Both the position numbers and the translations under genes were made by a program. From an uncultured bacterium (GTDB lineage: Bacteria > Desulfobacterota > Desulfobaccia > Desulfobaccales > 0-14-0-80-60-11), in NCBI GenBank assembly GCA_937943575.1, contig CALEAV010000048.1, positions 1-58,073 of the forward strand: 58,073 nt of DNA, given 5' to 3'. Of this stretch, positions 1-58,073 are shown in pieces. The notes beneath the pieces are model-generated. The model saw only the letters and a list, made by a program, of their open reading frames with translations. It was not told the DNA's origin and made no database searches. How positions within the stretch are numbered: the first letter of the stretch is position 1; every line of letters starts with the position of its first letter.

Positions 1-260
1 TCAACCGCCGGGGCGGCCGTTTGAGCCGCCAGGGATTCTGGAAGCTCCTGGGAGATTACGCCCGCAAGTGCGGCCTCCCCCGGGTGAGCCCCCACATGCT
101 GCGCCACTCCTTCGCCACCCACCTCCTCGGCCGGGGGGCCAACCTGCGGGTGCTGCAGCTCCTTTTAGGCCATGCCGACCTTTCCACCACCCAGATCTAC
201 ACCCACCTGGAGGCGGCGCGTCTCAGAGCCGTCTATGAGCAGGCCCATCCCCGCCCATGA
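1..260 (+). CDS. Tyrosine recombinase XerC/XerD, C-terminal part (5' end outside the window)
   Basis: This is the catalytic end of a site-specific tyrosine recombinase of the XerC/XerD type, which resolves chromosome dimers at dif. The frame is open from the first base, so the gene starts upstream. Visible are the [12 protein letters not shown] box, the [10 protein letters not shown] segment and the nucleophile region TQIYTH, where the Tyr forms the covalent DNA link. The catalytic His-x-x-Arg and the second His are in place. The stop overlaps the next start by ATGA (257-260), suggesting translational coupling. XerC cannot be told from XerD from this fragment; a phage or integron integrase is less likely given the housekeeping context. 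Confidence 0.9.
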
Positions 261-2932
261 ACGAGACCCGGCCCGCCCCGCCCCGGACCCTGGAGGTGAT
301 CACCACCCACCTGAACGCCGACTTTGACGCCCTGGCGGCCATGGTGGCGGCCAAAAAACTCTACCCCCAGGCGCTCCTGGTCTTTTCCGGCTCCCAGGAG
401 GCCAGCCTCCGGGACTTCTTCATCCGCTCCAGCTTCTATTTCCTGGACTTTACCCGGGCCAGGCAGGTGGATCCCCGGGAGATCCGCCGCCTCATCCTGG
501 TGGACACCCGCCAGGCCTCCCGCCTGGGGAAGTTCGCCGAGGCCGCCCGCTCCCCCGAGGTGGAGGTGCACATCTACGACCATCACCCCGACTCCGAGGA
601 CGACGTGCACGGCACCCTGGAGGTGGTGAAGCCCTATGGGGCCACCACCACGGTGCTCACGGAAATCCTAAGGGAGCGGGGCCTGGAGCCCACCCCCCAG
701 GAGGCCACCATCATGGCCCTGGGCCTGCATGAGGACACCGGCTCCTTCACCTTTGCCTCCACCACCCCCGAGGACCTGGAGGCCATGGCCTATCTCCTGA
801 GGCGGGGGGCGGACCTCAACGTGGTGGCCCAGATGGTCACCCGGGAGCTCACCGTGGAGCAGGTGGCCCTCCTCAACGAGCTCATCGAGCACCTCAGCAC
901 CTTCACCGCCGACGGGGTGGAGGTGACCCTGGCCAGCGCCGTGGCCTCCCAGTATGTGGCCGACTTTGCCGTGCTGGCACACAAGCTCATGGACATGGAG
1001 AACCTCCAGGTGCTCTTCGCCCTGGCCCAGATGGAGGATAGGGTCTTCATCGTGGGCAGAAGCCGCCTCCCCGAGGTGAACGTGGCCGAAATCCTGGGGG
1101 AGCTGGGGGGTGGGGGCCATGAATACGCCGCCAGCGCCGCGGTGAAGGGCATGCCCCTGGCCCAGGTGGAGGAGCGCCTCAAGCAGTCCATCCAGCGCCA
1201 CATCCACCCCCAGCGCCGGGCCCGGGAGATCATGAGCTTCCCGGTGAAATCCATCCTGCCGGACGCCACCCTGAAAGACGCCGAGCTCCTCCTCAACCGC
1301 TACAGCGTCAACGCCCTGCCGGTGATGGCCGACGGCCAGCTTCTGGGCCTCATCAACCGCCAGACGGTGGAAAAGGGCATCTACCACGGCCTGGGGGACC
1401 ACCCGGTCCGGGACTACATGAGCCATCCCATCGCCACCGTGGGGCCCGACGCCACCCTGGCGGAAATCCGGGAGACCCTGGTGATCAACAAGCAGCGTCT
1501 CCTCCCCGTGGTGCAGGACGGCCAGGTCATCGGGGTCATCAGCCGCACCGATCTGCTGCACCTCCTCATCGATCAGGAGGAGGAAGCCCAGTGGGCCCAG
1601 CCGCTGCGCACCAAAAACATCCTCGGGCTCATGCGGGAGCGGCTGCCGGCCCGGGTGCTCACACTCCTGGAGGAGGCCGGCCGGGTCGCCCAGGAGCTGG
1701 GGTTCCAGGCCTATGCGGTGGGCGGCTTCGTGCGGGACCTGTTCCTCCGGCAGGAAAACCTGGACATCGACCTGGTCATCGAAGGGGACGGCATCATCTT
1801 TGCCCGTCACTTCGCCGCCCGGGAGAACGCCCGGGCCCGGGTCTTCCAGAAATTCAAGACCGCGGTGATCATCTACCCGGACGGCTTCAAGGTGGATGTG
1901 GCCACCGCCCGCACCGAATACTATGAGGCCCCGGGGGCCCTGCCGGTGGTGGAGTACAGCTCCATCAAGATGGACCTCTACCGCCGGGACTTCTCCATCA
2001 ACACCCTGGCCATCAAGCTCAATCCCGGAGAGTTCGGCACGCTCCTGGATTTCTTCGGGGCCACCCGGGATCTGAAGGAACGGCGCCTCACGGTGCTGCA
2101 CAACCTGAGCTTTGTGGAGGACCCCACCCGGGTCTTCCGGGCCATCCGCTTCGAGCAGCGCTTTCAGTTCCGCATCAGCAAGCTGACTCTCAACCTCATC
2201 CACAACGCGGTGAAGAACAACTTCTTCGACCGCCTCTCGGGCCCCCGCCTCTTTCACGAGCTGAAGCTCATCCTGGAGGAGGAAAACCCCCTGCCGGCCA
2301 TCGCCCGGCTGGCGGAGCTGGACCTCCTGAAGCCCATCCACCCCCGGCTGGTCTACGACGAGGCCACCAAGGCCATGCTGGAGCGCCTCCAGGCGGTCCT
2401 CGCCTGGTATGACCTCTCCTACCTGGAGGAGCCCTTCGAGAGATGGCTGGTGTATTTCCTGGGGCTGGTGGAGCCCCTGAACCGGGAGGAGCTTTCCGGG
2501 ATGATGGCGCGCTTTCGGCCCTCCCCCAAGCTGGCCCGGCACATCGTGGAAAACAAAGCGGCCGCGGATGAAGCCCTGGTGCAGCTCTTCCGGCTGGGGG
2601 AGGAACCCGGCCGCAGCGCCATCTACCACCTGCTCTCCCCCTTGCCCACCGAGTTCCTGTTGTACATGATGGCCAAGACCCGCCACGAGCCCTGCCGCCG
2701 GGCCATCTCCCTTTACTTCACCCACCTGAAGCACCTGAAGCCGGAGCTGAAGGGCCGGGACCTGGTGGCCCTGGGCTTTCCGCCGGGCCCCCGAATCAAG
2801 GAGATGCTCAGCACCCTGCATGAGGCCCGGCTCAACGAAGTGGTGCAGAGCAAACGGGAGGAGCTGGAGCTCATCCGCAAGGTCTACGGGACCCCACCGG
2901 CGGCCGCCGAGCCGGCTCGGAGTGCCGGCTGA
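257..2932 (+). CDS. DHH/CBS/poly(A) polymerase-type tRNA nucleotidyltransferase fusion
   Basis: An 891-residue protein made of several known modules. Residues 15-170 form a DHH phosphoesterase domain (HLNADFDAL, then the DHH triad at 108-110). A DHHA1 region ends in [10 protein letters not shown] near 284-293. Two CBS domains lie at about 325-440. A class II nucleotidyltransferase head follows, with GGFVRD at 489-494 and DIDLV at 503-507, and then the RNA-binding part ([25 protein letters not shown]). The head belongs to the family that adds CCA or A to tRNA 3' ends. DHH domains often cleave nucleotides or oligonucleotides and CBS pairs bind adenylates, so processing and sensing may be combined. 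Whether it adds CC, A or CCA cannot be read from the sequence. Confidence 0.9.
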
Positions 2933-3010
2933 CCTCATCCTCCGGCACAACAAACCAGGGGAGCGCGGACCGGATGGGCCCGCCCTCCCCTGGGGATGTC
3001 AGCCGCCGGC

Positions 3011-3424
3011 TCAGGCGGCTTTGTGGCGCTTGAGATTTTCCCGGATAAACCTGACGATCTCGTTGGTGTCGGTGCCGGGGCGGAAGATCTCGGCGATGCC
3101 CGCCGCCTTCAGCCCGGGAATGTCCTCATCCGGGATGATGCCGCCCCCCAGCACCAGGATGTCCTCCACCCCCCTTTCCTTCAGGAGCTGCATCACCCGG
3201 GTGAAGAGGTAATTGTGGGCCCCGGAGAGACAACTCATGGCGATGACGTCGGCATCCTCCTGCAGAGCCGCCGCCACGATCTGCTCCGGCGTCTGCCTGA
3301 GCCCGGTATAGATCACCTCCATGCCTGCGTCCCGGAGGGCCGCACAGATGACCTTGATGCCCCGGTCATGCCCGTCCAGCCCCGGTTTGGCCGCCAACAC
3401 GCGGATCTTTCTCCCTTCCTGCAT
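3011..3424 (-). CDS. Methylmalonyl-CoA mutase, cobalamin-binding small subunit
   Basis: A 137-residue B12-binding subunit of methylmalonyl-CoA mutase, which interconverts succinyl-CoA and methylmalonyl-CoA. The base-off motif DGHDRG near the N-terminus supplies the His that ligates cobalt, and [12 protein letters not shown] is the typical nucleotide-tail pocket. The ATG at 3424 has AAGGAG upstream; the frame is open further upstream, but that part is low-complexity repeat sequence. The catalytic subunit is encoded just upstream on the same strand, separated by a 162-base gap that holds a GC-rich repeat. The split into two polypeptides matches archaeal and many deltaproteobacterial enzymes. 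A B12-binding protein of another mutase (e.g. ethylmalonyl-CoA) is less likely. Confidence 0.93.
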
Positions 3425-3450
3425 GGTCCTTCTCCTTCGATAGGCGTTGA

Positions 3451-3586
3451 GGTTGGGGGAGGGGGCTAAGAACCCCAGGCCCTTACCCCCTCCCCCAAGC
3501 CCCCACCCCCAAACCCATAAAGGGTTGGGCGGGGCCTGGGGGGGAGTGCAGGGAGCCACGCTCCCTGGTCCTCCCCCCAGCTCCCG

Positions 3587-3590
<4 letters not shown>
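3451..3590. repeat. GC-rich intergenic hairpin repeat, copy 1
   Basis: Long inverted repeat with outer arms TTGGGGGAGGGGG and CCCCCTCCCCCAA, extended by TAAG/CTTA. It is followed by a second module ending in GCAGGGAG and CTCCCTGG. It lies between the two mutase subunit genes. Confidence 0.6.
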
Positions 3591-5254
<1,664 letters not shown>

Positions 5255-5282
5255 TGGCTTCCCTCACATGTGCGGCATCGGG

Positions 5283-5398
5283 TTTTGGGGGGCAGGCCTG
5301 GGAACCTCCCCCCGCCCTCCCCCACCCCGGACAGGGCGGGGGGAGGGTTCTGTGGGGCGGGCCCAGGGGGTCAGCGTCCCTCTGTCCCGCCCTCCGGA
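5283..5398. repeat. GC-rich intergenic hairpin repeat, copy 2
   Basis: A divergent copy: GGGGGG/CCCCCC arms around AGGCCTGGGAACCT, then a second inverted module of CCCTCCCCC and GGGGGGAGGG, and a tail with CAGGGGGTCAGCGTCCC. It fills the gap between the decarboxylase beta gene and the mutase large-subunit gene. Confidence 0.5.
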
Positions 5399-5403
5399 CT
5401 TTC

Positions 5404-6501
5404 TTAACCACCGCCCACAATACCCCAGAGCAGGCCGGCGGTCAAGGTGGCGGTGAGGAAGGCGGCCTGGTTGAGGGCCAGGGCGGGCTGGAGGATGTTC
5501 CCCTGGGGGTCTTCCCGGCGGCAGGCCAGCTGGGCCAGATGGGCCGCGTCGGGTGTGAGCCCCACCGCCGCTGCGGCCAGCAGGGGGTTGAGTGAGTAGC
5601 CGACCAGGGGATTGACCGCCTTGATGAGAATCAGGACGGCCAGCGGCGCCAGGGTGAGGGCCGCAAAGGCCAGCACCAGCACCTTCACCAGGGTGAGGGT
5701 CAGAACCTGGGCCAGGGGGCAGAGGCAGCCCACCGTCAGGCCCAGCAGGGCGGCCATGATCTCCGCCAGCCGGTTGGCCAGGGTGCGGGCCAGCCGGTCC
5801 GCCACCCCCGACTCCTTGATGAGCACCCCCACAAAGAACATGCCGGTGAGGAGAAAGGCCCGGGGGGCCAGCACCAGGGTGAGGATGAGGCCGGCGGCGG
5901 CAAAGAGGAGGGTCTCCCGGCGGCTCACCTTGCGGGTGGGGGCGGCCCGGCGCAGGCGCTCGGCCCGGCTGGTGAGGAGCCGGAGCAGATGTGGCTGCAC
6001 CAGGAGCTGGGCCCCCACCAGGGGAAAGACCGCCACCCCCAGGGGGCCGGCGAGCTCCGGGGCCAGCCTGGTGGCCAGAAAGAGGGCGGCCAGCCCCTCC
6101 CCGCCACCCACCAGGGCCGCTCCGGCGGCCTCACCCGGCAGCAGCCCGGCCCAGGCCCCCAGCCAGAACACCGGCAGAAACCCCAGGGGAGGCAGGAGCC
6201 CGAGAAGGAGTTTGCGGGGGTGGGCCAGAAGCGGCCCCAGACTGGTCCCTGCGCCCCAGCCCAGGAAGATGAGGGCGAAAAACAGACCGCTGTCCAGACC
6301 CTGGCGCAGCAGGGCCAGAAACGGGGCCCAGGCCGCCGCCAGCTCCCGGCCGGGGAGGTTGGCCACCAGGAGGCCCACGGCCGCGGGCAGGAGAAACACA
6401 GGCTGCAGGCGGAAGTGCAGGGCAATGGCGGCCAGCCCCGCCGCCAGCCCCAGGGCCAGGAGGAAATAGAGGAGGGAGGCCAGCTCCAGGTCCCAGGCCA
6501 T
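5404..6501 (-). CDS. Sodium-translocating decarboxylase beta subunit (OadB/MmdB/GcdB family)
   Basis: A 365-residue, very hydrophobic protein with roughly ten membrane segments, matching the beta subunit that couples decarboxylation of a carboxybiotin to Na+ export. Family hallmarks include GLDSGLFFALIFLGWGAGT, the PLVGAQLLVQPH stretch and VKVLVLAFAALTLAPLAVLILIK-like transmembrane runs. The start is set at the ATG at 6501, nine bases after the biotin carrier gene; the frame continues upstream only through other genes. Gamma and biotin-carrier genes lie immediately upstream. Substrate (oxaloacetate, methylmalonyl-CoA or glutaconyl-CoA) cannot be read here; the neighbouring mutase favours methylmalonyl-CoA. 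The sequence is rather divergent, so family is firmer than substrate. Confidence 0.8.
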   Translation of the reverse strand: MAWDLELASLLYFLLALGLAAGLAAIALHFRLQPVFLLPAAVGLLVANLPGRELAAAWAPFLALLRQGLDSGLFFALIFLGWGAGTSLGPLLAHPRKLLLGLLPPLGFLPVFWLGAWAGLLPGEAAGAALVGGGEGLAALFLATRLAPELAGPLGVAVFPLVGAQLLVQPHLLRLLTSRAERLRRAAPTRKVSRRETLLFAAAGLILTLVLAPRAFLLTGMFFVGVLIKESGVADRLARTLANRLAEIMAALLGLTVGCLCPLAQVLTLTLVKVLVLAFAALTLAPLAVLILIKAVNPLVGYSLNPLLAAAAVGLTPDAAHLAQLACRREDPQGNILQPALALNQAAFLTATLTAGLLWGIVGGG

Positions 6502-6509
6502 GGGCACCC

Positions 6510-6992
6510 TCACTCCGGGGCGATGACCATGAGGACTTCCCCCACGGTGACGTTGGCCCCTTTGGAGACCCGGACTTCCTGCACCACCCCGGCCACCGGG
6601 GATTTGACGTCGTTTTCCATCTTCATGGCCTCCAGCTTGGCCACCGTCTGCCCCACCTTGACCACGGCCCCCTCCGTCACCAGGACCTCCAGGATGACCC
6701 CGGGCATGGGGGCAGTGACGGCGCCGCTTCCGGCCGGCGCAGGGACGGGCTCCGGCCGGGGGGGCGCCTCCCGGCGGGGAGCCGGCTCCGGCCGGGGAGG
6801 AGGGGCCGCCGGCGGGGCCGCGGCGGCCGCCGGACGTCCCCCGGCAGGCGGGGCGGCGCTGGGAGGGGTCATCTGGTAGCGCACCTCCAGGGGCCTGCCG
6901 TTCACCAGCACCCGGGCCACACCCCGGCTGACGGTGATGATCTCGATGTCGTAGCTCTTGTCGCCGATGGCGAGGTGGAAGCGTCGCATCAT
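6510..6992 (-). CDS. Biotin carboxyl carrier protein of a sodium-pump decarboxylase
   Basis: A 160-residue biotin carrier. The N-terminal 40 residues resemble the linker end of oxaloacetate/methylmalonyl-CoA decarboxylase carriers. A long Ala/Pro/Arg-rich flexible linker spans about 45-85, and the C-terminal lipoyl/biotinyl domain carries EAMKMEND with the biotinylated Lys at about 124. The ATG at 6992 overlaps the stop of the gamma-subunit gene (ATGA, 6989-6992), so coupling is likely; a second in-frame ATG at 6989 has better spacing from AGAGG. It would carry CO2 between the carboxyltransferase and the membrane beta subunit. No carboxyltransferase alpha subunit of the usual type is encoded in the window. 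Confidence 0.9.
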   Translation of the reverse strand: MMRRFHLAIGDKSYDIEIITVSRGVARVLVNGRPLEVRYQMTPPSAAPPAGGRPAAAAAPPAAPPPRPEPAPRREAPPRPEPVPAPAGSGAVTAPMPGVILEVLVTEGAVVKVGQTVAKLEAMKMENDVKSPVAGVVQEVRVSKGANVTVGEVLMVIAPE

Positions 6993-7408
6993 GTCCTCTT
7001 GCGCAGATCCCGGCGCTGCTGCATGGCCTGCCAGCGCCCGGACAGGGCCCAGACATTCCCCGGACCGCCCGTCGGGGGAGGAAACCCGGCGGGGGCTTCC
7101 GGGCCACCTTCCAGATACAGGGCCAGGGCCACGGCCACCGCGGCCGCCAGGGCCGGGTCCTCGGTGGGCACGGTCACCTTCGGCCGGGCGGGTTCCGCGG
7201 CGGGGGCCCGGGAGGGTTCGGATGCCGGCGGCGAGGCCGGGGGCACCGAGGCGGGGCGTTCCCGGGGCCCCACCCCCAGGGGCGCTCCTAAAGGTGCCGG
7301 CTCAAAATAGTCCAGCACCCGGGGTAACAGCAGGGTGACCCCGGCCAACAGGCCGCCCCACACCAGCAGCATCCCAAAGCCCAGGAGGGTCTGCCACAGG
7401 AGTTCCAC
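6989..7408 (-). CDS. Probable gamma subunit of a sodium-pump decarboxylase (OadG-like)
   Basis: A small protein of about 139 residues. One N-terminal membrane helix (LLWQTLLGFGMLLVWGGLL) is followed by a Pro/Ala/Glu-rich stretch and a short conserved tail (DPALAAAVAVALALYLEG, then WALSGRWQAMQQR). This architecture and the position directly before the biotin carrier and beta subunit identify it as the OadG-like gamma subunit that anchors the complex. I chose the GTG at 7408 because GGGAGGTGA lies 8 bases upstream; the open frame extends further but lacks a good start. GTG at 7420 is an alternative. Similarity rests on architecture and context more than on sequence. Confidence 0.7.
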   Translation of the reverse strand: MELLWQTLLGFGMLLVWGGLLAGVTLLLPRVLDYFEPAPLGAPLGVGPRERPASVPPASPPASEPSRAPAAEPARPKVTVPTEDPALAAAVAVALALYLEGGPEAPAGFPPPTGGPGNVWALSGRWQAMQQRRDLRKRT

Positions 7409-7517
7409 TGACGCCCTCACCTCCCCCACGATCCCGCCGCACCCCACGGGCGGCCCGGCCCCTCTCTCTCCGCCTGCACTGAGCCGTGCGGCTGCCCCGA
7501 TCAGTGCTCCCCACTCC

Positions 7518-9347
7518 TTAGATCTCGCCGTCCTGCTCCATCTTGGCCAGCTCTTCGAAGCGGATGTCCAGCCCCAGGACGCCGACGATCTCGTCGTTGT
7601 CATCCCGGATGGGCACGCTCACGGTGATGCACAACGCCCCGGTGAAGCGGGAGGTGTAAAAGTCCGACACATACACCTTGCCCCGCTTGATGGGCTCGAT
7701 GAACCAGGGCCGGTTGGAGAGGTCCTCGTCCAGGGCCATGGTCTCGTATTTGGCCCGGTCCACAATGTGGGTGATGTTGCGGGTGATCTTGCGCCCCTCC
7801 AGGTTGGTGACATACATGAACTGGATGAAGGGGTTGTTGTCCAGGACCCGCTGCATCACCGGCTCCTGCTGGGCCGGGTCCATGGTGCGGATCTCCTCCC
7901 GCTGGGCCAGGTCCTCCGCCAGATGGGCCGCCAGGGTGCGGGCCTTGTCCTTGAGGCGGTCGAACTCGCTGACGAAATACTCCGGCAGGTAGCGGCGGGC
8001 CAGATTCTCCATCTCCTCGTTGCTGATGGAGGTGCAGCGCCCGGCTTCGTACCACTCCATGATGCGTTTGTAGATCTTGTTCACCCCGGGGTGGGCCTTG
8101 TCCACCTTCTGGTCGCCGGTGAGGCCCAGGCGGGCGTTGATCCAGTGGACGATGCCGGCCTTGCCGCTTTTGTCGGTGATGGTGATGGTCAAAGGCCGCT
8201 TCAGGATGCGGGCGGTGTCGAAGGGGTTGTAGATCTCTTCGTTCTTCAGGATGCCGTCCGCATGGATGCCGGCGCTGGTGGCGTTGAAGCTGGCCCCCAC
8301 AAAGGGGAAGTTGGGCGGGATGCGGTAGTGCAGCTCCCGCTCGAAGTAGTGGGCGATGTCGGTGATCACCGTGGTGTCGATGCCGTCGGTGGTGCCCCGC
8401 AAAGAGATGTATTCCACGACCAGGGCCTCGATGGGGGTGTTGCCGGTGCGCTCCCCGAAGCCCAGAAGGGTGCCGTTCACCGCCCCGCAGCCATAGAGCC
8501 AGGCGGTGACGCCGTTGACGAAGACCTTGTGGAAGTCATTGTGGCCGTGCCATTCGAGCAGGTGCCCCGGCACGCCGGCGTCCTCGATCATGGCCCGCAC
8601 CAGCCGCGGCACACTGCGGGGCAGGGCCGCGCCCGGGTAGGGCACCCCGTAGCCCATGGTATCGCACAGGCGGATCTTGACGTCGATGCCGCTCTCCTCC
8701 CGGAGCTTCATGAGCTCAATGGCCAGGGGCACGCAGAAGCCGTAGATGTCCGCCCGGGTGATGTCCTCGAAGTGGCAGCGGGGGGTGATCCCCAGCTCCA
8801 GGGCCGCCTTGACGATGGCCAGATATTCCTCCAGCGCCCGGCGGCGGTTCCAGCCGAGCTTCAGGAAGATGTGGTAGTCGGAGACCGAGGTGAGGATGCC
8901 GGTCTCCTTGAGCCCCATCTCCCTGACCAGCGGCAGGTCCGCCGGGTGGGCCCGGATCCAGCCGGTGATTTCCGGATAGCGGTAGCCCCGCTCCAGACAG
9001 CGGGCCACCGCCTCCTTGTCCTTGGCGCTGTAGAGAAAAAACTCACTCTGCCGGATGATGCCCTTGGGGCCTCCCAGCCGGTGCAAAAAGTCGAAGATCT
9101 CCACGATCTGGCGCACCGTGTAGGGCGGCCGGGCCTGCTGCCCGTCCCGGAAGGTGGTGTCGGTGATGAGCATCTGCTCCGGGGGCTGGGGCATGACGAA
9201 TTTATAGTCGAAATCGATGCGGGCGATCTCCGTGTAGGGAAAGATGTCCCGCATGAGGTTGGGCTCGTCCACGTCCACGAGGCGGTGCTTCCAAAAAGTG
9301 GTGTGCTCGTGGTCCAACAGCCGGCGTTCCGGATTCCAGCGTGCCAT
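7518..9347 (-). CDS. DRE-TIM metallolyase (homocitrate/isopropylmalate synthase family) with C-terminal Cache-like domain
   Basis: A 609-residue two-part protein. Residues 55-410 are a DRE-TIM barrel of the homocitrate/isopropylmalate/Re-citrate synthase family. It shows DTTFRDGQQA at 63-72, RLCDTMGYGVP near 226-236, the HGHND metal ligands at 267-271, and GERTGNTP at 298-305. Residues about 465-605 look like a single Cache/PDC sensor domain (FIQFMYVTNLEGR, then NRPWFIEPIKRGKVYVSDFYTS and ITVSVPIRDDNDEIVGVLGLDI). No signal peptide or membrane helix is visible, so the sensor part would be cytoplasmic. The ATG at 9347 has GAGGAG upstream. It sits where a decarboxylase alpha subunit would be expected but has the synthase-type DGQQ rather than DAHQS. 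Re-citrate synthase is one possible activity; the product is uncertain. Confidence 0.75.
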   Translation of the reverse strand: MARWNPERRLLDHEHTTFWKHRLVDVDEPNLMRDIFPYTEIARIDFDYKFVMPQPPEQMLITDTTFRDGQQARPPYTVRQIVEIFDFLHRLGGPKGIIRQSEFFLYSAKDKEAVARCLERGYRYPEITGWIRAHPADLPLVREMGLKETGILTSVSDYHIFLKLGWNRRRALEEYLAIVKAALELGITPRCHFEDITRADIYGFCVPLAIELMKLREESGIDVKIRLCDTMGYGVPYPGAALPRSVPRLVRAMIEDAGVPGHLLEWHGHNDFHKVFVNGVTAWLYGCGAVNGTLLGFGERTGNTPIEALVVEYISLRGTTDGIDTTVITDIAHYFERELHYRIPPNFPFVGASFNATSAGIHADGILKNEEIYNPFDTARILKRPLTITITDKSGKAGIVHWINARLGLTGDQKVDKAHPGVNKIYKRIMEWYEAGRCTSISNEEMENLARRYLPEYFVSEFDRLKDKARTLAAHLAEDLAQREEIRTMDPAQQEPVMQRVLDNNPFIQFMYVTNLEGRKITRNITHIVDRAKYETMALDEDLSNRPWFIEPIKRGKVYVSDFYTSRFTGALCITVSVPIRDDNDEIVGVLGLDIRFEELAKMEQDGEI

Positions 9348-9477
9348 ATGGCTCCTCGTCACGGTGGGGGGAAACTTGGTCCGGCAGGGCCTGATCCTGC
9401 CCATCCCGCCTTTTCCCCTCCTTATTCTTTCAGGGACAGCGAAGGGAGCGGTGGTATTTTTTGCCTTCCTCCCCGCA

Positions 9478-11259
<1,782 letters not shown>

Positions 11260-11272
11260 CGTTTCCCCTCGC

Positions 11273-12529
11273 TTATCCGTGAGCCTTGAGGCGGGAAGCC
11301 AGGCACCCGGCCAGCTCCCCCAGGGGGAGGCGCTCCTGGCGGCTGTCCGCCAGCCACTTCACCTGGGCCGCCCCCTCCTGCAATTCATTTTCCCCCACAA
11401 TCACCGCGGCCGCCGCCTCCAGGCGATCCGCCAGGGACAGCTGGCTTTTCAGCGACCGGTCATCGAAATCCATGAGGGCCGCCAGTCCCTGGGCCCGCAG
11501 TTCGCCGAGGAGCGCCAGGGCCCGGTCCTTGGCCGCCGCACCGAGATAAGCGAGAAAGACCAGCTCCCGGCGGACGTCCGCCGCAGCCGCCGGCAGGACC
11601 TCCATGAGCCGCTCCTGGCCGATGGCAAAGCCGATGCCCGGCAGGTCCGGTCCCCCCAGCTCCCGGATGAGGCCGTTGTAGCGGCCGCCCCCGGCCACCG
11701 CGTCCTGGGCCCCCAGCCCCAGGGCGGTCACCTCAAAGGCGGTGCGGGTGTAGTAATCCAGGCCCCTCACCAGCCGGGGCTGCTCCGTGAAATCCACCCG
11801 GAAGCGTCCCAAAAGCTCCTTCACCCGGGCGTAGTGCCGGGCGCAGTCCGGGCAGAGGAAGTCAATGAGCGCCGGGGCGCCCTCCAGGAGCTTCTGGCAG
11901 TGGCTGGATTTGCAGTCAAAGACCCTGAGGGCGTTCACCCCCCGGCGGCGCTCACAGTCCGGGCACCAGCCCTCCCGGTCGAAGAGGAAGAGCTTGAGCT
12001 CCGCCCTGAAGTCCACCTGACACACCGGGCAGCCCAGGGAGTTGAGGAGCAGCCGGAGGTCTTTGAGCCCCACCTCCCGGAGGATGTCCACGAGGAGCAG
12101 GATGACCTCCACATCCAGCTCCGGGGCGTCACTCCCCAAGGCCTCGCAGTTGATCTGGTGGAACTGGCGATAGCGCCCTTTCTGGGGCCGCTCGTAGCGG
12201 AACATGGGGCCGATGAGGAAGTAGCGCTTCACCCCCGCGGTGCGGGCGAGGCCGTTTTCCAGGAAGGCCCGCACCACCTGGGCGGTGGCCTCGGGGCGCA
12301 GCGTCACGGAATCCCCGTGGCGGTCGGTGAAGGTGTACATCTCCTTGGCCACGATGTCGGTCTCGGCGCCGATGCCCCGGGCGAAGAGCTCGGTGCGCTC
12401 CAAAAGCGGCAGGCGCATCTCCCGGTAGCCGTAGCGCCGGAAGACCTCCCGGGCCGCCAGCTCCACCTGGTGCCAGCGCTCGGTGTCCGGCGGCAACAGA
12501 TCCCGCATGCCCCGAATGGCCCTGATCAT
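11273..12529 (-). CDS. hisS: Histidyl-tRNA synthetase
   Basis: A 418-residue class II synthetase. The N-terminus IRAIRGMRDLLPPDT is typical; motif 2 and the histidine-specific signatures follow (LRPEATAQVVRAF, then GPMFRYERPQKGRYRQFHQ, and LVRGLDYYTRTAFEV near residue 260). The C-terminal anticodon domain has the usual AYLGAAAK and ALMDFDDRSLKSQLSLAD stretches. Start at the ATG at 12529, since the frame upstream runs into promoter sequence. It is first in an operon with aspS. A TTGACA-N17-TTTATT promoter lies just upstream on the minus strand. Confidence 0.97.
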   Translation of the reverse strand: MIRAIRGMRDLLPPDTERWHQVELAAREVFRRYGYREMRLPLLERTELFARGIGAETDIVAKEMYTFTDRHGDSVTLRPEATAQVVRAFLENGLARTAGVKRYFLIGPMFRYERPQKGRYRQFHQINCEALGSDAPELDVEVILLLVDILREVGLKDLRLLLNSLGCPVCQVDFRAELKLFLFDREGWCPDCERRRGVNALRVFDCKSSHCQKLLEGAPALIDFLCPDCARHYARVKELLGRFRVDFTEQPRLVRGLDYYTRTAFEVTALGLGAQDAVAGGGRYNGLIRELGGPDLPGIGFAIGQERLMEVLPAAAADVRRELVFLAYLGAAAKDRALALLGELRAQGLAALMDFDDRSLKSQLSLADRLEAAAAVIVGENELQEGAAQVKWLADSRQERLPLGELAGCLASRLKAHG

Positions 12530-12560
12530 GCCCGCATCCTGACAGGTTTCAAAAAAATAA

Positions 12561-12589
12561 AATAAACCAGGAAAAAGAGCCCCTGTCAA
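12561..12589 (-). promoter_or_regulatory. Sigma-70-type promoter for hisS-aspS
   Basis: On the minus strand, TTGACA (12589-12584) is followed after 17 bases by TTTATT (12566-12561), about 32 bases before the hisS ATG. The -35 is embedded in CTTGACAGGGGC, which recurs in the divergent riboswitch promoter. Confidence 0.55.
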
Positions 12590-12649
12590 GATGAACCGGG
12601 AATTCCGCCGCCGGCCCGCTGACCGGGCGCGGGTCCCGGGAAGAGGGAC

Positions 12650-12678
12650 TTGACAGGGGCCGACGGGCATGGTAAGAA
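12650..12678 (+). promoter_or_regulatory. Sigma-70-type promoter for the cobalamin riboswitch transcript
   Basis: TTGACA (12650-12655), a 17-base spacer and TAAGAA (12673-12678) with a TGg extension just before the -10. Transcription would begin near 12685, right before the riboswitch. Confidence 0.65.
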
Positions 12679-12687
12679 TCGGGCGAC

Positions 12688-12865
12688 AATCAGGTAAGGA
12701 ACGCCGGACGGCATCCCGGAACCCGGTGCAAATCCGGGGCGGACCCGCCGCTGTGATCGGGGACGAGGGGGGCATGTCAGGGTCACTGCCGGGGCCCACC
12801 CCGGTGGGAAGGCCGCTCCCTGAGGAGGATCCGAGAGCCAGAAGACCTGCCGCCCGGGGTCCAGG
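12688..12865 (+). promoter_or_regulatory. Cobalamin riboswitch
   Basis: The B12-riboswitch core is readable in order: GGTGCAAATCCGGGGCGGAC then CCGCCGCTGTGA (12725-12756), GTCACTGCC (12782-12790), CCGGTGGGAAGGC (12801-12813), and CCGAGAGCCAGAAGACCTGCC (12831-12851) which holds the conserved B12-box end. The outer limits are approximate. It is followed by a strong terminator and then by the small peptide gene, so cobalamin probably shuts off transcription of the downstream pair. Class (adenosyl- versus hydroxo-/methylcobalamin) was not resolved. Confidence 0.93.
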
Positions 12866-12882
12866 TTCCCTTGAAGGCAAAG

Positions 12883-12915
12883 GGGGCACCTGACAGAGGT
12901 GCCCCTTTTTCTTTT
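12883..12915 (+). terminator. Intrinsic terminator of the riboswitch expression platform
   Basis: A perfect 9-bp stem GGGGCACCT/AGGTGCCCC with loop GACAG, followed by TTTTTCTTTT. It lies between the riboswitch and the peptide gene, so it fits ligand-controlled attenuation. Confidence 0.9.
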
Positions 12916-12963
12916 GCCGCCCCGGCCTTGCCGGGCCCAACCCCAGCTCGAGGAGGAAGGACC

Positions 12964-13065
12964 ATGCAGAAACCCCAAGTCATCCAGATCCGCTACACCT
13001 GCCGGCCGGACGGCAACCAGGTGGGGCTCTCCCATTACCTCATGGCCGAGGCGAAAAAGAAGTAA
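12964..13065 (+). CDS. Small peptide, likely CbpA-type radical SAM-modified precursor
   Basis: A 33-residue peptide with a single Cys at position 13, a middle of IQIRYTCRPDGNQVGLSHY and a Lys-rich end. A very strong ribosome site (GAGGAGGAAGG) sits three bases before the ATG. It is the first gene after the cobalamin riboswitch terminator and is followed after one base by a radical SAM/SPASM gene. This arrangement matches the computationally defined CbpA (modified peptide precursor)/CbpB pair found behind B12 riboswitches. The match is from memory of that family's layout and size; the modification and the mature product are unknown. There is no obvious double-Gly leader cleavage site. Confidence 0.8.
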   Translation: MQKPQVIQIRYTCRPDGNQVGLSHYLMAEAKKK

Positions 13066-13066
13066 G

Positions 13067-14461
13067 ATGCTGAACCTCCACTTCATGACGGCGGCCCCCG
13101 GCCCCCGGGCCAACGCGGGGGCCGCCCCCCACTTTCAGGTGCTGGCCACCGCCCACCCGGACTACGTGGCCCTCATCGAGCCGGACACCGCCTTCTGGGT
13201 GCTGGTGCGCAAAGAGGAGGCCCTGGACCTCCTCCTGGGCCCGGAGCTGACCCAGGCCTTCGCCGCCAGGGAAGCGGAGCTGGCCCGGGACCTGAACATG
13301 GTGCGCTTCGGGCTTCTGCCCTCGGCGGTCTATTTCAACCCCACGGAACGCTGCAACCTCAATTGCACCTACTGCTACCTCCCCCGGGACATGCGGCAGA
13401 AGGGCCGCCAGATGACCCCCGCCGAACTGCTCCGGGCCCTGGAGCTCCTGGAGGATTACTTCCGGAGCATCCTCCCGGAGGGGGCCCGCCCCCAGCTCGT
13501 CTTCCACGGCAGCGAGCCCCTGTTGGCCCGGGAGGCGGTCTTCGCCGGCATGGAGCGCTTCGCCGGGCGCTTCCGCTTCGGAGTGCAGACCAACGCCACC
13601 CTGCTGGACCGGGAAGCCCGGGAGTTTCTCCTCTCCCAGGGCGCCGGCATCGGCCTGTCTTTGGACGGCCCCACCGCCGCCATTGCCGACCGCACCCGCA
13701 AGACCTGGGGGGGCGAGGGGGTCTTCGCCCGGACCGTGCAGGCCCTGGAGGAGCTGGCCGACTACCCGGGCCTCAACCTCATCGTCACCGTCACCCGGGA
13801 AAATGTGGCGGCCCTCCCGGAGCTGGTGGAGTTCCTCCACGCCCGAGGGGTGCAAAACGCCCTCCTCAACCCCGTCAGGGGCACCCAGGCCGGCGGCCGG
13901 GAGCTCCTCCCGGAGCCGGACGCCTTGGCCCATTTCTTTTTCACCGCCCTGGCGCGGGCCGATGAGCTCCTGGAGCGCACCGGCCGCAAGCTGGTGGTGG
14001 GGAACTTCGCCAACCTGCTCCTGGGCTTTGTGGCCCCGGGGGCCAGGCGGCTGATGTGCGACATCTCCCCCTGTGGCGGCGGCCGCTGCTTCTTTGCGGT
14101 GGGCGCCGGCGGGGAGGTCACCCCCTGCAGCGAATTCCTGGGCCTGCCGGAATTCCACGGCGGCAACCTCTTTGACACCCCGCTGGCCGACATCCTGGCC
14201 GGCGAGCCCTTCCGCCTCGTCACCGGCCGCCGGGTGGAGGACATCCACCCCTGCCGGCGCTGCAGCGTGCGCCACGTCTGCGGCGCCCCCTGCCCGGCGG
14301 AAATCCACGCCCTGCAGGGCACCCTGCACGGCCCCGCAGCCCTGTGCGACTTCTACGCCGCCCAGGCCCGCTTCGCCCTGGGCGTCATCGCCGCCGGCCG
14401 CCTGGACCACTACCTCTGGGACGACTGGCAGGACCACCTGGAAGAAATCAAGGTCATGTGA
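13067..14461 (+). CDS. Radical SAM/SPASM peptide-modifying enzyme, CbpB-like
   Basis: A 464-residue radical SAM enzyme. The [4Fe-4S]-SAM motif CNLNCTYC has Cys at 96, 100 and 103. A barrel follows, with FHGSEP near 147-152, FGVQTNAT near 171-178 and GLSLDGP near 196-202. A Cys-rich C-terminal SPASM-type region for auxiliary clusters has Cys at about 331, 336, 341, 354, 396, 399, 405, 409 and 427. The ATG is one base after the stop of the 33-residue peptide gene, with only a weak ribosome site, so translation is probably coupled. Members of this class install thioether or carbon crosslinks on short ribosomal peptides. The upstream cobalamin riboswitch implies expression when B12 is scarce. The overall frame opens at 12899, but that region is leader sequence. 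Confidence 0.88.
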   Translation: MLNLHFMTAAPGPRANAGAAPHFQVLATAHPDYVALIEPDTAFWVLVRKEEALDLLLGPELTQAFAAREAELARDLNMVRFGLLPSAVYFNPTERCNLNCTYCYLPRDMRQKGRQMTPAELLRALELLEDYFRSILPEGARPQLVFHGSEPLLAREAVFAGMERFAGRFRFGVQTNATLLDREAREFLLSQGAGIGLSLDGPTAAIADRTRKTWGGEGVFARTVQALEELADYPGLNLIVTVTRENVAALPELVEFLHARGVQNALLNPVRGTQAGGRELLPEPDALAHFFFTALARADELLERTGRKLVVGNFANLLLGFVAPGARRLMCDISPCGGGRCFFAVGAGGEVTPCSEFLGLPEFHGGNLFDTPLADILAGEPFRLVTGRRVEDIHPCRRCSVRHVCGAPCPAEIHALQGTLHGPAALCDFYAAQARFALGVIAAGRLDHYLWDDWQDHLEEIKVM

Positions 14462-14466
14462 GCCCG

Positions 14467-14562
14467 GGAGAGGGGGCCAGGGGTCGCGGACCCCTTAAGG
14501 GGGGGGGGGAGGGGAGTGTGAGGGGAGGGCGGGAGGCCTTCGGTCCCCCGGCCCTGCCCTCA
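14467..14562. repeat. GC-rich intergenic hairpin repeat, copy 3
   Basis: Contains GAGAGGGGGCCAGGGGTC, then GCG and GACCCCT (a 7-bp inner stem). It is nearly identical over its first 27 bases to the copy at the right end of the window. It separates the convergent cbpB-like and prs genes and may act as a bidirectional terminator. Confidence 0.6.
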
Positions 14563-14577
14563 CAATTTTCTGCCTTA

Positions 14578-15531
14578 TCAGAAATGAATCTCGAACAGGG
14601 AGCTGATGGATTCCTCCCGGTGGATGTTGAGGATGGCCCGGGCGAAGGTGCGGGCCACGCTCAGCTGCACGATCTTGGGGCATTTCTGGGCGTGGTCGGA
14701 GAGGCGGATGGTGTCGGTGACCACCAGGTGCTTGAGGGCAGACTCCGAGATGCGGGAGACCGCCGGCCCGGAGAGCACCGCGTGGGTGCAGCAGGCGTTG
14801 ACGCTCAGGGCCCCGTGGCCCAGGATGACCTTGGCCGCCTCCGCCAGGGTGCCGCCGGTGTCCACGATGTCATCCATGATGACCACGTCCTTGCCCAGGA
14901 CGTCGCCGATGAGGTGCATGGCCTTGGCTTTGCCGGGGGCGTCCCGGCGTTTGTCGATGAGGCCCAGGGAGGCGCCCAGGCGTTTGGCGTAGGCCCGGGC
15001 CCGGGCCACCCCGCCGGCGTCCGGGGAGACGATCACCAGGTCATTTTTGAAATTCTCGTGGATAAAGGGGATCATCACCGGCGAGCCGTAGAGGTTGTCC
15101 ACCGGGATGTCGAAGAACCCCTGAATCTGCCCCACATGCAGGTCCATGGTGAGGATGCGGTCGGCGCCGGCGGTGGTAAGCAGGTCGGCCACCAGCTTGG
15201 CGGAGATGGGGACCCGGGGGGCCACCTTGCGGTCCTGGCGGGCGTAGCCGAAATAGGGGATCACCGCGGTGATGCGCCGGGCCGAGGCCCTCTTCACCGC
15301 GTCGATCATGATGAGCAGCTCCATGAGGTGCTGGTTCACCGGCGGGCTGGTGGGCTGGATGAGAAAGACGTCCCGGCCCCGGACGTTTTCGCCGATCTCC
15401 ACCCGGATCTCCCCGTCGCTGAAGGTGGAGACCAGGGCCTGCCCGAGGCTGATCCCCAGCTCCTCACAGATCTTCCGGGCCAGCTCCGGGTTGGCGTTGC
15501 CGGTGAAGACGCGCAGGTCGTTATTGAGCAT
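14578..15531 (-). CDS. prs: Ribose-phosphate pyrophosphokinase
   Basis: A 317-residue PRPP synthetase, converting ribose 5-phosphate and ATP to PRPP for nucleotide, histidine and NAD synthesis. Signatures are [19 protein letters not shown], then [19 protein letters not shown], the [18 protein letters not shown] divalent-cation region, and the PRPP loop [14 protein letters not shown]. Length is standard. Start is the ATG at 15531 with GGGAAG just before it. The sfsA gene lies 44 bases upstream on the same strand. Confidence 0.97.
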
Positions 15532-15575
15532 CTTCCCAGATTTCCTTACTGCATCAGAAATCCGTGAGTTCCAGG

Positions 15576-16289
15576 TTAAGAGCCGGTTAATCTTAAATCA
15601 AAGGGGAGGAGTTCGGCAAGGCCAATTTCCGGGGGCGCCACCTTTTCCCGGAAGACCAGGATGTTCACCCCGGCCTCGTGGGCCCGGGCCAGCTCCCGGG
15701 CGTAGGCCGGGTCCACCCGCCAGGCGGGCCGGAGCACACTCCCGTCGGCCCGCTGCACCACGAAGATCTGCCACGCCAGGTGCCCCTGGCGCACCAGGGC
15801 GGCCAGCTCCTGCAGGTGGCGCCGGCCCCGGCTGGTGACGCCATCGGGAAACAGGGCCACCCCCTCCTCCACCCAGGTGACGCTCTTCACCTCCACAAAG
15901 GCCAGGCGCCCGCCCAGGTCCGCCACAAAATCCAGGCGGCCGCCCCCGGGGAGGGCCACCTCCGGCCTCAGGGCCCTGACCCGGGGAAACCCCGGCAACC
16001 CCGGGCCCTTCAGGGCCTCAGCCACCAGACGGTTGGGCGCCAGGGTGTCGATGCAGATCCAGCCCGCCGGGCCCTGGGCGAATCGCCAGGTGTAGGGGGT
16101 CTTGCGGCGGGGGGAGGCCTCGGCGGTGAGGAGGAGGGGGAGGCCCGGGCTCAAGCAGCCGGTGAGGGCCCCGGAGTTGGGCACATGCACCCAGGGCCGG
16201 GAGCCGTCGGCCAGCTCCACCTGGGCAAGGAAACGCTGCCGCCGCCTCAGGAAGCGGGCGGGGATCAACGGCTCCGGGAAACGCAGCAA
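15576..16289 (-). CDS. sfsA: SfsA family DNA-binding/sugar fermentation stimulation protein
   Basis: About 237 residues, close to the 230-240 typical of SfsA. Conserved stretches are [29 protein letters not shown], and the nuclease-like core [34 protein letters not shown] spread over two strands, followed by [15 protein letters not shown]. The family has a PD-(D/E)xK-like fold; its cellular role is poorly known. No ATG fits: the frame is open back into the upstream gene, and I chose TTG at 16289 because it gives the family length and lies just past that gene's stop at 16309. This start has no good ribosome site and is uncertain. Confidence 0.85.
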
Positions 16290-16308
16290 GGGCAGCGGTA
16301 AGGCGGGG

Positions 16309-16935
16309 CTAAAAGGCGTACCAGACCCGGAACCAGTGCAGGCCCTGTTTCTGATCCTGGCCTTTGAGGCCGTATTGGCTTTGCAAAGTGAGGCTCCAGC
16401 GCCCCAGGTCGTAGCGGACGCCGGGGCCCAGCCCCAGGGCGACGTCCCCATAGCGGCGCTGGAAGTATTTGCTGTCCGCCACCCCGTGGTAGAGGAACCC
16501 GCTCAGACCCACCTGCAGGTTGGGGAGGAGGGAGTAGTCCAGGGAGGACTTGAGCAGAACCGGGTGCGGGGACCCCTGCCCCTCGGGTGGGGGGGAACCG
16601 TTCTCCTTGCCGTAGCGGAAGGAGATGTTCAGCAGAAAGTTCTGGGGCAGACGCAGCACCGCCCCGCCGTCCTTTTCCTGCAGGGTGACGCCCGGCAACA
16701 GCTCCCTGAGCGCCTGATCATACGGGGAACGGCCGGCCTCGCCGGGCGGCCGCTCACTCCCCATCTGGGCCTCCAGCGGGGTGTCGGGGGCGTCGTGGGA
16801 GACGGGACGGAAGAGGGGCGGGAGATGCTGGAACAGCGCCGACGCCTCGCCGGCGAACACTGCGGACGCCGCGCCACCCATCAGGCAGATTGCCAATAGC
16901 GCCCACCGCCAGGTTTTCCCCCAGGAACCTGACAT
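16309..16935 (-). CDS. Exported, putative outer-membrane beta-barrel protein
   Basis: A 208-residue protein with a clear signal peptide (Lys/Arg start, ALLAICLMGGAASAVFA, cleavage near residue 28). The second half alternates hydrophobic and polar residues in short strands (FLLNISFRYG, LLKSSLDYSL, LQVGLSGFLYHG, GDVALGLGPGVRYDLG, LTLQSQYGLKG), and the protein ends in WYAF, an aromatic C-terminus typical of outer-membrane barrels. I do not recognise the family. It lies before sfsA on the same strand with a small gap. Function unknown; a small barrel or lipid-linked envelope protein fits. Confidence 0.75.
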   Translation of the reverse strand: MSGSWGKTWRWALLAICLMGGAASAVFAGEASALFQHLPPLFRPVSHDAPDTPLEAQMGSERPPGEAGRSPYDQALRELLPGVTLQEKDGGAVLRLPQNFLLNISFRYGKENGSPPPEGQGSPHPVLLKSSLDYSLLPNLQVGLSGFLYHGVADSKYFQRRYGDVALGLGPGVRYDLGRWSLTLQSQYGLKGQDQKQGLHWFRVWYAF

Positions 16936-17246
16936 CCCTTCCCCCTTGCCTCATACTGTAGGGGGAAGAAACCCCAAAGTCAAGGAATTTTTGGGGAGCC
17001 GGGGAGATTTCCGGCAGCCCCGGGCCGATGGGGTGCAGGGGTGGCGCCCGGGTCCCGGGAGGGGAGCAGGGAAGGCGCCGACTTCACAGGGAAACCTGGC
17101 CTGGGGCCCATCCCCGGAGGAGGAGCCAAGCAACGCCCCCGCGGCTTCCCCCTTCCCCTGAGGGCCGTCTGCCCCATCCCGGTTGAACCCGGCCCGATGG
17201 TCAGACAGCCGCCTGCCGCCCCGGAGGAGGTCGGCCCCCCGTGCGG
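16936..17246. other. Gene-free stretch between hemC and the exported protein gene
   Basis: About 310 bases of GC-rich sequence downstream of hemC. Short open frames are present but have no ribosome site or protein-like composition. I see no RNA gene, terminator or clear promoter in it. Confidence 0.5.
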
Positions 17247-18179
17247 TCACCCTGCCCCCTGATAAAAGGCGGCCAGGATCTCCCCGCCGCCGGCGGCGAG
17301 GAGCCGCTCTGCCAGCTCGGTGCCCAGGGAGGCGGCGGCCTCCGGCTCCCCCTCCGCCTGGTCCCTGACCACCCGGCGGCCGTCGGCGTCGCTGATAAGC
17401 CCGGTGAGGCGGAGGCGGCCGTCCGTGAGCTCCCCCAGGGCCGCCAACGGCACCAGGCAGCCGCCCCCCAGGCGGGCCAGAAAGGCCCGCTCGGCGGTGA
17501 CCGTCACCCGGGTGGGGCGGTGGTCCAGGGGCTTAAGCACCTCCAGCATCTCCCGGTCGCCGGCCCGCACCTCCAGGGCCAGGGCCCCCTGACCGATGGC
17601 GGGGAGCATCTCCTCAGGGGCGAGATACCCCCTGGGCAGGTGCCCCAGCCCCAGGCGCTTGAGCCCCGCCGCCGCCAGGATGATGGCCTCCAGGTTCTCC
17701 GTCTCCAGTTTGCGCAGGCGGGTGTCCACGTTGCCCCTGAGCGGCACCACCTCCAGGTCCGGACGCCGGTGCAGCACCTGCACCCGGCGCCGCAGGCTGC
17801 CCGTGCCCACCCGCCCCCCGGGGGGGATGTCGTCCAGGGAGTCCCACCTGGGGGACAAAAAGGCGTCCCGCCAGTCCTCCCGGGGCGGGAAGGCCCCCAG
17901 GACACAGCCCGGGGGGAGCTCCGCCGGCATGTCCTTCAGGCTGTGCACCGCCAGGTCCACCTCGCCTCTGAGGAGGGCCTCCTCAATCTCCTTGATGAAG
18001 AGGCCCTTGCCGCCGATGCGGGCCAGGGGCACATCGGTGATTTTGTCGCCGGTGGTCCTGATCACCACCAGCTCGGTGGCCAGCTCCGGGTGATGCCGGC
18101 GCAGCTGCGCCTCCACCCAGCGGGTCTGGGTGAGGGCCAAGACGCTTCCCCGGGTGCCGATCCGGAGGGTCCGGGGCAC
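17247..18179 (-). CDS. hemC: Porphobilinogen deaminase (hydroxymethylbilane synthase)
   Basis: A 310-residue enzyme joining four porphobilinogens into hydroxymethylbilane for heme, siroheme and cobalamin. Signatures are IGTRGSVLALTQTRWV, GDKITDVPLARIGGKGLF, the DLAVHSLKDMP active-site stretch, GTGSLRRRVQ and RGNVDTRLRKLE. The LGGGCLVPLA box has the Cys (241) that holds the dipyrromethane cofactor. The start is a GTG at 18179, seven bases after the stop of the zinc ribbon gene, with TGAGG upstream. It is last in a tspO-like, zinc ribbon, hemC series. Confidence 0.97.
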   Translation of the reverse strand: MPRTLRIGTRGSVLALTQTRWVEAQLRRHHPELATELVVIRTTGDKITDVPLARIGGKGLFIKEIEEALLRGEVDLAVHSLKDMPAELPPGCVLGAFPPREDWRDAFLSPRWDSLDDIPPGGRVGTGSLRRRVQVLHRRPDLEVVPLRGNVDTRLRKLETENLEAIILAAAGLKRLGLGHLPRGYLAPEEMLPAIGQGALALEVRAGDREMLEVLKPLDHRPTRVTVTAERAFLARLGGGCLVPLAALGELTDGRLRLTGLISDADGRRVVRDQAEGEPEAAASLGTELAERLLAAGGGEILAAFYQGAG

Positions 18180-18186
18180 GGATGCC

Positions 18187-18414
18187 TCAGCCGCAGGTGC
18201 TGCAGGAGGTGGCGGAGCAGCTGGAGCAGGAGCTCTTGCTGCCGGAGGACGGCGTGGACATGAAGCCGTGGTAGTCGGTCTTGAAGGCGCAGGCGCTCAT
18301 CAGCTTGGCCACCGGGCCCCCGCAGGCCGGACAGGTGACCTCGGGATCCCCGCTGAACACCAGCTTTTCAAAGTCCTGATTGCACTTGTCGCAATGAAAC
18401 TCGAAGATGGGCAT
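18187..18414 (-). CDS. FmdB-type zinc ribbon protein
   Basis: A 75-residue protein starting MPIFEFHCDKC, with a CxxC...CxxC ribbon (Cys pairs in CDKC and CPACG) and a Ser/Cys-rich tail (CSSCSATSCSTCG). This is the FmdB/CxxC_CXXC_SSSS family, small predicted regulatory or metal-binding proteins. The ATG at 18414 has GGAGGAGAT right before it, better than the upstream in-frame start at 18429. It is sandwiched between tspO-like and hemC genes, seven bases from the latter. Role unknown. Confidence 0.88.
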   Translation of the reverse strand: MPIFEFHCDKCNQDFEKLVFSGDPEVTCPACGGPVAKLMSACAFKTDYHGFMSTPSSGSKSSCSSCSATSCSTCG

Positions 18415-18429
18415 ATCTCCTCCAAACAC

Positions 18430-18921
18430 TCAGCTGTTGAGGCGCCACAGGGCGTAATTCAAAAGCCAGGCAAAGCTCAGCCAGGCCATGTAGGGCACCA
18501 GCAGCCAGCCGGCCACCGGCCCGGTGCGCCAGAAGGCCAGCGTGGCGGCCAGGGCGGTGAGCCACAGGGCCGTAAGATCCACCAGGGCCCACCCGGGCTG
18601 CTTCAGCCCGAAGAAGATCCAGGACCACAGGCCGTTGAAAAGGAGCTGCAGGAGGAACAGCCCCAAGGCCCCGGGGGCGCCGCCGAAGCCATGACGCCGC
18701 CACACCTGCCAGGCGGCCAGCGCCATGAGGAGGTAGAGCAGCGTCCACACCGGGCCGAAGATCCAGTCCGGCGGGGTCCAGGACGGCTTGCTCAGGCCGG
18801 CGTACCACTCCCCGGGGGTGAAGCGGGCCCCCACGGCGGCAGCCCCGAAACACAGAACTCCCCACCCCGCCAGTCCCGCCAAATCGGTGCCCGTGGATAA
18901 CAGTCCTCTTCCCGTGCTCAC
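18430..18921 (-). CDS. TspO/MBR family tryptophan-rich membrane protein
   Basis: About 163 residues with five membrane helices and many Trp residues. Family marks are WYAGLSKPSWTPPDWIFGPVW, then LFNGLWSWIFF, and the end MAWLSFAWLLNYALWRLN. TspO proteins bind porphyrins and steroids or degrade protoporphyrin; in bacteria they modulate tetrapyrrole levels. The gene ends 15 bases before the zinc ribbon start and lies two genes before hemC, which fits a tetrapyrrole role. The start is uncertain: GTG at 18921 is chosen as closest to helix 1, while GTG at 18960 gives 176 residues. Neither has a convincing ribosome site. Confidence 0.9.
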   Translation of the reverse strand: MSTGRGLLSTGTDLAGLAGWGVLCFGAAAVGARFTPGEWYAGLSKPSWTPPDWIFGPVWTLLYLLMALAAWQVWRRHGFGGAPGALGLFLLQLLFNGLWSWIFFGLKQPGWALVDLTALWLTALAATLAFWRTGPVAGWLLVPYMAWLSFAWLLNYALWRLNS

Positions 18922-19121
18922 CGCATCCCGCCGTGGGCAAGCCTGTCCGGCGTCCTTCACCCCGGCCCGAGGCCCGGATCCTCCCGGGAGCGGGGCCAGA
19001 GGTCAGGCGCCCCGGCCCCCCCACGCCACCCCCCCGCCCCTTTGAGAAGAGGGGACAGCCCTCTGTAAGACGAGGCGCCTTCAGTAATTATAATCACTTT
19101 TTTTGGGGGTGCATGCTCCCC

Positions 19122-19499
19122 TCAGCGACGGGAGACGGTGACGGTGTCCCCGTCCTGGACCGCCGCCAGGCAGCAGGGGTCCCCCAGCACCCGGCCCACC
19201 AGGTTGACGGCGCTGGCCGGCCGGATCTCCCCGGGCACGCTGGCCGGGGTGAGGCCGAAGAAGATGCAGAAGGCCCGGCCCGAGGGCCAGTAGGCCAGGT
19301 CCCCCACATTGACCACCACCCGGGCGTCGTCCTCCAGCTCCTGCACCACCTGGGGCACCGGGAAATAGACTTCATCGCCCCAGCGATGGGCGCTGCCGGA
19401 GAAAGGGAGGGCCGCCGCCAGGGCGCGGCCGCAGGGGGTGTCAAAGAGCACCCCCTCCAGCCGGATCTCCTTGCTCTGGATGAGAATCTCCGTCGGCAT
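19122..19499 (-). CDS. Cyclophilin-like fold protein
   Basis: A 125-residue protein. EGVLFDTPCGRALAAALPFSG, GDEVYFPVP, then VVNVGDLAYWPSGRAFCIFFG match the small cyclophilin-like family (DUF369 type) common in archaea and anaerobes. These share the cyclophilin barrel but lack proven prolyl isomerase function. The ATG at 19499 lies inside the end of the upstream deoxyhypusine-synthase-like gene, a 59-base overlap in another frame, with AGGAGAAAACC upstream. The two are probably co-translated. Function unknown. Confidence 0.75.
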   Translation of the reverse strand: MPTEILIQSKEIRLEGVLFDTPCGRALAAALPFSGSAHRWGDEVYFPVPQVVQELEDDARVVVNVGDLAYWPSGRAFCIFFGLTPASVPGEIRPASAVNLVGRVLGDPCCLAAVQDGDTVTVSRR

Positions 19500-20469
19500 G
19501 GGTTTTCTCCTCCCACAATTCCGTCACCAGGGCCGCCAGAAGCGGCACCATCAGCTCATGGTGGCCGGTGAAGGCGAAGCCCCGCCCCCCGCCGGCGGTG
19601 GGCCGCCGCACCACATTGGTCTGCGGCCGGTAGTGCTGGATGAAATCCAGGTTCACGGTGGTGAGGGGCGCCACCGGATGGCCGAGGTTGCGGGCCAGGG
19701 TCACCGCCTTTAAAAACACCTCCGGCAGGAGCACCGCCGAGCCCACGTTGAGATACAGGCCGCCCGCCAGGCGGCTCACCAGGGCGGCGAAGAGCCGGAA
19801 ATCCCGGTGCGTGCCCACTCCGGTGGCGGCGGGGTCGCAGGAAGGGTGAATATGGATGATGTCGGTGCCCAAAGCGACATGCACCGTCAGCGGCATGCCC
19901 AGCTCCCAGGCGCCGGCCACCAGGCTCAGGCGGCGGTAAGGGGCCTCCGCCTGGACCAGGGCCCGGCCCACCGCCGCCCCCAGCCCCAGGCCGTCGGCTG
20001 CCCCCTGGACGATGGCCCGGTTGAGAAACTCCGCGGTCTCCCGGGCCATGCCGAACTCCCCGCCGCCCAGGGCCGCGTCCACGTCCTCGGAGGTGCGCCC
20101 CGCCAAGGCAATCTCGGCGTCGTGGATGATGCCGGCGCCATTGAGGGCCAGCCCGTTCACCAGGCCCCGGCGGCACAGGTCCAGGATCACCGGGCTTAAG
20201 CCCACCTTGAGGACATGGGCCCCCATGCCCAGGAGCACCAGCCGCCCCTGCCGCCGGGCTGTCACCCAGATCCCGGCCGCCTCCCTGAGCTCCTCTCCCG
20301 CCAAAAGCCGGGGCAGCCGCCGGCAGAAGTCCATGAAGCTCCCCCCCGGCTGCCAGGCCTGGGCGAAGCGGCTGTGGTCCACCTTGGAGGGCCGCTCATA
20401 GAGGGAATAGGTGCGCACCCCCTCCAATGCCAGGGGTTCCGGGGGATCGGCAGGCGGTTTGCTGGTCAT
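19441..20469 (-). CDS. Deoxyhypusine synthase-like protein
   Basis: A 342-residue protein resembling the NAD-binding fold of deoxyhypusine synthase: GMGAHVLKVGLSPVILDLCR, then GLALNGAGIIHDAEIALAG, a second half with HVALGTDIIHIHPSCDP and SAVLLPEVFLKAVTLARNLG. Bacteria lack eIF5A, so such homologs act on other substrates (some make homospermidine). I cannot place the catalytic Lys with confidence, so activity is open. The last 20 residues (Asp/Gly/Glu-rich) overlap the next gene and are probably not part of the fold. Start is the ATG at 20469; the ribosome site is weak. Confidence 0.6.
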   Translation of the reverse strand: MTSKPPADPPEPLALEGVRTYSLYERPSKVDHSRFAQAWQPGGSFMDFCRRLPRLLAGEELREAAGIWVTARRQGRLVLLGMGAHVLKVGLSPVILDLCRRGLVNGLALNGAGIIHDAEIALAGRTSEDVDAALGGGEFGMARETAEFLNRAIVQGAADGLGLGAAVGRALVQAEAPYRRLSLVAGAWELGMPLTVHVALGTDIIHIHPSCDPAATGVGTHRDFRLFAALVSRLAGGLYLNVGSAVLLPEVFLKAVTLARNLGHPVAPLTTVNLDFIQHYRPQTNVVRRPTAGGGRGFAFTGHHELMVPLLAALVTELWEEKTHADGDSHPEQGDPAGGGAL

Positions 20470-20605
20470 GGCCTGAGCACTTTCCTGGGCCGCCGGGAAG
20501 AGGGCAAAGGGAGCCCCCCGGCCCGGCAGTCGCCCTGATTATCCGCCAGCCGGGCCGGAAGCGCAAGCCTGGGGCGGCACACCCCCGCCCCGGGCGGGCC
20601 AGGCC

Positions 20606-21196
20606 TCAGTCGGCGAAGCGCTCCGGAAACAGGAGATAATCCACCAGGTCGCAGAGCACATGCCCGATGGTGATGTGCACCTCCTGGATGCGGGGGGTGT
20701 TCCGGGAAGGCACCACGATGGCCAGCTCCGCCGCCTTGGCCACCGGGCCGCCGTCCCCGCCGCTCAGGGCCAGGGTGGCCAGCCCCAGCTCCCGGGCCGC
20801 CACAAGCGCCGCCACCACGTTGGGGGAAGAGCCGCTGGTGCTCAGGCCCACCGCCGCATCCCCGGGCCGCCCCAAGGCCCGCACCTGCTTGGCAAAGACC
20901 TCCCGGAAATCGTAGTCGTTGGCCACCGCGGTGAGGATGGAGGTGTCGGTGGTCAGGGCCACCGCCGCCAGGGGCGGACGCTCCACCTGGAAGCGGTTGA
21001 CGAACTCCGCCGCCAGGTGCTGGGCGTCGGCGGCGCTGCCGCCGTTGCCGAAGAGCAGGATCTTGCCGCCGGCCCTCAGGGTGTCCGCCAGCAGCCGGGC
21101 GGCGGCGATGACCTGCTCGCCCTGCTCCGCCACCAGCCGCTTTTTGACTTGCACCGCCTCCGCCACCGCCTCGGCCAACCGGTTCAGCAGGGGCAT
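20606..21196 (-). CDS. gmhA: Phosphoheptose isomerase
   Basis: A 196-residue SIS-domain isomerase converting sedoheptulose 7-phosphate to heptose 7-phosphate, the first step to ADP-heptose for LPS. Marks are GGKILLFGNGGSAADAQHLAAEFVNRF split over the N-terminal half, then LTTDTSILTAVANDY, GLSTSGSSPNVVAAL and the end IQEVHITIGHVLCDLVD. The ATG at 21196 has GAGGAAGGGAG upstream; longer open frame belongs to the GH57 gene's shadow. It follows that gene by 20 bases. The LPS heptosyltransferase-like gene at 54208 would use the product. Confidence 0.95.
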   Translation of the reverse strand: MPLLNRLAEAVAEAVQVKKRLVAEQGEQVIAAARLLADTLRAGGKILLFGNGGSAADAQHLAAEFVNRFQVERPPLAAVALTTDTSILTAVANDYDFREVFAKQVRALGRPGDAAVGLSTSGSSPNVVAALVAARELGLATLALSGGDGGPVAKAAELAIVVPSRNTPRIQEVHITIGHVLCDLVDYLLFPERFAD

Positions 21197-21216
21197 CTCC
21201 CTTCCTCCTCGCCTCT

Positions 21217-23733
21217 TCAGGCCAACAGCCTGAGATACCTGGTCGGGCTGAAGCCCAGGGAGCCGGCCAGGCTCACCAGCAGTTCGGCCAGCCGGCGGGC
21301 TTCCGGATCCCTGGGCGCCCGGGCCGCCAGGGGCGGAAAGTGCTCCTCCATGAGATAGAAAAAGAAGTTCTGGGGCTCCCGCAGGTCCAGCTGGATGGGG
21401 ATGCGGCCCACCAGCTCCAGGAACTCCTTGAGCCGGCCGGCGGTCTCCAAAGAGAGGCGGCCCGCCAGCTCCTGGAGGTGGCGTTCCAGAATGCGGAAGA
21501 GGATGCGGCCGCCTTCCCGGGTCTCCAGCTTCAGGTGCAGAAGCGACGCCTCGGCGACGATGGCCGCCACCTCCTCCGAGGCGGGCAGGAGCCAAGGCTC
21601 CGGCTCCAGCTTGCGCAGGGCCAGCACCAGGCGGCGGTTGAGGGCGATCTCCCCCAGGGCCCGGTAGAGCCGGGGGAGCGCCAAATTCTCCGCGGCCATG
21701 GCCTCCAGCAGGGCCCGGGCCTCCTCAAAGAGGTGCATCACCTGCCCCACCGCCTCCTCCTGGTTGGGGGCCAGCAGGTCCTGGAAGATCTCCTGCTTCT
21801 CCTCCCGGAAGACGTCATGCACGGTGAAGTAATCGCCCCCCAGGCGGCGGGCCATGAGCGGCACCAGGTCCTCCGGAGCGGTCTTCAGCACCTGGAAGAG
21901 CTCCTGCCTCAGGGCGGCGAACTCCCGGGGCTCCGGCTGCCGGAGCACCTGGGTGCGGTAGAGGTAACTCCCGAGATGAACAGTGAAAAAGGCCATCTCC
22001 TGGGAGGCCCGGGTGATGCCCGAGGTGACGGTGAGGCGGCCGGCGGCCAGGGCCAGGGAGGCGTGGCTCTCCACCTCCAGCTCCCGGGGCTCCACCCGGA
22101 AATGGTAGATGGAGGTGGGGCACTGCCGCTCCCGGGCCTTGAGCCAGGAGATGACCCAGTGGTTGACGATCTTGGGGAAGTCCACCACCGCCGGGCGGAT
22201 GCGCCGCTCGTAGAGGCGGCGGCCATTGCCCTCCTCCGGCCGGTTGCTCACCGCCCGCTCCAGCCGGGCCAGGAAGGGCTCCTCCAGCTCCGCAGTGGTG
22301 AAATACTGCCCCAACTGCAGGGCCCGGGCGGCGTATTTCAGCACCTGCAGGGTCTCCAGTCCCGCCAGATCGGCGAAGAACCAGCCGCAGCTGGTGAACA
22401 TGAGCAGGGCGTGGCGCTGCATCTCCAGGAGGCGCAAGGCCGGCACCCACTGCTCGGGGGAGAGCCCCGGCACCCCGTGGCGGGCGAAGAAGGCCTCCAG
22501 GGTCTCGGGGGTGCGGTTCAAGATGACCTCAATGTAGTCGTTGCGGGCCGCCCAGGGGTCCTTCAGATACCTGGACCCTGCGGTCTCGAAGATCTCCGCC
22601 AGGCGCTCATTGAGAAAATCGAAGGCCTCCCGCAAGGGGGCCCGCCAGCGCTGCTGCCAGTGGGGAAGGCCGCCGGTGCTGCAGCCGCAGTCCCCCCGCC
22701 AGCGCTCCACCCCGTGGGGGCAGCTCCAGGAGCTGCCGGCGCCGTCGGGCCCCAGGGAGAGCTCCACCATCATGGTGGGCGGCGCCAGTTTGAGGAAGCT
22801 GGCGTAGTTGGTGACCTGGAAGCCCCTCTGGGGCAGGGCCTCGGTCAGGGTGTGGGCCAGGGCCAGCTCGCCGAATTTCTTGTGATGGCCATAGTTTTCG
22901 CCGTCGGTGGCCACATGCAAAAGCTGGGGCCGGGGGAGGGCGGGGTTGAAGCGGGCCGTCAGGCGCGCCGCCAGACGGTAGCTGTCCACCAGCAGGTCCC
23001 CGAAGCTGATCTCCGAGGCCACCTGGCCGTCGTAAAAAAAGACGTCGAGGTAATTGCGCCGGCCGGGCTCGCCGGTGCCCTCCGGGAGGAAGCAGCGGTA
23101 CGGCTGGGTGGTGTCCAGGGTCTCGCCGCTGACCGTCTGCCAGGGGCCGCCGCTCAGGGGCCGGACCCTCCGGGCCTGATAGGGGGAGAGGATCACATAC
23201 TTCAGGCCGTGGGCCGCCAGGTCGGCCAGGGTGGGGTAGTTCACCGCGGTCTCCGGCAGCCACAGGGCCTCGGCCGGGCGCCCGAAGCGGTGCTCGAAGT
23301 CCTTAAGCCCCCAGATGATCTCGGTCTGGCGGTCCCGGGGGGTGGCCAGGGGCAGGATGGCGTGGTTGTAGGCCTGGGCGATGGCGTTGCCGTGCCCCAG
23401 GCGGGCGCGGCTGGCGTGGTCGGCGGCCGCCAGGCGCCGATAAGTTACCGGGGCGTGGGCCGCCAGCCAGGAGAGCAGGGTGGGCCCAAAGTTAAAACTG
23501 AGATGCTCGTAATTGTTGACGATGTTGAGGATGCGCCCCTGGCCGTCATAGACCCGGGCGCAGGTGTTGGGGGTGTAGCATTCAAAGGCGATGCGCTCGT
23601 TCCAGTCGTGGAAGGGCTGGGCCCCCGCCTCCTCCTCGATCTCCTCGATCCAGGGGTTTTCCCGGGGCGGCTGGTAGAAGTGGCCGTGGATGACCACGTA
23701 ACCCTGGGCGCGTCTGGGTGCGGGGGAGTCCAT
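21217..23733 (-). CDS. Glycoside hydrolase family 57 protein with DUF3536
   Basis: An 838-residue protein of the GH57 superfamily. The N-terminus VVIHGHFYQPPRENPW is the classic first GH57 motif, followed by the segments NNYEHLSFNFGPTLL, GHGNAIAQAYNHAILPLA, WLPETAVN (the Glu region) and ATDGENYGHHKKFGE (the catalytic Asp region). The C-terminal half is DUF3536-like. Such proteins act on alpha-glucans or related sugars in the cytoplasm; no signal peptide is seen. The start ATG at 23733 is only weakly supported by a ribosome site. It likely forms an operon with gmhA. Confidence 0.9.
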   Translation of the reverse strand: MDSPAPRRAQGYVVIHGHFYQPPRENPWIEEIEEEAGAQPFHDWNERIAFECYTPNTCARVYDGQGRILNIVNNYEHLSFNFGPTLLSWLAAHAPVTYRRLAAADHASRARLGHGNAIAQAYNHAILPLATPRDRQTEIIWGLKDFEHRFGRPAEALWLPETAVNYPTLADLAAHGLKYVILSPYQARRVRPLSGGPWQTVSGETLDTTQPYRCFLPEGTGEPGRRNYLDVFFYDGQVASEISFGDLLVDSYRLAARLTARFNPALPRPQLLHVATDGENYGHHKKFGELALAHTLTEALPQRGFQVTNYASFLKLAPPTMMVELSLGPDGAGSSWSCPHGVERWRGDCGCSTGGLPHWQQRWRAPLREAFDFLNERLAEIFETAGSRYLKDPWAARNDYIEVILNRTPETLEAFFARHGVPGLSPEQWVPALRLLEMQRHALLMFTSCGWFFADLAGLETLQVLKYAARALQLGQYFTTAELEEPFLARLERAVSNRPEEGNGRRLYERRIRPAVVDFPKIVNHWVISWLKARERQCPTSIYHFRVEPRELEVESHASLALAAGRLTVTSGITRASQEMAFFTVHLGSYLYRTQVLRQPEPREFAALRQELFQVLKTAPEDLVPLMARRLGGDYFTVHDVFREEKQEIFQDLLAPNQEEAVGQVMHLFEEARALLEAMAAENLALPRLYRALGEIALNRRLVLALRKLEPEPWLLPASEEVAAIVAEASLLHLKLETREGGRILFRILERHLQELAGRLSLETAGRLKEFLELVGRIPIQLDLREPQNFFFYLMEEHFPPLAARAPRDPEARRLAELLVSLAGSLGFSPTRYLRLLA

Positions 23734-24083
23734 GCCTGGGTCAGCGATTTTTCTTATGAGGCCTGTGGGCCGGTCCCTTGAGGACCTGCCCGGGTCCTCC
23801 CCTGAAAGGGGCGGAGAGGCCGGAGGGCAGGGGCAGGGGCCGCCGGCGGCTCTCCTCCTCTCCCCAAAATCCCCCTGGGAACAGGCACATGTTAATGCGG
23901 CCGCCGCCCCCTGTCAACCGCCGGCCCCAGGACAAAACCGGCGGGAAGGACTGTGGCGGGGGAAAGGCCAGGGGCGGGGGGCATTTGGCGCTCACCCTCC
24001 CCTGCGCCCCCGGTGAGGGGCACGGGCCGCCGCTCCCCGGCCCCCTCTCCTGAGGGGCGGGCGCCGGCCAGGGCACTTGGCGG
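23734..24083. other. Gene-free stretch between divergent GH57 and rplU genes
   Basis: About 350 bases, GC-rich with several short inverted repeats such as CCCGGGTCCTCCCC/GGGG. I see no gene. Its right end carries the rplU promoter. Confidence 0.5.
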
Positions 24084-24111
24084 TTGACAGACCGGCAGAA
24101 TTTTATAATAT
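24084..24111 (+). promoter_or_regulatory. Sigma-70-type promoter for rplU-rpmA-obgE
   Basis: TTGACA (24084-24089) followed by an AT-rich block with TATAAT (24104-24109, 14-base spacer) and overlapping TAATAT (24106-24111, 16-base spacer, more likely used). It lies about 33 bases before the rplU start in otherwise GC-rich sequence. Confidence 0.7.
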
Positions 24112-24143
24112 TGAATGGTTTATTTCGGCCAAGGAGGCGATCT

Positions 24144-24455
24144 GTGTACGCCATCATCCAGACCGGCGGCAAACAATACCGGGTCTCCCCGGGCAATGTG
24201 CTGAGGGTGGAGCGGCTTCCGGGCCTCAGGGGCGAGGAGGTCATCCTGGACCAGGTGCTTTTGGTGGCCGACGGCCAGGAGATCCGGGTGGGCCAGCCCC
24301 TGGTGCCCAACGCCCAGGTAAAGGCCGCCATTCACCATCAGGGCCGGGCCAAGAAAATCCTGGTCTTCAAGAAAAAGCGGCGCAAGAACTACCGGCGCAA
24401 ACGCGGCCACCGGCAGCTTTATACGGCTCTGGAAATCAAAGAAATTATTGTGTAA
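24144..24455 (+). CDS. rplU: 50S ribosomal protein L21
   Basis: A 103-residue protein beginning YAIIQTGGKQYRV after a GTG start, exactly the family length. The GTG at 24144 has AAGGAGG with 6-base spacing; the open frame extends further upstream over the promoter. Later marks are GQEIRVGQPLV and KKRRKNYRRKRGHRQ. It binds 23S rRNA near domain VI and depends on L20. First gene of the usual rplU-rpmA-obgE cluster. Confidence 0.97.
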   Translation: MYAIIQTGGKQYRVSPGNVLRVERLPGLRGEEVILDQVLLVADGQEIRVGQPLVPNAQVKAAIHHQGRAKKILVFKKKRRKNYRRKRGHRQLYTALEIKEIIV

Positions 24456-24583
24456 AATAAGAAGGCCCGGCAGACGGGAAATCCGACGCCGGTCCCCTTA
24501 ATCCCGTCCTGGGGGAGCGGCTCCGGGAGAGAGGGCGGGGGCCCACCGCCCCTGATCCTCCCTTCCGCACAGGAGTGACGGCC

Positions 24584-24841
24584 ATGGCACACAAGAAGGC
24601 AGGCGGCAGTTCCAGAAACGGCCGGGACAGCGCCGGCAAGCGCCGGGGCGTGAAGCGCTTCGCCGGCCAGCAGGTGAAAGCCGGCAACATCCTGGTGCGG
24701 CAGTGCGGCACCAAAATCCACCCCGGCGTCAACGTGGGCATGGGCAAGGATTTCACCCTCTTTGCCAAGGTGGACGGCGTGGTGGTCTTTGAAACCTTCG
24801 GCAAAGACAAGAAGCGGGTCAGCGTCCAGCCCCTGACGTGA
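24584..24841 (+). CDS. rpmA: 50S ribosomal protein L27
   Basis: An 85-residue protein starting [16 protein letters not shown], the universal L27 start, followed by [19 protein letters not shown] and [14 protein letters not shown]. The N-terminal tail reaches the peptidyl-transferase centre. AGGAG lies 8 bases before the ATG at 24584; an in-frame ATG three codons earlier is less likely. No N-terminal cleavage extension of the Firmicute kind is present. Its stop overlaps the obgE start (GTGA, 24838-24841). Confidence 0.97.
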
Positions 24842-25893
24842 GCGTCTTCCACGATGAGGCGGAGATCATCGTCCGGGCCGGAGCGGGCGGCGCCGGTTGC
24901 GTGAGTTTCCAGCGGGCGCCCCACCGGCCCCGGGGCCGCCCCGACGGCGGCAACGGCGGCGCCGGCGGCGATGTCTATCTCGAAGCCTCCCCCCACTGTC
25001 GCACCCTGGTCCACTTCCAAAGGCGGCGCTTCTTCCGGGCGGAAAACGGCCGGCCCGGCGAGGGGGGGGACCGCCAGGGCAGAAACGGCGTCCCCCTCGT
25101 CATCCCGGTGCCCCTGGGCACCCTGGTCTATGACGCCGAGCGGGGCCGGTTGTTGAAGGAGCTGGTCAGCCCCGGCGAGCGCCTGCTGGTGGCCAGGGGC
25201 GGCCGGGGGGGCAAGGGCAATGCGCATTTCGTCTCCTCCCGGCTGCGCTCCCCCCGCTTCGCCCAGCCCGGGGAACCGGGACAGGAGCGGCGCCTGCGCC
25301 TGGAGCTGAGCCTCTTGGCCGACGTGGGCCTCATCGGCCGCCCCAACGCCGGCAAGACCAGCCTCCTCAAAGCCCTCACCGCCTCCCGGGCCCGGGTGGG
25401 GGCCTTCCCCTTCACCACCCTGACCCCGCAGCTGGGGGCCCTCACCCTGGACCCGGCCCGGGAGCCTCTCATCCTGGCGGAGGTCCCCGGCCTCATCCCC
25501 GGGGCGCACCGGGGCAAGGGTCTGGGACTGCGGTTTTTGCGGCACCTGAAGCGCACCCGGCTGTTGTGGCAGGTGGTGGATGCCACCGACATAGACCCGG
25601 ACCGGCCTCTTACGGCCCTGGAGCCGGTGGAGGCGGAGATGCGGGCCTACGACCCGCAGCTTCTGACCCGCCCCCGCTGGGTCATCCTCACCAAGACCGA
25701 CCTGCTGCCGCCGGATTACCCCCTGGAGGCGGTGCTGAAGGCCCTGGAGGGGGCGGGCTTCCCCGCCTTCCCGGTCTCGGCGCTGACCGGGGACGGCCTT
25801 CCGGCACTGAAGGCGGCCCTGACGGCCGCCGCCGGCCGGAGCGCTCTGGAGCCCCCGCCGCCACGGGAGGCCGCTCCCCCGCCCTCCGCCTGA
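24838..25893 (+). CDS. obgE: GTPase Obg
   Basis: A 351-residue ribosome-assembly GTPase. The Gly-rich Obg fold covers residues 1-158 ([42 protein letters not shown]). The G domain has the P-loop GRPNAGKTS at 167-175, TTLTP at 193-197, and a G3 box reading AEVPGL (214-219), where the usual Asp is Glu. TKTDLL and SALTG are G4 and G5. There is no C-terminal OCT domain, as in many proteobacteria. Start is a GTG overlapping the rpmA stop, so the pair is coupled. Confidence 0.95.
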
Positions 25894-26021
25894 CACCTGC
25901 CGGCCCCCCGCTTCTGCCCTGTCTCTGCCGCCCCCTTTTTCGCCTCCGGCTCTGGAATTGCCCCCGGCGGATGTGATATAGTCAAGGGGAATTCCGGAAA
26001 AAACGGTTATTTCACCCGGTT

Positions 26022-27161
26022 ATGGCAGAAGAGCGCGCCGCCCACCTCGCCAAGGCCAAACGCCTCGTCATCAAGCTGGGGAGCGCCGTGCTTACCGGCC
26101 CCGAGGGGTTGAACGGCCCCCTGATCCAGCGTCTGGCGGGGGAGATCGCCGGGCTCATCCGCCAGGAGCGCCAAGTGGTCCTGGTCTCCTCCGGCGCAGT
26201 GGCGGCGGGGTTGAAAAAGCTGGGCTTAAGCGAGCGCCCCCAGGGCATCCCCCAGGTGCAGGCGGTGGCCGCCGCCGGCCAGAGCATCCTCATGTATGCC
26301 TACGAGGAGGCCTTCGCCCTCTACGGCCTCAAGGTGGCCCAGATCCTCCTCACCCACGACGACCTGGCAGCCCGCACCCGCTTCCTCAATGCCCGAAACA
26401 CCCTCTTTGCCCTCCTGCAGTGGGGGGTGCTGCCGGTCATCAACGAAAACGACACCGTGGCCACCGAGGAGCTCAAGTTCGGGGACAACGACCACCTGGC
26501 GGCCCTCATCTGCAACCTGGTGGCCGCCGACCTTCTCATCCTCCTCACCAACACCGACGGCCTCTACGCCCGGGACCCCCGGGAGGACCCCGCCGCCCCC
26601 CTGCTCCATGTGGTGGACACCAGCGATCCCCGGTTGTTGGCGGCGGCGGGCCGGCGTCCCGGGCGCCTGGGGCGGGGCGGCATGGTGAGCAAGCTGCAGG
26701 CGGTGAAAAAGGCGGCGGGCCTGGGCATCCCCAGCCTCATCGCCAACGGTCTGACTCCCGGGATTCTGCCGGCCATCTTCGCCGGCGAGGAGGTGGGGAC
26801 CTTCTTCCTCCCCCAGGCCCAGAGGATGAAGAGCCGCCAATACTGGCTGGCCTACAACGTCTCCCCCGAGGGGGCCATCCTGGTGGACGAGGGGGCCCGG
26901 GAGGCCCTGGTGCACGCCGGCAAGAGCCTGCTTCCCGCCGGCATCCTGGAGGTCTTCGGGGGCTTCCGCAAAGGCGCGGCGGTGACCCTCCTGGACCCCG
27001 AGGGCCACGCCTTCGCCGTGGGGCTGAGCAACTACTCCAGCCGGGACATCAACCGCATCAAGGGCAAAAAGACCCAGGAGATCGCCCAGGCCCTGGGCCA
27101 CAAGGACTACGACGAGGTCATCCACCGGGACAACCTGGTGGTCTTCCCGGAGTTTGTGTAG
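26022..27161 (+). CDS. proB: Glutamate 5-kinase
   Basis: A 379-residue kinase making glutamyl 5-phosphate, first step of proline synthesis. The amino-acid kinase domain shows RLVIKLGSAVLTG, VVLVSSGAVAAGLKKLG, PVINENDTVATEELKFGDND and LTNTDGLYARDPRED. The C-terminal PUA domain (from about 280) has GAREALVHAGKSLLPAGI and GLSNYSSRDINRIKGKK. Standard length. The partner proA lies 1 kb downstream, after an inserted HEPN/MNT pair. Confidence 0.97.
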   Translation: MAEERAAHLAKAKRLVIKLGSAVLTGPEGLNGPLIQRLAGEIAGLIRQERQVVLVSSGAVAAGLKKLGLSERPQGIPQVQAVAAAGQSILMYAYEEAFALYGLKVAQILLTHDDLAARTRFLNARNTLFALLQWGVLPVINENDTVATEELKFGDNDHLAALICNLVAADLLILLTNTDGLYARDPREDPAAPLLHVVDTSDPRLLAAAGRRPGRLGRGGMVSKLQAVKKAAGLGIPSLIANGLTPGILPAIFAGEEVGTFFLPQAQRMKSRQYWLAYNVSPEGAILVDEGAREALVHAGKSLLPAGILEVFGGFRKGAAVTLLDPEGHAFAVGLSNYSSRDINRIKGKKTQEIAQALGHKDYDEVIHRDNLVVFPEFV

Positions 27162-27199
27162 GGAGGACGGGGACGAGAGAGCCGGGGCTTCCACATTTG

Positions 27200-27312
27200 G
27201 TCGGGGGGGTCATGGGTCACTGACCCCAGCCCTCCCCCCACCCCCGTCCCCTTACAGGGTGGCAGGGGGAGGCCGGGGGTACTGGGGCCTCAGGTCCCTT
27301 TCCCCCGCCTCA
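27200..27312. repeat. GC-rich intergenic hairpin repeat, copy 4
   Basis: Inner palindrome GGGTCACTGACCC flanked by GGGGGGGTC and CCCTCCCCCCACCCCC, then a second module with GGCAGGGGGAGGCCGGGGG. It lies between proB and the HEPN gene, at the left border of the inserted pair. Confidence 0.5.
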
Positions 27313-27355
27313 CAAATACCCAAGGCTACCGTCTTGAGGAGTTGCAGAACCGATC

Positions 27356-27747
27356 ATGGTCACCCGCGCCCGTGCCTGGTTGCATCAGGCTTTCCGGGAC
27401 CTGGAGCAGGCCCGGGATTCCCGGCCGGCCGGCCGCCATGTATGGGCCTGCTTTGCCGCCCAGCAGGCCGCAAAGAAGGCGGGGGAGGCATTGCACCTGC
27501 ATTACGGGCAGGAGCCCTGGGGGCACGTGGTGGCCAGATTGCTGCAAGAGCCGCCAGAAAACCTCCAGGTTCCGGCTGACTCAATCGAGGGGCCAAGGTG
27601 CTGGACAACTTTTACATCCCCACCCGCTATCCCAACAGCCACCCGGCCGGGGCCCCTTTTGAACATTATGGCCCCTTGCAAAGCGAGTTGGCCTTGGCTT
27701 ATGCCCGTGAGATCCTTGACTTCGTCCGTCTTCAGATGGCCGGATAA
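27356..27747 (+). pseudogene. HEPN-domain protein gene with a frameshift (partner of an MNT antitoxin)
   Basis: The first frame reads a HEPN domain (ARAWLHQAFRDLEQARDS, WACFAAQQAAKKAGEAL, GHVVARLLQ). It should continue AKVLDNFYIPTRYPNSHP and end QSELALAYAREILDFVRL, but this continuation lies in another frame up to the TAA at 27745. The break is at the GGGG tract 27589-27592: one extra G would restore a single frame of about 130 residues. This is either a real mutation, a sequencing error in a homopolymer, or slippage. HEPN proteins of HEPN/MNT pairs are RNase toxins or are AMPylated by the MNT partner, encoded 8 bases downstream. Confidence 0.8.
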
Positions 27748-27755
27748 AAAAAACG

Positions 27756-28088
27756 GTGGACCAGGCGGTGCGCCGCTGGGCGAAAAAAGTCTTGCAGCAA
27801 CGCCCCGATGTTCTGCAAATAGGCTACTTCGGGTCCTACGCCCGGGGCGACTGGGGCGTGGGCAGCGACCTGGATGTGGTCATGCGCCTCCACCATTCGG
27901 ACAGGCCCTTTGACCTGCGGGCCGGCGACTGGGATACCCGGAATCTCCTTGTCCCCGCCGATCTCTTGGTCTATCCCCGGGAGGAGTGGGACCTGCTGCA
28001 GAGCCGCCCCCATCCCCCCCGGTTTATGAAGGAAATCGTCTGGCTTAATCAAGCCGGGCAAAGCACGGACGGAAATGAGGCCGGATGA
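27756..28088 (+). CDS. MNT-type nucleotidyltransferase domain protein
   Basis: A 110-residue minimal nucleotidyltransferase. The catalytic motif GSYARGDWGVGSDLDVV has the GS...R and the DxD metal ligands; VPADLLVYPREEWDLL follows. Proteins like this pair with HEPN proteins as a toxin-antitoxin module in which the MNT enzyme adds AMP to the HEPN toxin. The start is a GTG at 27756 just after an A8 run and 8 bases past the HEPN stop. The pair splits proB from proA, which suggests insertion. Confidence 0.88.
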   Translation: MDQAVRRWAKKVLQQRPDVLQIGYFGSYARGDWGVGSDLDVVMRLHHSDRPFDLRAGDWDTRNLLVPADLLVYPREEWDLLQSRPHPPRFMKEIVWLNQAGQSTDGNEAG

Positions 28089-28156
28089 GGGGGTGAGTCC
28101 TCTGGTATCCGGTCGTTTTCCCTTCACCATTCTGCAGCGCATGGTGGGCTGAATTT

Positions 28157-29413
28157 ATGGATATTCCTGCAACAGTAAGAGAGATGGCTGCGGCCGCCCG
28201 GCAGGCGGCCCGGACCCTGGGGAGCCTCTCCCGGGGCGTCAAGGATCAGGTGCTCCTGCGTCTGGCGGACCTCCTCCAGGAGCACAAAGGCACCCTGGAG
28301 GCCGAAAACGCCAAGGACGTGGCCAAGGCCAAGGCCGACGGCCACCCCGCCGCCTTCATCGACCGCCTCACCCTGTCCGACAAGGTCATGGCCGCCATGA
28401 TTCAGGGCTTAAGGGAGGTGGCGGCCCTCCCTGACCCCGTGGGGGAGGTGGTGAAGATGTGGCGGCGCCCCAATGGCCTGTGGGTGGGCCGCATGCGCAT
28501 CCCCCTGGGGGTCATCGGCTTCATCTATGAGTCCCGGCCCAACGTCACGGTGGACGCCGCCGCCCTGTGCCTGAAGAGCGGCAACGCCATCATCCTCAAG
28601 GGCGGCAAGGAGGCCCTGCACTCCAACCTGGCCCTCGCCCGCCTGATGCAGCAGGCCCTGGAGGAGTTCCGCCTGCCGCCGGCGGCGGTGCAGGTCATCC
28701 CCTCGGTGGCCCGGGAGGCCACCCTGGAGCTCCTCCGGCAGGACGAGCTGGTGGACCTCATCATCCCCCGGGGCGGCGAGGGCCTCATCCGCTTCGTGGC
28801 CGAACACTCCCGCATCCCGGTGCTCAAGCATTACAAGGGGGTGTGCCACATCTTTGTGGACGCCTCCGCCGACCTGGACCTGGCCGAAACCGTGTGCTTC
28901 AACGCCAAGGTGCAGCGCCCCGGCGTGTGCAATGCCATGGAGACCCTGCTGGTGCACCAGGAGATCGCGCCCGCCTTCATCCCCCGCATGCACGCCCGCT
29001 TCCGGGAGGCGGGGGTGGAACTCCGGGGCTGCCCCCTCACCCAAAAGCTCGACCCCCAGGTCAAGCCTGCCGCGGAGAGCGACTGGGGGCAGGAATTTTT
29101 GGACCTCATCCTGGCCGTCAGGGTGGTGCCGGACCTGGATGCCGCTTTGGAGCACATCGCCCGCTACAGCTCCAACCACACCGAGGCCATCCTCACCCGG
29201 GACTACGACCACGCCCAGCGGTTCCTCCGGGAGGTGGACTCCTCGGTGGTGCTGGTGAACGCCTCCACCCGCTTCAACGACGGCGGGGAGCTGGGATTGG
29301 GCGCCGAAATCGGCATCAGCACCAGCAAACTCCACGCCTTCGGCCCCATGGGCCTGGAGGAGCTCACCACCACCAAATTCATCGTCTACGGCAACGGTCA
29401 GGTGAGAACCTGA
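28157..29413 (+). CDS. proA: Gamma-glutamyl phosphate reductase
   Basis: A 418-residue aldehyde-dehydrogenase-type reductase, second step of proline synthesis. Marks are [57 protein letters not shown] and the catalytic Cys region [28 protein letters not shown] is the typical end. Standard length; start ATG at 28157. Originally adjacent to proB in many bacteria. Confidence 0.97.
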
Positions 29414-29468
29414 AAGCGAAGGAGGACACAGGGGCCACCGGCCCCAGCCCTCCCCTCAAGGCAACCCG

Positions 29469-30128
29469 ATGGCACGGAAACTGACACGTCTGGGGCTCTT
29501 TGGGGGGACGTTCAATCCCATCCATTATGGGCATCTGCGGGCCGGGGAGGAGGTGGCGGAGGGCCTCAGGCTGGATGCCCTGTGGTTTGTGCCCGCCGCC
29601 GTGCCGCCTCACAAGGCGCCGGCGGACCTCACCCCCTTTGAGGTGCGCCTGGCCATGACCAAGCTGGCGGTGGGGCGCCACCCCAGGCTCCAGGTCTCCG
29701 ATATCGAGGGCCGGCGGCCGGGAAAGTCCTATTCGGTGGAGACCTTGCGCCTCCTCCGGGCGGAGCTGGGGGCCGACACCGAGCTCTTTTTCGTGGTGGG
29801 GCTGGACGCCATCCTGGAGATCCAGACCTGGAAGGATTACCGGGAGCTCTTCACCCTGTGCCACTTCGTGGTCCTGGACCGGCCCGGGTTCCCCCGGGAG
29901 GAGGTGGGGGTGGTGCTGCGCCGGGAGGTGCACCCGGACTTCAGGGAACTGGCGGATGGCCAGGGCTTTGAGCACCCCTCGGGCTGCCGGGTGCTGTGGT
30001 GGCCCACCACCCTCCTGGACATCTCCGCCACCCGCATCCGGGCCCTGGTGCGGGCCGGCCGCTCCATCCGCTTTCTCTTGCCCGAGGGGGTACGGAGATT
30101 TATACTGAAAAACAAATTGTATCGCTAA
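29469..30128 (+). CDS. nadD: Nicotinate-nucleotide adenylyltransferase
   Basis: A 219-residue NAD biosynthesis enzyme making deamido-NAD. The N-terminal GLFGGTFNPIHYGHLRAGEE has the GGTFxPxHxGH motif. VPAAVPPHK, then LFFVVGLDAILEIQTWKDY and the C-terminal DISATRIRALVRAG (the SSTxIR-like motif) complete it. Start ATG at 29469, 55 bases after proA. It precedes rsfS, the usual proA-nadD-rsfS order. Confidence 0.96.
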   Translation: MARKLTRLGLFGGTFNPIHYGHLRAGEEVAEGLRLDALWFVPAAVPPHKAPADLTPFEVRLAMTKLAVGRHPRLQVSDIEGRRPGKSYSVETLRLLRAELGADTELFFVVGLDAILEIQTWKDYRELFTLCHFVVLDRPGFPREEVGVVLRREVHPDFRELADGQGFEHPSGCRVLWWPTTLLDISATRIRALVRAGRSIRFLLPEGVRRFILKNKLYR

Positions 30129-30212
30129 GGTAGGCGGCGCCCGGCTGTCGCCACGGCGCCCGGGAGTGACGAGACGCACGCCCCGGTCCCTTCTCCCCTG
30201 CCCGAGGATCTG

Positions 30213-30578
30213 GTGGTCCTGGCCGTAAGGACGCTGGCGGCCCACAAGGCCGTGGACCCGGTGATCCTGGATGTGCGAAAGATCTGCGGGTTCGCCGATT
30301 ATTTCCTCATTGCCTCCGGCACCTCCCGGCGCCATGTCCAGGCCCTGGCCCAGCATCTGGAGGCGGACCTGGGGGCGGCCGGCATCGACCCCTTGGGGGA
30401 GGAGGGGCTGGAGGAGGGCAACTGGATCCTGCTGGATTACAACGAGGTCATCATTCACCTGTTCCTGCCGCCCTTCCGGGAGTTCTATGATCTGGAGGGC
30501 CTGTGGGCCGAGGCCCCCCGGAGGACGGCGGAGGAATATCTGGCGGGGGCCACCTCTGCCACCGGCGGCCCTGCCTGA
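30213..30578 (+). CDS. rsfS: Ribosomal silencing factor RsfS
   Basis: About 121 residues. KICGFADYFLIASGTSRRHVQALAQ and GNWILLDYNEVIIHLF followed by REFYDLEGLW are diagnostic of RsfS/Iojap, which binds L14 and blocks subunit joining in starvation. The start is uncertain: GTG at 30213 is the first standard codon in frame, but the conserved helix seems to begin a few residues earlier (LPEDLVVLAV), so a CTG start near 30198 is possible. Confidence 0.93.
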   Translation: MVLAVRTLAAHKAVDPVILDVRKICGFADYFLIASGTSRRHVQALAQHLEADLGAAGIDPLGEEGLEEGNWILLDYNEVIIHLFLPPFREFYDLEGLWAEAPRRTAEEYLAGATSATGGPA

Positions 30579-30591
30579 CCGGAGGTCTACC

Positions 30592-32010
30592 ATGCCCCGC
30601 CTTAGCTGGCCTACGGGGCTGCTCAGCATCTGGCTGGCCCTCTGGCTGGCCGTGTTCCCCCCCCAGACGGCGGCGGCCTTTTTGGGCGGGGGCCTCAGCA
30701 TCGAGCAGGAGCGGCAGATCGGCGAGGAATTCGCCATGCAGCTCCAGCAGTACTACCTCATCATCAACGATCCCTTCCTGGTCTCCTACATCAATGGGCT
30801 GGGCCAGCGGCTGGTGAGCCAGATCGGCCCGCAGCCCTTCAGCTACCGCTTCCACATCATTGACGACCCCGGCATGAATGCCTTTGCGGTGCCGGGGGGG
30901 TATATCTACGTCACCAGCGGCTTCATCCGTCTGATGGAGCGGGAAGGGGAGCTGGCCGGCGTCCTGGCCCATGAGATCGCCCACATCCACGCCCGGCATC
31001 TGGCCCGGCAGCTGGAGCGCAGCCGGGTGGTGAATGTGGCTTCGGTCCTGGGGGCCCTGGCGGGCCTGTTGGTGGGGGTGGGGCCGCTGACCCAGGCCCT
31101 CATGGTGGGCTCCATGGCCGCCGGCGAAGCCTCCATGCTGAAATACAGCCGGGAACACGAAGCCGAGGCCGACGCCCTGGGCATCCGCTGGATGAGCAAG
31201 GCCGGGTATGACCCCCGGGACATGATGGCCGTCTTTCGCAAGATGGGCCGCCAGCGCTGGTTTGAGGGGAGCAATATCCCGGTGTATCTGAGCACCCACC
31301 CGGAGATCAACAGCCGCATCGTGGATTTGGCCCATCATTTGAGCTCCTCCGGGCCGCCCGCCCCCGGGCGCAACGATCCGGACTTCCGCTTCTTCGTCCT
31401 GAAGCTGGAGAGCCTGGTGGGCCGGCCCGCCCAGCTGCTGCGGCGCACCACCCAGGACCTGGAGCGCCGGCCCCAGGACCCGGCGGCCCACTACGGCCAA
31501 GCCCTGGCCCTGGCCAAGCTGCAGCGGCCGGACGAGGCCCTGGCCGCCTTCCGCCAGGCCCTGAAGCTGGCCCCGGGGCACCCCCTCATCACCCGGGACC
31601 TGGCCATCTTCCACTTCGACCACACCCGCTACGCCGAGGCCCAGCCGCTCTTTGAGGAGCTGCTGCGCCGGGATCCGAGGGATGCCACCTCCCTCTACTA
31701 TCTGGCCCGCATGGCCCGGGAGCGCCGCCAGCACGACCAGGCCCTGGCCCTCTTTGAGAAGGCCCATCGCCTCAACCCCACCTTTGTGGAGGTCTACCTG
31801 GATCTGGGCACCCTGTATGGCGAGAAGGGCGATCTGGGGCTGGCGCACTATTACCTGGGCCTGCACAGCCTGATGACCAAGGCCTATCCCACGGCCCTCT
31901 TTCATTTTCGCAAGGCCGCGGAGCATTTGGGGGCCAGCGACCGCCGGCTGGCGGAGGCCCGCCGCCAGGTGGCCCGACTGCAGAAGATGAAGGTGAAGGT
32001 GCCCAACTGA
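30592..32010 (+). CDS. Exported M48 metalloprotease with TPR repeats (BepA-like)
   Basis: A 472-residue protein with a signal peptide (LLSIWLALWLAVFPPQTAAA). The M48 peptidase domain has AFAVPGGYIYVTSGF and the zinc site HEIAHIHARH; the third ligand lies in SREHEAEADALG. A TPR region from about 290 to the end includes PAAHYGQALALAKLQRPDEALAAF-like units. This matches BepA/YfgC, a periplasmic protease and chaperone for outer-membrane protein assembly. GGAGG lies 7 bases before the ATG at 30592; the frame opens much earlier, inside rsfS, but that part is a shadow. Confidence 0.93.
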   Translation: MPRLSWPTGLLSIWLALWLAVFPPQTAAAFLGGGLSIEQERQIGEEFAMQLQQYYLIINDPFLVSYINGLGQRLVSQIGPQPFSYRFHIIDDPGMNAFAVPGGYIYVTSGFIRLMEREGELAGVLAHEIAHIHARHLARQLERSRVVNVASVLGALAGLLVGVGPLTQALMVGSMAAGEASMLKYSREHEAEADALGIRWMSKAGYDPRDMMAVFRKMGRQRWFEGSNIPVYLSTHPEINSRIVDLAHHLSSSGPPAPGRNDPDFRFFVLKLESLVGRPAQLLRRTTQDLERRPQDPAAHYGQALALAKLQRPDEALAAFRQALKLAPGHPLITRDLAIFHFDHTRYAEAQPLFEELLRRDPRDATSLYYLARMARERRQHDQALALFEKAHRLNPTFVEVYLDLGTLYGEKGDLGLAHYYLGLHSLMTKAYPTALFHFRKAAEHLGASDRRLAEARRQVARLQKMKVKVPN

Positions 32011-32132
32011 CGCGCATCGGCGCCGGAGTCAGGGCCTCGCTCCCCCCTTGCCCGACCGCCAGTCCATCTTAAGGGGGGTCGTGGTCCTGCCCCGGCGTGT
32101 GCCACCCTCTTTTTCCGGATGCTGGAGGAGCC

Positions 32133-32492
32133 ATGCCCATCTATGAGTTCCGCTGCGCCGCTTGCGGCCGGATTTCCGAATATCTGTTTCTTAGCCGGGC
32201 CGAGGAGGCCACTCCCGTGTGCCGCCGCTGCGGCAGCCCGGAGATGACCCGGGTGCTTTCCCGGGTCCGGGTGCGCCTGTCGGAGGAGACCCGGCTGGAG
32301 CGCCTGGCGGACCCCGCCCGCTTCCGGGACCTGGACGAAAATGACCCGAAAAGCGTCGCCAGGATGCTCAAAATGCTGGGCCCCGAGCTGGGCGAGGACT
32401 TTGAGGGCGACGTGGATGAGATGGTGGAGGAGGCCATGGCGGCGGAAGAAGGCGAGAGTGAGGGGCTGGCGGGAGAGGAGGAGCTGGACTGA
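32133..32492 (+). CDS. FmdB-type zinc ribbon protein, long acidic form
   Basis: A 119-residue protein. The N-terminal ribbon MPIYEFRCAACGR...CRRCGS is of the FmdB type, like the one before hemC. It continues with a helical stretch (NDPKSVARMLKMLG) and a strongly acidic tail rich in Glu. The ATG at 32133 follows GGAGGAGCC. Role unknown; the family is thought to be regulatory. The acidic tail is unusual compared with the Ser/Cys tail of the first copy. Confidence 0.85.
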   Translation: MPIYEFRCAACGRISEYLFLSRAEEATPVCRRCGSPEMTRVLSRVRVRLSEETRLERLADPARFRDLDENDPKSVARMLKMLGPELGEDFEGDVDEMVEEAMAAEEGESEGLAGEEELD

Positions 32493-32688
32493 AGGGCGAG
32501 GTGAAAAAGCCCTTTACAAAACTCCTTTCCCAAGCGATAAATTTCTCATCCTGCCGCTCAGGCGGCCTCCGGCCCGGAAAGCCGGCCGGGCATCCTGAAC
32601 GGAGCATCTCACTGGGAACATCCCCGGAGGGGACCGGTGGCCAGCCCCGGCCCCCTTTCTTGTGGCAGCTGGTTGAGGAGCACGGTCT

Positions 32689-34563
32689 ATGTCGGAGCTG
32701 CTGGCCGGACAGCCGGGTGAGCGCCGGCTTTTTTTGGGCAATGAAGCCATCGCCCGGGGGGCGCTGGAGGCCGGGGTGGCCCTGGCGGCCTGTTATCCCG
32801 GCACCCCCTCCTCGGAAATCGGCGACCGGCTCTATGAGGTCTCCCGCACGGGCAGGCTGGTCTTCGAATATTCCGCCAACGAAAAGGTGGCCCTGGAGGT
32901 GGCCGCCGGGGCCTCAGCCGCAGGCTGGCGGGCCCTGGCCTCCATGAAGCACGTGGGGGTGAACGTGGCCGCCGACGCCCTCATGACCCTGGCCTATGTG
33001 GGGGTAAAGGGGGGGCTGGTGCTGGTGAGCGCCGATGACCCGTCGCTCTTTTCCAGCCAGAATGAGCAGGACAACCGGTTGTATGCCCGCTTTGCCGGCA
33101 TTCCCATGCTGGAGCCGGAAAGCCCCCAGGAGGCCAAGGAGATGACCACGGCCGCCTTTGCCCTCTCCGAGGAGCTGGGGCTGCCGGTGATGCTGCGCAC
33201 CACCACCCGGGTCAACCATACCCGGGGGGTGGTCAGCCTGGGGGAGCTGGCCCCGTTGCCTTCGCCGGGGCGCTTTGTCAAGGACCCCTTCTCCCTGGTG
33301 ATGGTGCCGGCGGTGGCCCGCCAGGCCCACGCCCGCCTCCTGGCCAAGCAGGAGAAGGCCCGGGCCCTGGCGGAGGCCTCCCCCTTCAACCGCCTCACCG
33401 GGGAAGGGCCCCTGGGGGTGGTGGCCAGCGGCGTGGCTGCAGCCTACGTGGCGGACGCCCTCCTGGAACTGGGCCTTCAGGACCGGGTCACCTTCCTCAA
33501 ACTGGGCTTTACCCACCCCCTGCCCGACGACCTCATCGCCCGGTTCCTTTCCCGGGTGGAAAAGGTCCTGGTGGTGGAAGAGCTGGAGCCCTACCTGGAA
33601 GACGCCCTCAAGGCCATCGCCCAGACCCGGGGGCTCACTGTGCCCGTTCGGGGCAAGGGCCCGGGGCTCTTCTCCCGCCTGTATGAATTCCACCCCGCCC
33701 TGGTGCGCCGGGTGCTGGCCGATTTCTGCCGGGTAGGCTGGGAAGCGCCTGCGCCCCTGCCCCCGGCTGCCGAGCTCCTGGGCCGGCCCCTGCCGGAGCG
33801 CCCCCCCATCCTCTGCCCGGGCTGCCCGCACCGGGCCATGTACTACGCCATCAAAATCGCCCTCCGGGATCTGGGGGTGGAGGGGGTCTTCCCCACCGAC
33901 ATCGGCTGTTACACCCTGGGCCTCCTGCCGCCCCTGTCCATGGCGGACTACCTCATCTGCATGGGCTCCTCCATCACCACCGCCTGCGGGCTTTCCCGGG
34001 CCGGCGGCCAGAAGGTGGTGGCCTTCATCGGGGACTCCACCTTTTTCCACGCCGGGCTGCCGGGGCTGGTCAACGCGGTGCACAACCGCCACGACCTGTT
34101 GCTGGTCATCCTGGACAACGGCACCACTGCCATGACCGGCCACCAGCCCCATCCCGGGGTGACCCTGACGCCGCCAGACTATCCCGGCCAGCCGGTGGAT
34201 CTGGCCGCGGCGGTGACCGGCCTGGGGGTGACCCAGCTCTGGCGGGTCAACCCCCTGAAATACCAGGACTCCCTGGCCGCGGCCAAGGAGGCGGTGGCGG
34301 CCCAGGGGGTCAGGGTGCTCCTGTCCCAGTCCCCCTGCCCCCTGTATGCGGCCCGCCTCAAGGGCAGGCGCCCCACGGCCCGCTTTCAGATCACCGGCGA
34401 CTGCGGCGACTGTCGCCACTGCCTGGAGTATCTGGGCTGCCCGGCCATGTATGTGACTGAGACCGAAGGCCGGCGGCAGCTCCTCATCGACCCGGACCTC
34501 TGCGCCGGCTGCGCCTTCTGCGTGCAGCTGTGCGACCATATCCGGCCGGCCAGGACGGCGTGA
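32689..34563 (+). CDS. iorA: Indolepyruvate:ferredoxin oxidoreductase, alpha subunit
   Basis: A 624-residue subunit that oxidises aryl-pyruvates (from Trp, Phe, Tyr) to aryl-acetyl-CoA while reducing ferredoxin. The N-terminal pyrimidine-binding domain has LGNEAIARGALEAG and ACYPGTPSSEI. The thiamine diphosphate site is GDSTFFHAGLPGLVNAVHN followed by LDNGTTAMTGHQPHPG. A C-terminal ferredoxin domain has CGDCRHCLEYLGCPA and CAGCAFCVQLC. The beta subunit follows immediately. It is ATP-free and oxygen-sensitive in known relatives, consistent with an anaerobe. Confidence 0.95.
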   Translation: MSELLAGQPGERRLFLGNEAIARGALEAGVALAACYPGTPSSEIGDRLYEVSRTGRLVFEYSANEKVALEVAAGASAAGWRALASMKHVGVNVAADALMTLAYVGVKGGLVLVSADDPSLFSSQNEQDNRLYARFAGIPMLEPESPQEAKEMTTAAFALSEELGLPVMLRTTTRVNHTRGVVSLGELAPLPSPGRFVKDPFSLVMVPAVARQAHARLLAKQEKARALAEASPFNRLTGEGPLGVVASGVAAAYVADALLELGLQDRVTFLKLGFTHPLPDDLIARFLSRVEKVLVVEELEPYLEDALKAIAQTRGLTVPVRGKGPGLFSRLYEFHPALVRRVLADFCRVGWEAPAPLPPAAELLGRPLPERPPILCPGCPHRAMYYAIKIALRDLGVEGVFPTDIGCYTLGLLPPLSMADYLICMGSSITTACGLSRAGGQKVVAFIGDSTFFHAGLPGLVNAVHNRHDLLLVILDNGTTAMTGHQPHPGVTLTPPDYPGQPVDLAAAVTGLGVTQLWRVNPLKYQDSLAAAKEAVAAQGVRVLLSQSPCPLYAARLKGRRPTARFQITGDCGDCRHCLEYLGCPAMYVTETEGRRQLLIDPDLCAGCAFCVQLCDHIRPARTA

Positions 34564-34574
34564 AAGGACACCAG

Positions 34575-35195
34575 ATGCTGCGGCTGCGGATTTTCATGAC
34601 CGGCGTGGGCGGCCAGGGGACGCTTTTGGCCAGCCGGGTGCTGGGCGAGGCGGCCCTGACTGCTGGCCTCCATCCCCTGTTGAGCGAGACCCATGGCATG
34701 GCCCAGCGGGGCGGCGTGGTGACCTCCACCGTCATCCTGGGCGACCTGAAAAGCCCCATCATCTCCCCCGGGGAGGCGGATATCGTCTTGGCCTTCGAGG
34801 CCCTGGAGGCCCTCCGCGCCCTGGAGTTCTGCCATGCCCGCACCCTGATGCTGGCCAATACCGCCGTCATCCCCCCCTACCCAGTGGCCGTGGGCCAGGT
34901 GAGCTACCCTCAGGTAAGCGAGATGCTGGACGTGGTGGCAGGACAGGTGGGGGGGCTTCTTGCCTTTGACGCCACGGCCCTGGCCCGTCAGGCCGGGAGC
35001 CCCCTGGCCGTCAACATGGTCCTCCTGGGCGCCCTGGCCGCCACCGACACCCTCCCGGTGAGCGCCGAAGACCTGAAACAGGTCATCCGGGACAGGACCA
35101 ACCCCCGCTTGGTGGAGGTCAACCTCACGGCCTTCGACCGGGGCGCCGCTGCCGCCCGGGAAGCGGAAAACTGGCTGAAACGCCCGGCCGCCTGA
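34575..35195 (+). CDS. iorB: Indolepyruvate:ferredoxin oxidoreductase, beta subunit
   Basis: A 206-residue gamma-type domain partner of iorA. IFMTGVGGQGTLLASRVLGEAA and the SETHGMAQRGGVVTS segment are diagnostic. The ATG at 34575 follows AAAGGACACC, 11 bases after iorA's stop; the frame opens earlier, inside iorA. The pair makes the complete enzyme. Confidence 0.95.
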   Translation: MLRLRIFMTGVGGQGTLLASRVLGEAALTAGLHPLLSETHGMAQRGGVVTSTVILGDLKSPIISPGEADIVLAFEALEALRALEFCHARTLMLANTAVIPPYPVAVGQVSYPQVSEMLDVVAGQVGGLLAFDATALARQAGSPLAVNMVLLGALAATDTLPVSAEDLKQVIRDRTNPRLVEVNLTAFDRGAAAAREAENWLKRPAA

Positions 35196-35202
35196 GAAAG
35201 AC

Positions 35203-35231
35203 TTGGCACCCTCATGAAAATTTAGTACAGT
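35203..35231 (+). promoter_or_regulatory. Sigma-70-type promoter for archease-rtcB
   Basis: TTGGCA (35203-35208), a 17-base AT-rich spacer and TACAGT (35226-35231). It lies in the short AT-rich gap after iorB, 27 bases before the archease ATG. Confidence 0.6.
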
Positions 35232-35257
35232 TGTATTCTGTTGGAGTGTGCCCTGAG

Positions 35258-35701
35258 ATGGCCGCCTCCCCCCCCAGGCAGCACCGGCGCCCATACCGGT
35301 TTTTGTCCCACACCGCCGATGTGGGCCTGAGAATCCGGGGGGAGACCCTGGAGGCGCTGTTCGCCAACGCCGCCCGGGCCCTCACCGCCACCATGGTGGA
35401 CCGACGGCGTCTGCGGGGCACCCGAAGCCGTCAGATCAGCGTGGAGGCCCCGGACCTGGAGGCCCTCCTGGTGGCCTGGCTGAATCACCTGCTTTATCTT
35501 TATGACACCGAGGCCTTCCTGGGCCGGGACTTCACCATCACCTCCCTGACCCCGGAACGCCTGGAAGCCCGGGCCGTGGGCGACACCTACGACCCTACCC
35601 GGCATATCAGCAAAACCGCGGTCAAGGCCGCCACCTACCACCACCTGGCCATCACCCGGGTGCCCGACGGCTGGCAGGCCACGGTGATTTTGGATTTGTG
35701 A
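35258..35701 (+). CDS. Archease, RtcB activator
   Basis: A 147-residue archease. FLSHTADVGLRIRGETLEALFANAARAL with the conserved Asp is the family start, and GDTYDPTRHISKTAVKAATYHHL carries the second metal-binding part. Archease speeds guanylylation and turnover of the RNA ligase RtcB, encoded next. Start ATG at 35258 is preferred; an in-frame TTG (35231) and GTG (35246) lie upstream inside or right after the promoter. Confidence 0.92.
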   Translation: MAASPPRQHRRPYRFLSHTADVGLRIRGETLEALFANAARALTATMVDRRRLRGTRSRQISVEAPDLEALLVAWLNHLLYLYDTEAFLGRDFTITSLTPERLEARAVGDTYDPTRHISKTAVKAATYHHLAITRVPDGWQATVILDL

Positions 35702-35710
35702 GGGATCGAT

Positions 35711-35842
35711 GCGGGGAGGGGGCTAAGGGGCACAGCCCCGTACCCCCTCCCCACCCCCTCCCCCCTTCCCCTATGCGGGTTGGGAGGGGGGTGCAGGGGA
35801 GGGCAATGGCTTCGATGCCCCTGGCCCTCCCCCCGCCAACCC
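35711..35842. repeat. GC-rich intergenic hairpin repeat, copy 5
   Basis: Perfect 10-bp outer arms GGGGAGGGGG/CCCCCTCCCC around an inner GGGGC-ACA-GCCCC stem, then GGGTTGGGAGGGGGGTGCAG and CCCTGGCCCTCCC-type second module. Same order as copy 1. It sits between archease and rtcB. Confidence 0.65.
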
Positions 35843-35848
35843 TGGTCT

Positions 35849-37294
35849 ATGGCGCAGATCAAGCTTCGGCAGGTGGATGAGTACCGCTGGGAGATTCCCC
35901 GGGAGGGGAAGATGCGCACCCGGGGGCTGATTTTCGCCTCCAAGGAGATGCTCCCCAAGATCCATGAGGACCGCAGTCTGGAGCAGGTGGCCAATGTGGC
36001 CACGCTGCCGGGGATTGAGGGGCCGTCCATGGCCATGCCCGACATCCACTGGGGCTATGGCTTCCCCATCGGCGGGGTGGCGGCCTTCAACCTGGAGGAG
36101 GGGGTGGTCTCCCCCGGCGGGGTGGGGTATGACATCAACTGCGGGGTGCGCCTGCTGCGCACCAACCTGGAGCGGGAGGCCATCGCCCACCGGGTGGAGG
36201 AGCTGGTCAACGCCCTGTTTGACAACATCCCCACCGGGGTGGGCTCCCGGCGCAAGGACCTGAAGCTCACCGTCCCCACCCTGAAGGAGGTGATGCGCTA
36301 CGGCGCCGCCTGGGCGGTGAAGCAGGGGTTCGGCAACGCCGAGGACCTGGCCCACATCGAGGCCGGGGGCCAGATTCCCGGGGCCGACCCCGAGGTGGTG
36401 AGCCAGTTCGCCATGGACCGGGGCAAGGACCAGCTGGGGACCCTGGGGAGCGGCAACCACTTTGTGGAAGTGGGCTATGTGGCCGAGATCTACGATGAAC
36501 CGCTGGCGAGGGCCCTGGGGCTCTTCCCCGGCCAGGTGACGGTCATCATCCACACCGGCTCCCGGGGGCTGGGGCACCAGGTGTGCGATGACTTCATCAA
36601 GGTGATGCTCAAGGCCAGCGCCAAGTACGGCATTGAGCTGCCGGACCGCCAGCTCTGCTCGGCCCCCATCCGCTCGCCGGAGGGCCAGCAGTACCTGGCG
36701 GCCATGGCTGCCGCGGCCAATTTCGCCTTTGCCAACCGCCAGATCATCACCCACTGGGTCCGGGAATCCCTGGAGCAGGTGCTGAAGATGGGCCCCCGGG
36801 ACCTGGGGCTGGAGCTCGTCTACGATGTGGCCCACAACATCGCCAAGATCGAAAAGCACGTCATCGATGGCCAGGAAAAGACGGTGTGCGTGCACCGCAA
36901 GGGCGCGACGAGGGCCTTCCCCCCCGGGCATCCGGAGGTGCCCCCGGCCTACCGGGAGACGGGCCAGCCGGTGCTCATCCCCGGGGACATGGGGCGCTAC
37001 TCCTTCGTGCTGGTGGGGACCCGGCGCGCCCTGGAGGAGACCTTCGGCAGCACCTGCCACGGCGCCGGCCGGGAGCTCAGCCGGGCCGCGGCCATCAAGG
37101 CGGCCAAGGGCCGCCGGGTGGTGCAGGAGATGGCGGCCAGGGGCATCATCGTCCGGGGCGCCGGCCGGGACACCATCGACGAGGAGATTTCCGAGGCCTA
37201 CAAGGACGTGGAGAACGTGGTGAACGTCACCCACGGCGCCGGCATTTCCAGGAAGGTGGCCAAGCTGAAGCCGATGGGGGTGATTAAGGGTTGA
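35849..37294 (+). CDS. rtcB: RNA 3'-phosphate ligase RtcB
   Basis: A 481-residue GTP- and Mn-dependent RNA ligase that joins 2',3'-cyclic phosphate or 3'-phosphate ends to 5'-OH ends. Metal ligands lie in YDINCGVRLL (Asp 95, Cys 98), GSGNHFVEVG (His 204), HTGSRGLGH (His 235) and AHNIAK (His 329). CHGAGR near 403-408 holds the His guanylylated in the mechanism. Start ATG at 35849; the frame extends further into the repeat. It forms an operon with archease. Confidence 0.96.
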   Translation: MAQIKLRQVDEYRWEIPREGKMRTRGLIFASKEMLPKIHEDRSLEQVANVATLPGIEGPSMAMPDIHWGYGFPIGGVAAFNLEEGVVSPGGVGYDINCGVRLLRTNLEREAIAHRVEELVNALFDNIPTGVGSRRKDLKLTVPTLKEVMRYGAAWAVKQGFGNAEDLAHIEAGGQIPGADPEVVSQFAMDRGKDQLGTLGSGNHFVEVGYVAEIYDEPLARALGLFPGQVTVIIHTGSRGLGHQVCDDFIKVMLKASAKYGIELPDRQLCSAPIRSPEGQQYLAAMAAAANFAFANRQIITHWVRESLEQVLKMGPRDLGLELVYDVAHNIAKIEKHVIDGQEKTVCVHRKGATRAFPPGHPEVPPAYRETGQPVLIPGDMGRYSFVLVGTRRALEETFGSTCHGAGRELSRAAAIKAAKGRRVVQEMAARGIIVRGAGRDTIDEEISEAYKDVENVVNVTHGAGISRKVAKLKPMGVIKG

Positions 37295-37677
37295 GGCAGC
37301 CCAGAAAAAGCTTTGATAAATTATCAAGGCTCGAGCGACAATACAAATATTGAATTGCTTTTACCGCAACGTTTGGCTGAAATGGTTGTTGATTCGGGTT
37401 TGTCAACCTGGTTTAAAGAGGACTGGCACATTCCCTGGTGTTTTAGTTCCTGCGGTGGAACACGCCTTGCGTCAAAGATAGGCTTTTCTCAGCATGGACT
37501 TTAAGGTTAATGATATATGAGGTCCCAAAAAAGTTGGGGCCCAAACTGTCCGCCCACGCAGGAGTCTGAAAACGAGATAATTGAAAATGGCGGGCGGTCC
37601 CCAGCCTGGTGGTTGAAAAAGCTCATAGCCTCCTGAAAAAGCTTAAAGGTTAATCTCTAAGGCTTTTAGTCCACAAC
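37295..37677. other. AT-rich gene-free island upstream of ffh
   Basis: 383 bases of clearly lower GC than its surroundings. It has a perfect palindrome TTGATAA-A-TTATCAA (37313-37327), extended by flanking AGC/GCT pairs. The motif AAGGTTAAT occurs twice, near 37503 and 37646. A 63-codon open frame (37313-37504) starts with TTG, has no ribosome site and is probably not a gene. No 4.5S RNA core is seen. It may be a remnant of transferred DNA. Confidence 0.6.
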
Positions 37678-39012
37678 ATGTTTGAGCGCTTATCTGACAA
37701 ACTGGCCCAGGTCTTCAAGAAGCTCAAAGGGCGGGGCAAGCTCTCCGAGGCCGATGTCACCCAGGCCCTGAGGGAAGTGCGCCTCTCGCTTCTCGAGGCC
37801 GACGTCAATTACAAGGTCGCCAAGCAGTTCATCGACCAGGTGCGGGAGCGGGCCGTGGGCGAGGAGGTCATGGCCAGCCTCACCCCCGCCCAGACGGTCA
37901 TCAAGATCGTCCACGAGGAGCTCACCCGGCTCCTGGGCGGCGAATCCCCCAAGCTGGACCTCTCCGGCCGCCCGCCGGTGGCCCTGATGCTGGTGGGCCT
38001 GCAGGGCTCCGGCAAGACCACCACCGCCGCCAAGCTGGCCAAGCGCCTCAAGGCCCAGGGCCGCCAGCCCTATCTGGTGCCGGCGGACGTGCAGCGCCCC
38101 GCCGCCATCGAGCAGCTCACGAGGCTGGGGGAGCAGATCGGCGTGGCGGTGCACCCCACCCGGCCCACGGACAACCCCGTGGCCATCTCCGAGGCGGCCA
38201 TGGAGGCGGCCCACGCCGTGGGCTACGACACCGTCATCCTGGACACCGCCGGCCGCCTGCACATCGACGGCCCCCTGATGGCGGAGCTTCAGGCCATCCG
38301 GGAGCGGGTGCGCCCCCGGGAGATCCTCTTGGTGGCCGACGCCATGACCGGTCAGGACGCGGTGACCGTGGCCCAGAGCTTTCATGACCTCTTAAACCTC
38401 ACCGGGGTCATCCTCACCAAGGTGGAGGGCGACGCCCGGGGGGGCGCGGCCCTGTCCATGCGGGCCGTCATCGGCCGGCCCATCAAGTTTCTGGGGGTGG
38501 GCGAGAAGCTGGACGCCCTGGAGCCCTTCCACCCCGACCGGCTGGCCGGCCGCATCCTGGGCATGGGGGATGTCTTGAGCCTCATCGAAAAGGCCCAGGA
38601 GACCTTCGACGCCGACCAGGTCAAGGCCCTGGAGCGGAAACTCCGGGAGGAGAGCTTCACCCTGACGGATTTCCGGGAACAGATCCGCCAGATGATGAAG
38701 ATGGGCTCCCTGGAACAGCTCCTGGAGATGATCCCGGGGCTCAACAAGATCAAGGCCCTCCGGGGCGCCAAACCCGACGTGCGGGAACTCAAACGGGTGG
38801 AGGCCATCATCAACTCCATGACCCCGGCCGAGCGGGAGAATTACCAGATCATCAACGGCTCCCGGAGGCGGCGCATCGCCAGAGGGAGCGGCACCACCGT
38901 GGAAGAGGTCAACCGCCTGCTGAAAAACTTCGCCCTCACCCAAAAAATGATGAAACAGATGGGCCGGGCGGCCAAAAAGGGCAAAATGCCCCTCCCCGGC
39001 GGCTTGTTGTAA
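37678..39012 (+). CDS. ffh: Signal recognition particle GTPase Ffh
   Basis: A 444-residue SRP54 homolog. The N domain (ALREVRLSLLEADVNYKVAKQF) is followed by the G domain with GLQGSGKTTTAAKLA, DVQRPAAIEQL, DTAGRLHID and TKVEGDARGGAALS. The Met-rich M domain includes FREQIRQMMKMGSLEQLLEMIPG and RRRRIARGSGTTVEEVNRLLK. It targets nascent membrane proteins to FtsY. First gene of the ffh-rpsP-trmD-rplS cluster. Confidence 0.97.
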   Translation: MFERLSDKLAQVFKKLKGRGKLSEADVTQALREVRLSLLEADVNYKVAKQFIDQVRERAVGEEVMASLTPAQTVIKIVHEELTRLLGGESPKLDLSGRPPVALMLVGLQGSGKTTTAAKLAKRLKAQGRQPYLVPADVQRPAAIEQLTRLGEQIGVAVHPTRPTDNPVAISEAAMEAAHAVGYDTVILDTAGRLHIDGPLMAELQAIRERVRPREILLVADAMTGQDAVTVAQSFHDLLNLTGVILTKVEGDARGGAALSMRAVIGRPIKFLGVGEKLDALEPFHPDRLAGRILGMGDVLSLIEKAQETFDADQVKALERKLREESFTLTDFREQIRQMMKMGSLEQLLEMIPGLNKIKALRGAKPDVRELKRVEAIINSMTPAERENYQIINGSRRRRIARGSGTTVEEVNRLLKNFALTQKMMKQMGRAAKKGKMPLPGGLL

Positions 39013-39017
39013 GAGTT

Positions 39018-39066
39018 GTGGGGGAGGGAGCCAAGGGCCGGTGGGCCCCTGCCCCCTCCCCCCACC
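39018..39066. repeat. GC-rich intergenic hairpin repeat, copy 6 (short)
   Basis: GTGGGGGAGGG and CCCCCTCCCCCCAC arms around an inner GGGCC-GGTG-GGCCC stem; only the first module is present. It lies between ffh and rpsP. Confidence 0.55.
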
Positions 39067-39096
39067 CACCACCTCAAAGGAGGACGACACGGCGTA

Positions 39097-39348
39097 ATGG
39101 CGTTACGAATTCGGTTGGCCCGCTACGGGGCCAAGAAGCGGCCTTTTTATCGCATTGTGGTGGCGAACAGCGAGTCTCCCCGGGACGGGAGGTTTCTGGA
39201 GATTGTGGGCACCTACGACCCCCGGCAGGAGCCCGCGGCCATCTCCATCAAGGAGGACCGGCTGGCGGTGTGGCAGAGCCGGGGGGCCACGCCCACGGAG
39301 ACGGTGGCCAGTCTCCTGAAGCAGTGGCGCAGCCGCAGCGTGTCCTGA
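39097..39348 (+). CDS. rpsP: 30S ribosomal protein S16
   Basis: An 83-residue protein starting ALRIRLARYGAKKRPFYRIVVANS, diagnostic of S16, with the later GTYDPRQEP. AAAGGAGG lies 13 bases before the ATG at 39097, longer than optimal; the frame upstream is repeat sequence. Standard length. Confidence 0.97.
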   Translation: MALRIRLARYGAKKRPFYRIVVANSESPRDGRFLEIVGTYDPRQEPAAISIKEDRLAVWQSRGATPTETVASLLKQWRSRSVS

Positions 39349-39440
39349 GGCGCCGGGCGGGGACCCCACCCCGGCCCGGCGGCTGAGAACCCCGCCGGCT
39401 CCTCAGCCCACCCGTCCCTGCCGCCTCGGAGGTGGGTCGG

Positions 39441-39671
39441 ATGAAGGACCTCATCAAGTTCATCGCGGAAGCTCTGGTGGACCACCCGGATCAGGTGTCG
39501 GTGAAGGAGATTGAAGGGGAGCAGACGTCGGTCATCGAGCTCAAGGTCGCCAAGGAGGATCTGGGCAAAGTCATCGGGAAGCAGGGACGCACGGCCCGGG
39601 CCATGCGCACCATCCTCAACGCCGCCTCCACCAAGATGCGCAAGCGCGCCGTTTTGGAGATCATTGAATAG
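39441..39671 (+). CDS. khpA: KH-domain RNA-binding protein KhpA
   Basis: A 76-residue single KH domain ([18 protein letters not shown], then [20 protein letters not shown] with the GxxG loop). It binds RNA, often with KhpB, and is regularly placed between rpsP and rimM. GGAGGT lies about 8 bases before the ATG at 39441. Confidence 0.94.
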
Positions 39672-40185
39672 CGGGCCCCCCCGGCGGGTGCGGCTGGGCA
39701 CGGTGGTGGGGGCCCACGGCCTCCGGGGCACCCTCAAGGTGGGCACCCCCGAACCTCAGCCGGAGGTGTTTGAGGCCGTGGGCGAGGTGATGGTCGGCCC
39801 CAGCCGCCACCGGGTGCTCCGGGCCCGGGAGGGGCGGCGCTCGGTGCTCCTGGACGTGGAGGGCATCGGCAGCCGAAAGGAGGCCGAGGCCCGGCGGGGC
39901 CAGGAGGTGACGGCCGACCCGGAGCGCTTCCCCCCGCTGCCCCCCGGGGAATACTATCACTTCCAGCTCCTGGGGCTCGTGGTGGAGCTGGCGGACACCG
40001 GCGAGGTGCTGGGGGAGCTCACGGACATCCTGGTCACCCCGGCCCACGATGTCTATGTGGTCAGGCGGGGTTCCCGGGAGATCCTGCTCCCGGCCCGGGA
40101 GGAGGTGGTGCTGGAGGTGGACCTGGCGGCAGGGCGCATGAAGGTGCAGCCGCCGCCGGGGTTGCTGGATATCTATGCGGATTGA
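39664..40185 (+). CDS. rimM: Ribosome maturation factor RimM
   Basis: A 173-residue protein. [19 protein letters not shown] opens the N-terminal domain; the PRC-barrel half has [14 protein letters not shown] and [22 protein letters not shown]. It helps 16S processing with S19. I chose TTG at 39664, overlapping khpA by 8 bases with GGAG four bases upstream; GTG at 39688 is an alternative without a ribosome site. Its end overlaps trmD by 11 bases. Confidence 0.92.
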
Positions 40186-40918
40186 TATCCTCACCCTGTT
40201 CCCGGAGTTTTTCGCCAGCCCGCTGAAACAGAGCATCCTGAGGCGGGCCCAGGAGCAGGGGGCGGTGAGTTTCCGGGTCATCGATCTCCGGGACTTCACC
40301 ACCGACCGGCACCGCACCGCCGATGACCGGCCGTACGGGGGCGGGCCGGGTATGGTCATGAAGCTTGAGCCCCTGGTGGCGGCCATCCGGGCGGTCCGGG
40401 CGGAGGATGAAGCCGTCCGGGTCATCCTCCTCACCCCCGCCGGCGGGCTTTTGACCCAGAAAAAGGTGCAGGACCTGGCGGGCCGGGGTCACCTCCTCCT
40501 CATCTGCGGGCATTATGAGGGGGTGGATGACCGCCTGAGCCATTATGTGGATGAGGAGCTCTCCATCGGGGATTATGTGCTCACCGGCGGGGAGCCGGCG
40601 GCCTTGGTGGTGGCCGACGCGGTGGTGCGGCTGCTGCCCGCGGTCCTGGGCTGTGAGGGCTCGGCCGCGGAGGACTCCTTTCAGACGGGGCTGCTGGACC
40701 ACCCCCACTACACCCGGCCCCGGGTCTTCGAGGGGCATGCGGTGCCGGAGGTTCTCCTCTCCGGGGACCACGCCGCGGTGGCCCGCTGGCGGCGGCAGGA
40801 GGCGATCAAGCGCACCCTCAGGCGGCGGCCGGAGCTGCTCTCCCGGGCCGCCCTCAGCCCGGCGGACCGGGAATTTCTGGCACGACTGACGGAAATCTCT
40901 GAACAGCAGGACGGATAA
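40175..40918 (+). CDS. trmD: tRNA (guanine-N1)-methyltransferase
   Basis: A 247-residue SPOUT methylase acting on G37 of t[16 protein letters not shown], the [14 protein letters not shown] motif, [11 protein letters not shown] and [21 protein letters not shown] form the deep trefoil knot for SAM. Standard length. Start overlaps rimM. Confidence 0.97.
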
Positions 40919-40922
40919 GGCC

Positions 40923-41276
40923 ATGGACAGATTGGTGCAGTTATCCCGGGAGCAGATGCGGGCGGACCTGCCCGACTTCCGGCCCGGCGATACCGTGGAA
41001 GTGCATGTGCGCATCGTGGAAGGGGACAAGGAGCGCATCCAGGTCTTCAAAGGCGTGGTCATCCGCAAGCGGGGGGCCCTCACCGGCGCCACCTTCACGG
41101 TGCGCAAGGTCTCCTATGGCGTGGGGGTGGAGCGCATCTTTCCGGTGCACTCCCCCAATATCGAGCGCATCGTGGTGGTCAGCCGGGGCAGGGTGCGGCG
41201 CAGCCGGCTGTATTACCTGCGGCAGCGCTCCGGCAAGGCCGCCCGCCTGAAGGAAAAGCGGACCGCCGCGGTCTGA
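40923..41276 (+). CDS. rplS: 50S ribosomal protein L19
   Basis: A 117-residue protein with [20 protein letters not shown] and [20 protein letters not shown]-type stretches, diagnostic of L19. It sits at the 30S-50S interface. It starts five bases after trmD. Confidence 0.97.
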
Positions 41277-41286
41277 GGGCCGGTCC

Positions 41287-41919
41287 ATGGCGGGGGCGGG
41301 CGAAGGCGGGCACGACCCGGAGGCCTTCTGGCGGAGCAGGGGGCTCACCCTCATCTGCGGCGTGGACGAGGCGGGCCGGGGGCCTCTGGCCGGCCCGGTG
41401 GTGGCCGCGGCGGTGATCCTGCCTGCGGGGGCGCACTTTCCGGGCCTCACCGACAGCAAGCTCCTGACCGCCGCCCAGCGCCAGGAATTCTGCCAGGAGA
41501 TCCGCCGCCGCGCCCTGGCCTTTGCCGTGGCGGAGCTCAGCCCCCGGCAGATCGAGCGCCTGGGAATCGGGGCGGCCTCGCTTAGGGCCATGGCCCGGGC
41601 GGTGGCGGCCTTAAGCCTCACCCCGGAGCTCATCCTGGTGGACGGCCGGGAGCCCCTGCCCCTCTCCCTGCCGCAGCAGCCGGTGGTGGACGGCGACGCC
41701 CGCTGCCTCTCCATCGCCGCCGCCTCGGTGGTGGCCAAGGTGCACCGGGACCACCTTATGGAGGCCTGCCACCGCCAATACCCCCAATACAACTTTGCCC
41801 GCCACAAGGGCTATGCCACCGCCGAACATCTGGAGGCCCTCCGGCGCTGGGGCCCGTGTCCCCTGCACCGGCGCACCTTCCGGGGGGTGCGGGAATGGTT
41901 CGGGGAGGCCGGCCCGTGA
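41287..41919 (+). CDS. rnhB: Ribonuclease HII
   Basis: A 210-residue type 2 RNase H removing ribonucleotides from DNA. GVDEAGRGPLAGPVVAAAVIL holds the DEAGRG Asp-Glu pair; DSKLLTAAQR, the LVDGRE Asp and AAASVVAKVHRD follow, then YNFARHKGYATAEH. Start ATG at 41287. Its stop overlaps the yraN start. Confidence 0.96.
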   Translation: MAGAGEGGHDPEAFWRSRGLTLICGVDEAGRGPLAGPVVAAAVILPAGAHFPGLTDSKLLTAAQRQEFCQEIRRRALAFAVAELSPRQIERLGIGAASLRAMARAVAALSLTPELILVDGREPLPLSLPQQPVVDGDARCLSIAAASVVAKVHRDHLMEACHRQYPQYNFARHKGYATAEHLEALRRWGPCPLHRRTFRGVREWFGEAGP

Positions 41920-42302
41920 AGACCCCGCCGGCGGACCGGCAGGGGGCGGCCGATCCCCGGCACCGCCTCGGGGGGCGGGGCGAGGAGCTGGCCGCGGCCT
42001 TCCTGCAGCGCCGGGGCTATCGCCTTCTGGCCCGCAATTACCGCACCCCCTGGGGAGAGGCGGACCTCATCGCCCGGCACCGGGGCGTTCTGGTGTTCAT
42101 CGAGGTGAAGGCCCGGCAGAGCCGGCGGTTCGGGCTGCCCCAGGAGGCGGTGCACCCGGCCAAGCAGGAGAAGCTCCGGAGGGTGGCGGAGCACTACCTC
42201 CAGGCACAGGGCCTTTCCGACCTGCCGGTGCGCTTCGACGTGGTGGCCATCCGCTTCACCGACCGGGGCCCGGTGATCGAGCTCATCGAAAATGCCTTCT
42301 GA
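41916..42302 (+). CDS. YraN family (UPF0102) endonuclease-like protein
   Basis: A 128-residue PD-(D/E)xK-like protein: GEELAAAFLQRRGYRLLARNYR, GEADLIARHRGVLVFIEVKAR (the E..D..ExK core), then RFDVVAI. Found next to rnhB in many bacteria; possible DNA-repair role. Start GTG at 41916 overlaps the rnhB stop (GTGA) with GGGAGG 8 bases before. Confidence 0.9.
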   Translation: MKTPPADRQGAADPRHRLGGRGEELAAAFLQRRGYRLLARNYRTPWGEADLIARHRGVLVFIEVKARQSRRFGLPQEAVHPAKQEKLRRVAEHYLQAQGLSDLPVRFDVVAIRFTDRGPVIELIENAF

Positions 42303-43155
42303 GCCCGCCATGGCAGCCCCGGGCCGCCTCGCCATCGTGGCCACCCCCATCGGCAACCTGGAGGACATCACCTTGCGGGCCTTGCGGGTGCTCAAGGAGG
42401 TGGACCGCATCGCCTGCGAGGACACCCGCCGCACCCTCAGGCTCATCAGCCACTACGGCATCCAGAAACCGCTGGTGAGCTTCCATGCCCACAACCAGGC
42501 GGCCCGCCTGCCGGAGTTGATCAGCCGCCTCAAGGCCGGGGAGAACCTGGCCCTGGTGTGCGACGCCGGGACGCCGGGTTTCTCCGACCCCGGCACCCTC
42601 CTGGTGGCCGCCGCCTGGGAGGCGGGGGTGCCGGTGGAGGCGGTGCCCGGGCCCGCCGCCGGGGTGGCGGCCCTGTCCATCTCCGGCTTTCCCGGGGATG
42701 TCACCTTCCTGGGCTTTCTCCCCCGCCGGGGGGGCAAACGGCGGGAATTTATGAGCCGCTTGGCCGCCGAAGACCGGGTCCTCATCCTGTATGAGTCTCC
42801 CCGACGCCTGGCCCCCACCCTGGCGGAGCTGGCGGAGCTCATGCCCGACCGGCAGGTGCTGGTGGTGCGGGAGCTCACCAAACTCTTTGAGGAGCGCTGG
42901 CGGGGCCCGCTGCCGGAGGTGGCCGCCACCCTGCAGGGCAAAGACATCAAGGGCGAATGCACCCTGGTGCTCTCCCGGCCCGCCGGAAAGATACGGCAGG
43001 AAACGGATGTGGCCGAAGCCATTCTGGCCGCCGCCCGGGAGAGCGGCCTCACCGGCCGGCGCCTGGCGGAGCAGGTGGCCTCCGAGCTGGGTCTGCCGCG
43101 GCGCCAGGTTTACCAGACTTATCTGGAGCTCAAGTCCCGGGGCCAGGTGGGCTGA
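42292..43155 (+). CDS. rsmI: 16S rRNA 2'-O-ribose C1402 methyltransferase
   Basis: A 287-residue SAM enzyme. LAIVATPIGNLEDITLRALRVL, CEDTRRTLRLI, VSFHAHNQ, CDAGTPGFSDPG and PGPAAGVAALSISGFP are diagnostic. It methylates C1402 at the P site with RsmH. Start ATG at 42292 overlaps yraN by 11 bases; ATG at 42310 is an alternative. Confidence 0.96.
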   Translation: MPSEPAMAAPGRLAIVATPIGNLEDITLRALRVLKEVDRIACEDTRRTLRLISHYGIQKPLVSFHAHNQAARLPELISRLKAGENLALVCDAGTPGFSDPGTLLVAAAWEAGVPVEAVPGPAAGVAALSISGFPGDVTFLGFLPRRGGKRREFMSRLAAEDRVLILYESPRRLAPTLAELAELMPDRQVLVVRELTKLFEERWRGPLPEVAATLQGKDIKGECTLVLSRPAGKIRQETDVAEAILAAARESGLTGRRLAEQVASELGLPRRQVYQTYLELKSRGQVG

Positions 43156-43174
43156 GGCCCGGCCCCGGGAATCC

Positions 43175-43202
43175 TTGCATCCTCCGGCGGGGATGGTATA
43201 CT
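43175..43202 (+). promoter_or_regulatory. Sigma-70-type promoter for the rhodanese-MauE-like pair
   Basis: TTGCAT (43175-43180), 16-base spacer, TATACT (43197-43202), 35 bases before the rhodanese ATG. Confidence 0.6.
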
Positions 43203-43237
43203 CGCGGGCAGCAACCCACCTCAGGAAAGAAATCAGC

Positions 43238-43765
43238 ATGCAGGCGGAATCGCAGGGACGCACTTCAGCCCGCCCTTTTCGGCAGGAGGTGGCCGCCGGC
43301 CTGGTATTACTGATAATCTCGGTGCTGTTCGGCCTGGTGTTCCAATGGCCCCTGGTCGCCGCCGCCCTGCGGGGGGAGGTGGGCCCCCTGCTGACGGCCA
43401 AGCGCGCCGAGCGGCGGGCGGCCCAGTTTGAGGGCATCCCCACCTTGGATCTGGCGGAGACCTACCGCCTGTGGCAGGAGCGCCAGGCTCTGTTTGTGGA
43501 CGCCCGGCCGGCCTCGGAGTATGATGAATTGCACGTCGCCGGGGCGGTGAATCTGCCCCCGGATGCCTGGGATCGCCTCGCCAGTCCCCCCCTGCCGGCG
43601 GACAAAGGCCACCCCATCCTGGTGTATTGCAGCCAGGAAAGCTGCGATGACGCCCTGAAGCTGGCCCGGCGCCTCCGGGAGGCCGGCTACACCCGGGTGA
43701 TGGCTTATCTGGGCGGCTTCAGGGAGTGGGACGAAGCCGGCTACCCCGTGGATATTGTGCGCTGA
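43238..43765 (+). CDS. Membrane-anchored rhodanese-like protein
   Basis: A 175-residue protein. One N-terminal membrane helix (VAAGLVLLIISVLFGLVF) precedes a rhodanese domain with FVDARPASEYDELHVAGAVNLP and the active loop VYCSQESCDDALKLA, whose first Cys would carry the persulfide. It probably faces the periplasm (inferred). The MauE-like gene follows 8 bases later, so the two may handle periplasmic thiols or sulfur together. The open frame begins earlier inside rsmI; the ATG at 43238 has AGGAAAG upstream. Confidence 0.88.
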   Translation: MQAESQGRTSARPFRQEVAAGLVLLIISVLFGLVFQWPLVAAALRGEVGPLLTAKRAERRAAQFEGIPTLDLAETYRLWQERQALFVDARPASEYDELHVAGAVNLPPDAWDRLASPPLPADKGHPILVYCSQESCDDALKLARRLREAGYTRVMAYLGGFREWDEAGYPVDIVR

Positions 43766-43773
43766 GGGATTCC

Positions 43774-44232
43774 ATGGCATCTTTGGTCACGGTGTGGACC
43801 AGCCGTCTCCTGAGCCTGGGGCTGGGAGGCCTCTTCATCTTTGCCGGCCTGCAAAAACACCTCTCCCCCTATGAGTTCACCGAGGCCATTCTGGCCTACG
43901 AGCTGCTCTCCGAATCCGGCGCCGCCCTCACCGCCGCCTTCCTCCCCTGGGTGGAGATCATCGCCGGGGCCGTCCTGGCCGTGGAGGCGGTCCTTCCCCG
44001 GGGGTCAGCCTCGAAGCTCCATGCCCTGAGGGCCGCCCTGGGCCGGGGGGCCCTCCTCTTGTTGGTGCTCCTCACCGCCCTGTTTGTAGTGCTCCTCCTG
44101 ATCACCATGGCCCGGGGGCTGAAGATCGCCTGCGGCTGTGGGCTGTTCTTCCAGCGCCTGGTGGGCCCGGCGGCCCTGGCCGAGGATGTGGCCCTCCTGG
44201 CGGTGGCCGCCTGGCTCTACCGCCGCGGATAA
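43774..44232 (+). CDS. MauE/DoxX-like membrane protein
   Basis: A 152-residue protein with four membrane helices. GLGGLFIFAGLQKHLSPYEFTEAI is the typical first part, FLPWVEIIAGAVLAVE the second, and KIACGCGLFF a Cys pair near the membrane surface. MauE proteins support disulfide or cofactor maturation in the periplasm. Next to a rhodanese, a thiol or sulfur redox role is likely (inferred). Confidence 0.82.
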   Translation: MASLVTVWTSRLLSLGLGGLFIFAGLQKHLSPYEFTEAILAYELLSESGAALTAAFLPWVEIIAGAVLAVEAVLPRGSASKLHALRAALGRGALLLLVLLTALFVVLLLITMARGLKIACGCGLFFQRLVGPAALAEDVALLAVAAWLYRRG

Positions 44233-44299
44233 ATTTCCATGCACTAACGGAGAAATCCTTCATTTTTGCTTTCGGCCGCCCTTGCGGGAGGGATTGAAA

Positions 44300-45046
44300 A
44301 TGACCATCCCTTCTGTCAGATTCAGCCATCCCCGGACCCTGGCCGCGACGATGAAGGACTTTTTAACCGGGCAGGGAAATCCTTCCATCCTCGGCCCGGC
44401 CGTGGAATCTATACCACCCCGACCAGACTCTGTGGTGGGTGATTCCCGGCACCCAATGGCCTGCCTAGCGATTTGGCAAGCTGTTTTTCACCCCGGAGGG
44501 AGCCCCGGAAGGGTGCGTCTTTTGCGGCCTGCATGTGGAAAAGGGCCTGGGACAAGGGGCTGCCGACGGATATACTTCGGCACGGGGCAGACGCCTCCTC
44601 ATGGATGACGCCTGGCTCTGGCATGATTTTGTCCAGGATGTCCAGGCCGGGAAATTTTGCGAGGCAGTGGCGGTTCTGGAGCAGAAAGTCTCTTCGCCGG
44701 TGCTCCTCAAATGTCAGGCAGGCCCGGTGCTGGACCCCGACTCCTTTGATCCCCAGGGTCCCCACCCGGTATGGGATGTGATTCTTTTTTCAGCCTCTGA
44801 CGGGACATTGTCTTTGAGGCATCATGAGAAGCGGACGGATTTGCTGGAGCGGGTGGCCCAGGCGAACACCCTGCCGAAGATGATGGCGCCCTCTTGTCCC
44901 TGCCCAAACCGGATTGGGTGTGGGTGGACCTATTTGTCGGCATTTATCTGGCCCTGGCGGCGGGCGAGCCCCCGAACCCGGAAGCCTGGGATGTCGCCAC
45001 TCTTTGGGAGCGGGCTCTCTCCCCCTGGGAACCCTGGTTCCGGTAA
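44300..45046 (+). pseudogene. Decayed gene of unknown function (stop codon and frameshifts)
   Basis: Protein-like sequence is spread over frames. One frame reads TTPTRLWWVIPGTQWPA, then a TAG at 44466, then RFGKLFFTPEGAPEGCVFCG and LLMDDAWLWHDFVQDVQ and continues to about 44880. There the frame shifts and PKPDWVWVDLFVGIYLALAAG runs to the TAA at 45044. The ATG at 44300 is in the frame of the last part, so its link to the middle is uncertain. I do not recognise the family. Its Trp-rich, acidic composition looks like a real former protein of about 240 residues. Limits are approximate. Confidence 0.65.
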
Positions 45047-45243
45047 CCTGCGGGGACAAGAACCAAAATCCCCGCCTTTCATGCAGGCGATTCCCTGCAA
45101 CGCATCTTTATTGAGAAAAGCGTGTTCACAGTGGCGGTATCCTTAGGCTGTGAGGGGGAGCGGAGAGTTTCAGGAAAATGCATTCTTGAGATCCCCCGGC
45201 ACCCCCCGCAAAAATCACCTCCGGGTTTCCTGCCATCGTCCCC

Positions 45244-46161
45244 TCAGCTCTCCACCCGGGCCCAATAGGCGTCCACCTGGGCCTGGATCTCCTTCAGCAG
45301 CTCCTCCTGGCGCACCGGCTCAAACAGATGGGCGAAGCGCCCCTGGCGTTTCAGATACTCCTCCACCGGCAGGCGGGGACGGGGGATTTTGGTGTGCACC
45401 ACCCGGCCGTCCACGTATTCCTTCAGGGGCCAGATGCCGGTTTTGACCGCCAGGCGGCCGATTTCCACCGTGTCTTGGGGGTCAAAGTCCCAACCCGTAG
45501 GGCAGGGGGCCAGGGCGAGAATCAGGCGGGGGCCCCTGAGGCTTTTGGCCTTCTCCGCCTTGCGGGCCAGGTCCAGCATCTCCGCCCCCGCCACGGTGGC
45601 GGCATACGCCGGCCGATGGGCCGCCCAGATGGCGAAGAGGTCCTTTTTATAGCCCATAAATCCCCGGGGGCCCCCACTGGTGGCGGTGCGGGCCGCATGG
45701 GGGGTGGCCTCGGAATACTGCTGCCCGGTATTGCCGTAGCCTTCGTTGTCGTAGCACAGATAGAGAAAATCCAGGCCCCGCTCGATGGCGCTGGAGGTGG
45801 CGGACAGCCCCATGCCGTAGGCGGCGCCGTCGCCGGTCAGGGCCACCACCTCCAGGTTCTCCTCCGGCGGCAGGCGCCCCTGGCGCACGAGAATATCCAG
45901 GGCGTCCCGCACCCCCTGGGCCCCGGCCGGGGCTGCGGCCATGGCGGTGTAGAGCCAGCCGCCCCGGAAGGGGGTGAAGGGGTAGACGGCCAGGAGGGTC
46001 AGGCAGCCGGCGGCGTTGACGAAGACGGTCTTGGGGCCCAAAAGATCGTAGATCTCATGCAGCACCTGCAGGCCGCCGCAGCCGGCGCACATGGGGGTGC
46101 CGGTCCCCAACAGGTGGGTGGACGGCAGGGGTTTGGGAAAGGAGGGTTTTTTATCTCTCAT
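45244..46161 (-). CDS. porB: Pyruvate:ferredoxin oxidoreductase, beta subunit
   Basis: A 305-residue thiamine diphosphate subunit. GTPMCAGCGGLQVLHEIYDLLG holds cluster Cys, TGDGAAYGMGLSATSSAIERG is the diphosphate site and YDNEGYGNTGQQ its partner; APCPTGWDFDP is close to the pyruvate-type segment. It oxidises pyruvate to acetyl-CoA or runs in reverse. Start overlaps the porA stop (ATGA, 46158-46161), with AAGGAG upstream. A 2-oxoisovalerate enzyme is the alternative. Confidence 0.93.
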   Translation of the reverse strand: MRDKKPSFPKPLPSTHLLGTGTPMCAGCGGLQVLHEIYDLLGPKTVFVNAAGCLTLLAVYPFTPFRGGWLYTAMAAAPAGAQGVRDALDILVRQGRLPPEENLEVVALTGDGAAYGMGLSATSSAIERGLDFLYLCYDNEGYGNTGQQYSEATPHAARTATSGGPRGFMGYKKDLFAIWAAHRPAYAATVAGAEMLDLARKAEKAKSLRGPRLILALAPCPTGWDFDPQDTVEIGRLAVKTGIWPLKEYVDGRVVHTKIPRPRLPVEEYLKRQGRFAHLFEPVRQEELLKEIQAQVDAYWARVES

Positions 46162-47417
46162 GGGGACTCCTTCAGCCGGGCCCGCTCGGCGCCGGCGATG
46201 GCCCGGAGTCTGTGCACCTCCTCCAGCTCCTCGGCGGTGAAGAGCAGGCGCGGGGGCGGCGCCGCGCCTTCGTGCGCAGCCGCCTTCAGCACCCCGGCCA
46301 TGGCGAAAAATTCCTCCGGCGGCAGATCCCGGCCCCCCAGGCCGCCGATGAAACTCACCAGCAGGGGCGCTCCCCTGTGGCCATAGAGGGCCGAGGCCAG
46401 CTCCGCATAGAGCACTCCGCCTTTGCCGAGGGAGAGATTCTGATCAATGACCGCCACCGCTTTTTTCCCGGCCAGCAGCTCCCGCAGGCGGGCCTCCGGC
46501 AGGGGCCGGAGCAGCCGGGGCCGGACCAGGCCGATGCGCCAGCCCGCCTGCCGCAGGCAATCCACCGCTTCTTTTGCCCGGGTGGCGAAGGAGCCCGTCA
46601 TATAGAAGGCATAGTCGGCGTCCTCCAGGCGGTAGGCCTCCACCGGCGGGGGGCGGCGGCCAAACGTGGCGGCAAACTCGGCGGCGATCTCGTCATAGAC
46701 GCTTAGGGCCGCCTGGGCCGCCAGGTGCATCTCATAGCGGAAGTAGGAGTAAGGGCCGCCCCCCAGCACCGCCACCCCCTGGCTGAGGGGGGCGCTGGCC
46801 CGAAACCTCAGGGTGCCCGGATCAAAGGGGCCCACAAAACCGGCGGCGGCCTCAGGGTCCGGCAGCTCCACCGGCTCCCGGGTGAAGGAGAGGTAAAACC
46901 CGTCCTGGTTGACGATGACCGGCAGGCGCACCCGGGGGTCCTCCGCCAGCCGGAAGGCCATGAGCACGCTGTCCAGCACCTCCTGACAGGTGGCGCAATG
47001 GATCTGCAGGAAGCCGGTGTCCCGGGCGGCCAGGACGTCGTTATGGTCGGGCTCCAGGGTGATGGGCGCCGCCAGTCCCCGGGAGACGTTCACCAGCACC
47101 AGGGGCGCCCGCCAGCCGGCCACGGCGTAGAGCATCTCCAGGGCATAGAGCAGCCCCTGGCTGGAGGTGGCGGTGAAGACCCGCACCCCGGTGACGGCGG
47201 CGGCCCCGGCCGCGGCCACCATGGCGTGTTCGGATTCCATGGTCACCAGCCGGCAGTCCAGCTCCCCGGCGTCGATCCAGGCGCTCAGGGTCTCGATGAT
47301 CTCCGTCTGGGGGGTGATGGGGAAGGCGGGGACATAGTCCACCCGGGCCAGCCGGGCGGCCCAGGCCGCCGCCGCGTTGCCGGTCAGAAGCGCCCGTCCG
47401 GGAGCCGTGACCTGCAT
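46158..47417 (-). CDS. porA: Pyruvate:ferredoxin oxidoreductase, alpha subunit
   Basis: A 419-residue subunit. LTGNAAAAWAARLARVDYVPAFPITPQTEIIETL is the classic start, with ESEHAMVAAAGAAAVTGVRVFTATSSQGL and a C-terminal half with GSFATRAKEAVDCLRQAGWRIGLVRPRLLRP over two motifs. GGAGGTGATAT lies just before the ATG at 47417. A 243-base gap with a GGCCGGC/GCCGGCC hairpin separates it from the porCD gene. Confidence 0.94.
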   Translation of the reverse strand: MQVTAPGRALLTGNAAAAWAARLARVDYVPAFPITPQTEIIETLSAWIDAGELDCRLVTMESEHAMVAAAGAAAVTGVRVFTATSSQGLLYALEMLYAVAGWRAPLVLVNVSRGLAAPITLEPDHNDVLAARDTGFLQIHCATCQEVLDSVLMAFRLAEDPRVRLPVIVNQDGFYLSFTREPVELPDPEAAAGFVGPFDPGTLRFRASAPLSQGVAVLGGGPYSYFRYEMHLAAQAALSVYDEIAAEFAATFGRRPPPVEAYRLEDADYAFYMTGSFATRAKEAVDCLRQAGWRIGLVRPRLLRPLPEARLRELLAGKKAVAVIDQNLSLGKGGVLYAELASALYGHRGAPLLVSFIGGLGGRDLPPEEFFAMAGVLKAAAHEGAAPPPRLLFTAEELEEVHRLRAIAGAERARLKESP

Positions 47418-47660
47418 ATATCACCTCCGGGTCCCCCGTCTGCGGCGGCAATGGCGCCCGGGCAGAGGAGGAATTTTTTGCCGGCTCAGCCGGACTGCCG
47501 CCCCCTTCGCAGCCGGACTTCAAATAGGCGGCGGCATGGCAAGGCCGGCCGTTTGCCGGCCGCCCGGCTTAAAAGTAAGGGCCATCCACCCAGGTGCCGT
47601 CGCCGGCCTGCCCTCAGCCTGCCCTTGCCGGCCCGGGGGGCTTCCCTCGGCGGCTGAAGC

Positions 47661-48578
47661 TCAGCCGACCCTGGCCGCCTGGCGCTCGGGCACCACCCGG
47701 ATGGCCCTGGCCGGACAGGAGGCAGCGCATACCAGACACCCCTTGCAATGCTGGTAGTCGATCACCGGAAAGCCGTCCCCATCCACGCTGATGGTGCCAT
47801 CGGGGCAGAGGGTGCTGCAGATCCAGGCGCAGCGGCGGCAGCGGCTGCGGTCCACCAGGGGCCGCACCACGCGCCACAGCCCGGTGGGCACCGCCTCGCT
47901 GGTGGCCGGAAGGTGAATGGCCGGGGCCGCCAGATCGGCTCCCTCAGGTGCCAGCTCCACCCAGCGGGGGGGCTCGTAAGCCGCCGCCGAAGGCTCCGGC
48001 CCCTCGCTGACGCAGCCGGCGTGCTCCGCCAGCAGATCAAAGGCGGCCAGCGCCCGGACCTGATTTTCCGTCGTCAGGGACGGGCCGAGGTGGGCCAGCT
48101 CCTCGGCAATGGCCTCGACCAGGGCCTCCCGGGGGATCACCCCCACCAGCCGGGCGGCGGCCCCCGCCAGGGTGGCGCCCAGGAACCGCACCGCGGCCGC
48201 CTCCCACACCTCCCCCAGGGGCAGGGTGAGGAGGAGGCCGGGGAGCTGAAGCCGCTCCCGCCAGACCTCCGCCGGGGTGGAGCTGCTGAGCAGCAGGACG
48301 GTGTGGGGCGCCACCCCCGCCAGCACCCCCGCGGCGGGGATGGTCACCAGGGTGTCGTCGGCCACCGCCACCAGGTCCGGCCGCCGGATGATGCCCCGTT
48401 CCCCGATGGGGCGGCGGGCGGCCCGGACATAGGCGAAGATGGGCGCCCCTCGGCGTTCGGCCCCGTAGCGGGGGGCGTCCTGCACCTCAAAACCCGCCCG
48501 GAAAAAGGCAGTGCCCAGGATGCGGCCAGCGGTCTTGATGCCCTGGCCGCCCCGGCCATGGAAACGGAGGCGATACAT
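47661..48578 (-). CDS. Pyruvate:ferredoxin oxidoreductase, fused gamma-delta subunit
   Basis: A 305-residue fusion. Residues 1-180 are the gamma domain (FHGRGGQGIKTAGRILGTAFF and APRYGAERRGAPIFAYVR). Residues about 235-300 are a two-cluster ferredoxin (CRRCAWICSTLCPDG and CKGCLVCAASCPARAI), the delta part. ATG at 48578 with GGGAAGGG upstream; the open frame begins 15 codons earlier. First gene of the por series. Confidence 0.93.
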   Translation of the reverse strand: MYRLRFHGRGGQGIKTAGRILGTAFFRAGFEVQDAPRYGAERRGAPIFAYVRAARRPIGERGIIRRPDLVAVADDTLVTIPAAGVLAGVAPHTVLLLSSSTPAEVWRERLQLPGLLLTLPLGEVWEAAAVRFLGATLAGAAARLVGVIPREALVEAIAEELAHLGPSLTTENQVRALAAFDLLAEHAGCVSEGPEPSAAAYEPPRWVELAPEGADLAAPAIHLPATSEAVPTGLWRVVRPLVDRSRCRRCAWICSTLCPDGTISVDGDGFPVIDYQHCKGCLVCAASCPARAIRVVPERQAARVG

Positions 48579-48897
48579 GGGCCCTTCCCCCGCCCTCCCC
48601 CCAGGCTGACGCCCTGCCGCCAAGTCAGAGGCTCCCCCGGCCCGGCCACGTGGGAGGGCGGCGACAATGAGGCAGGGGAACCGGGCCTCCCGACCCCATG
48701 GGGATAAGGTTGCCGCCTCCCCGCTGCCGCCTCCCGCCCGCCGCTGCCGGAGGGGAACCCCCGCCTTTTGACCTCCGGTGGGGGAACGGCCTCAGGAAAA
48801 GACCCGGTGGGATGCAGTGGGTCCCGCACCCCTGGCTCCCCTTCCGGGGGCCTTTCGGTGATAGTCTCCCGCATCTTGCGGAGGCCTTGAACCCCGC
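48579..48897. other. Gene-free stretch upstream of the por genes
   Basis: 319 bases, GC-rich with several short inverted repeats. No protein gene or RNA motif recognised, and no convincing promoter seen. Confidence 0.5.
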
Positions 48898-49317
48898 TCA
48901 GCGGTCACCTGATTCCACCGGCACCAGGAGGTTGTCCCAGCCCTGGCGCCGGGTGAGGCCGCCGCTGTGGTTGACCAGGCTGGTGAGGAACCACTGCTGG
49001 CGCCCGTCCGGCCGGGTCAGGAGCTTGAAGGTGGCCTCAAAGACCAGGGGCTTCCCCGCCGGGTCGCCCGGCGCGGCCAAAAGGACATAGGCCACCCGGG
49101 TGTGGCCGCCCCCCGGATCGTGAAAGCCGTAGAATTCCACCACCTTGGAGTATTGGGGGTTCCAGCGGTCCAGGGTCTGCCGGGCCGCCCGGGCATCCAG
49201 GGGCAGGGGCTCCTGGGCCGGCAGGACGCACCCCCCGGCGAGGGCGAGGAGCAACACGACATAAAGCCTCAGGCCGCCGGCTTCCCCCCTCCCGCCCTTA
49301 TGAGAAAGTCGCAGCAT
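48898..49317 (-). CDS. Putative lipoprotein
   Basis: A 139-residue protein with a lipoprotein signal (LYVVLLLALAGGC, Cys near residue 30). The mature part (TLDRWNPQYSKVVEFYGFHDPGGG, then FEATFKLLTRPDGRQQWFLTSLV) looks like a small beta-rich domain. I do not recognise the family. It follows the SPFH gene by 11 bases, so they are probably co-transcribed. Start ATG at 49317. Confidence 0.75.
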   Translation of the reverse strand: MLRLSHKGGRGEAGGLRLYVVLLLALAGGCVLPAQEPLPLDARAARQTLDRWNPQYSKVVEFYGFHDPGGGHTRVAYVLLAAPGDPAGKPLVFEATFKLLTRPDGRQQWFLTSLVNHSGGLTRRQGWDNLLVPVESGDR

Positions 49318-49328
49318 CCGAGGCCTCC

Positions 49329-50192
49329 CTACCTGCCCTCTCCAGTATTGAGGATTAAGGGCAGCCCGTCTTTGCCGCCCACGATGACGACCTTGGCGTT
49401 GGCGGATTTGGCCAGGTGTTCCGTGGCCTCGATCCCCTTCCAGCGCAGCAGCTGTTCGTTAAGCCCCATGGAGATGATGCGCTGAAAATCCTGGATGCCC
49501 TGGGCCTCCACCCGCTTGCGCTCCGCCTCCTGGCGCTCCTTCTCCAGCACGAAGCGCATGCGCTGGGCGTCCTGCTCCGCCGCCAGCTTGGCGTTGATGG
49601 CCTCCTCGATGGCCTTGGGGAGGATCATGCGCCGCATGAGCACGGACTCCACCTTCAGCCCCCGGGGGGTCAGTTCCTCCTCCAGGATCCGGAGCATCTC
49701 ACTGGTGATGATCTCCCGGCCGGAGGTATAGAGATCCTTGGCTTCATGCCGCACGGTGACGCTGCGGATGGCGGACCGGAACTGGGGAATGACCAGCACC
49801 TCCCGGTAGCGGGGGCCCAGCTGCCGGTAGACCTGCATGGCGGCCTCCGGATTGAGGTGAAAGAGGAGGGAGACATCCACCACCATGTTCAACCCCTCCT
49901 TGGAGGGCACCTCCGCATGTTCGAAGACCTCCTGGGTGCGCACGCTCATCAGCTCCACGGACACCAGCGGATTGACCAGATGCAGACCCTCGGGAATGAC
50001 GCCATGCACCTTTCCCAGGAGCACCAGGACGCCCACATGTCCCGGGGGGATGATCTTGACCATGGCCATGACGACCAGGACCAGGACGATCGGGATGGCC
50101 AGCCACCAGCGGTAGTGGCTTATCTGGGGAAATTTCTGCCCCAGGACGGCCAATGCAATGAAGAGAAAAATGCCGAGCAGGATAAAGGTCAT
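49329..50192 (-). CDS. SPFH/prohibitin-family membrane protein
   Basis: A 287-residue protein. Two N-terminal hydrophobic stretches (FILLGIFLFIALAVLG and WWLAIPIVLVLVVMAMV) precede an SPFH domain (IIPPGHVGVLVLLGKVHGVIPEGLHLVNPL). A helical, charged stretch rich in Glu, Lys and Arg (LAAEQDAQRMRFVLEKERQEAE) follows. Such proteins form rings at the membrane and guard proteases or order lipids. The ATG at 50192 has GGGAGG six bases upstream; the frame opens much earlier in the opposite-strand gene's shadow. Confidence 0.9.
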   Translation of the reverse strand: MTFILLGIFLFIALAVLGQKFPQISHYRWWLAIPIVLVLVVMAMVKIIPPGHVGVLVLLGKVHGVIPEGLHLVNPLVSVELMSVRTQEVFEHAEVPSKEGLNMVVDVSLLFHLNPEAAMQVYRQLGPRYREVLVIPQFRSAIRSVTVRHEAKDLYTSGREIITSEMLRILEEELTPRGLKVESVLMRRMILPKAIEEAINAKLAAEQDAQRMRFVLEKERQEAERKRVEAQGIQDFQRIISMGLNEQLLRWKGIEATEHLAKSANAKVVIVGGKDGLPLILNTGEGR

Positions 50193-50357
50193 GGGCATCC
50201 TCCCGGAAAGGATGGGGGGATTGAGTCGAGAATACCGGAAAAATCCAGGGCTTTCCAGATAAAAGGTCCGCCGGCAGGGGGTGCCGCCGCCGCGGCGCAG
50301 CTTTTGCATTCCGGAAAAGACAGGATGTGCCGCTCTCCAATGAAAAGGAGTGAGCTC

Positions 50358-50993
50358 ATGAAGGCCCTGCTGATGCTGGCGTGGCTGGCCTCCATGGCCG
50401 GAGGCTGGCTGGGATGCGGCTCCGTCTGGCAAACCCGCACCTTTCCCGCCCCTTCCCTCAACCCGGCGCCCCTGGCCGCACCCACGCTGGATGAGCGCCG
50501 CACCGTGCTGGTCTCTCCTCCCACCGATGCCTACCGCGCCCAGCGGGTGGGGGTGCTCCTCTTTCGGCATCCGCCGCACCTGCCGGAGGTGAGCCATCCC
50601 CTCACCCAGGTGTTTTTTCAGCGTCTCCTCACCATCCGGCCGTTTCGGGAGGTGGTGTTCATACCCCAGGCTTATGGCACTCTGGCGGAGGCCCTGGCGC
50701 TGGGCCGCCAGGCGCAGGTGGACCTCCTGCTCCTGGGTGAGGCCCCCTATTTCCTGGACGGCGGCACGGTGGGCATCACCGCCCTGCAGGTGGACCTGAA
50801 GGTGGTGGAGGTGGCCAGCGGCCAGCTGCTCTGGTACCTCTCCGACGCCCTCCGGGCCACCCCCCGGCCGGTCATCGATCTCGTGGTCACCGAGACCCGC
50901 CCCCATCCCACACCGGACATCTACGCCGTGGCCGGGGTGCTGGCCGAGCGCATGTGCCGGACGTTGGCTGCGGGCCGGTTGGCAGCCCGCTGA
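50358..50993 (+). CDS. Putative lipoprotein
   Basis: A 211-residue protein with a lipoprotein signal (LLMLAWLASMAGGWLGC, Cys at about 20). The mature part has RVGVLLFRHPPHLPEVSHPLTQVFF, then ALGRQAQVDLLLLGEAPYFLDGG and QVDLKVVEVASGQLLWYLSD, like envelope proteins of the LpoB/CsgG-like sort with a short Rossmann-like core. AAGGAG lies 8 bases before the ATG at 50358. Divergent from the SPFH gene. Function unknown. Confidence 0.8.
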   Translation: MKALLMLAWLASMAGGWLGCGSVWQTRTFPAPSLNPAPLAAPTLDERRTVLVSPPTDAYRAQRVGVLLFRHPPHLPEVSHPLTQVFFQRLLTIRPFREVVFIPQAYGTLAEALALGRQAQVDLLLLGEAPYFLDGGTVGITALQVDLKVVEVASGQLLWYLSDALRATPRPVIDLVVTETRPHPTPDIYAVAGVLAERMCRTLAAGRLAAR

Positions 50994-51774
50994 GACCGGG
51001 CAAAGGGGTGCCCCCGCCTCCCGGGCGGCCAGGTTTGGCGGCCGCCTCCGGTGCTCCCCGCCCGGAGGTCACCCGCGGCCTGGAACCGGGCTCAGCTTCA
51101 GCAAAAGACGGCCCGTCCCGGCGAGGGTCTGCCCGGTCGCTTTTGCCGCCTCTCTGACTGCGAAGGGGGGGCCCCGGTCCAGGCCGGGGCTGTGTCGGGG
51201 GACCTCCTCACAGTCTATCGGCGACCCATCCGGGTCGGGCCGGCTCCGTGCCCCCCGCCGGGCCGCCCTGGCGATGGCGGCCCTCCCCCGGGCCGGTCCC
51301 CGCCCGCAGACCGGCAGCGGGCGGCCCTGTGCCCCTCCACCCCTGAAGGGCTCCCCTTCCCGCAGCAGATCTGGTAATCGCCGTCACCTGTTCCGCTCCC
51401 GGGGACAGGTGGCATGCGGCCCTGGGGCAGTCACCTGGCAGCTCTTGCATCGTCGCAGGCTGTCCCCTCCACGACCGGAAGGTCTTGCGGTGGGGGAGTT
51501 GGCGGCCGCCGCCCGTCCCTGGTCCTCCGCGCCTGGGGGCTCATCCTGGCGAGGCGCCCTTGCGCCCTTGAAGCGCGGGGGAGGGCGACCATTGTCTCCA
51601 AGGGGTCGGCAACGAGCCTCTCTCCCCCGGAGCGCCCTTTCCCTCCTGGTGACTTCCCGGCTGTGGCCTGCCGTCAGGCTGCCCCTCGTTCCCGGGGAAG
51701 TGCCGCCCGTCCGCCATCCCCTGCCGCTCCCCCGGCTCCTCCTGTCCCGCCGCCATGCGGCGGCATGGGCTCCC
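50994..51774. other. Long gene-free stretch
   Basis: 781 bases without a convincing gene. GC-rich, with inverted repeats such as CGACCC-ATCC-GGGTCG near 51227 and CAGGTG/CACCTG near 51407-51440. Long open frames on both strands lack ribosome sites and protein-like composition. I checked for RNase P, tmRNA and 6S cores and saw none. Confidence 0.5.
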
Positions 51775-52416
51775 TCAGCCGCCTTCGGGGGGGGTCTCCC
51801 TGAGCAGGGCGCTGCGGGAGCGGCCGACGTTGCGGAACACCGCCTGGAAGTCCCGGTAGAGGCGCTTGTTGTCCCGAATCCGGTGGCACTTCTTCAGGTA
51901 GCGGGCCGGGTCCGGATTGTCCGCCAACACCTCGATCCCCTGCCAGCCCCCGGGGCGGGGGAAGGCGTAGTAGGGATAGGCCTTGGGCACCCCCCGGATA
52001 TAGACCACCTGGGGGATGACCCACTCCAGCCTCGCCAGATAGACCCGATGCATGCCGTCGTTGATGATCAGGGCGACCCGGCCGTCGGCTTCAAAGGACT
52101 CCTCCACAATGGGGGGATAGACATCATAGTCGGCTTCCCGGCCGTCGGGGTGGCGCACGGTGTAGGTGACAAAGCCGTCCAGCCGGAAGAGGTCCACCCC
52201 CCACTCCCTGAGGCTCCAGCGCAGCTCCTGCACCTTTTTGAGCTCTTGCAGCCAGACATAATTCTGGGGCGGGTGGAGGCAGTCAGGGTGAATGGCCTCC
52301 AGCGTGATGAGGGCCCGCTCGTAGACCCGGATCTCCGGCTGGTGAAGGAGCGGCACCTTTCTCAGGGCCTCTTCCAGGGCCACAGGGGAGTGGCGGGTGA
52401 GGGCGATGATGTCCAT
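51775..52416 (-). CDS. Conserved hypothetical protein, possibly ParB-like fold
   Basis: About 213 residues, unrecognised. It reads as a real protein: ALRKVPLLHQPEIRVYERALITLEAIHPDCL, then WGVDLFRLDGFVTYTVRHPDG and VALIINDGMHRVYLARLEW. The last stretch resembles the DGxHR core of ParB/sulfiredoxin-like folds, but this is weak. KKCHRIRDNKRLYRDF is basic. The ATG at 52416 is preferred over a TTG at 52428; neither has a good ribosome site. It is flanked by gene-free stretches on both sides. Confidence 0.7.
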   Translation of the reverse strand: MDIIALTRHSPVALEEALRKVPLLHQPEIRVYERALITLEAIHPDCLHPPQNYVWLQELKKVQELRWSLREWGVDLFRLDGFVTYTVRHPDGREADYDVYPPIVEESFEADGRVALIINDGMHRVYLARLEWVIPQVVYIRGVPKAYPYYAFPRPGGWQGIEVLADNPDPARYLKKCHRIRDNKRLYRDFQAVFRNVGRSRSALLRETPPEGG

Positions 52417-52428
52417 GGCGGTGAACAA

Positions 52429-53071
52429 AAGGGAGTCGTTGACTCTTTCTCCGGGTGTCTATGGTAGCACGCCCGCCGCCGCCTGCCTACCCCTGCGCCT
52501 CATCTCCCGGGCCGGCTATTCGTGGTCCGGCAAGAACAGCACGCCCACCGCCTGCCCATTCCTTAACCGGCAATCCCCGTGGCGCCCACCCCGCTCCTTG
52601 GCGGGGCTGCGTCCTGGGGCCGCCGACCTCCTGCAGCGCCGCCTTAAAGCGCCCTGGTTCCCGCTGGGACCACCGCCGGGACAAGAGGCCTGCCTGCTGG
52701 CCCGTAGCTGAAGTGACGGAGCCGGCCATACCGGGGCATCGGCCCCTCCGCCATAGGGGCTTGGCCTTCCCCGGGGCCCCTCGCCTGAAGGGACGGTCCC
52801 CGCACCCCCGTCGCCTTTACCTGCCTGCCCCCTGGCTTGTGGCCACCCTTTGCCTGCCCGCTCCTGACCCCTAGCCGCCGAAATTTCCGTCCTGCCCCCC
52901 TCCCGCCCTCCTCCTGGGTTCCCGGCCTGCCCGCCCCCTGCCCGCCCCTGCCCGTCTCCGCCCCGCCTGCCCGCCTTCCCCTGTCTGCGTCCTTTGCCTG
53001 CCGCCAGCCGTCCTTCTTTCCGCCCCGCCTGCCGCCGCCCGTCCTTCTTTCCGGCCCGCCCGGCTCCGGCC
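52429..53071. other. Gene-free, pyrimidine-rich low-complexity stretch
   Basis: About 640 bases. The part 52780-53060 is strongly C-rich on the plus strand, built of CCTGCC and CCCGCC units. It includes a direct repeat of CCGTCCTTCTTTCCG and CCGTCCTTCTTTCCGGCCC spaced by about 39 bases (near 53008 and 53047). I see no gene in it. Confidence 0.6.
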
Positions 53072-53287
53072 TCAGCACCGGCCCCGGAGATAGCGGCTCG
53101 CCGGCCCCAAGAGAAAGGGCCCGAACCAACGGCGGATGATGAAGCCCTGGGGGGAGTCCTCATCCGGGGACTCGGCCGCGGCACCGCCCCCGGGGCCGCC
53201 CACCAGCCAGGTGTCCTCCGGACTCTCCTCCACCCCGCGCACCAGCGCCCACGCCACCAGATCCAGATCGTCGCCCAGATATGCCAT
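53072..53287 (-). CDS. Small acidic hypothetical protein
   Basis: A 71-residue protein: DDLDLVAWALVRGVEESPEDTW, a Gly/Asp-rich middle (GGPGGGAAAESPDEDS) and the C-terminal GFIIRRWFGPFLLGPASRYL. A good ribosome site (AAAGGAAAGG) lies upstream of the ATG at 53287, which supports a real gene. No family recognised. It is 61 bases downstream of the endonuclease III-like gene on the same strand. Confidence 0.6.
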   Translation of the reverse strand: MAYLGDDLDLVAWALVRGVEESPEDTWLVGGPGGGAAAESPDEDSPQGFIIRRWFGPFLLGPASRYLRGRC

Positions 53288-53348
53288 AGGCCTTTCCTTT
53301 GCCCGTGAACTATGCAATAACCGGGCCAGGAAAGACGGGGGGCCAGGG

Positions 53349-54047
53349 TTACGGCCAGCCGGCCGCCGGACAGCCGGCACAGCGGGGCCGGGGGCGGCAA
53401 AATTCCTTTCCCAGCCCGACCAACAGGGCATGATATTCCTGGTAGAGGGGGACCTCAGGGGGCAGATGCTCCATGAACAGCCGGCGCAGTTCCTCATAGG
53501 GGGTCTTCTCCGCTACCACCCCATGGCGGGAGAGCACCCGTAAAGTATAGGCATCCACCACAAACGTGGGTTTTTGGAGGGCATACAGGAGAATGCTGTC
53601 GGCGGTCTCCGGCCCCACACCTTTGACCTTAAGGAGGGCGGGCCGCAGGGACTCCAGAGGCTCCTCCGCCAGCCGGTCCAGGGAGCCTTGGGCCCGCTCC
53701 CACAGGAAGGCCAGGAAATGCTGCACCCGTTCGGCCTTGAGATGATAATAGCCCGTCGGCCGCAGCAGGGCGGCCAGCTCCGCCGCCGGCAGCCGGTGCA
53801 GACGCAAGGGGTCCATCAGCCCCCGGGCCTTGAGATGCTCCAGCACCCGGGCGACGTTCTGCCAGTTGGTGTTCTGGGTGAGGATGGCCCCCAAGGCCAC
53901 CTCGAACGGGGTCTCCCCGGGCCACCAGCCCTGGGGCCCGAAGGCATCAAAGAGGCGATTGTACAAGGCCCTCAAAAGGGCGGGGGTCCCTCGGCGGCTG
54001 CCTGCGTTTTTTTCCACACTGCCCTCAGGTTTTGCTATATTGTGCAT
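53349..54047 (-). CDS. Endonuclease III-like HhH-GPD DNA glycosylase
   Basis: A 232-residue base-excision repair protein. FEVALGAILTQNTNWQNVARVL opens the domain, VKGVGPETADSILLYA is the helix-hairpin-helix and FVVDAYTLRV holds the catalytic Asp (165). The usual Lys of the bifunctional enzyme in the hairpin is replaced by Glu (147), as in related 3-methyladenine or monofunctional glycosylases. The end CRPRPRCAGCPAAG has Cys at 217, 223 and 226 but no fourth, so the iron-sulfur loop is incomplete. Likely a monofunctional glycosylase. Confidence 0.85.
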   Translation of the reverse strand: MHNIAKPEGSVEKNAGSRRGTPALLRALYNRLFDAFGPQGWWPGETPFEVALGAILTQNTNWQNVARVLEHLKARGLMDPLRLHRLPAAELAALLRPTGYYHLKAERVQHFLAFLWERAQGSLDRLAEEPLESLRPALLKVKGVGPETADSILLYALQKPTFVVDAYTLRVLSRHGVVAEKTPYEELRRLFMEHLPPEVPLYQEYHALLVGLGKEFCRPRPRCAGCPAAGWP

Positions 54048-54207
54048 ATTCCGGCACGAGTGAAGAAAAACACCTTTAAATCTCTTCTTGCTCGGGAGCC
54101 TTGGCCTTACAGCCGCCCTCCTGGCCTTTTCCGGGAGAGCATATTATCAGAGGGAAGTGGCGGTCTTGCAACTCAAACCCCCAGAAAAACGGAAATCGAC
54201 TGAGGCA

Positions 54208-55398
54208 ATGGGTCCCTTCAATGGATATTTAAAGATATTTATTAAGAATATCGCCTATTTTGTTTATAAATTTTTGGGGTTGTTTTTTAAAAACAAGGCA
54301 TATCTGCAAAAGATATCTGGAAATGAAAGTATCATTTTTATTTCATGTTTTTATATAGGGGACTGCCTGTTTCTCACGCCTCTCTATCGTGAACTAAAAA
54401 AAAGATATCCTAAGGTTAATATAACCGTCATTGTAAATGATAATTCAGCTTTTTCACTTTTACAAAATAATCCACATATTGACAATCTTGTTATTATAAA
54501 TAATTACTTCAAAGCATTATTTTTTGTCTTCAGAAATCTAAGAATTAAATACGATATACTCATGGATTATTCCGCTCTGTTTTTTTGGAGTTTCATATTT
54601 CGTTTCCTGAGGGCAAAACTGCGGGTGGCGCGTCAGAATCAGCATCAGGTGGGGCATTTCCTTCTAAAAGACTTTTCATGGCTGCACGATCTCGTAGTTC
54701 CCTACAGGGGCCAATATATCGTGGACTATTATGCTGAGATTATGGAAGAGGTAGGGGTGGCTGTTCCTGACCGCCAGATGGAAATTCACCTTTCTCCCCC
54801 TGAGATCCATCAGGCATTGCTCACCTTCCATCTCACGGAAGGGTCTTATATTATTTTACACCCCGGCGCCCGCAATCGGGAAAACCTCTGGTATCGCTGG
54901 CCCGAATTGATTCAGCGGCTGCGAGACGACTATCCCCAGTTCACCCTGCTCCTCACCGGCACCCGCCAAGACGCGGACTGGCTGGGGGAAATGCTGTCCT
55001 CGCCGGTCTTTTCCGACCCCTGGGTCCTTTCCTTGCTGGGCAAAACCACCCTCCGGGAGCTGGCGGCCCTGATTGCCGGCTGCGAGGTATTCATCGGAGG
55101 AGACACCGGCGCCTCCCACATGGCCATCGCGCTGGGGAAACCCACCGTCATGCTCTTTGGCCGGGCGGATGCCCACCTTTACGCCCCCAAACGCCATAAG
55201 GTGAAAATTATCCACGGGACAGTGGATTGTTATCCCTGCTACACTTACGAGAAAATTTATTACCAATGTCTCTATGACAAATCGGCGTGCATGGAATCCA
55301 TCCCTCCTGAATCGGTGATCCGGGCAGTGGCTGAACTGCTGCCCCACCGGCAGAGACATTTCGATTCGTCAGGGAATATCAGCGGACATCATGGCTAA
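54208..55398 (+). CDS. Family 9 glycosyltransferase (heptosyltransferase-like), mosaic composition
   Basis: A 396-residue GT-B enzyme of the ADP-heptose:LPS heptosyltransferase type. FISCFYIGDCLFLTPLYRELKKRYP is the N-terminal domain start; YIILHPGARNRENLWYRWPEL and FIGGDTGASHMAIALGKPTVMLFG are the donor-binding C-terminal domain. The first ~400 bases (to about 54610) are AT-rich with AAA/ATA/TTT codons; the rest is GC-rich like its neighbours. ATG at 54208 is preferred over a TTG at 54088. It overlaps the next gene by 8 bases. It would use the ADP-heptose pathway begun by gmhA. Confidence 0.88.
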   Translation: MGPFNGYLKIFIKNIAYFVYKFLGLFFKNKAYLQKISGNESIIFISCFYIGDCLFLTPLYRELKKRYPKVNITVIVNDNSAFSLLQNNPHIDNLVIINNYFKALFFVFRNLRIKYDILMDYSALFFWSFIFRFLRAKLRVARQNQHQVGHFLLKDFSWLHDLVVPYRGQYIVDYYAEIMEEVGVAVPDRQMEIHLSPPEIHQALLTFHLTEGSYIILHPGARNRENLWYRWPELIQRLRDDYPQFTLLLTGTRQDADWLGEMLSSPVFSDPWVLSLLGKTTLRELAALIAGCEVFIGGDTGASHMAIALGKPTVMLFGRADAHLYAPKRHKVKIIHGTVDCYPCYTYEKIYYQCLYDKSACMESIPPESVIRAVAELLPHRQRHFDSSGNISGHHG

Positions 55399-57322
55399 GC
55401 ACATCACTTTCCTGCCCTATGACCTCACCGTGGAGGTGGAGGAAGGCGCCAATCTCCTCAAGGCGGCCCTGGCCGCTGGCGTCCACATCAACGCCTCCTG
55501 CGGCGGCGCCGGCGTGTGCGGCAAGTGTCGGGTGATTCTGGAGTCCGGCTCCCTGGAGTGTGCCGAGACCACCCTCCTCAGCCGGGAGGAATGGCAGCTG
55601 GGCTACCGCCAGGCCTGTCAGTGCCGGGTCCTCACCGACGTGGTGGTGCGCATTCCCCCCGAATCGCTCCTGGACCGGCGCACCATCACCCGCCGCCGGA
55701 CCGGGCTGTCTTTGCGCCCCAGCCCCATCGACATCCCCGCCCTCAAGGCCCAGGGCCTCTATAATCCCGCCTTCCAGAAGAAGTTTCTGCAACTGCCGCC
55801 CCCCACCCTGGCGGACAACCTCAACGACCTCTCCCGGCTGGAGGGGGGCCTGGCCCGGCAATACGGGTTGAACAACCTCACCCTGGACTTCCTCTTGGTG
55901 CGCAAGCTGGCCCGGGTCCTGCGGCAGGAGAATTTTGCCGTCACCGCCACCCTGGACTTTGCCCAGCGCCGCTCCCGCAACCCCCGGCTGGTGAACCTCG
56001 AACCCGGGGACACCACCGCCCGGCACTACGCCCTGGCGGTGGACATCGGCACCACCACCGTCTGGGTGCAGCTTCTGGACCTGGCCCAGGGCGAGATCAT
56101 CGGCCAGGCCGCCGACTACAACGGCCAGATGGCCTACGGCGACGACGTTATCAGCCGCATCCTCTACAGCCAGAAGGAGGGGGGCCTGCAGACCCTGCAG
56201 AAGGCGGTGGTGACCACCCTAAACCGCATCATCGCCGGGCTTCTCAAGAAGCACCGCCTGGCCGCCGAGGACATCTCCCACCTCACCCTGGCGGCCAACA
56301 CCACCATGACCCATCTCTTCTATGCCATCGACCCCAAATACATCCGCCTGAGCCCGTACACCCCGGCGGCCTGCCACCTCCCCCCCGTGCGGGCCCGGCA
56401 TCTGGGCCTGGACCTGCCGGAGCATGTGTTCATTTACTGCATCAGCTCGGTGTCCAGCTACGTGGGGGGCGACATCGTCAGCGGGGTGTTGGCCAGTGGC
56501 ATCTACAAGGAACCCAAGCTCACCCTCTACATCGACATCGGCACCAACGGCGAGATCGTCATCGGTAACCAGGAATGGCTGGCCTGCGCCGCCTGCTCCG
56601 CCGGCCCCGCCTTCGAGGGCGGCGGCATCCGCTTCGGCATGCGGGCCGCCAGGGGCGCGGTGGAGGAAGTCACCCTCAATCCGGAGACATATGAGCCCAT
56701 GTTTCTGACCATCGACATGGCCAAACCCAAGGGCATCTGCGGCTCCGGGCTCATCAACCTCCTGGCCGCCCTCATGGAGGCCGGGATTGTGCTCCCCAAC
56801 GGCAAATTCCGGGACGACCTGGCCACCCCCCGCCTGCGGGAGTCGGAAAACGGCCGGGAATACGTGCTCGCCTGGGGGAGCGACACCCAAAGCGGCGAAG
56901 ACCTCACCCTGAGCGAACTGGACATCGACAATCTCATGCGGGCCAAAGCCGCCATGTTCGCCGGCTACCTCACCCTGCTGGAGAGCGTCGGCCTCAAGCT
57001 CACCGACCTCCAGCAGGTCATCCTGGCCGGCGCCTTCGGCAACTTCCTCAACCTGGAAAACGCCATCACCATCGGCCTCCTCCCCGACCTGCCCCGGGAC
57101 TGCTTCCACTTTGTGGGCAACGCCTCCCTGATGGGGGCCACCCTCCTGGCCTTCTCCCGGGAACTCCTGGAGGAGGAACGCCGCGTCGCCGACATGATGA
57201 CCAACTTCGAGCTCTCCGAGGTCCCCAGCTACATGGACCAGTACATCTCCGCCCTCTTCCTCCCCCACACCAAGGCCGACTACTTCCCCACCATCACCGC
57301 CCGCCTCAAGGCAGGACGGTGA
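55391..57322 (+). CDS. RACo-like ASKHA corrinoid activation protein
   Basis: A 643-residue protein. Residues 1-85 are a [2Fe-2S] ferredoxin (Cys 37, 43, 46 and one of 76/78 in SCGGAGVCGKC and ACQCRV). A linker follows, then a large ASKHA-type ATPase part (ALAVDIGTTTVWVQLLDLAQG, LYIDIGTNGEIVIG, GGGIRFGMRAARGA and VILAGAFGNFLNLENA). RACo-type proteins reductively re-activate oxidised corrinoid proteins using ATP. The partner may be the corrinoid iron-sulfur protein of the acetyl-CoA pathway or a methyltransferase corrinoid protein; none is in the window. Confidence 0.93.
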   Translation: MAKHITFLPYDLTVEVEEGANLLKAALAAGVHINASCGGAGVCGKCRVILESGSLECAETTLLSREEWQLGYRQACQCRVLTDVVVRIPPESLLDRRTITRRRTGLSLRPSPIDIPALKAQGLYNPAFQKKFLQLPPPTLADNLNDLSRLEGGLARQYGLNNLTLDFLLVRKLARVLRQENFAVTATLDFAQRRSRNPRLVNLEPGDTTARHYALAVDIGTTTVWVQLLDLAQGEIIGQAADYNGQMAYGDDVISRILYSQKEGGLQTLQKAVVTTLNRIIAGLLKKHRLAAEDISHLTLAANTTMTHLFYAIDPKYIRLSPYTPAACHLPPVRARHLGLDLPEHVFIYCISSVSSYVGGDIVSGVLASGIYKEPKLTLYIDIGTNGEIVIGNQEWLACAACSAGPAFEGGGIRFGMRAARGAVEEVTLNPETYEPMFLTIDMAKPKGICGSGLINLLAALMEAGIVLPNGKFRDDLATPRLRESENGREYVLAWGSDTQSGEDLTLSELDIDNLMRAKAAMFAGYLTLLESVGLKLTDLQQVILAGAFGNFLNLENAITIGLLPDLPRDCFHFVGNASLMGATLLAFSRELLEEERRVADMMTNFELSEVPSYMDQYISALFLPHTKADYFPTITARLKAGR

Positions 57323-57432
57323 GGGGCCAGGGGGGCTGACGAGGGGGGGGCCGGTTCCCCTGAGCCCCTTCTCAAGCTGGGCAGGCGTGAGGTGGTGCCG
57401 GCAGGGCTTGCCGCCCCCCGGCCCCGCCCCCC
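57322..57432. repeat. GC-rich intergenic hairpin repeat, copy 7 (divergent)
   Basis: GGGGCCAGGGGGGCTGACGA then GGGGGGGG, and later CCCCGCCCCCCCTC. It lies between the convergent RACo-like and flavoprotein genes. Similarity to the other copies is mainly in the first 25 bases. Confidence 0.45.
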
Positions 57433-57433
57433 C

Positions 57434-58000
57434 TCAGGCCAGCTTTTTCAGCAGCCAGGCGAGGTTTTTGGCCAGGTTAGTGATGGTGGTTAGGCCTTCC
57501 TCGTCTTTGGTGACCTCCCCGGGGGTGCGGCCGTAGGCGATGGGCCAGTAGGTGGACCCCGGGACGATCATGCCGCTGATGATGAAGAAAAAGAGGAGCT
57601 GGGCGTAGGTGAAATTCACGCCGGCCCGGCGGGCCACAACGATGGGGGAGCCCACCTTGCGGTGGAAGGGGTTGTCCCCCATGCGGGCCACGTAGCCGGC
57701 CCGGTCCAGCAGGGCCATGAGGTTGGGGGTGGCGGAACCGAAATAGACGGGAGAGCCCACCAGCAGGGCGTCGGCCGCGGCCATCTCCTGGTAGAGGGCG
57801 TTGAAGTCGTCCTCCTGGGCGCAGCGGTTTTTGTCGCTGGCGCATTTTTCGCAGGCCAGGCAGGGGCGGATGTCCTTGTCGTGCAACGACACGTACTGCG
57901 TTTCCAAGCCCTCCTTTGCCAGGATGTCCAGGGCATGGATGAGCAGGGTATAGGTGTTGCCCCGGGGCCGGGGGGAACCGGATATGGCCAGGACTTTCAT
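57434..58000 (-). CDS. Iron-sulfur flavoprotein (NADPH-dependent FMN reductase fold)
   Basis: A 188-residue flavodoxin-fold protein. VLAISGSPRPRGNTYTLLIHA is the FMN phosphate loop, CLACEKCASDKNRC a compact Cys cluster of the Isf type ([4Fe-4S]), and LLVGSPVYFGSATPNLMALLDR the second FMN segment. Such proteins pass electrons from ferredoxin or reduce oxygen species in anaerobes. AAGGAG lies close before the ATG at 58000. It is convergent with the RACo-like gene. Confidence 0.92.
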   Translation of the reverse strand: MKVLAISGSPRPRGNTYTLLIHALDILAKEGLETQYVSLHDKDIRPCLACEKCASDKNRCAQEDDFNALYQEMAAADALLVGSPVYFGSATPNLMALLDRAGYVARMGDNPFHRKVGSPIVVARRAGVNFTYAQLLFFFIISGMIVPGSTYWPIAYGRTPGEVTKDEEGLTTITNLAKNLAWLLKKLA

Positions 58001-58035
58001 GGTAACTCCTTGGATGTGGGATGACATAAGGTTCC

Positions 58036-58073
58036 TGGGAGAGGGGGCCAGGGGTCGCCGACCCCTGCCCCCT
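58036..58073. repeat. GC-rich intergenic hairpin repeat, copy 8 (cut by the window end)
   Basis: GAGAGGGGGCCAGGGGTC, then GCC and GACCCCT, then GCCCCCT. The first 27 bases differ from the copy at 14467 by one base. The outer stem is cut off at the window end. Confidence 0.6.

Follow-up and report, generated by a model that had tools for sequence, protein, structure and literature searches.

The window, a stretch of 58,073 nt from an uncultured member of the Desulfobaccales (contig CALEAV010000048.1 of assembly GCA_937943575.1), contains on its forward strand a compact locus in which a promoter-like site, a cobalamin riboswitch, a terminator, and a strong ribosome-binding site are followed by the genes cbpA and cbpB, with a single base between the cbpA stop and the cbpB start (Table 1). 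The original prediction had read a strong promoter, a cobalamin riboswitch, a terminator, a 33-codon gene with a strong ribosome site, and a radical SAM/SPASM gene from this DNA, and all five were recovered, including the radical SAM motif (C96xxxC100xxC103) and nine C-terminal Cys of the enzyme (residues 331, 336, 341, 354, 396, 399, 405, 409, and 427). Promoter-like sites occurred twice in the region, compared to 0.1 expected, and TTGACA is also located 5' of the riboswitch in the related loci L003, L004, L007, and L015. The window aptamer is flanked by P1-like arms reaching ~12702 and ~12860, and it is one of four cobalamin riboswitches in the 2.6 Mb source assembly. The single Cys highlighted in the window peptide is residue 13. 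The neighbouring genes, hisS upstream and prs downstream, are both on the opposite strand and, by their position, unrelated. Elsewhere in the window, a 704-codon frame (7518–9632, − strand) appeared by eye to have LeuA/HMG-CoA-lyase-like N-terminal and middle parts and a sensor-like (PAS/Cache-like) C-terminus.

Table 1. Features of the cbpAB locus, in coordinates of the window.
Feature	Position	Strand	Evidence
Sigma-70-type promoter-like site, TTGACA-18 nt-AAGAAT	12650–12679	+	10/12 matches
Cobalamin riboswitch aptamer (RF00174), model 47–167	12718–12846	+	71.3 bits, E 1.2e-15, gathering 31.5
Hairpin GTTCCCTT-(GAAGGCA)-AAGGGGGC, P13/antiterminator-like	12865–12887	+	3' arm overlaps terminator 5' arm
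Intrinsic terminator (riboswitch expression platform)	12879–12909	+	13-pair stem, then TCTTTT
Shine-Dalgarno AGGAGGAAGG	~12951–12960	+	Read from sequence
cbpA, predicted RiPP precursor of 33 residues, MQKPQVIQIRYTCRPDGNQVGLSHYLMAEAKKK	ATG 12964 to TAA 13065	+	TIGR04164, 28.2 bits
cbpB, predicted radical SAM/SPASM peptide maturase of 464 residues	ATG 13067 to TGA 14461	+	TIGR04163, 616.9 bits
CbpB N-terminal domain, residues 24–81, RRE-like topology	13136–13309	+	Structure model

The two products had been assigned to the computationally defined CbpA/CbpB pair, and comparison to the NCBIfam models upheld this in full for the enzyme, which scored far above the TIGR04163 cut-off (375 bits; residues 24–450). 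For the peptide the assignment stood as a match to TIGR04164 (E = 9.5e-7) but not as membership, since its score falls below the curated cut-off of 35 bits, which leaves it a homologue lying outside the model's trusted range. The CbpA of L003, L004, L015, L017, and L082 are likewise under this cut-off, and those of L022, L026, L031, L039, and L058 pass it. The subgroup that includes the window peptide has the pattern C-x7-GL with IRYTC, compared to C-x5-GTGL with AYRxxC in other CbpA, and the window pair has the same protein families, gene order, and spacing as the NCBIfam pair. Based on alignment, single copy, and position, the window peptide is a CbpA-like homologue, as distinct from a certified TIGR04164 member, and the cassette is, at the level of sequence, a new and divergent member of an already named family. 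A full-text search of a literature library for CbpA, CbpB, TIGR04163/4, or a cobalamin riboswitch combined with a radical SAM enzyme returned no functional paper; those matches to “CbpA” that were opened were DOI strings, and PMC12727194, a seeming CbpB paper, was set aside because its matching passages concerned a SPASM entry of no relation and a Pfam family called CBP_BcsQ.

Using the best 80 CbpB loci from a scan of 84,980 genomes, representing about a dozen phyla, it was possible to follow the peptide beyond the window. Carriers include Planctomycetota/Lentisphaerota genomes as well as a cultured organism, Desulfacinum infernum DSM 9756 (L054). The original prediction depended on the small frame being kept beside CbpB, and in every locus having upstream DNA (79/79) the motif R-x-x-C-(5 to 7)-G-L-S-H-[YF] was encoded by a frame upstream of CbpB, at a distance of 43–492 nt from the aligned start of the enzyme. 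All 75 distinct CbpA peptides share the R, C, G, L, and H, 74 have the S, and the last position is always Y or F. The window cbpA and its nearest relative (L003) differ with a dN/dS of 0.15, indicating purifying selection, and close cbpA pairs had values of 0.06–0.32 in seven of eight cases; the eighth pair, which has very few changes, gave 0.75. A profile search identified exactly one CbpA copy per carrier genome (35/35), which fits a dedicated cofactor-like part, unlike diversifying antimicrobials. The gap between cbpA and cbpB ranges from an overlap to >400 nt. Phyla are intermingled in the CbpB tree, with 28 label changes compared to a minimum of 11, which suggests transfer, although many bins are loosely named. 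The surroundings of the pair in the 80 loci contain no conserved gene family other than CbpB, and neither a protease nor an exporter is among the conserved neighbours, in agreement with the absence of both from the positions adjacent to the window pair in the original prediction.

A cobalamin riboswitch is located directly upstream of CbpA in 66 of the 74 loci with enough upstream DNA, a count obtained by merging by hand the lists over all 80 loci. The Rfam aptamer was directly upstream in 27/32 genomes mapped by coordinates (with L055 and L076, two of the five not placed by the mapping, recovered by locus search), and aptamers were upstream in 15/16 loci of one directly searched set and in most loci of the other such sets. 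Five loci with no riboswitch directly upstream (L031, L039, L058, L067, and L074) are sited among cobalamin-synthesis genes; of these, L031 and L058 have a riboswitch farther upstream, on a contig taken as the same one, and L039 has one within the locus. For L057, L075, and L080, the Rfam search identified no riboswitch above the gathering score upstream of CbpA. The CbpA riboswitch of L026 is the only one found in its genome. L051 contains four cobalamin riboswitches in 4.3 kb of a single contig (2995–3182 [−], 3367–3556, 5584–5771, and 7082–7233 [+]), one of which precedes cbpAB. Acido-Lenti-1 RNAs (RF01687) were also observed in L041 (2920–2964, −) and L072 (8619–8664 and 10312–10357, −).

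Between aptamer and CbpA, a terminator is present in 57/67 homologous leaders. The hairpin preceding it, which overlaps the 5' arm of the terminator, has a mean stem strength of 13.7 (57 loci) compared to 10.45 in shuffled sequences (0/50 shuffles reached 13.7), and relatives commonly have the loop GATGGYAAA, whereas a GGGTGCAA-type loop occurs in the platforms of other cobalamin riboswitches. The CbpA-type riboswitches share with other RF00174 members the aptamer core, the terminator, and a B12-box-type 3' region, but have aptamer scores of ~60–100 bits, compared to 100–130 bits for the majority of other aptamers in those genomes, which match model positions 1–189; the window aptamer and several other CbpA-type aptamers match positions 47–167 only. 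It is possible that these aptamers form a distinct riboswitch subclass. The other three riboswitches of the source genome precede CbiK (a cobaltochelatase), a TonB-dependent receptor, and a BtuC-type permease (genes named from sequence and not by family search), and by eye all three have the mutually exclusive hairpin/terminator layout, with a different loop. That the same topology precedes CbiK and BtuC supports repression by analogy only. By this likeness to the riboswitches that this genome has before its cobaltochelatase and corrinoid-transport genes, cbpAB would, with considerable confidence, be repressed by corrinoid, such that the peptide would be made at low B12.

The enzyme contains the Pfam domains Radical_SAM (PF04055) and SPASM (PF13186). 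Eight of its nine C-terminal Cys are invariant in 42 homologues, with C341 conserved in at least 90%, and eight fit the SPASM pattern for two auxiliary clusters, leaving C331 as an extra. The invariant C331 is positioned just before the SPASM Cys and beside a low-confidence loop of the structure model (332–339), and is possibly catalytic. An AlphaFold model of CbpB (mean pLDDT 89.6) had its closest folds in CteB (Z = 34.6), ChlB (34.2), and anSME (34.0), which are tied within one Z unit. CteB, the SCIFF thioether maturase (PDB 5WGG and 5WHY), is the best solved match by profile (E = 9.9e-34) and aligned over 379 residues, N-terminal part included, with an rmsd of 3.3 and 19% identity, but its substrate SCIFF is a different peptide family from CbpA, which has one conserved Cys. 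The anSME structures (4K36–4K39; 20% identity) have the same radical SAM and SPASM core, in an enzyme that acts on a Cys or Ser of a protein, and the same auxiliary Cys set, but the known sulfatase motif C-x-[AP]-x-R is absent from CbpA, with C-x-[AP]-x-G in part of the CbpA family only. The second-best NCBIfam match was the PapB family of ranthipeptide maturases (NF047865; 112 bits compared to a 340-bit cut-off). The PapB substrate has repeated Cys-x3-Asp motifs, which CbpA is without. A role of CbpB in anti-phage defence was rejected, the sole indication being a viperin-type radical SAM match, and a weak one.

In the model, residues 24–81 of CbpB fold as three strands and then helices, a topology resembling that of RiPP recognition elements (RREs), and align with the N-terminus of CteB within the full model; the top Foldseek matches of the isolated domain include the RRE TbiB1 (E = 0.3), with nothing significant. 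Based on the Cys pattern, the CteB-like model and sequence, and the RRE-like N-terminus, the activity of CbpB is expected to be peptide modification. One invariant CbpA Cys and a CteB-like predicted fold are compatible with the thioether (ranthipeptide/sactipeptide) class, and the most likely chemistry would be thioether formation at Cys 13 of CbpA, with other SPASM reactions possible. Overall, CbpA and CbpB are very probably a genuine RiPP pair.

The recurring neighbours of cbpAB are corrinoid genes. A corrin-specific gene was within ~6 kb in 13/80 loci (verified references), partly from related lineages, and CbiD was within ~6 kb in six loci, compared to the 0.18 expected if it were placed at random across a genome of 3.8 Mb (Poisson 4e-8, relatedness ignored). 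In L031, cbpAB is embedded in the order cobO, cbiA, cbiC, cbpAB, cbiX, cbiM, a ThiC-family gene, cbiQ, an ABC ATPase gene, and cbiD; the order in L039 is cbiM, cbiQ, an ABC ATPase gene, cbpAB, cbiX, and cbiD, and that in L058 is cobO, cbiA, cbiC, cbpAB, cbiK, a corrin methylase, and cbiD. The pairs in L067 and L074, which are relatives of these three loci, are near cobO, cbiA, and cbiC. In apparent salvagers, corrinoid genes accompany the pair in L026, where cobT follows cbpAB, in L071, where cbpAB is divergent from cobC, cobU, and cobS, and in L055, where cobU and cobQ are nearby. Two further frames were observed in these loci: a 398-residue membrane-like protein with no Pfam match between cbiK and the corrin methylase, adjoining cbpAB in L058 (8610–9803), and a gene resembling nucleoside hydrolases that immediately precedes the riboswitch of cbpAB in L055 (4148–5128), near its cobU and cobQ.

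Co-occurrence across genomes points in the same direction as synteny, and together these riboswitch-independent lines of evidence back the corrinoid link that had been inferred for the window. Of 197 Desulfobacterota genomes, 17 carry CbpB, and CbiD is present in all 17 carriers compared to 77/180 non-carriers (Fisher p = 1.5e-6), an association that weakens with phylogenetic correction (genus level, p = 2.3e-4; family level, p = 0.02). CbiM was not discriminating (155/197 genomes). Scavenging by auxotrophs only was rejected based on the presence of CbiD in all of the Desulfobacterota carriers. Amongst the 42 genomes behind the fetched loci, nine carriers are without CbiD, and the same nine are without CbiC; eight of these are from outside the Desulfobacterota or of unstated phylum, and CbiM is present in 9/9 and CobS in 8/9. 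This distribution suggests that salvagers carry the cassette too, with metagenome assembly gaps as a potential explanation for some of the absences. With both genes absent and CobS mostly kept, the role of the cassette appears not to be limited to cobalt insertion, which is weakened as a sole role, and occurrence in apparent salvagers favours a role common to making and salvaging corrinoids. A function within corrinoid or cobalt metabolism is likely. Taken as a whole, the observation made from the window is confirmed, and the interpretation originally placed on it is supported.

The explanation that best accounts for the locus as a whole, with an even chance of being correct, is a corrinoid-repressed, intracellular RiPP cassette serving corrinoid acquisition or assembly. 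The family identity, riboswitch, terminator, conservation, single copy, and corrinoid-gene association are directly supported; repression by the ligand, the proposed chemistry and the CbpA modification itself, intracellular retention, and corrinoid handling are inferred. When corrinoid is scarce, the riboswitch would let RNA polymerase pass the terminator and cbpA-cbpB would be made. CbpB, which has an RRE-like N-terminus and would hold a pair of auxiliary Fe-S clusters, is proposed to dock on the [IV][IV]x[YF]R stretch at the N-terminus of CbpA. The modification would fall on the core around invariant Cys 13, with a thioether bridge toward the GLSHY residues as its most likely form. The modified CbpA would stay in the cell, undiversified, and serve corrinoid metabolism in both producers and salvagers, where the likeliest task of mature CbpA would be to bind a corrinoid or its precursor, or to pass it on, as corrinoid is taken up and assembled. 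As the specific role of the cassette, such corrinoid handling falls slightly short of an even chance, and it has against it that CbpA contains no known corrinoid-binding motif. The full proposal, in which CbpA is a radical-modified, intracellular peptide of producers and salvagers that binds corrinoid or its precursor, and a component of B12 metabolism new to the author, is tentative and rather doubtful.

Alternatively, mature CbpA could be a cobalt chaperone or metallophore, binding Co(II) via Cys/thioether, His, and Tyr and feeding CbiX/CbiK or cobalt uptake. Consistent with this, CbiX or CbiK follows CbpB in L031, L039, and L058, CbiMQO is beside CbpB in L031 and L039, all 17 Desulfobacterota carriers have CbiD, all nine CbiD-less carriers have CbiM, and the aerobic pathway has a cobalt chaperone of its own in CobW (PMC7689651). 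This role is nonetheless unlikely: the nine carriers without CbiD and CbiC, eight of them with CobS, appear to salvage corrinoid and so to need no cobalt insertion (assembly gaps being possible), and CbiM is common regardless of the cassette (155/197) and may serve nickel. A different use of the peptide at low B12 is modelled by the replacement of metH by metE under a cobalamin-type riboswitch, whereby modified CbpA would be a B12-sparing cofactor that stands in for corrinoid in some reaction. Stand-alone riboswitch control in most loci and the single-copy, strongly conserved core of CbpA fit such a cofactor, as does the production of the peptide-derived redox cofactors PQQ and mycofactocin by SPASM enzymes, but the repeated siting of the cassette within corrin-synthesis or salvage clusters and the lack of a conserved client enzyme or peptidase adjoining the pair in 80 loci make it quite improbable.

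The remaining explanations detach the peptide from corrinoid metabolism or from the enzyme. The resemblance of CbpB to CteB- and PapB-type thioether maturases could reflect a secreted antimicrobial or signalling sactipeptide or ranthipeptide that merely uses a cobalamin riboswitch; this is very unlikely given that no exporter, protease, or immunity gene is conserved, the CbpA core is almost invariant over many phyla, each genome has one copy, and the riboswitch is nearly universal upstream of the cassette. CbpA is short and located between riboswitch and enzyme gene, as would be a regulatory leader ORF for CbpB that is not its substrate. Conservation of CbpA at the amino-acid level (dN/dS of 0.06–0.32 in 7/8 pairs, and 0.75 in one with few changes), the varying distance to CbpB (overlap to >400 nt), and a predicted CbpB fold that is that of peptide-modifying enzymes leave a leader ORF with a negligible probability.

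A corrinoid-repressed RiPP cassette is the reading favoured here, and the elements that are new are the riboswitch-independent link to corrinoids, the single copy with a nearly invariant core, and the presence in apparent salvagers as well as producers. CbpA/CbpB has been a named family without an assigned function. Its association with genes for corrin synthesis, nucleotide-loop assembly, and cobalt makes cbpAB a candidate missing component of the B12 metabolism of anaerobes, and loss of cbpAB should give a phenotype at low corrinoid. If this reading holds, a RiPP would be at work in a vitamin pathway, with a logic akin to that of PQQ and mycofactocin and tied to B12 by its regulation and neighbourhood.
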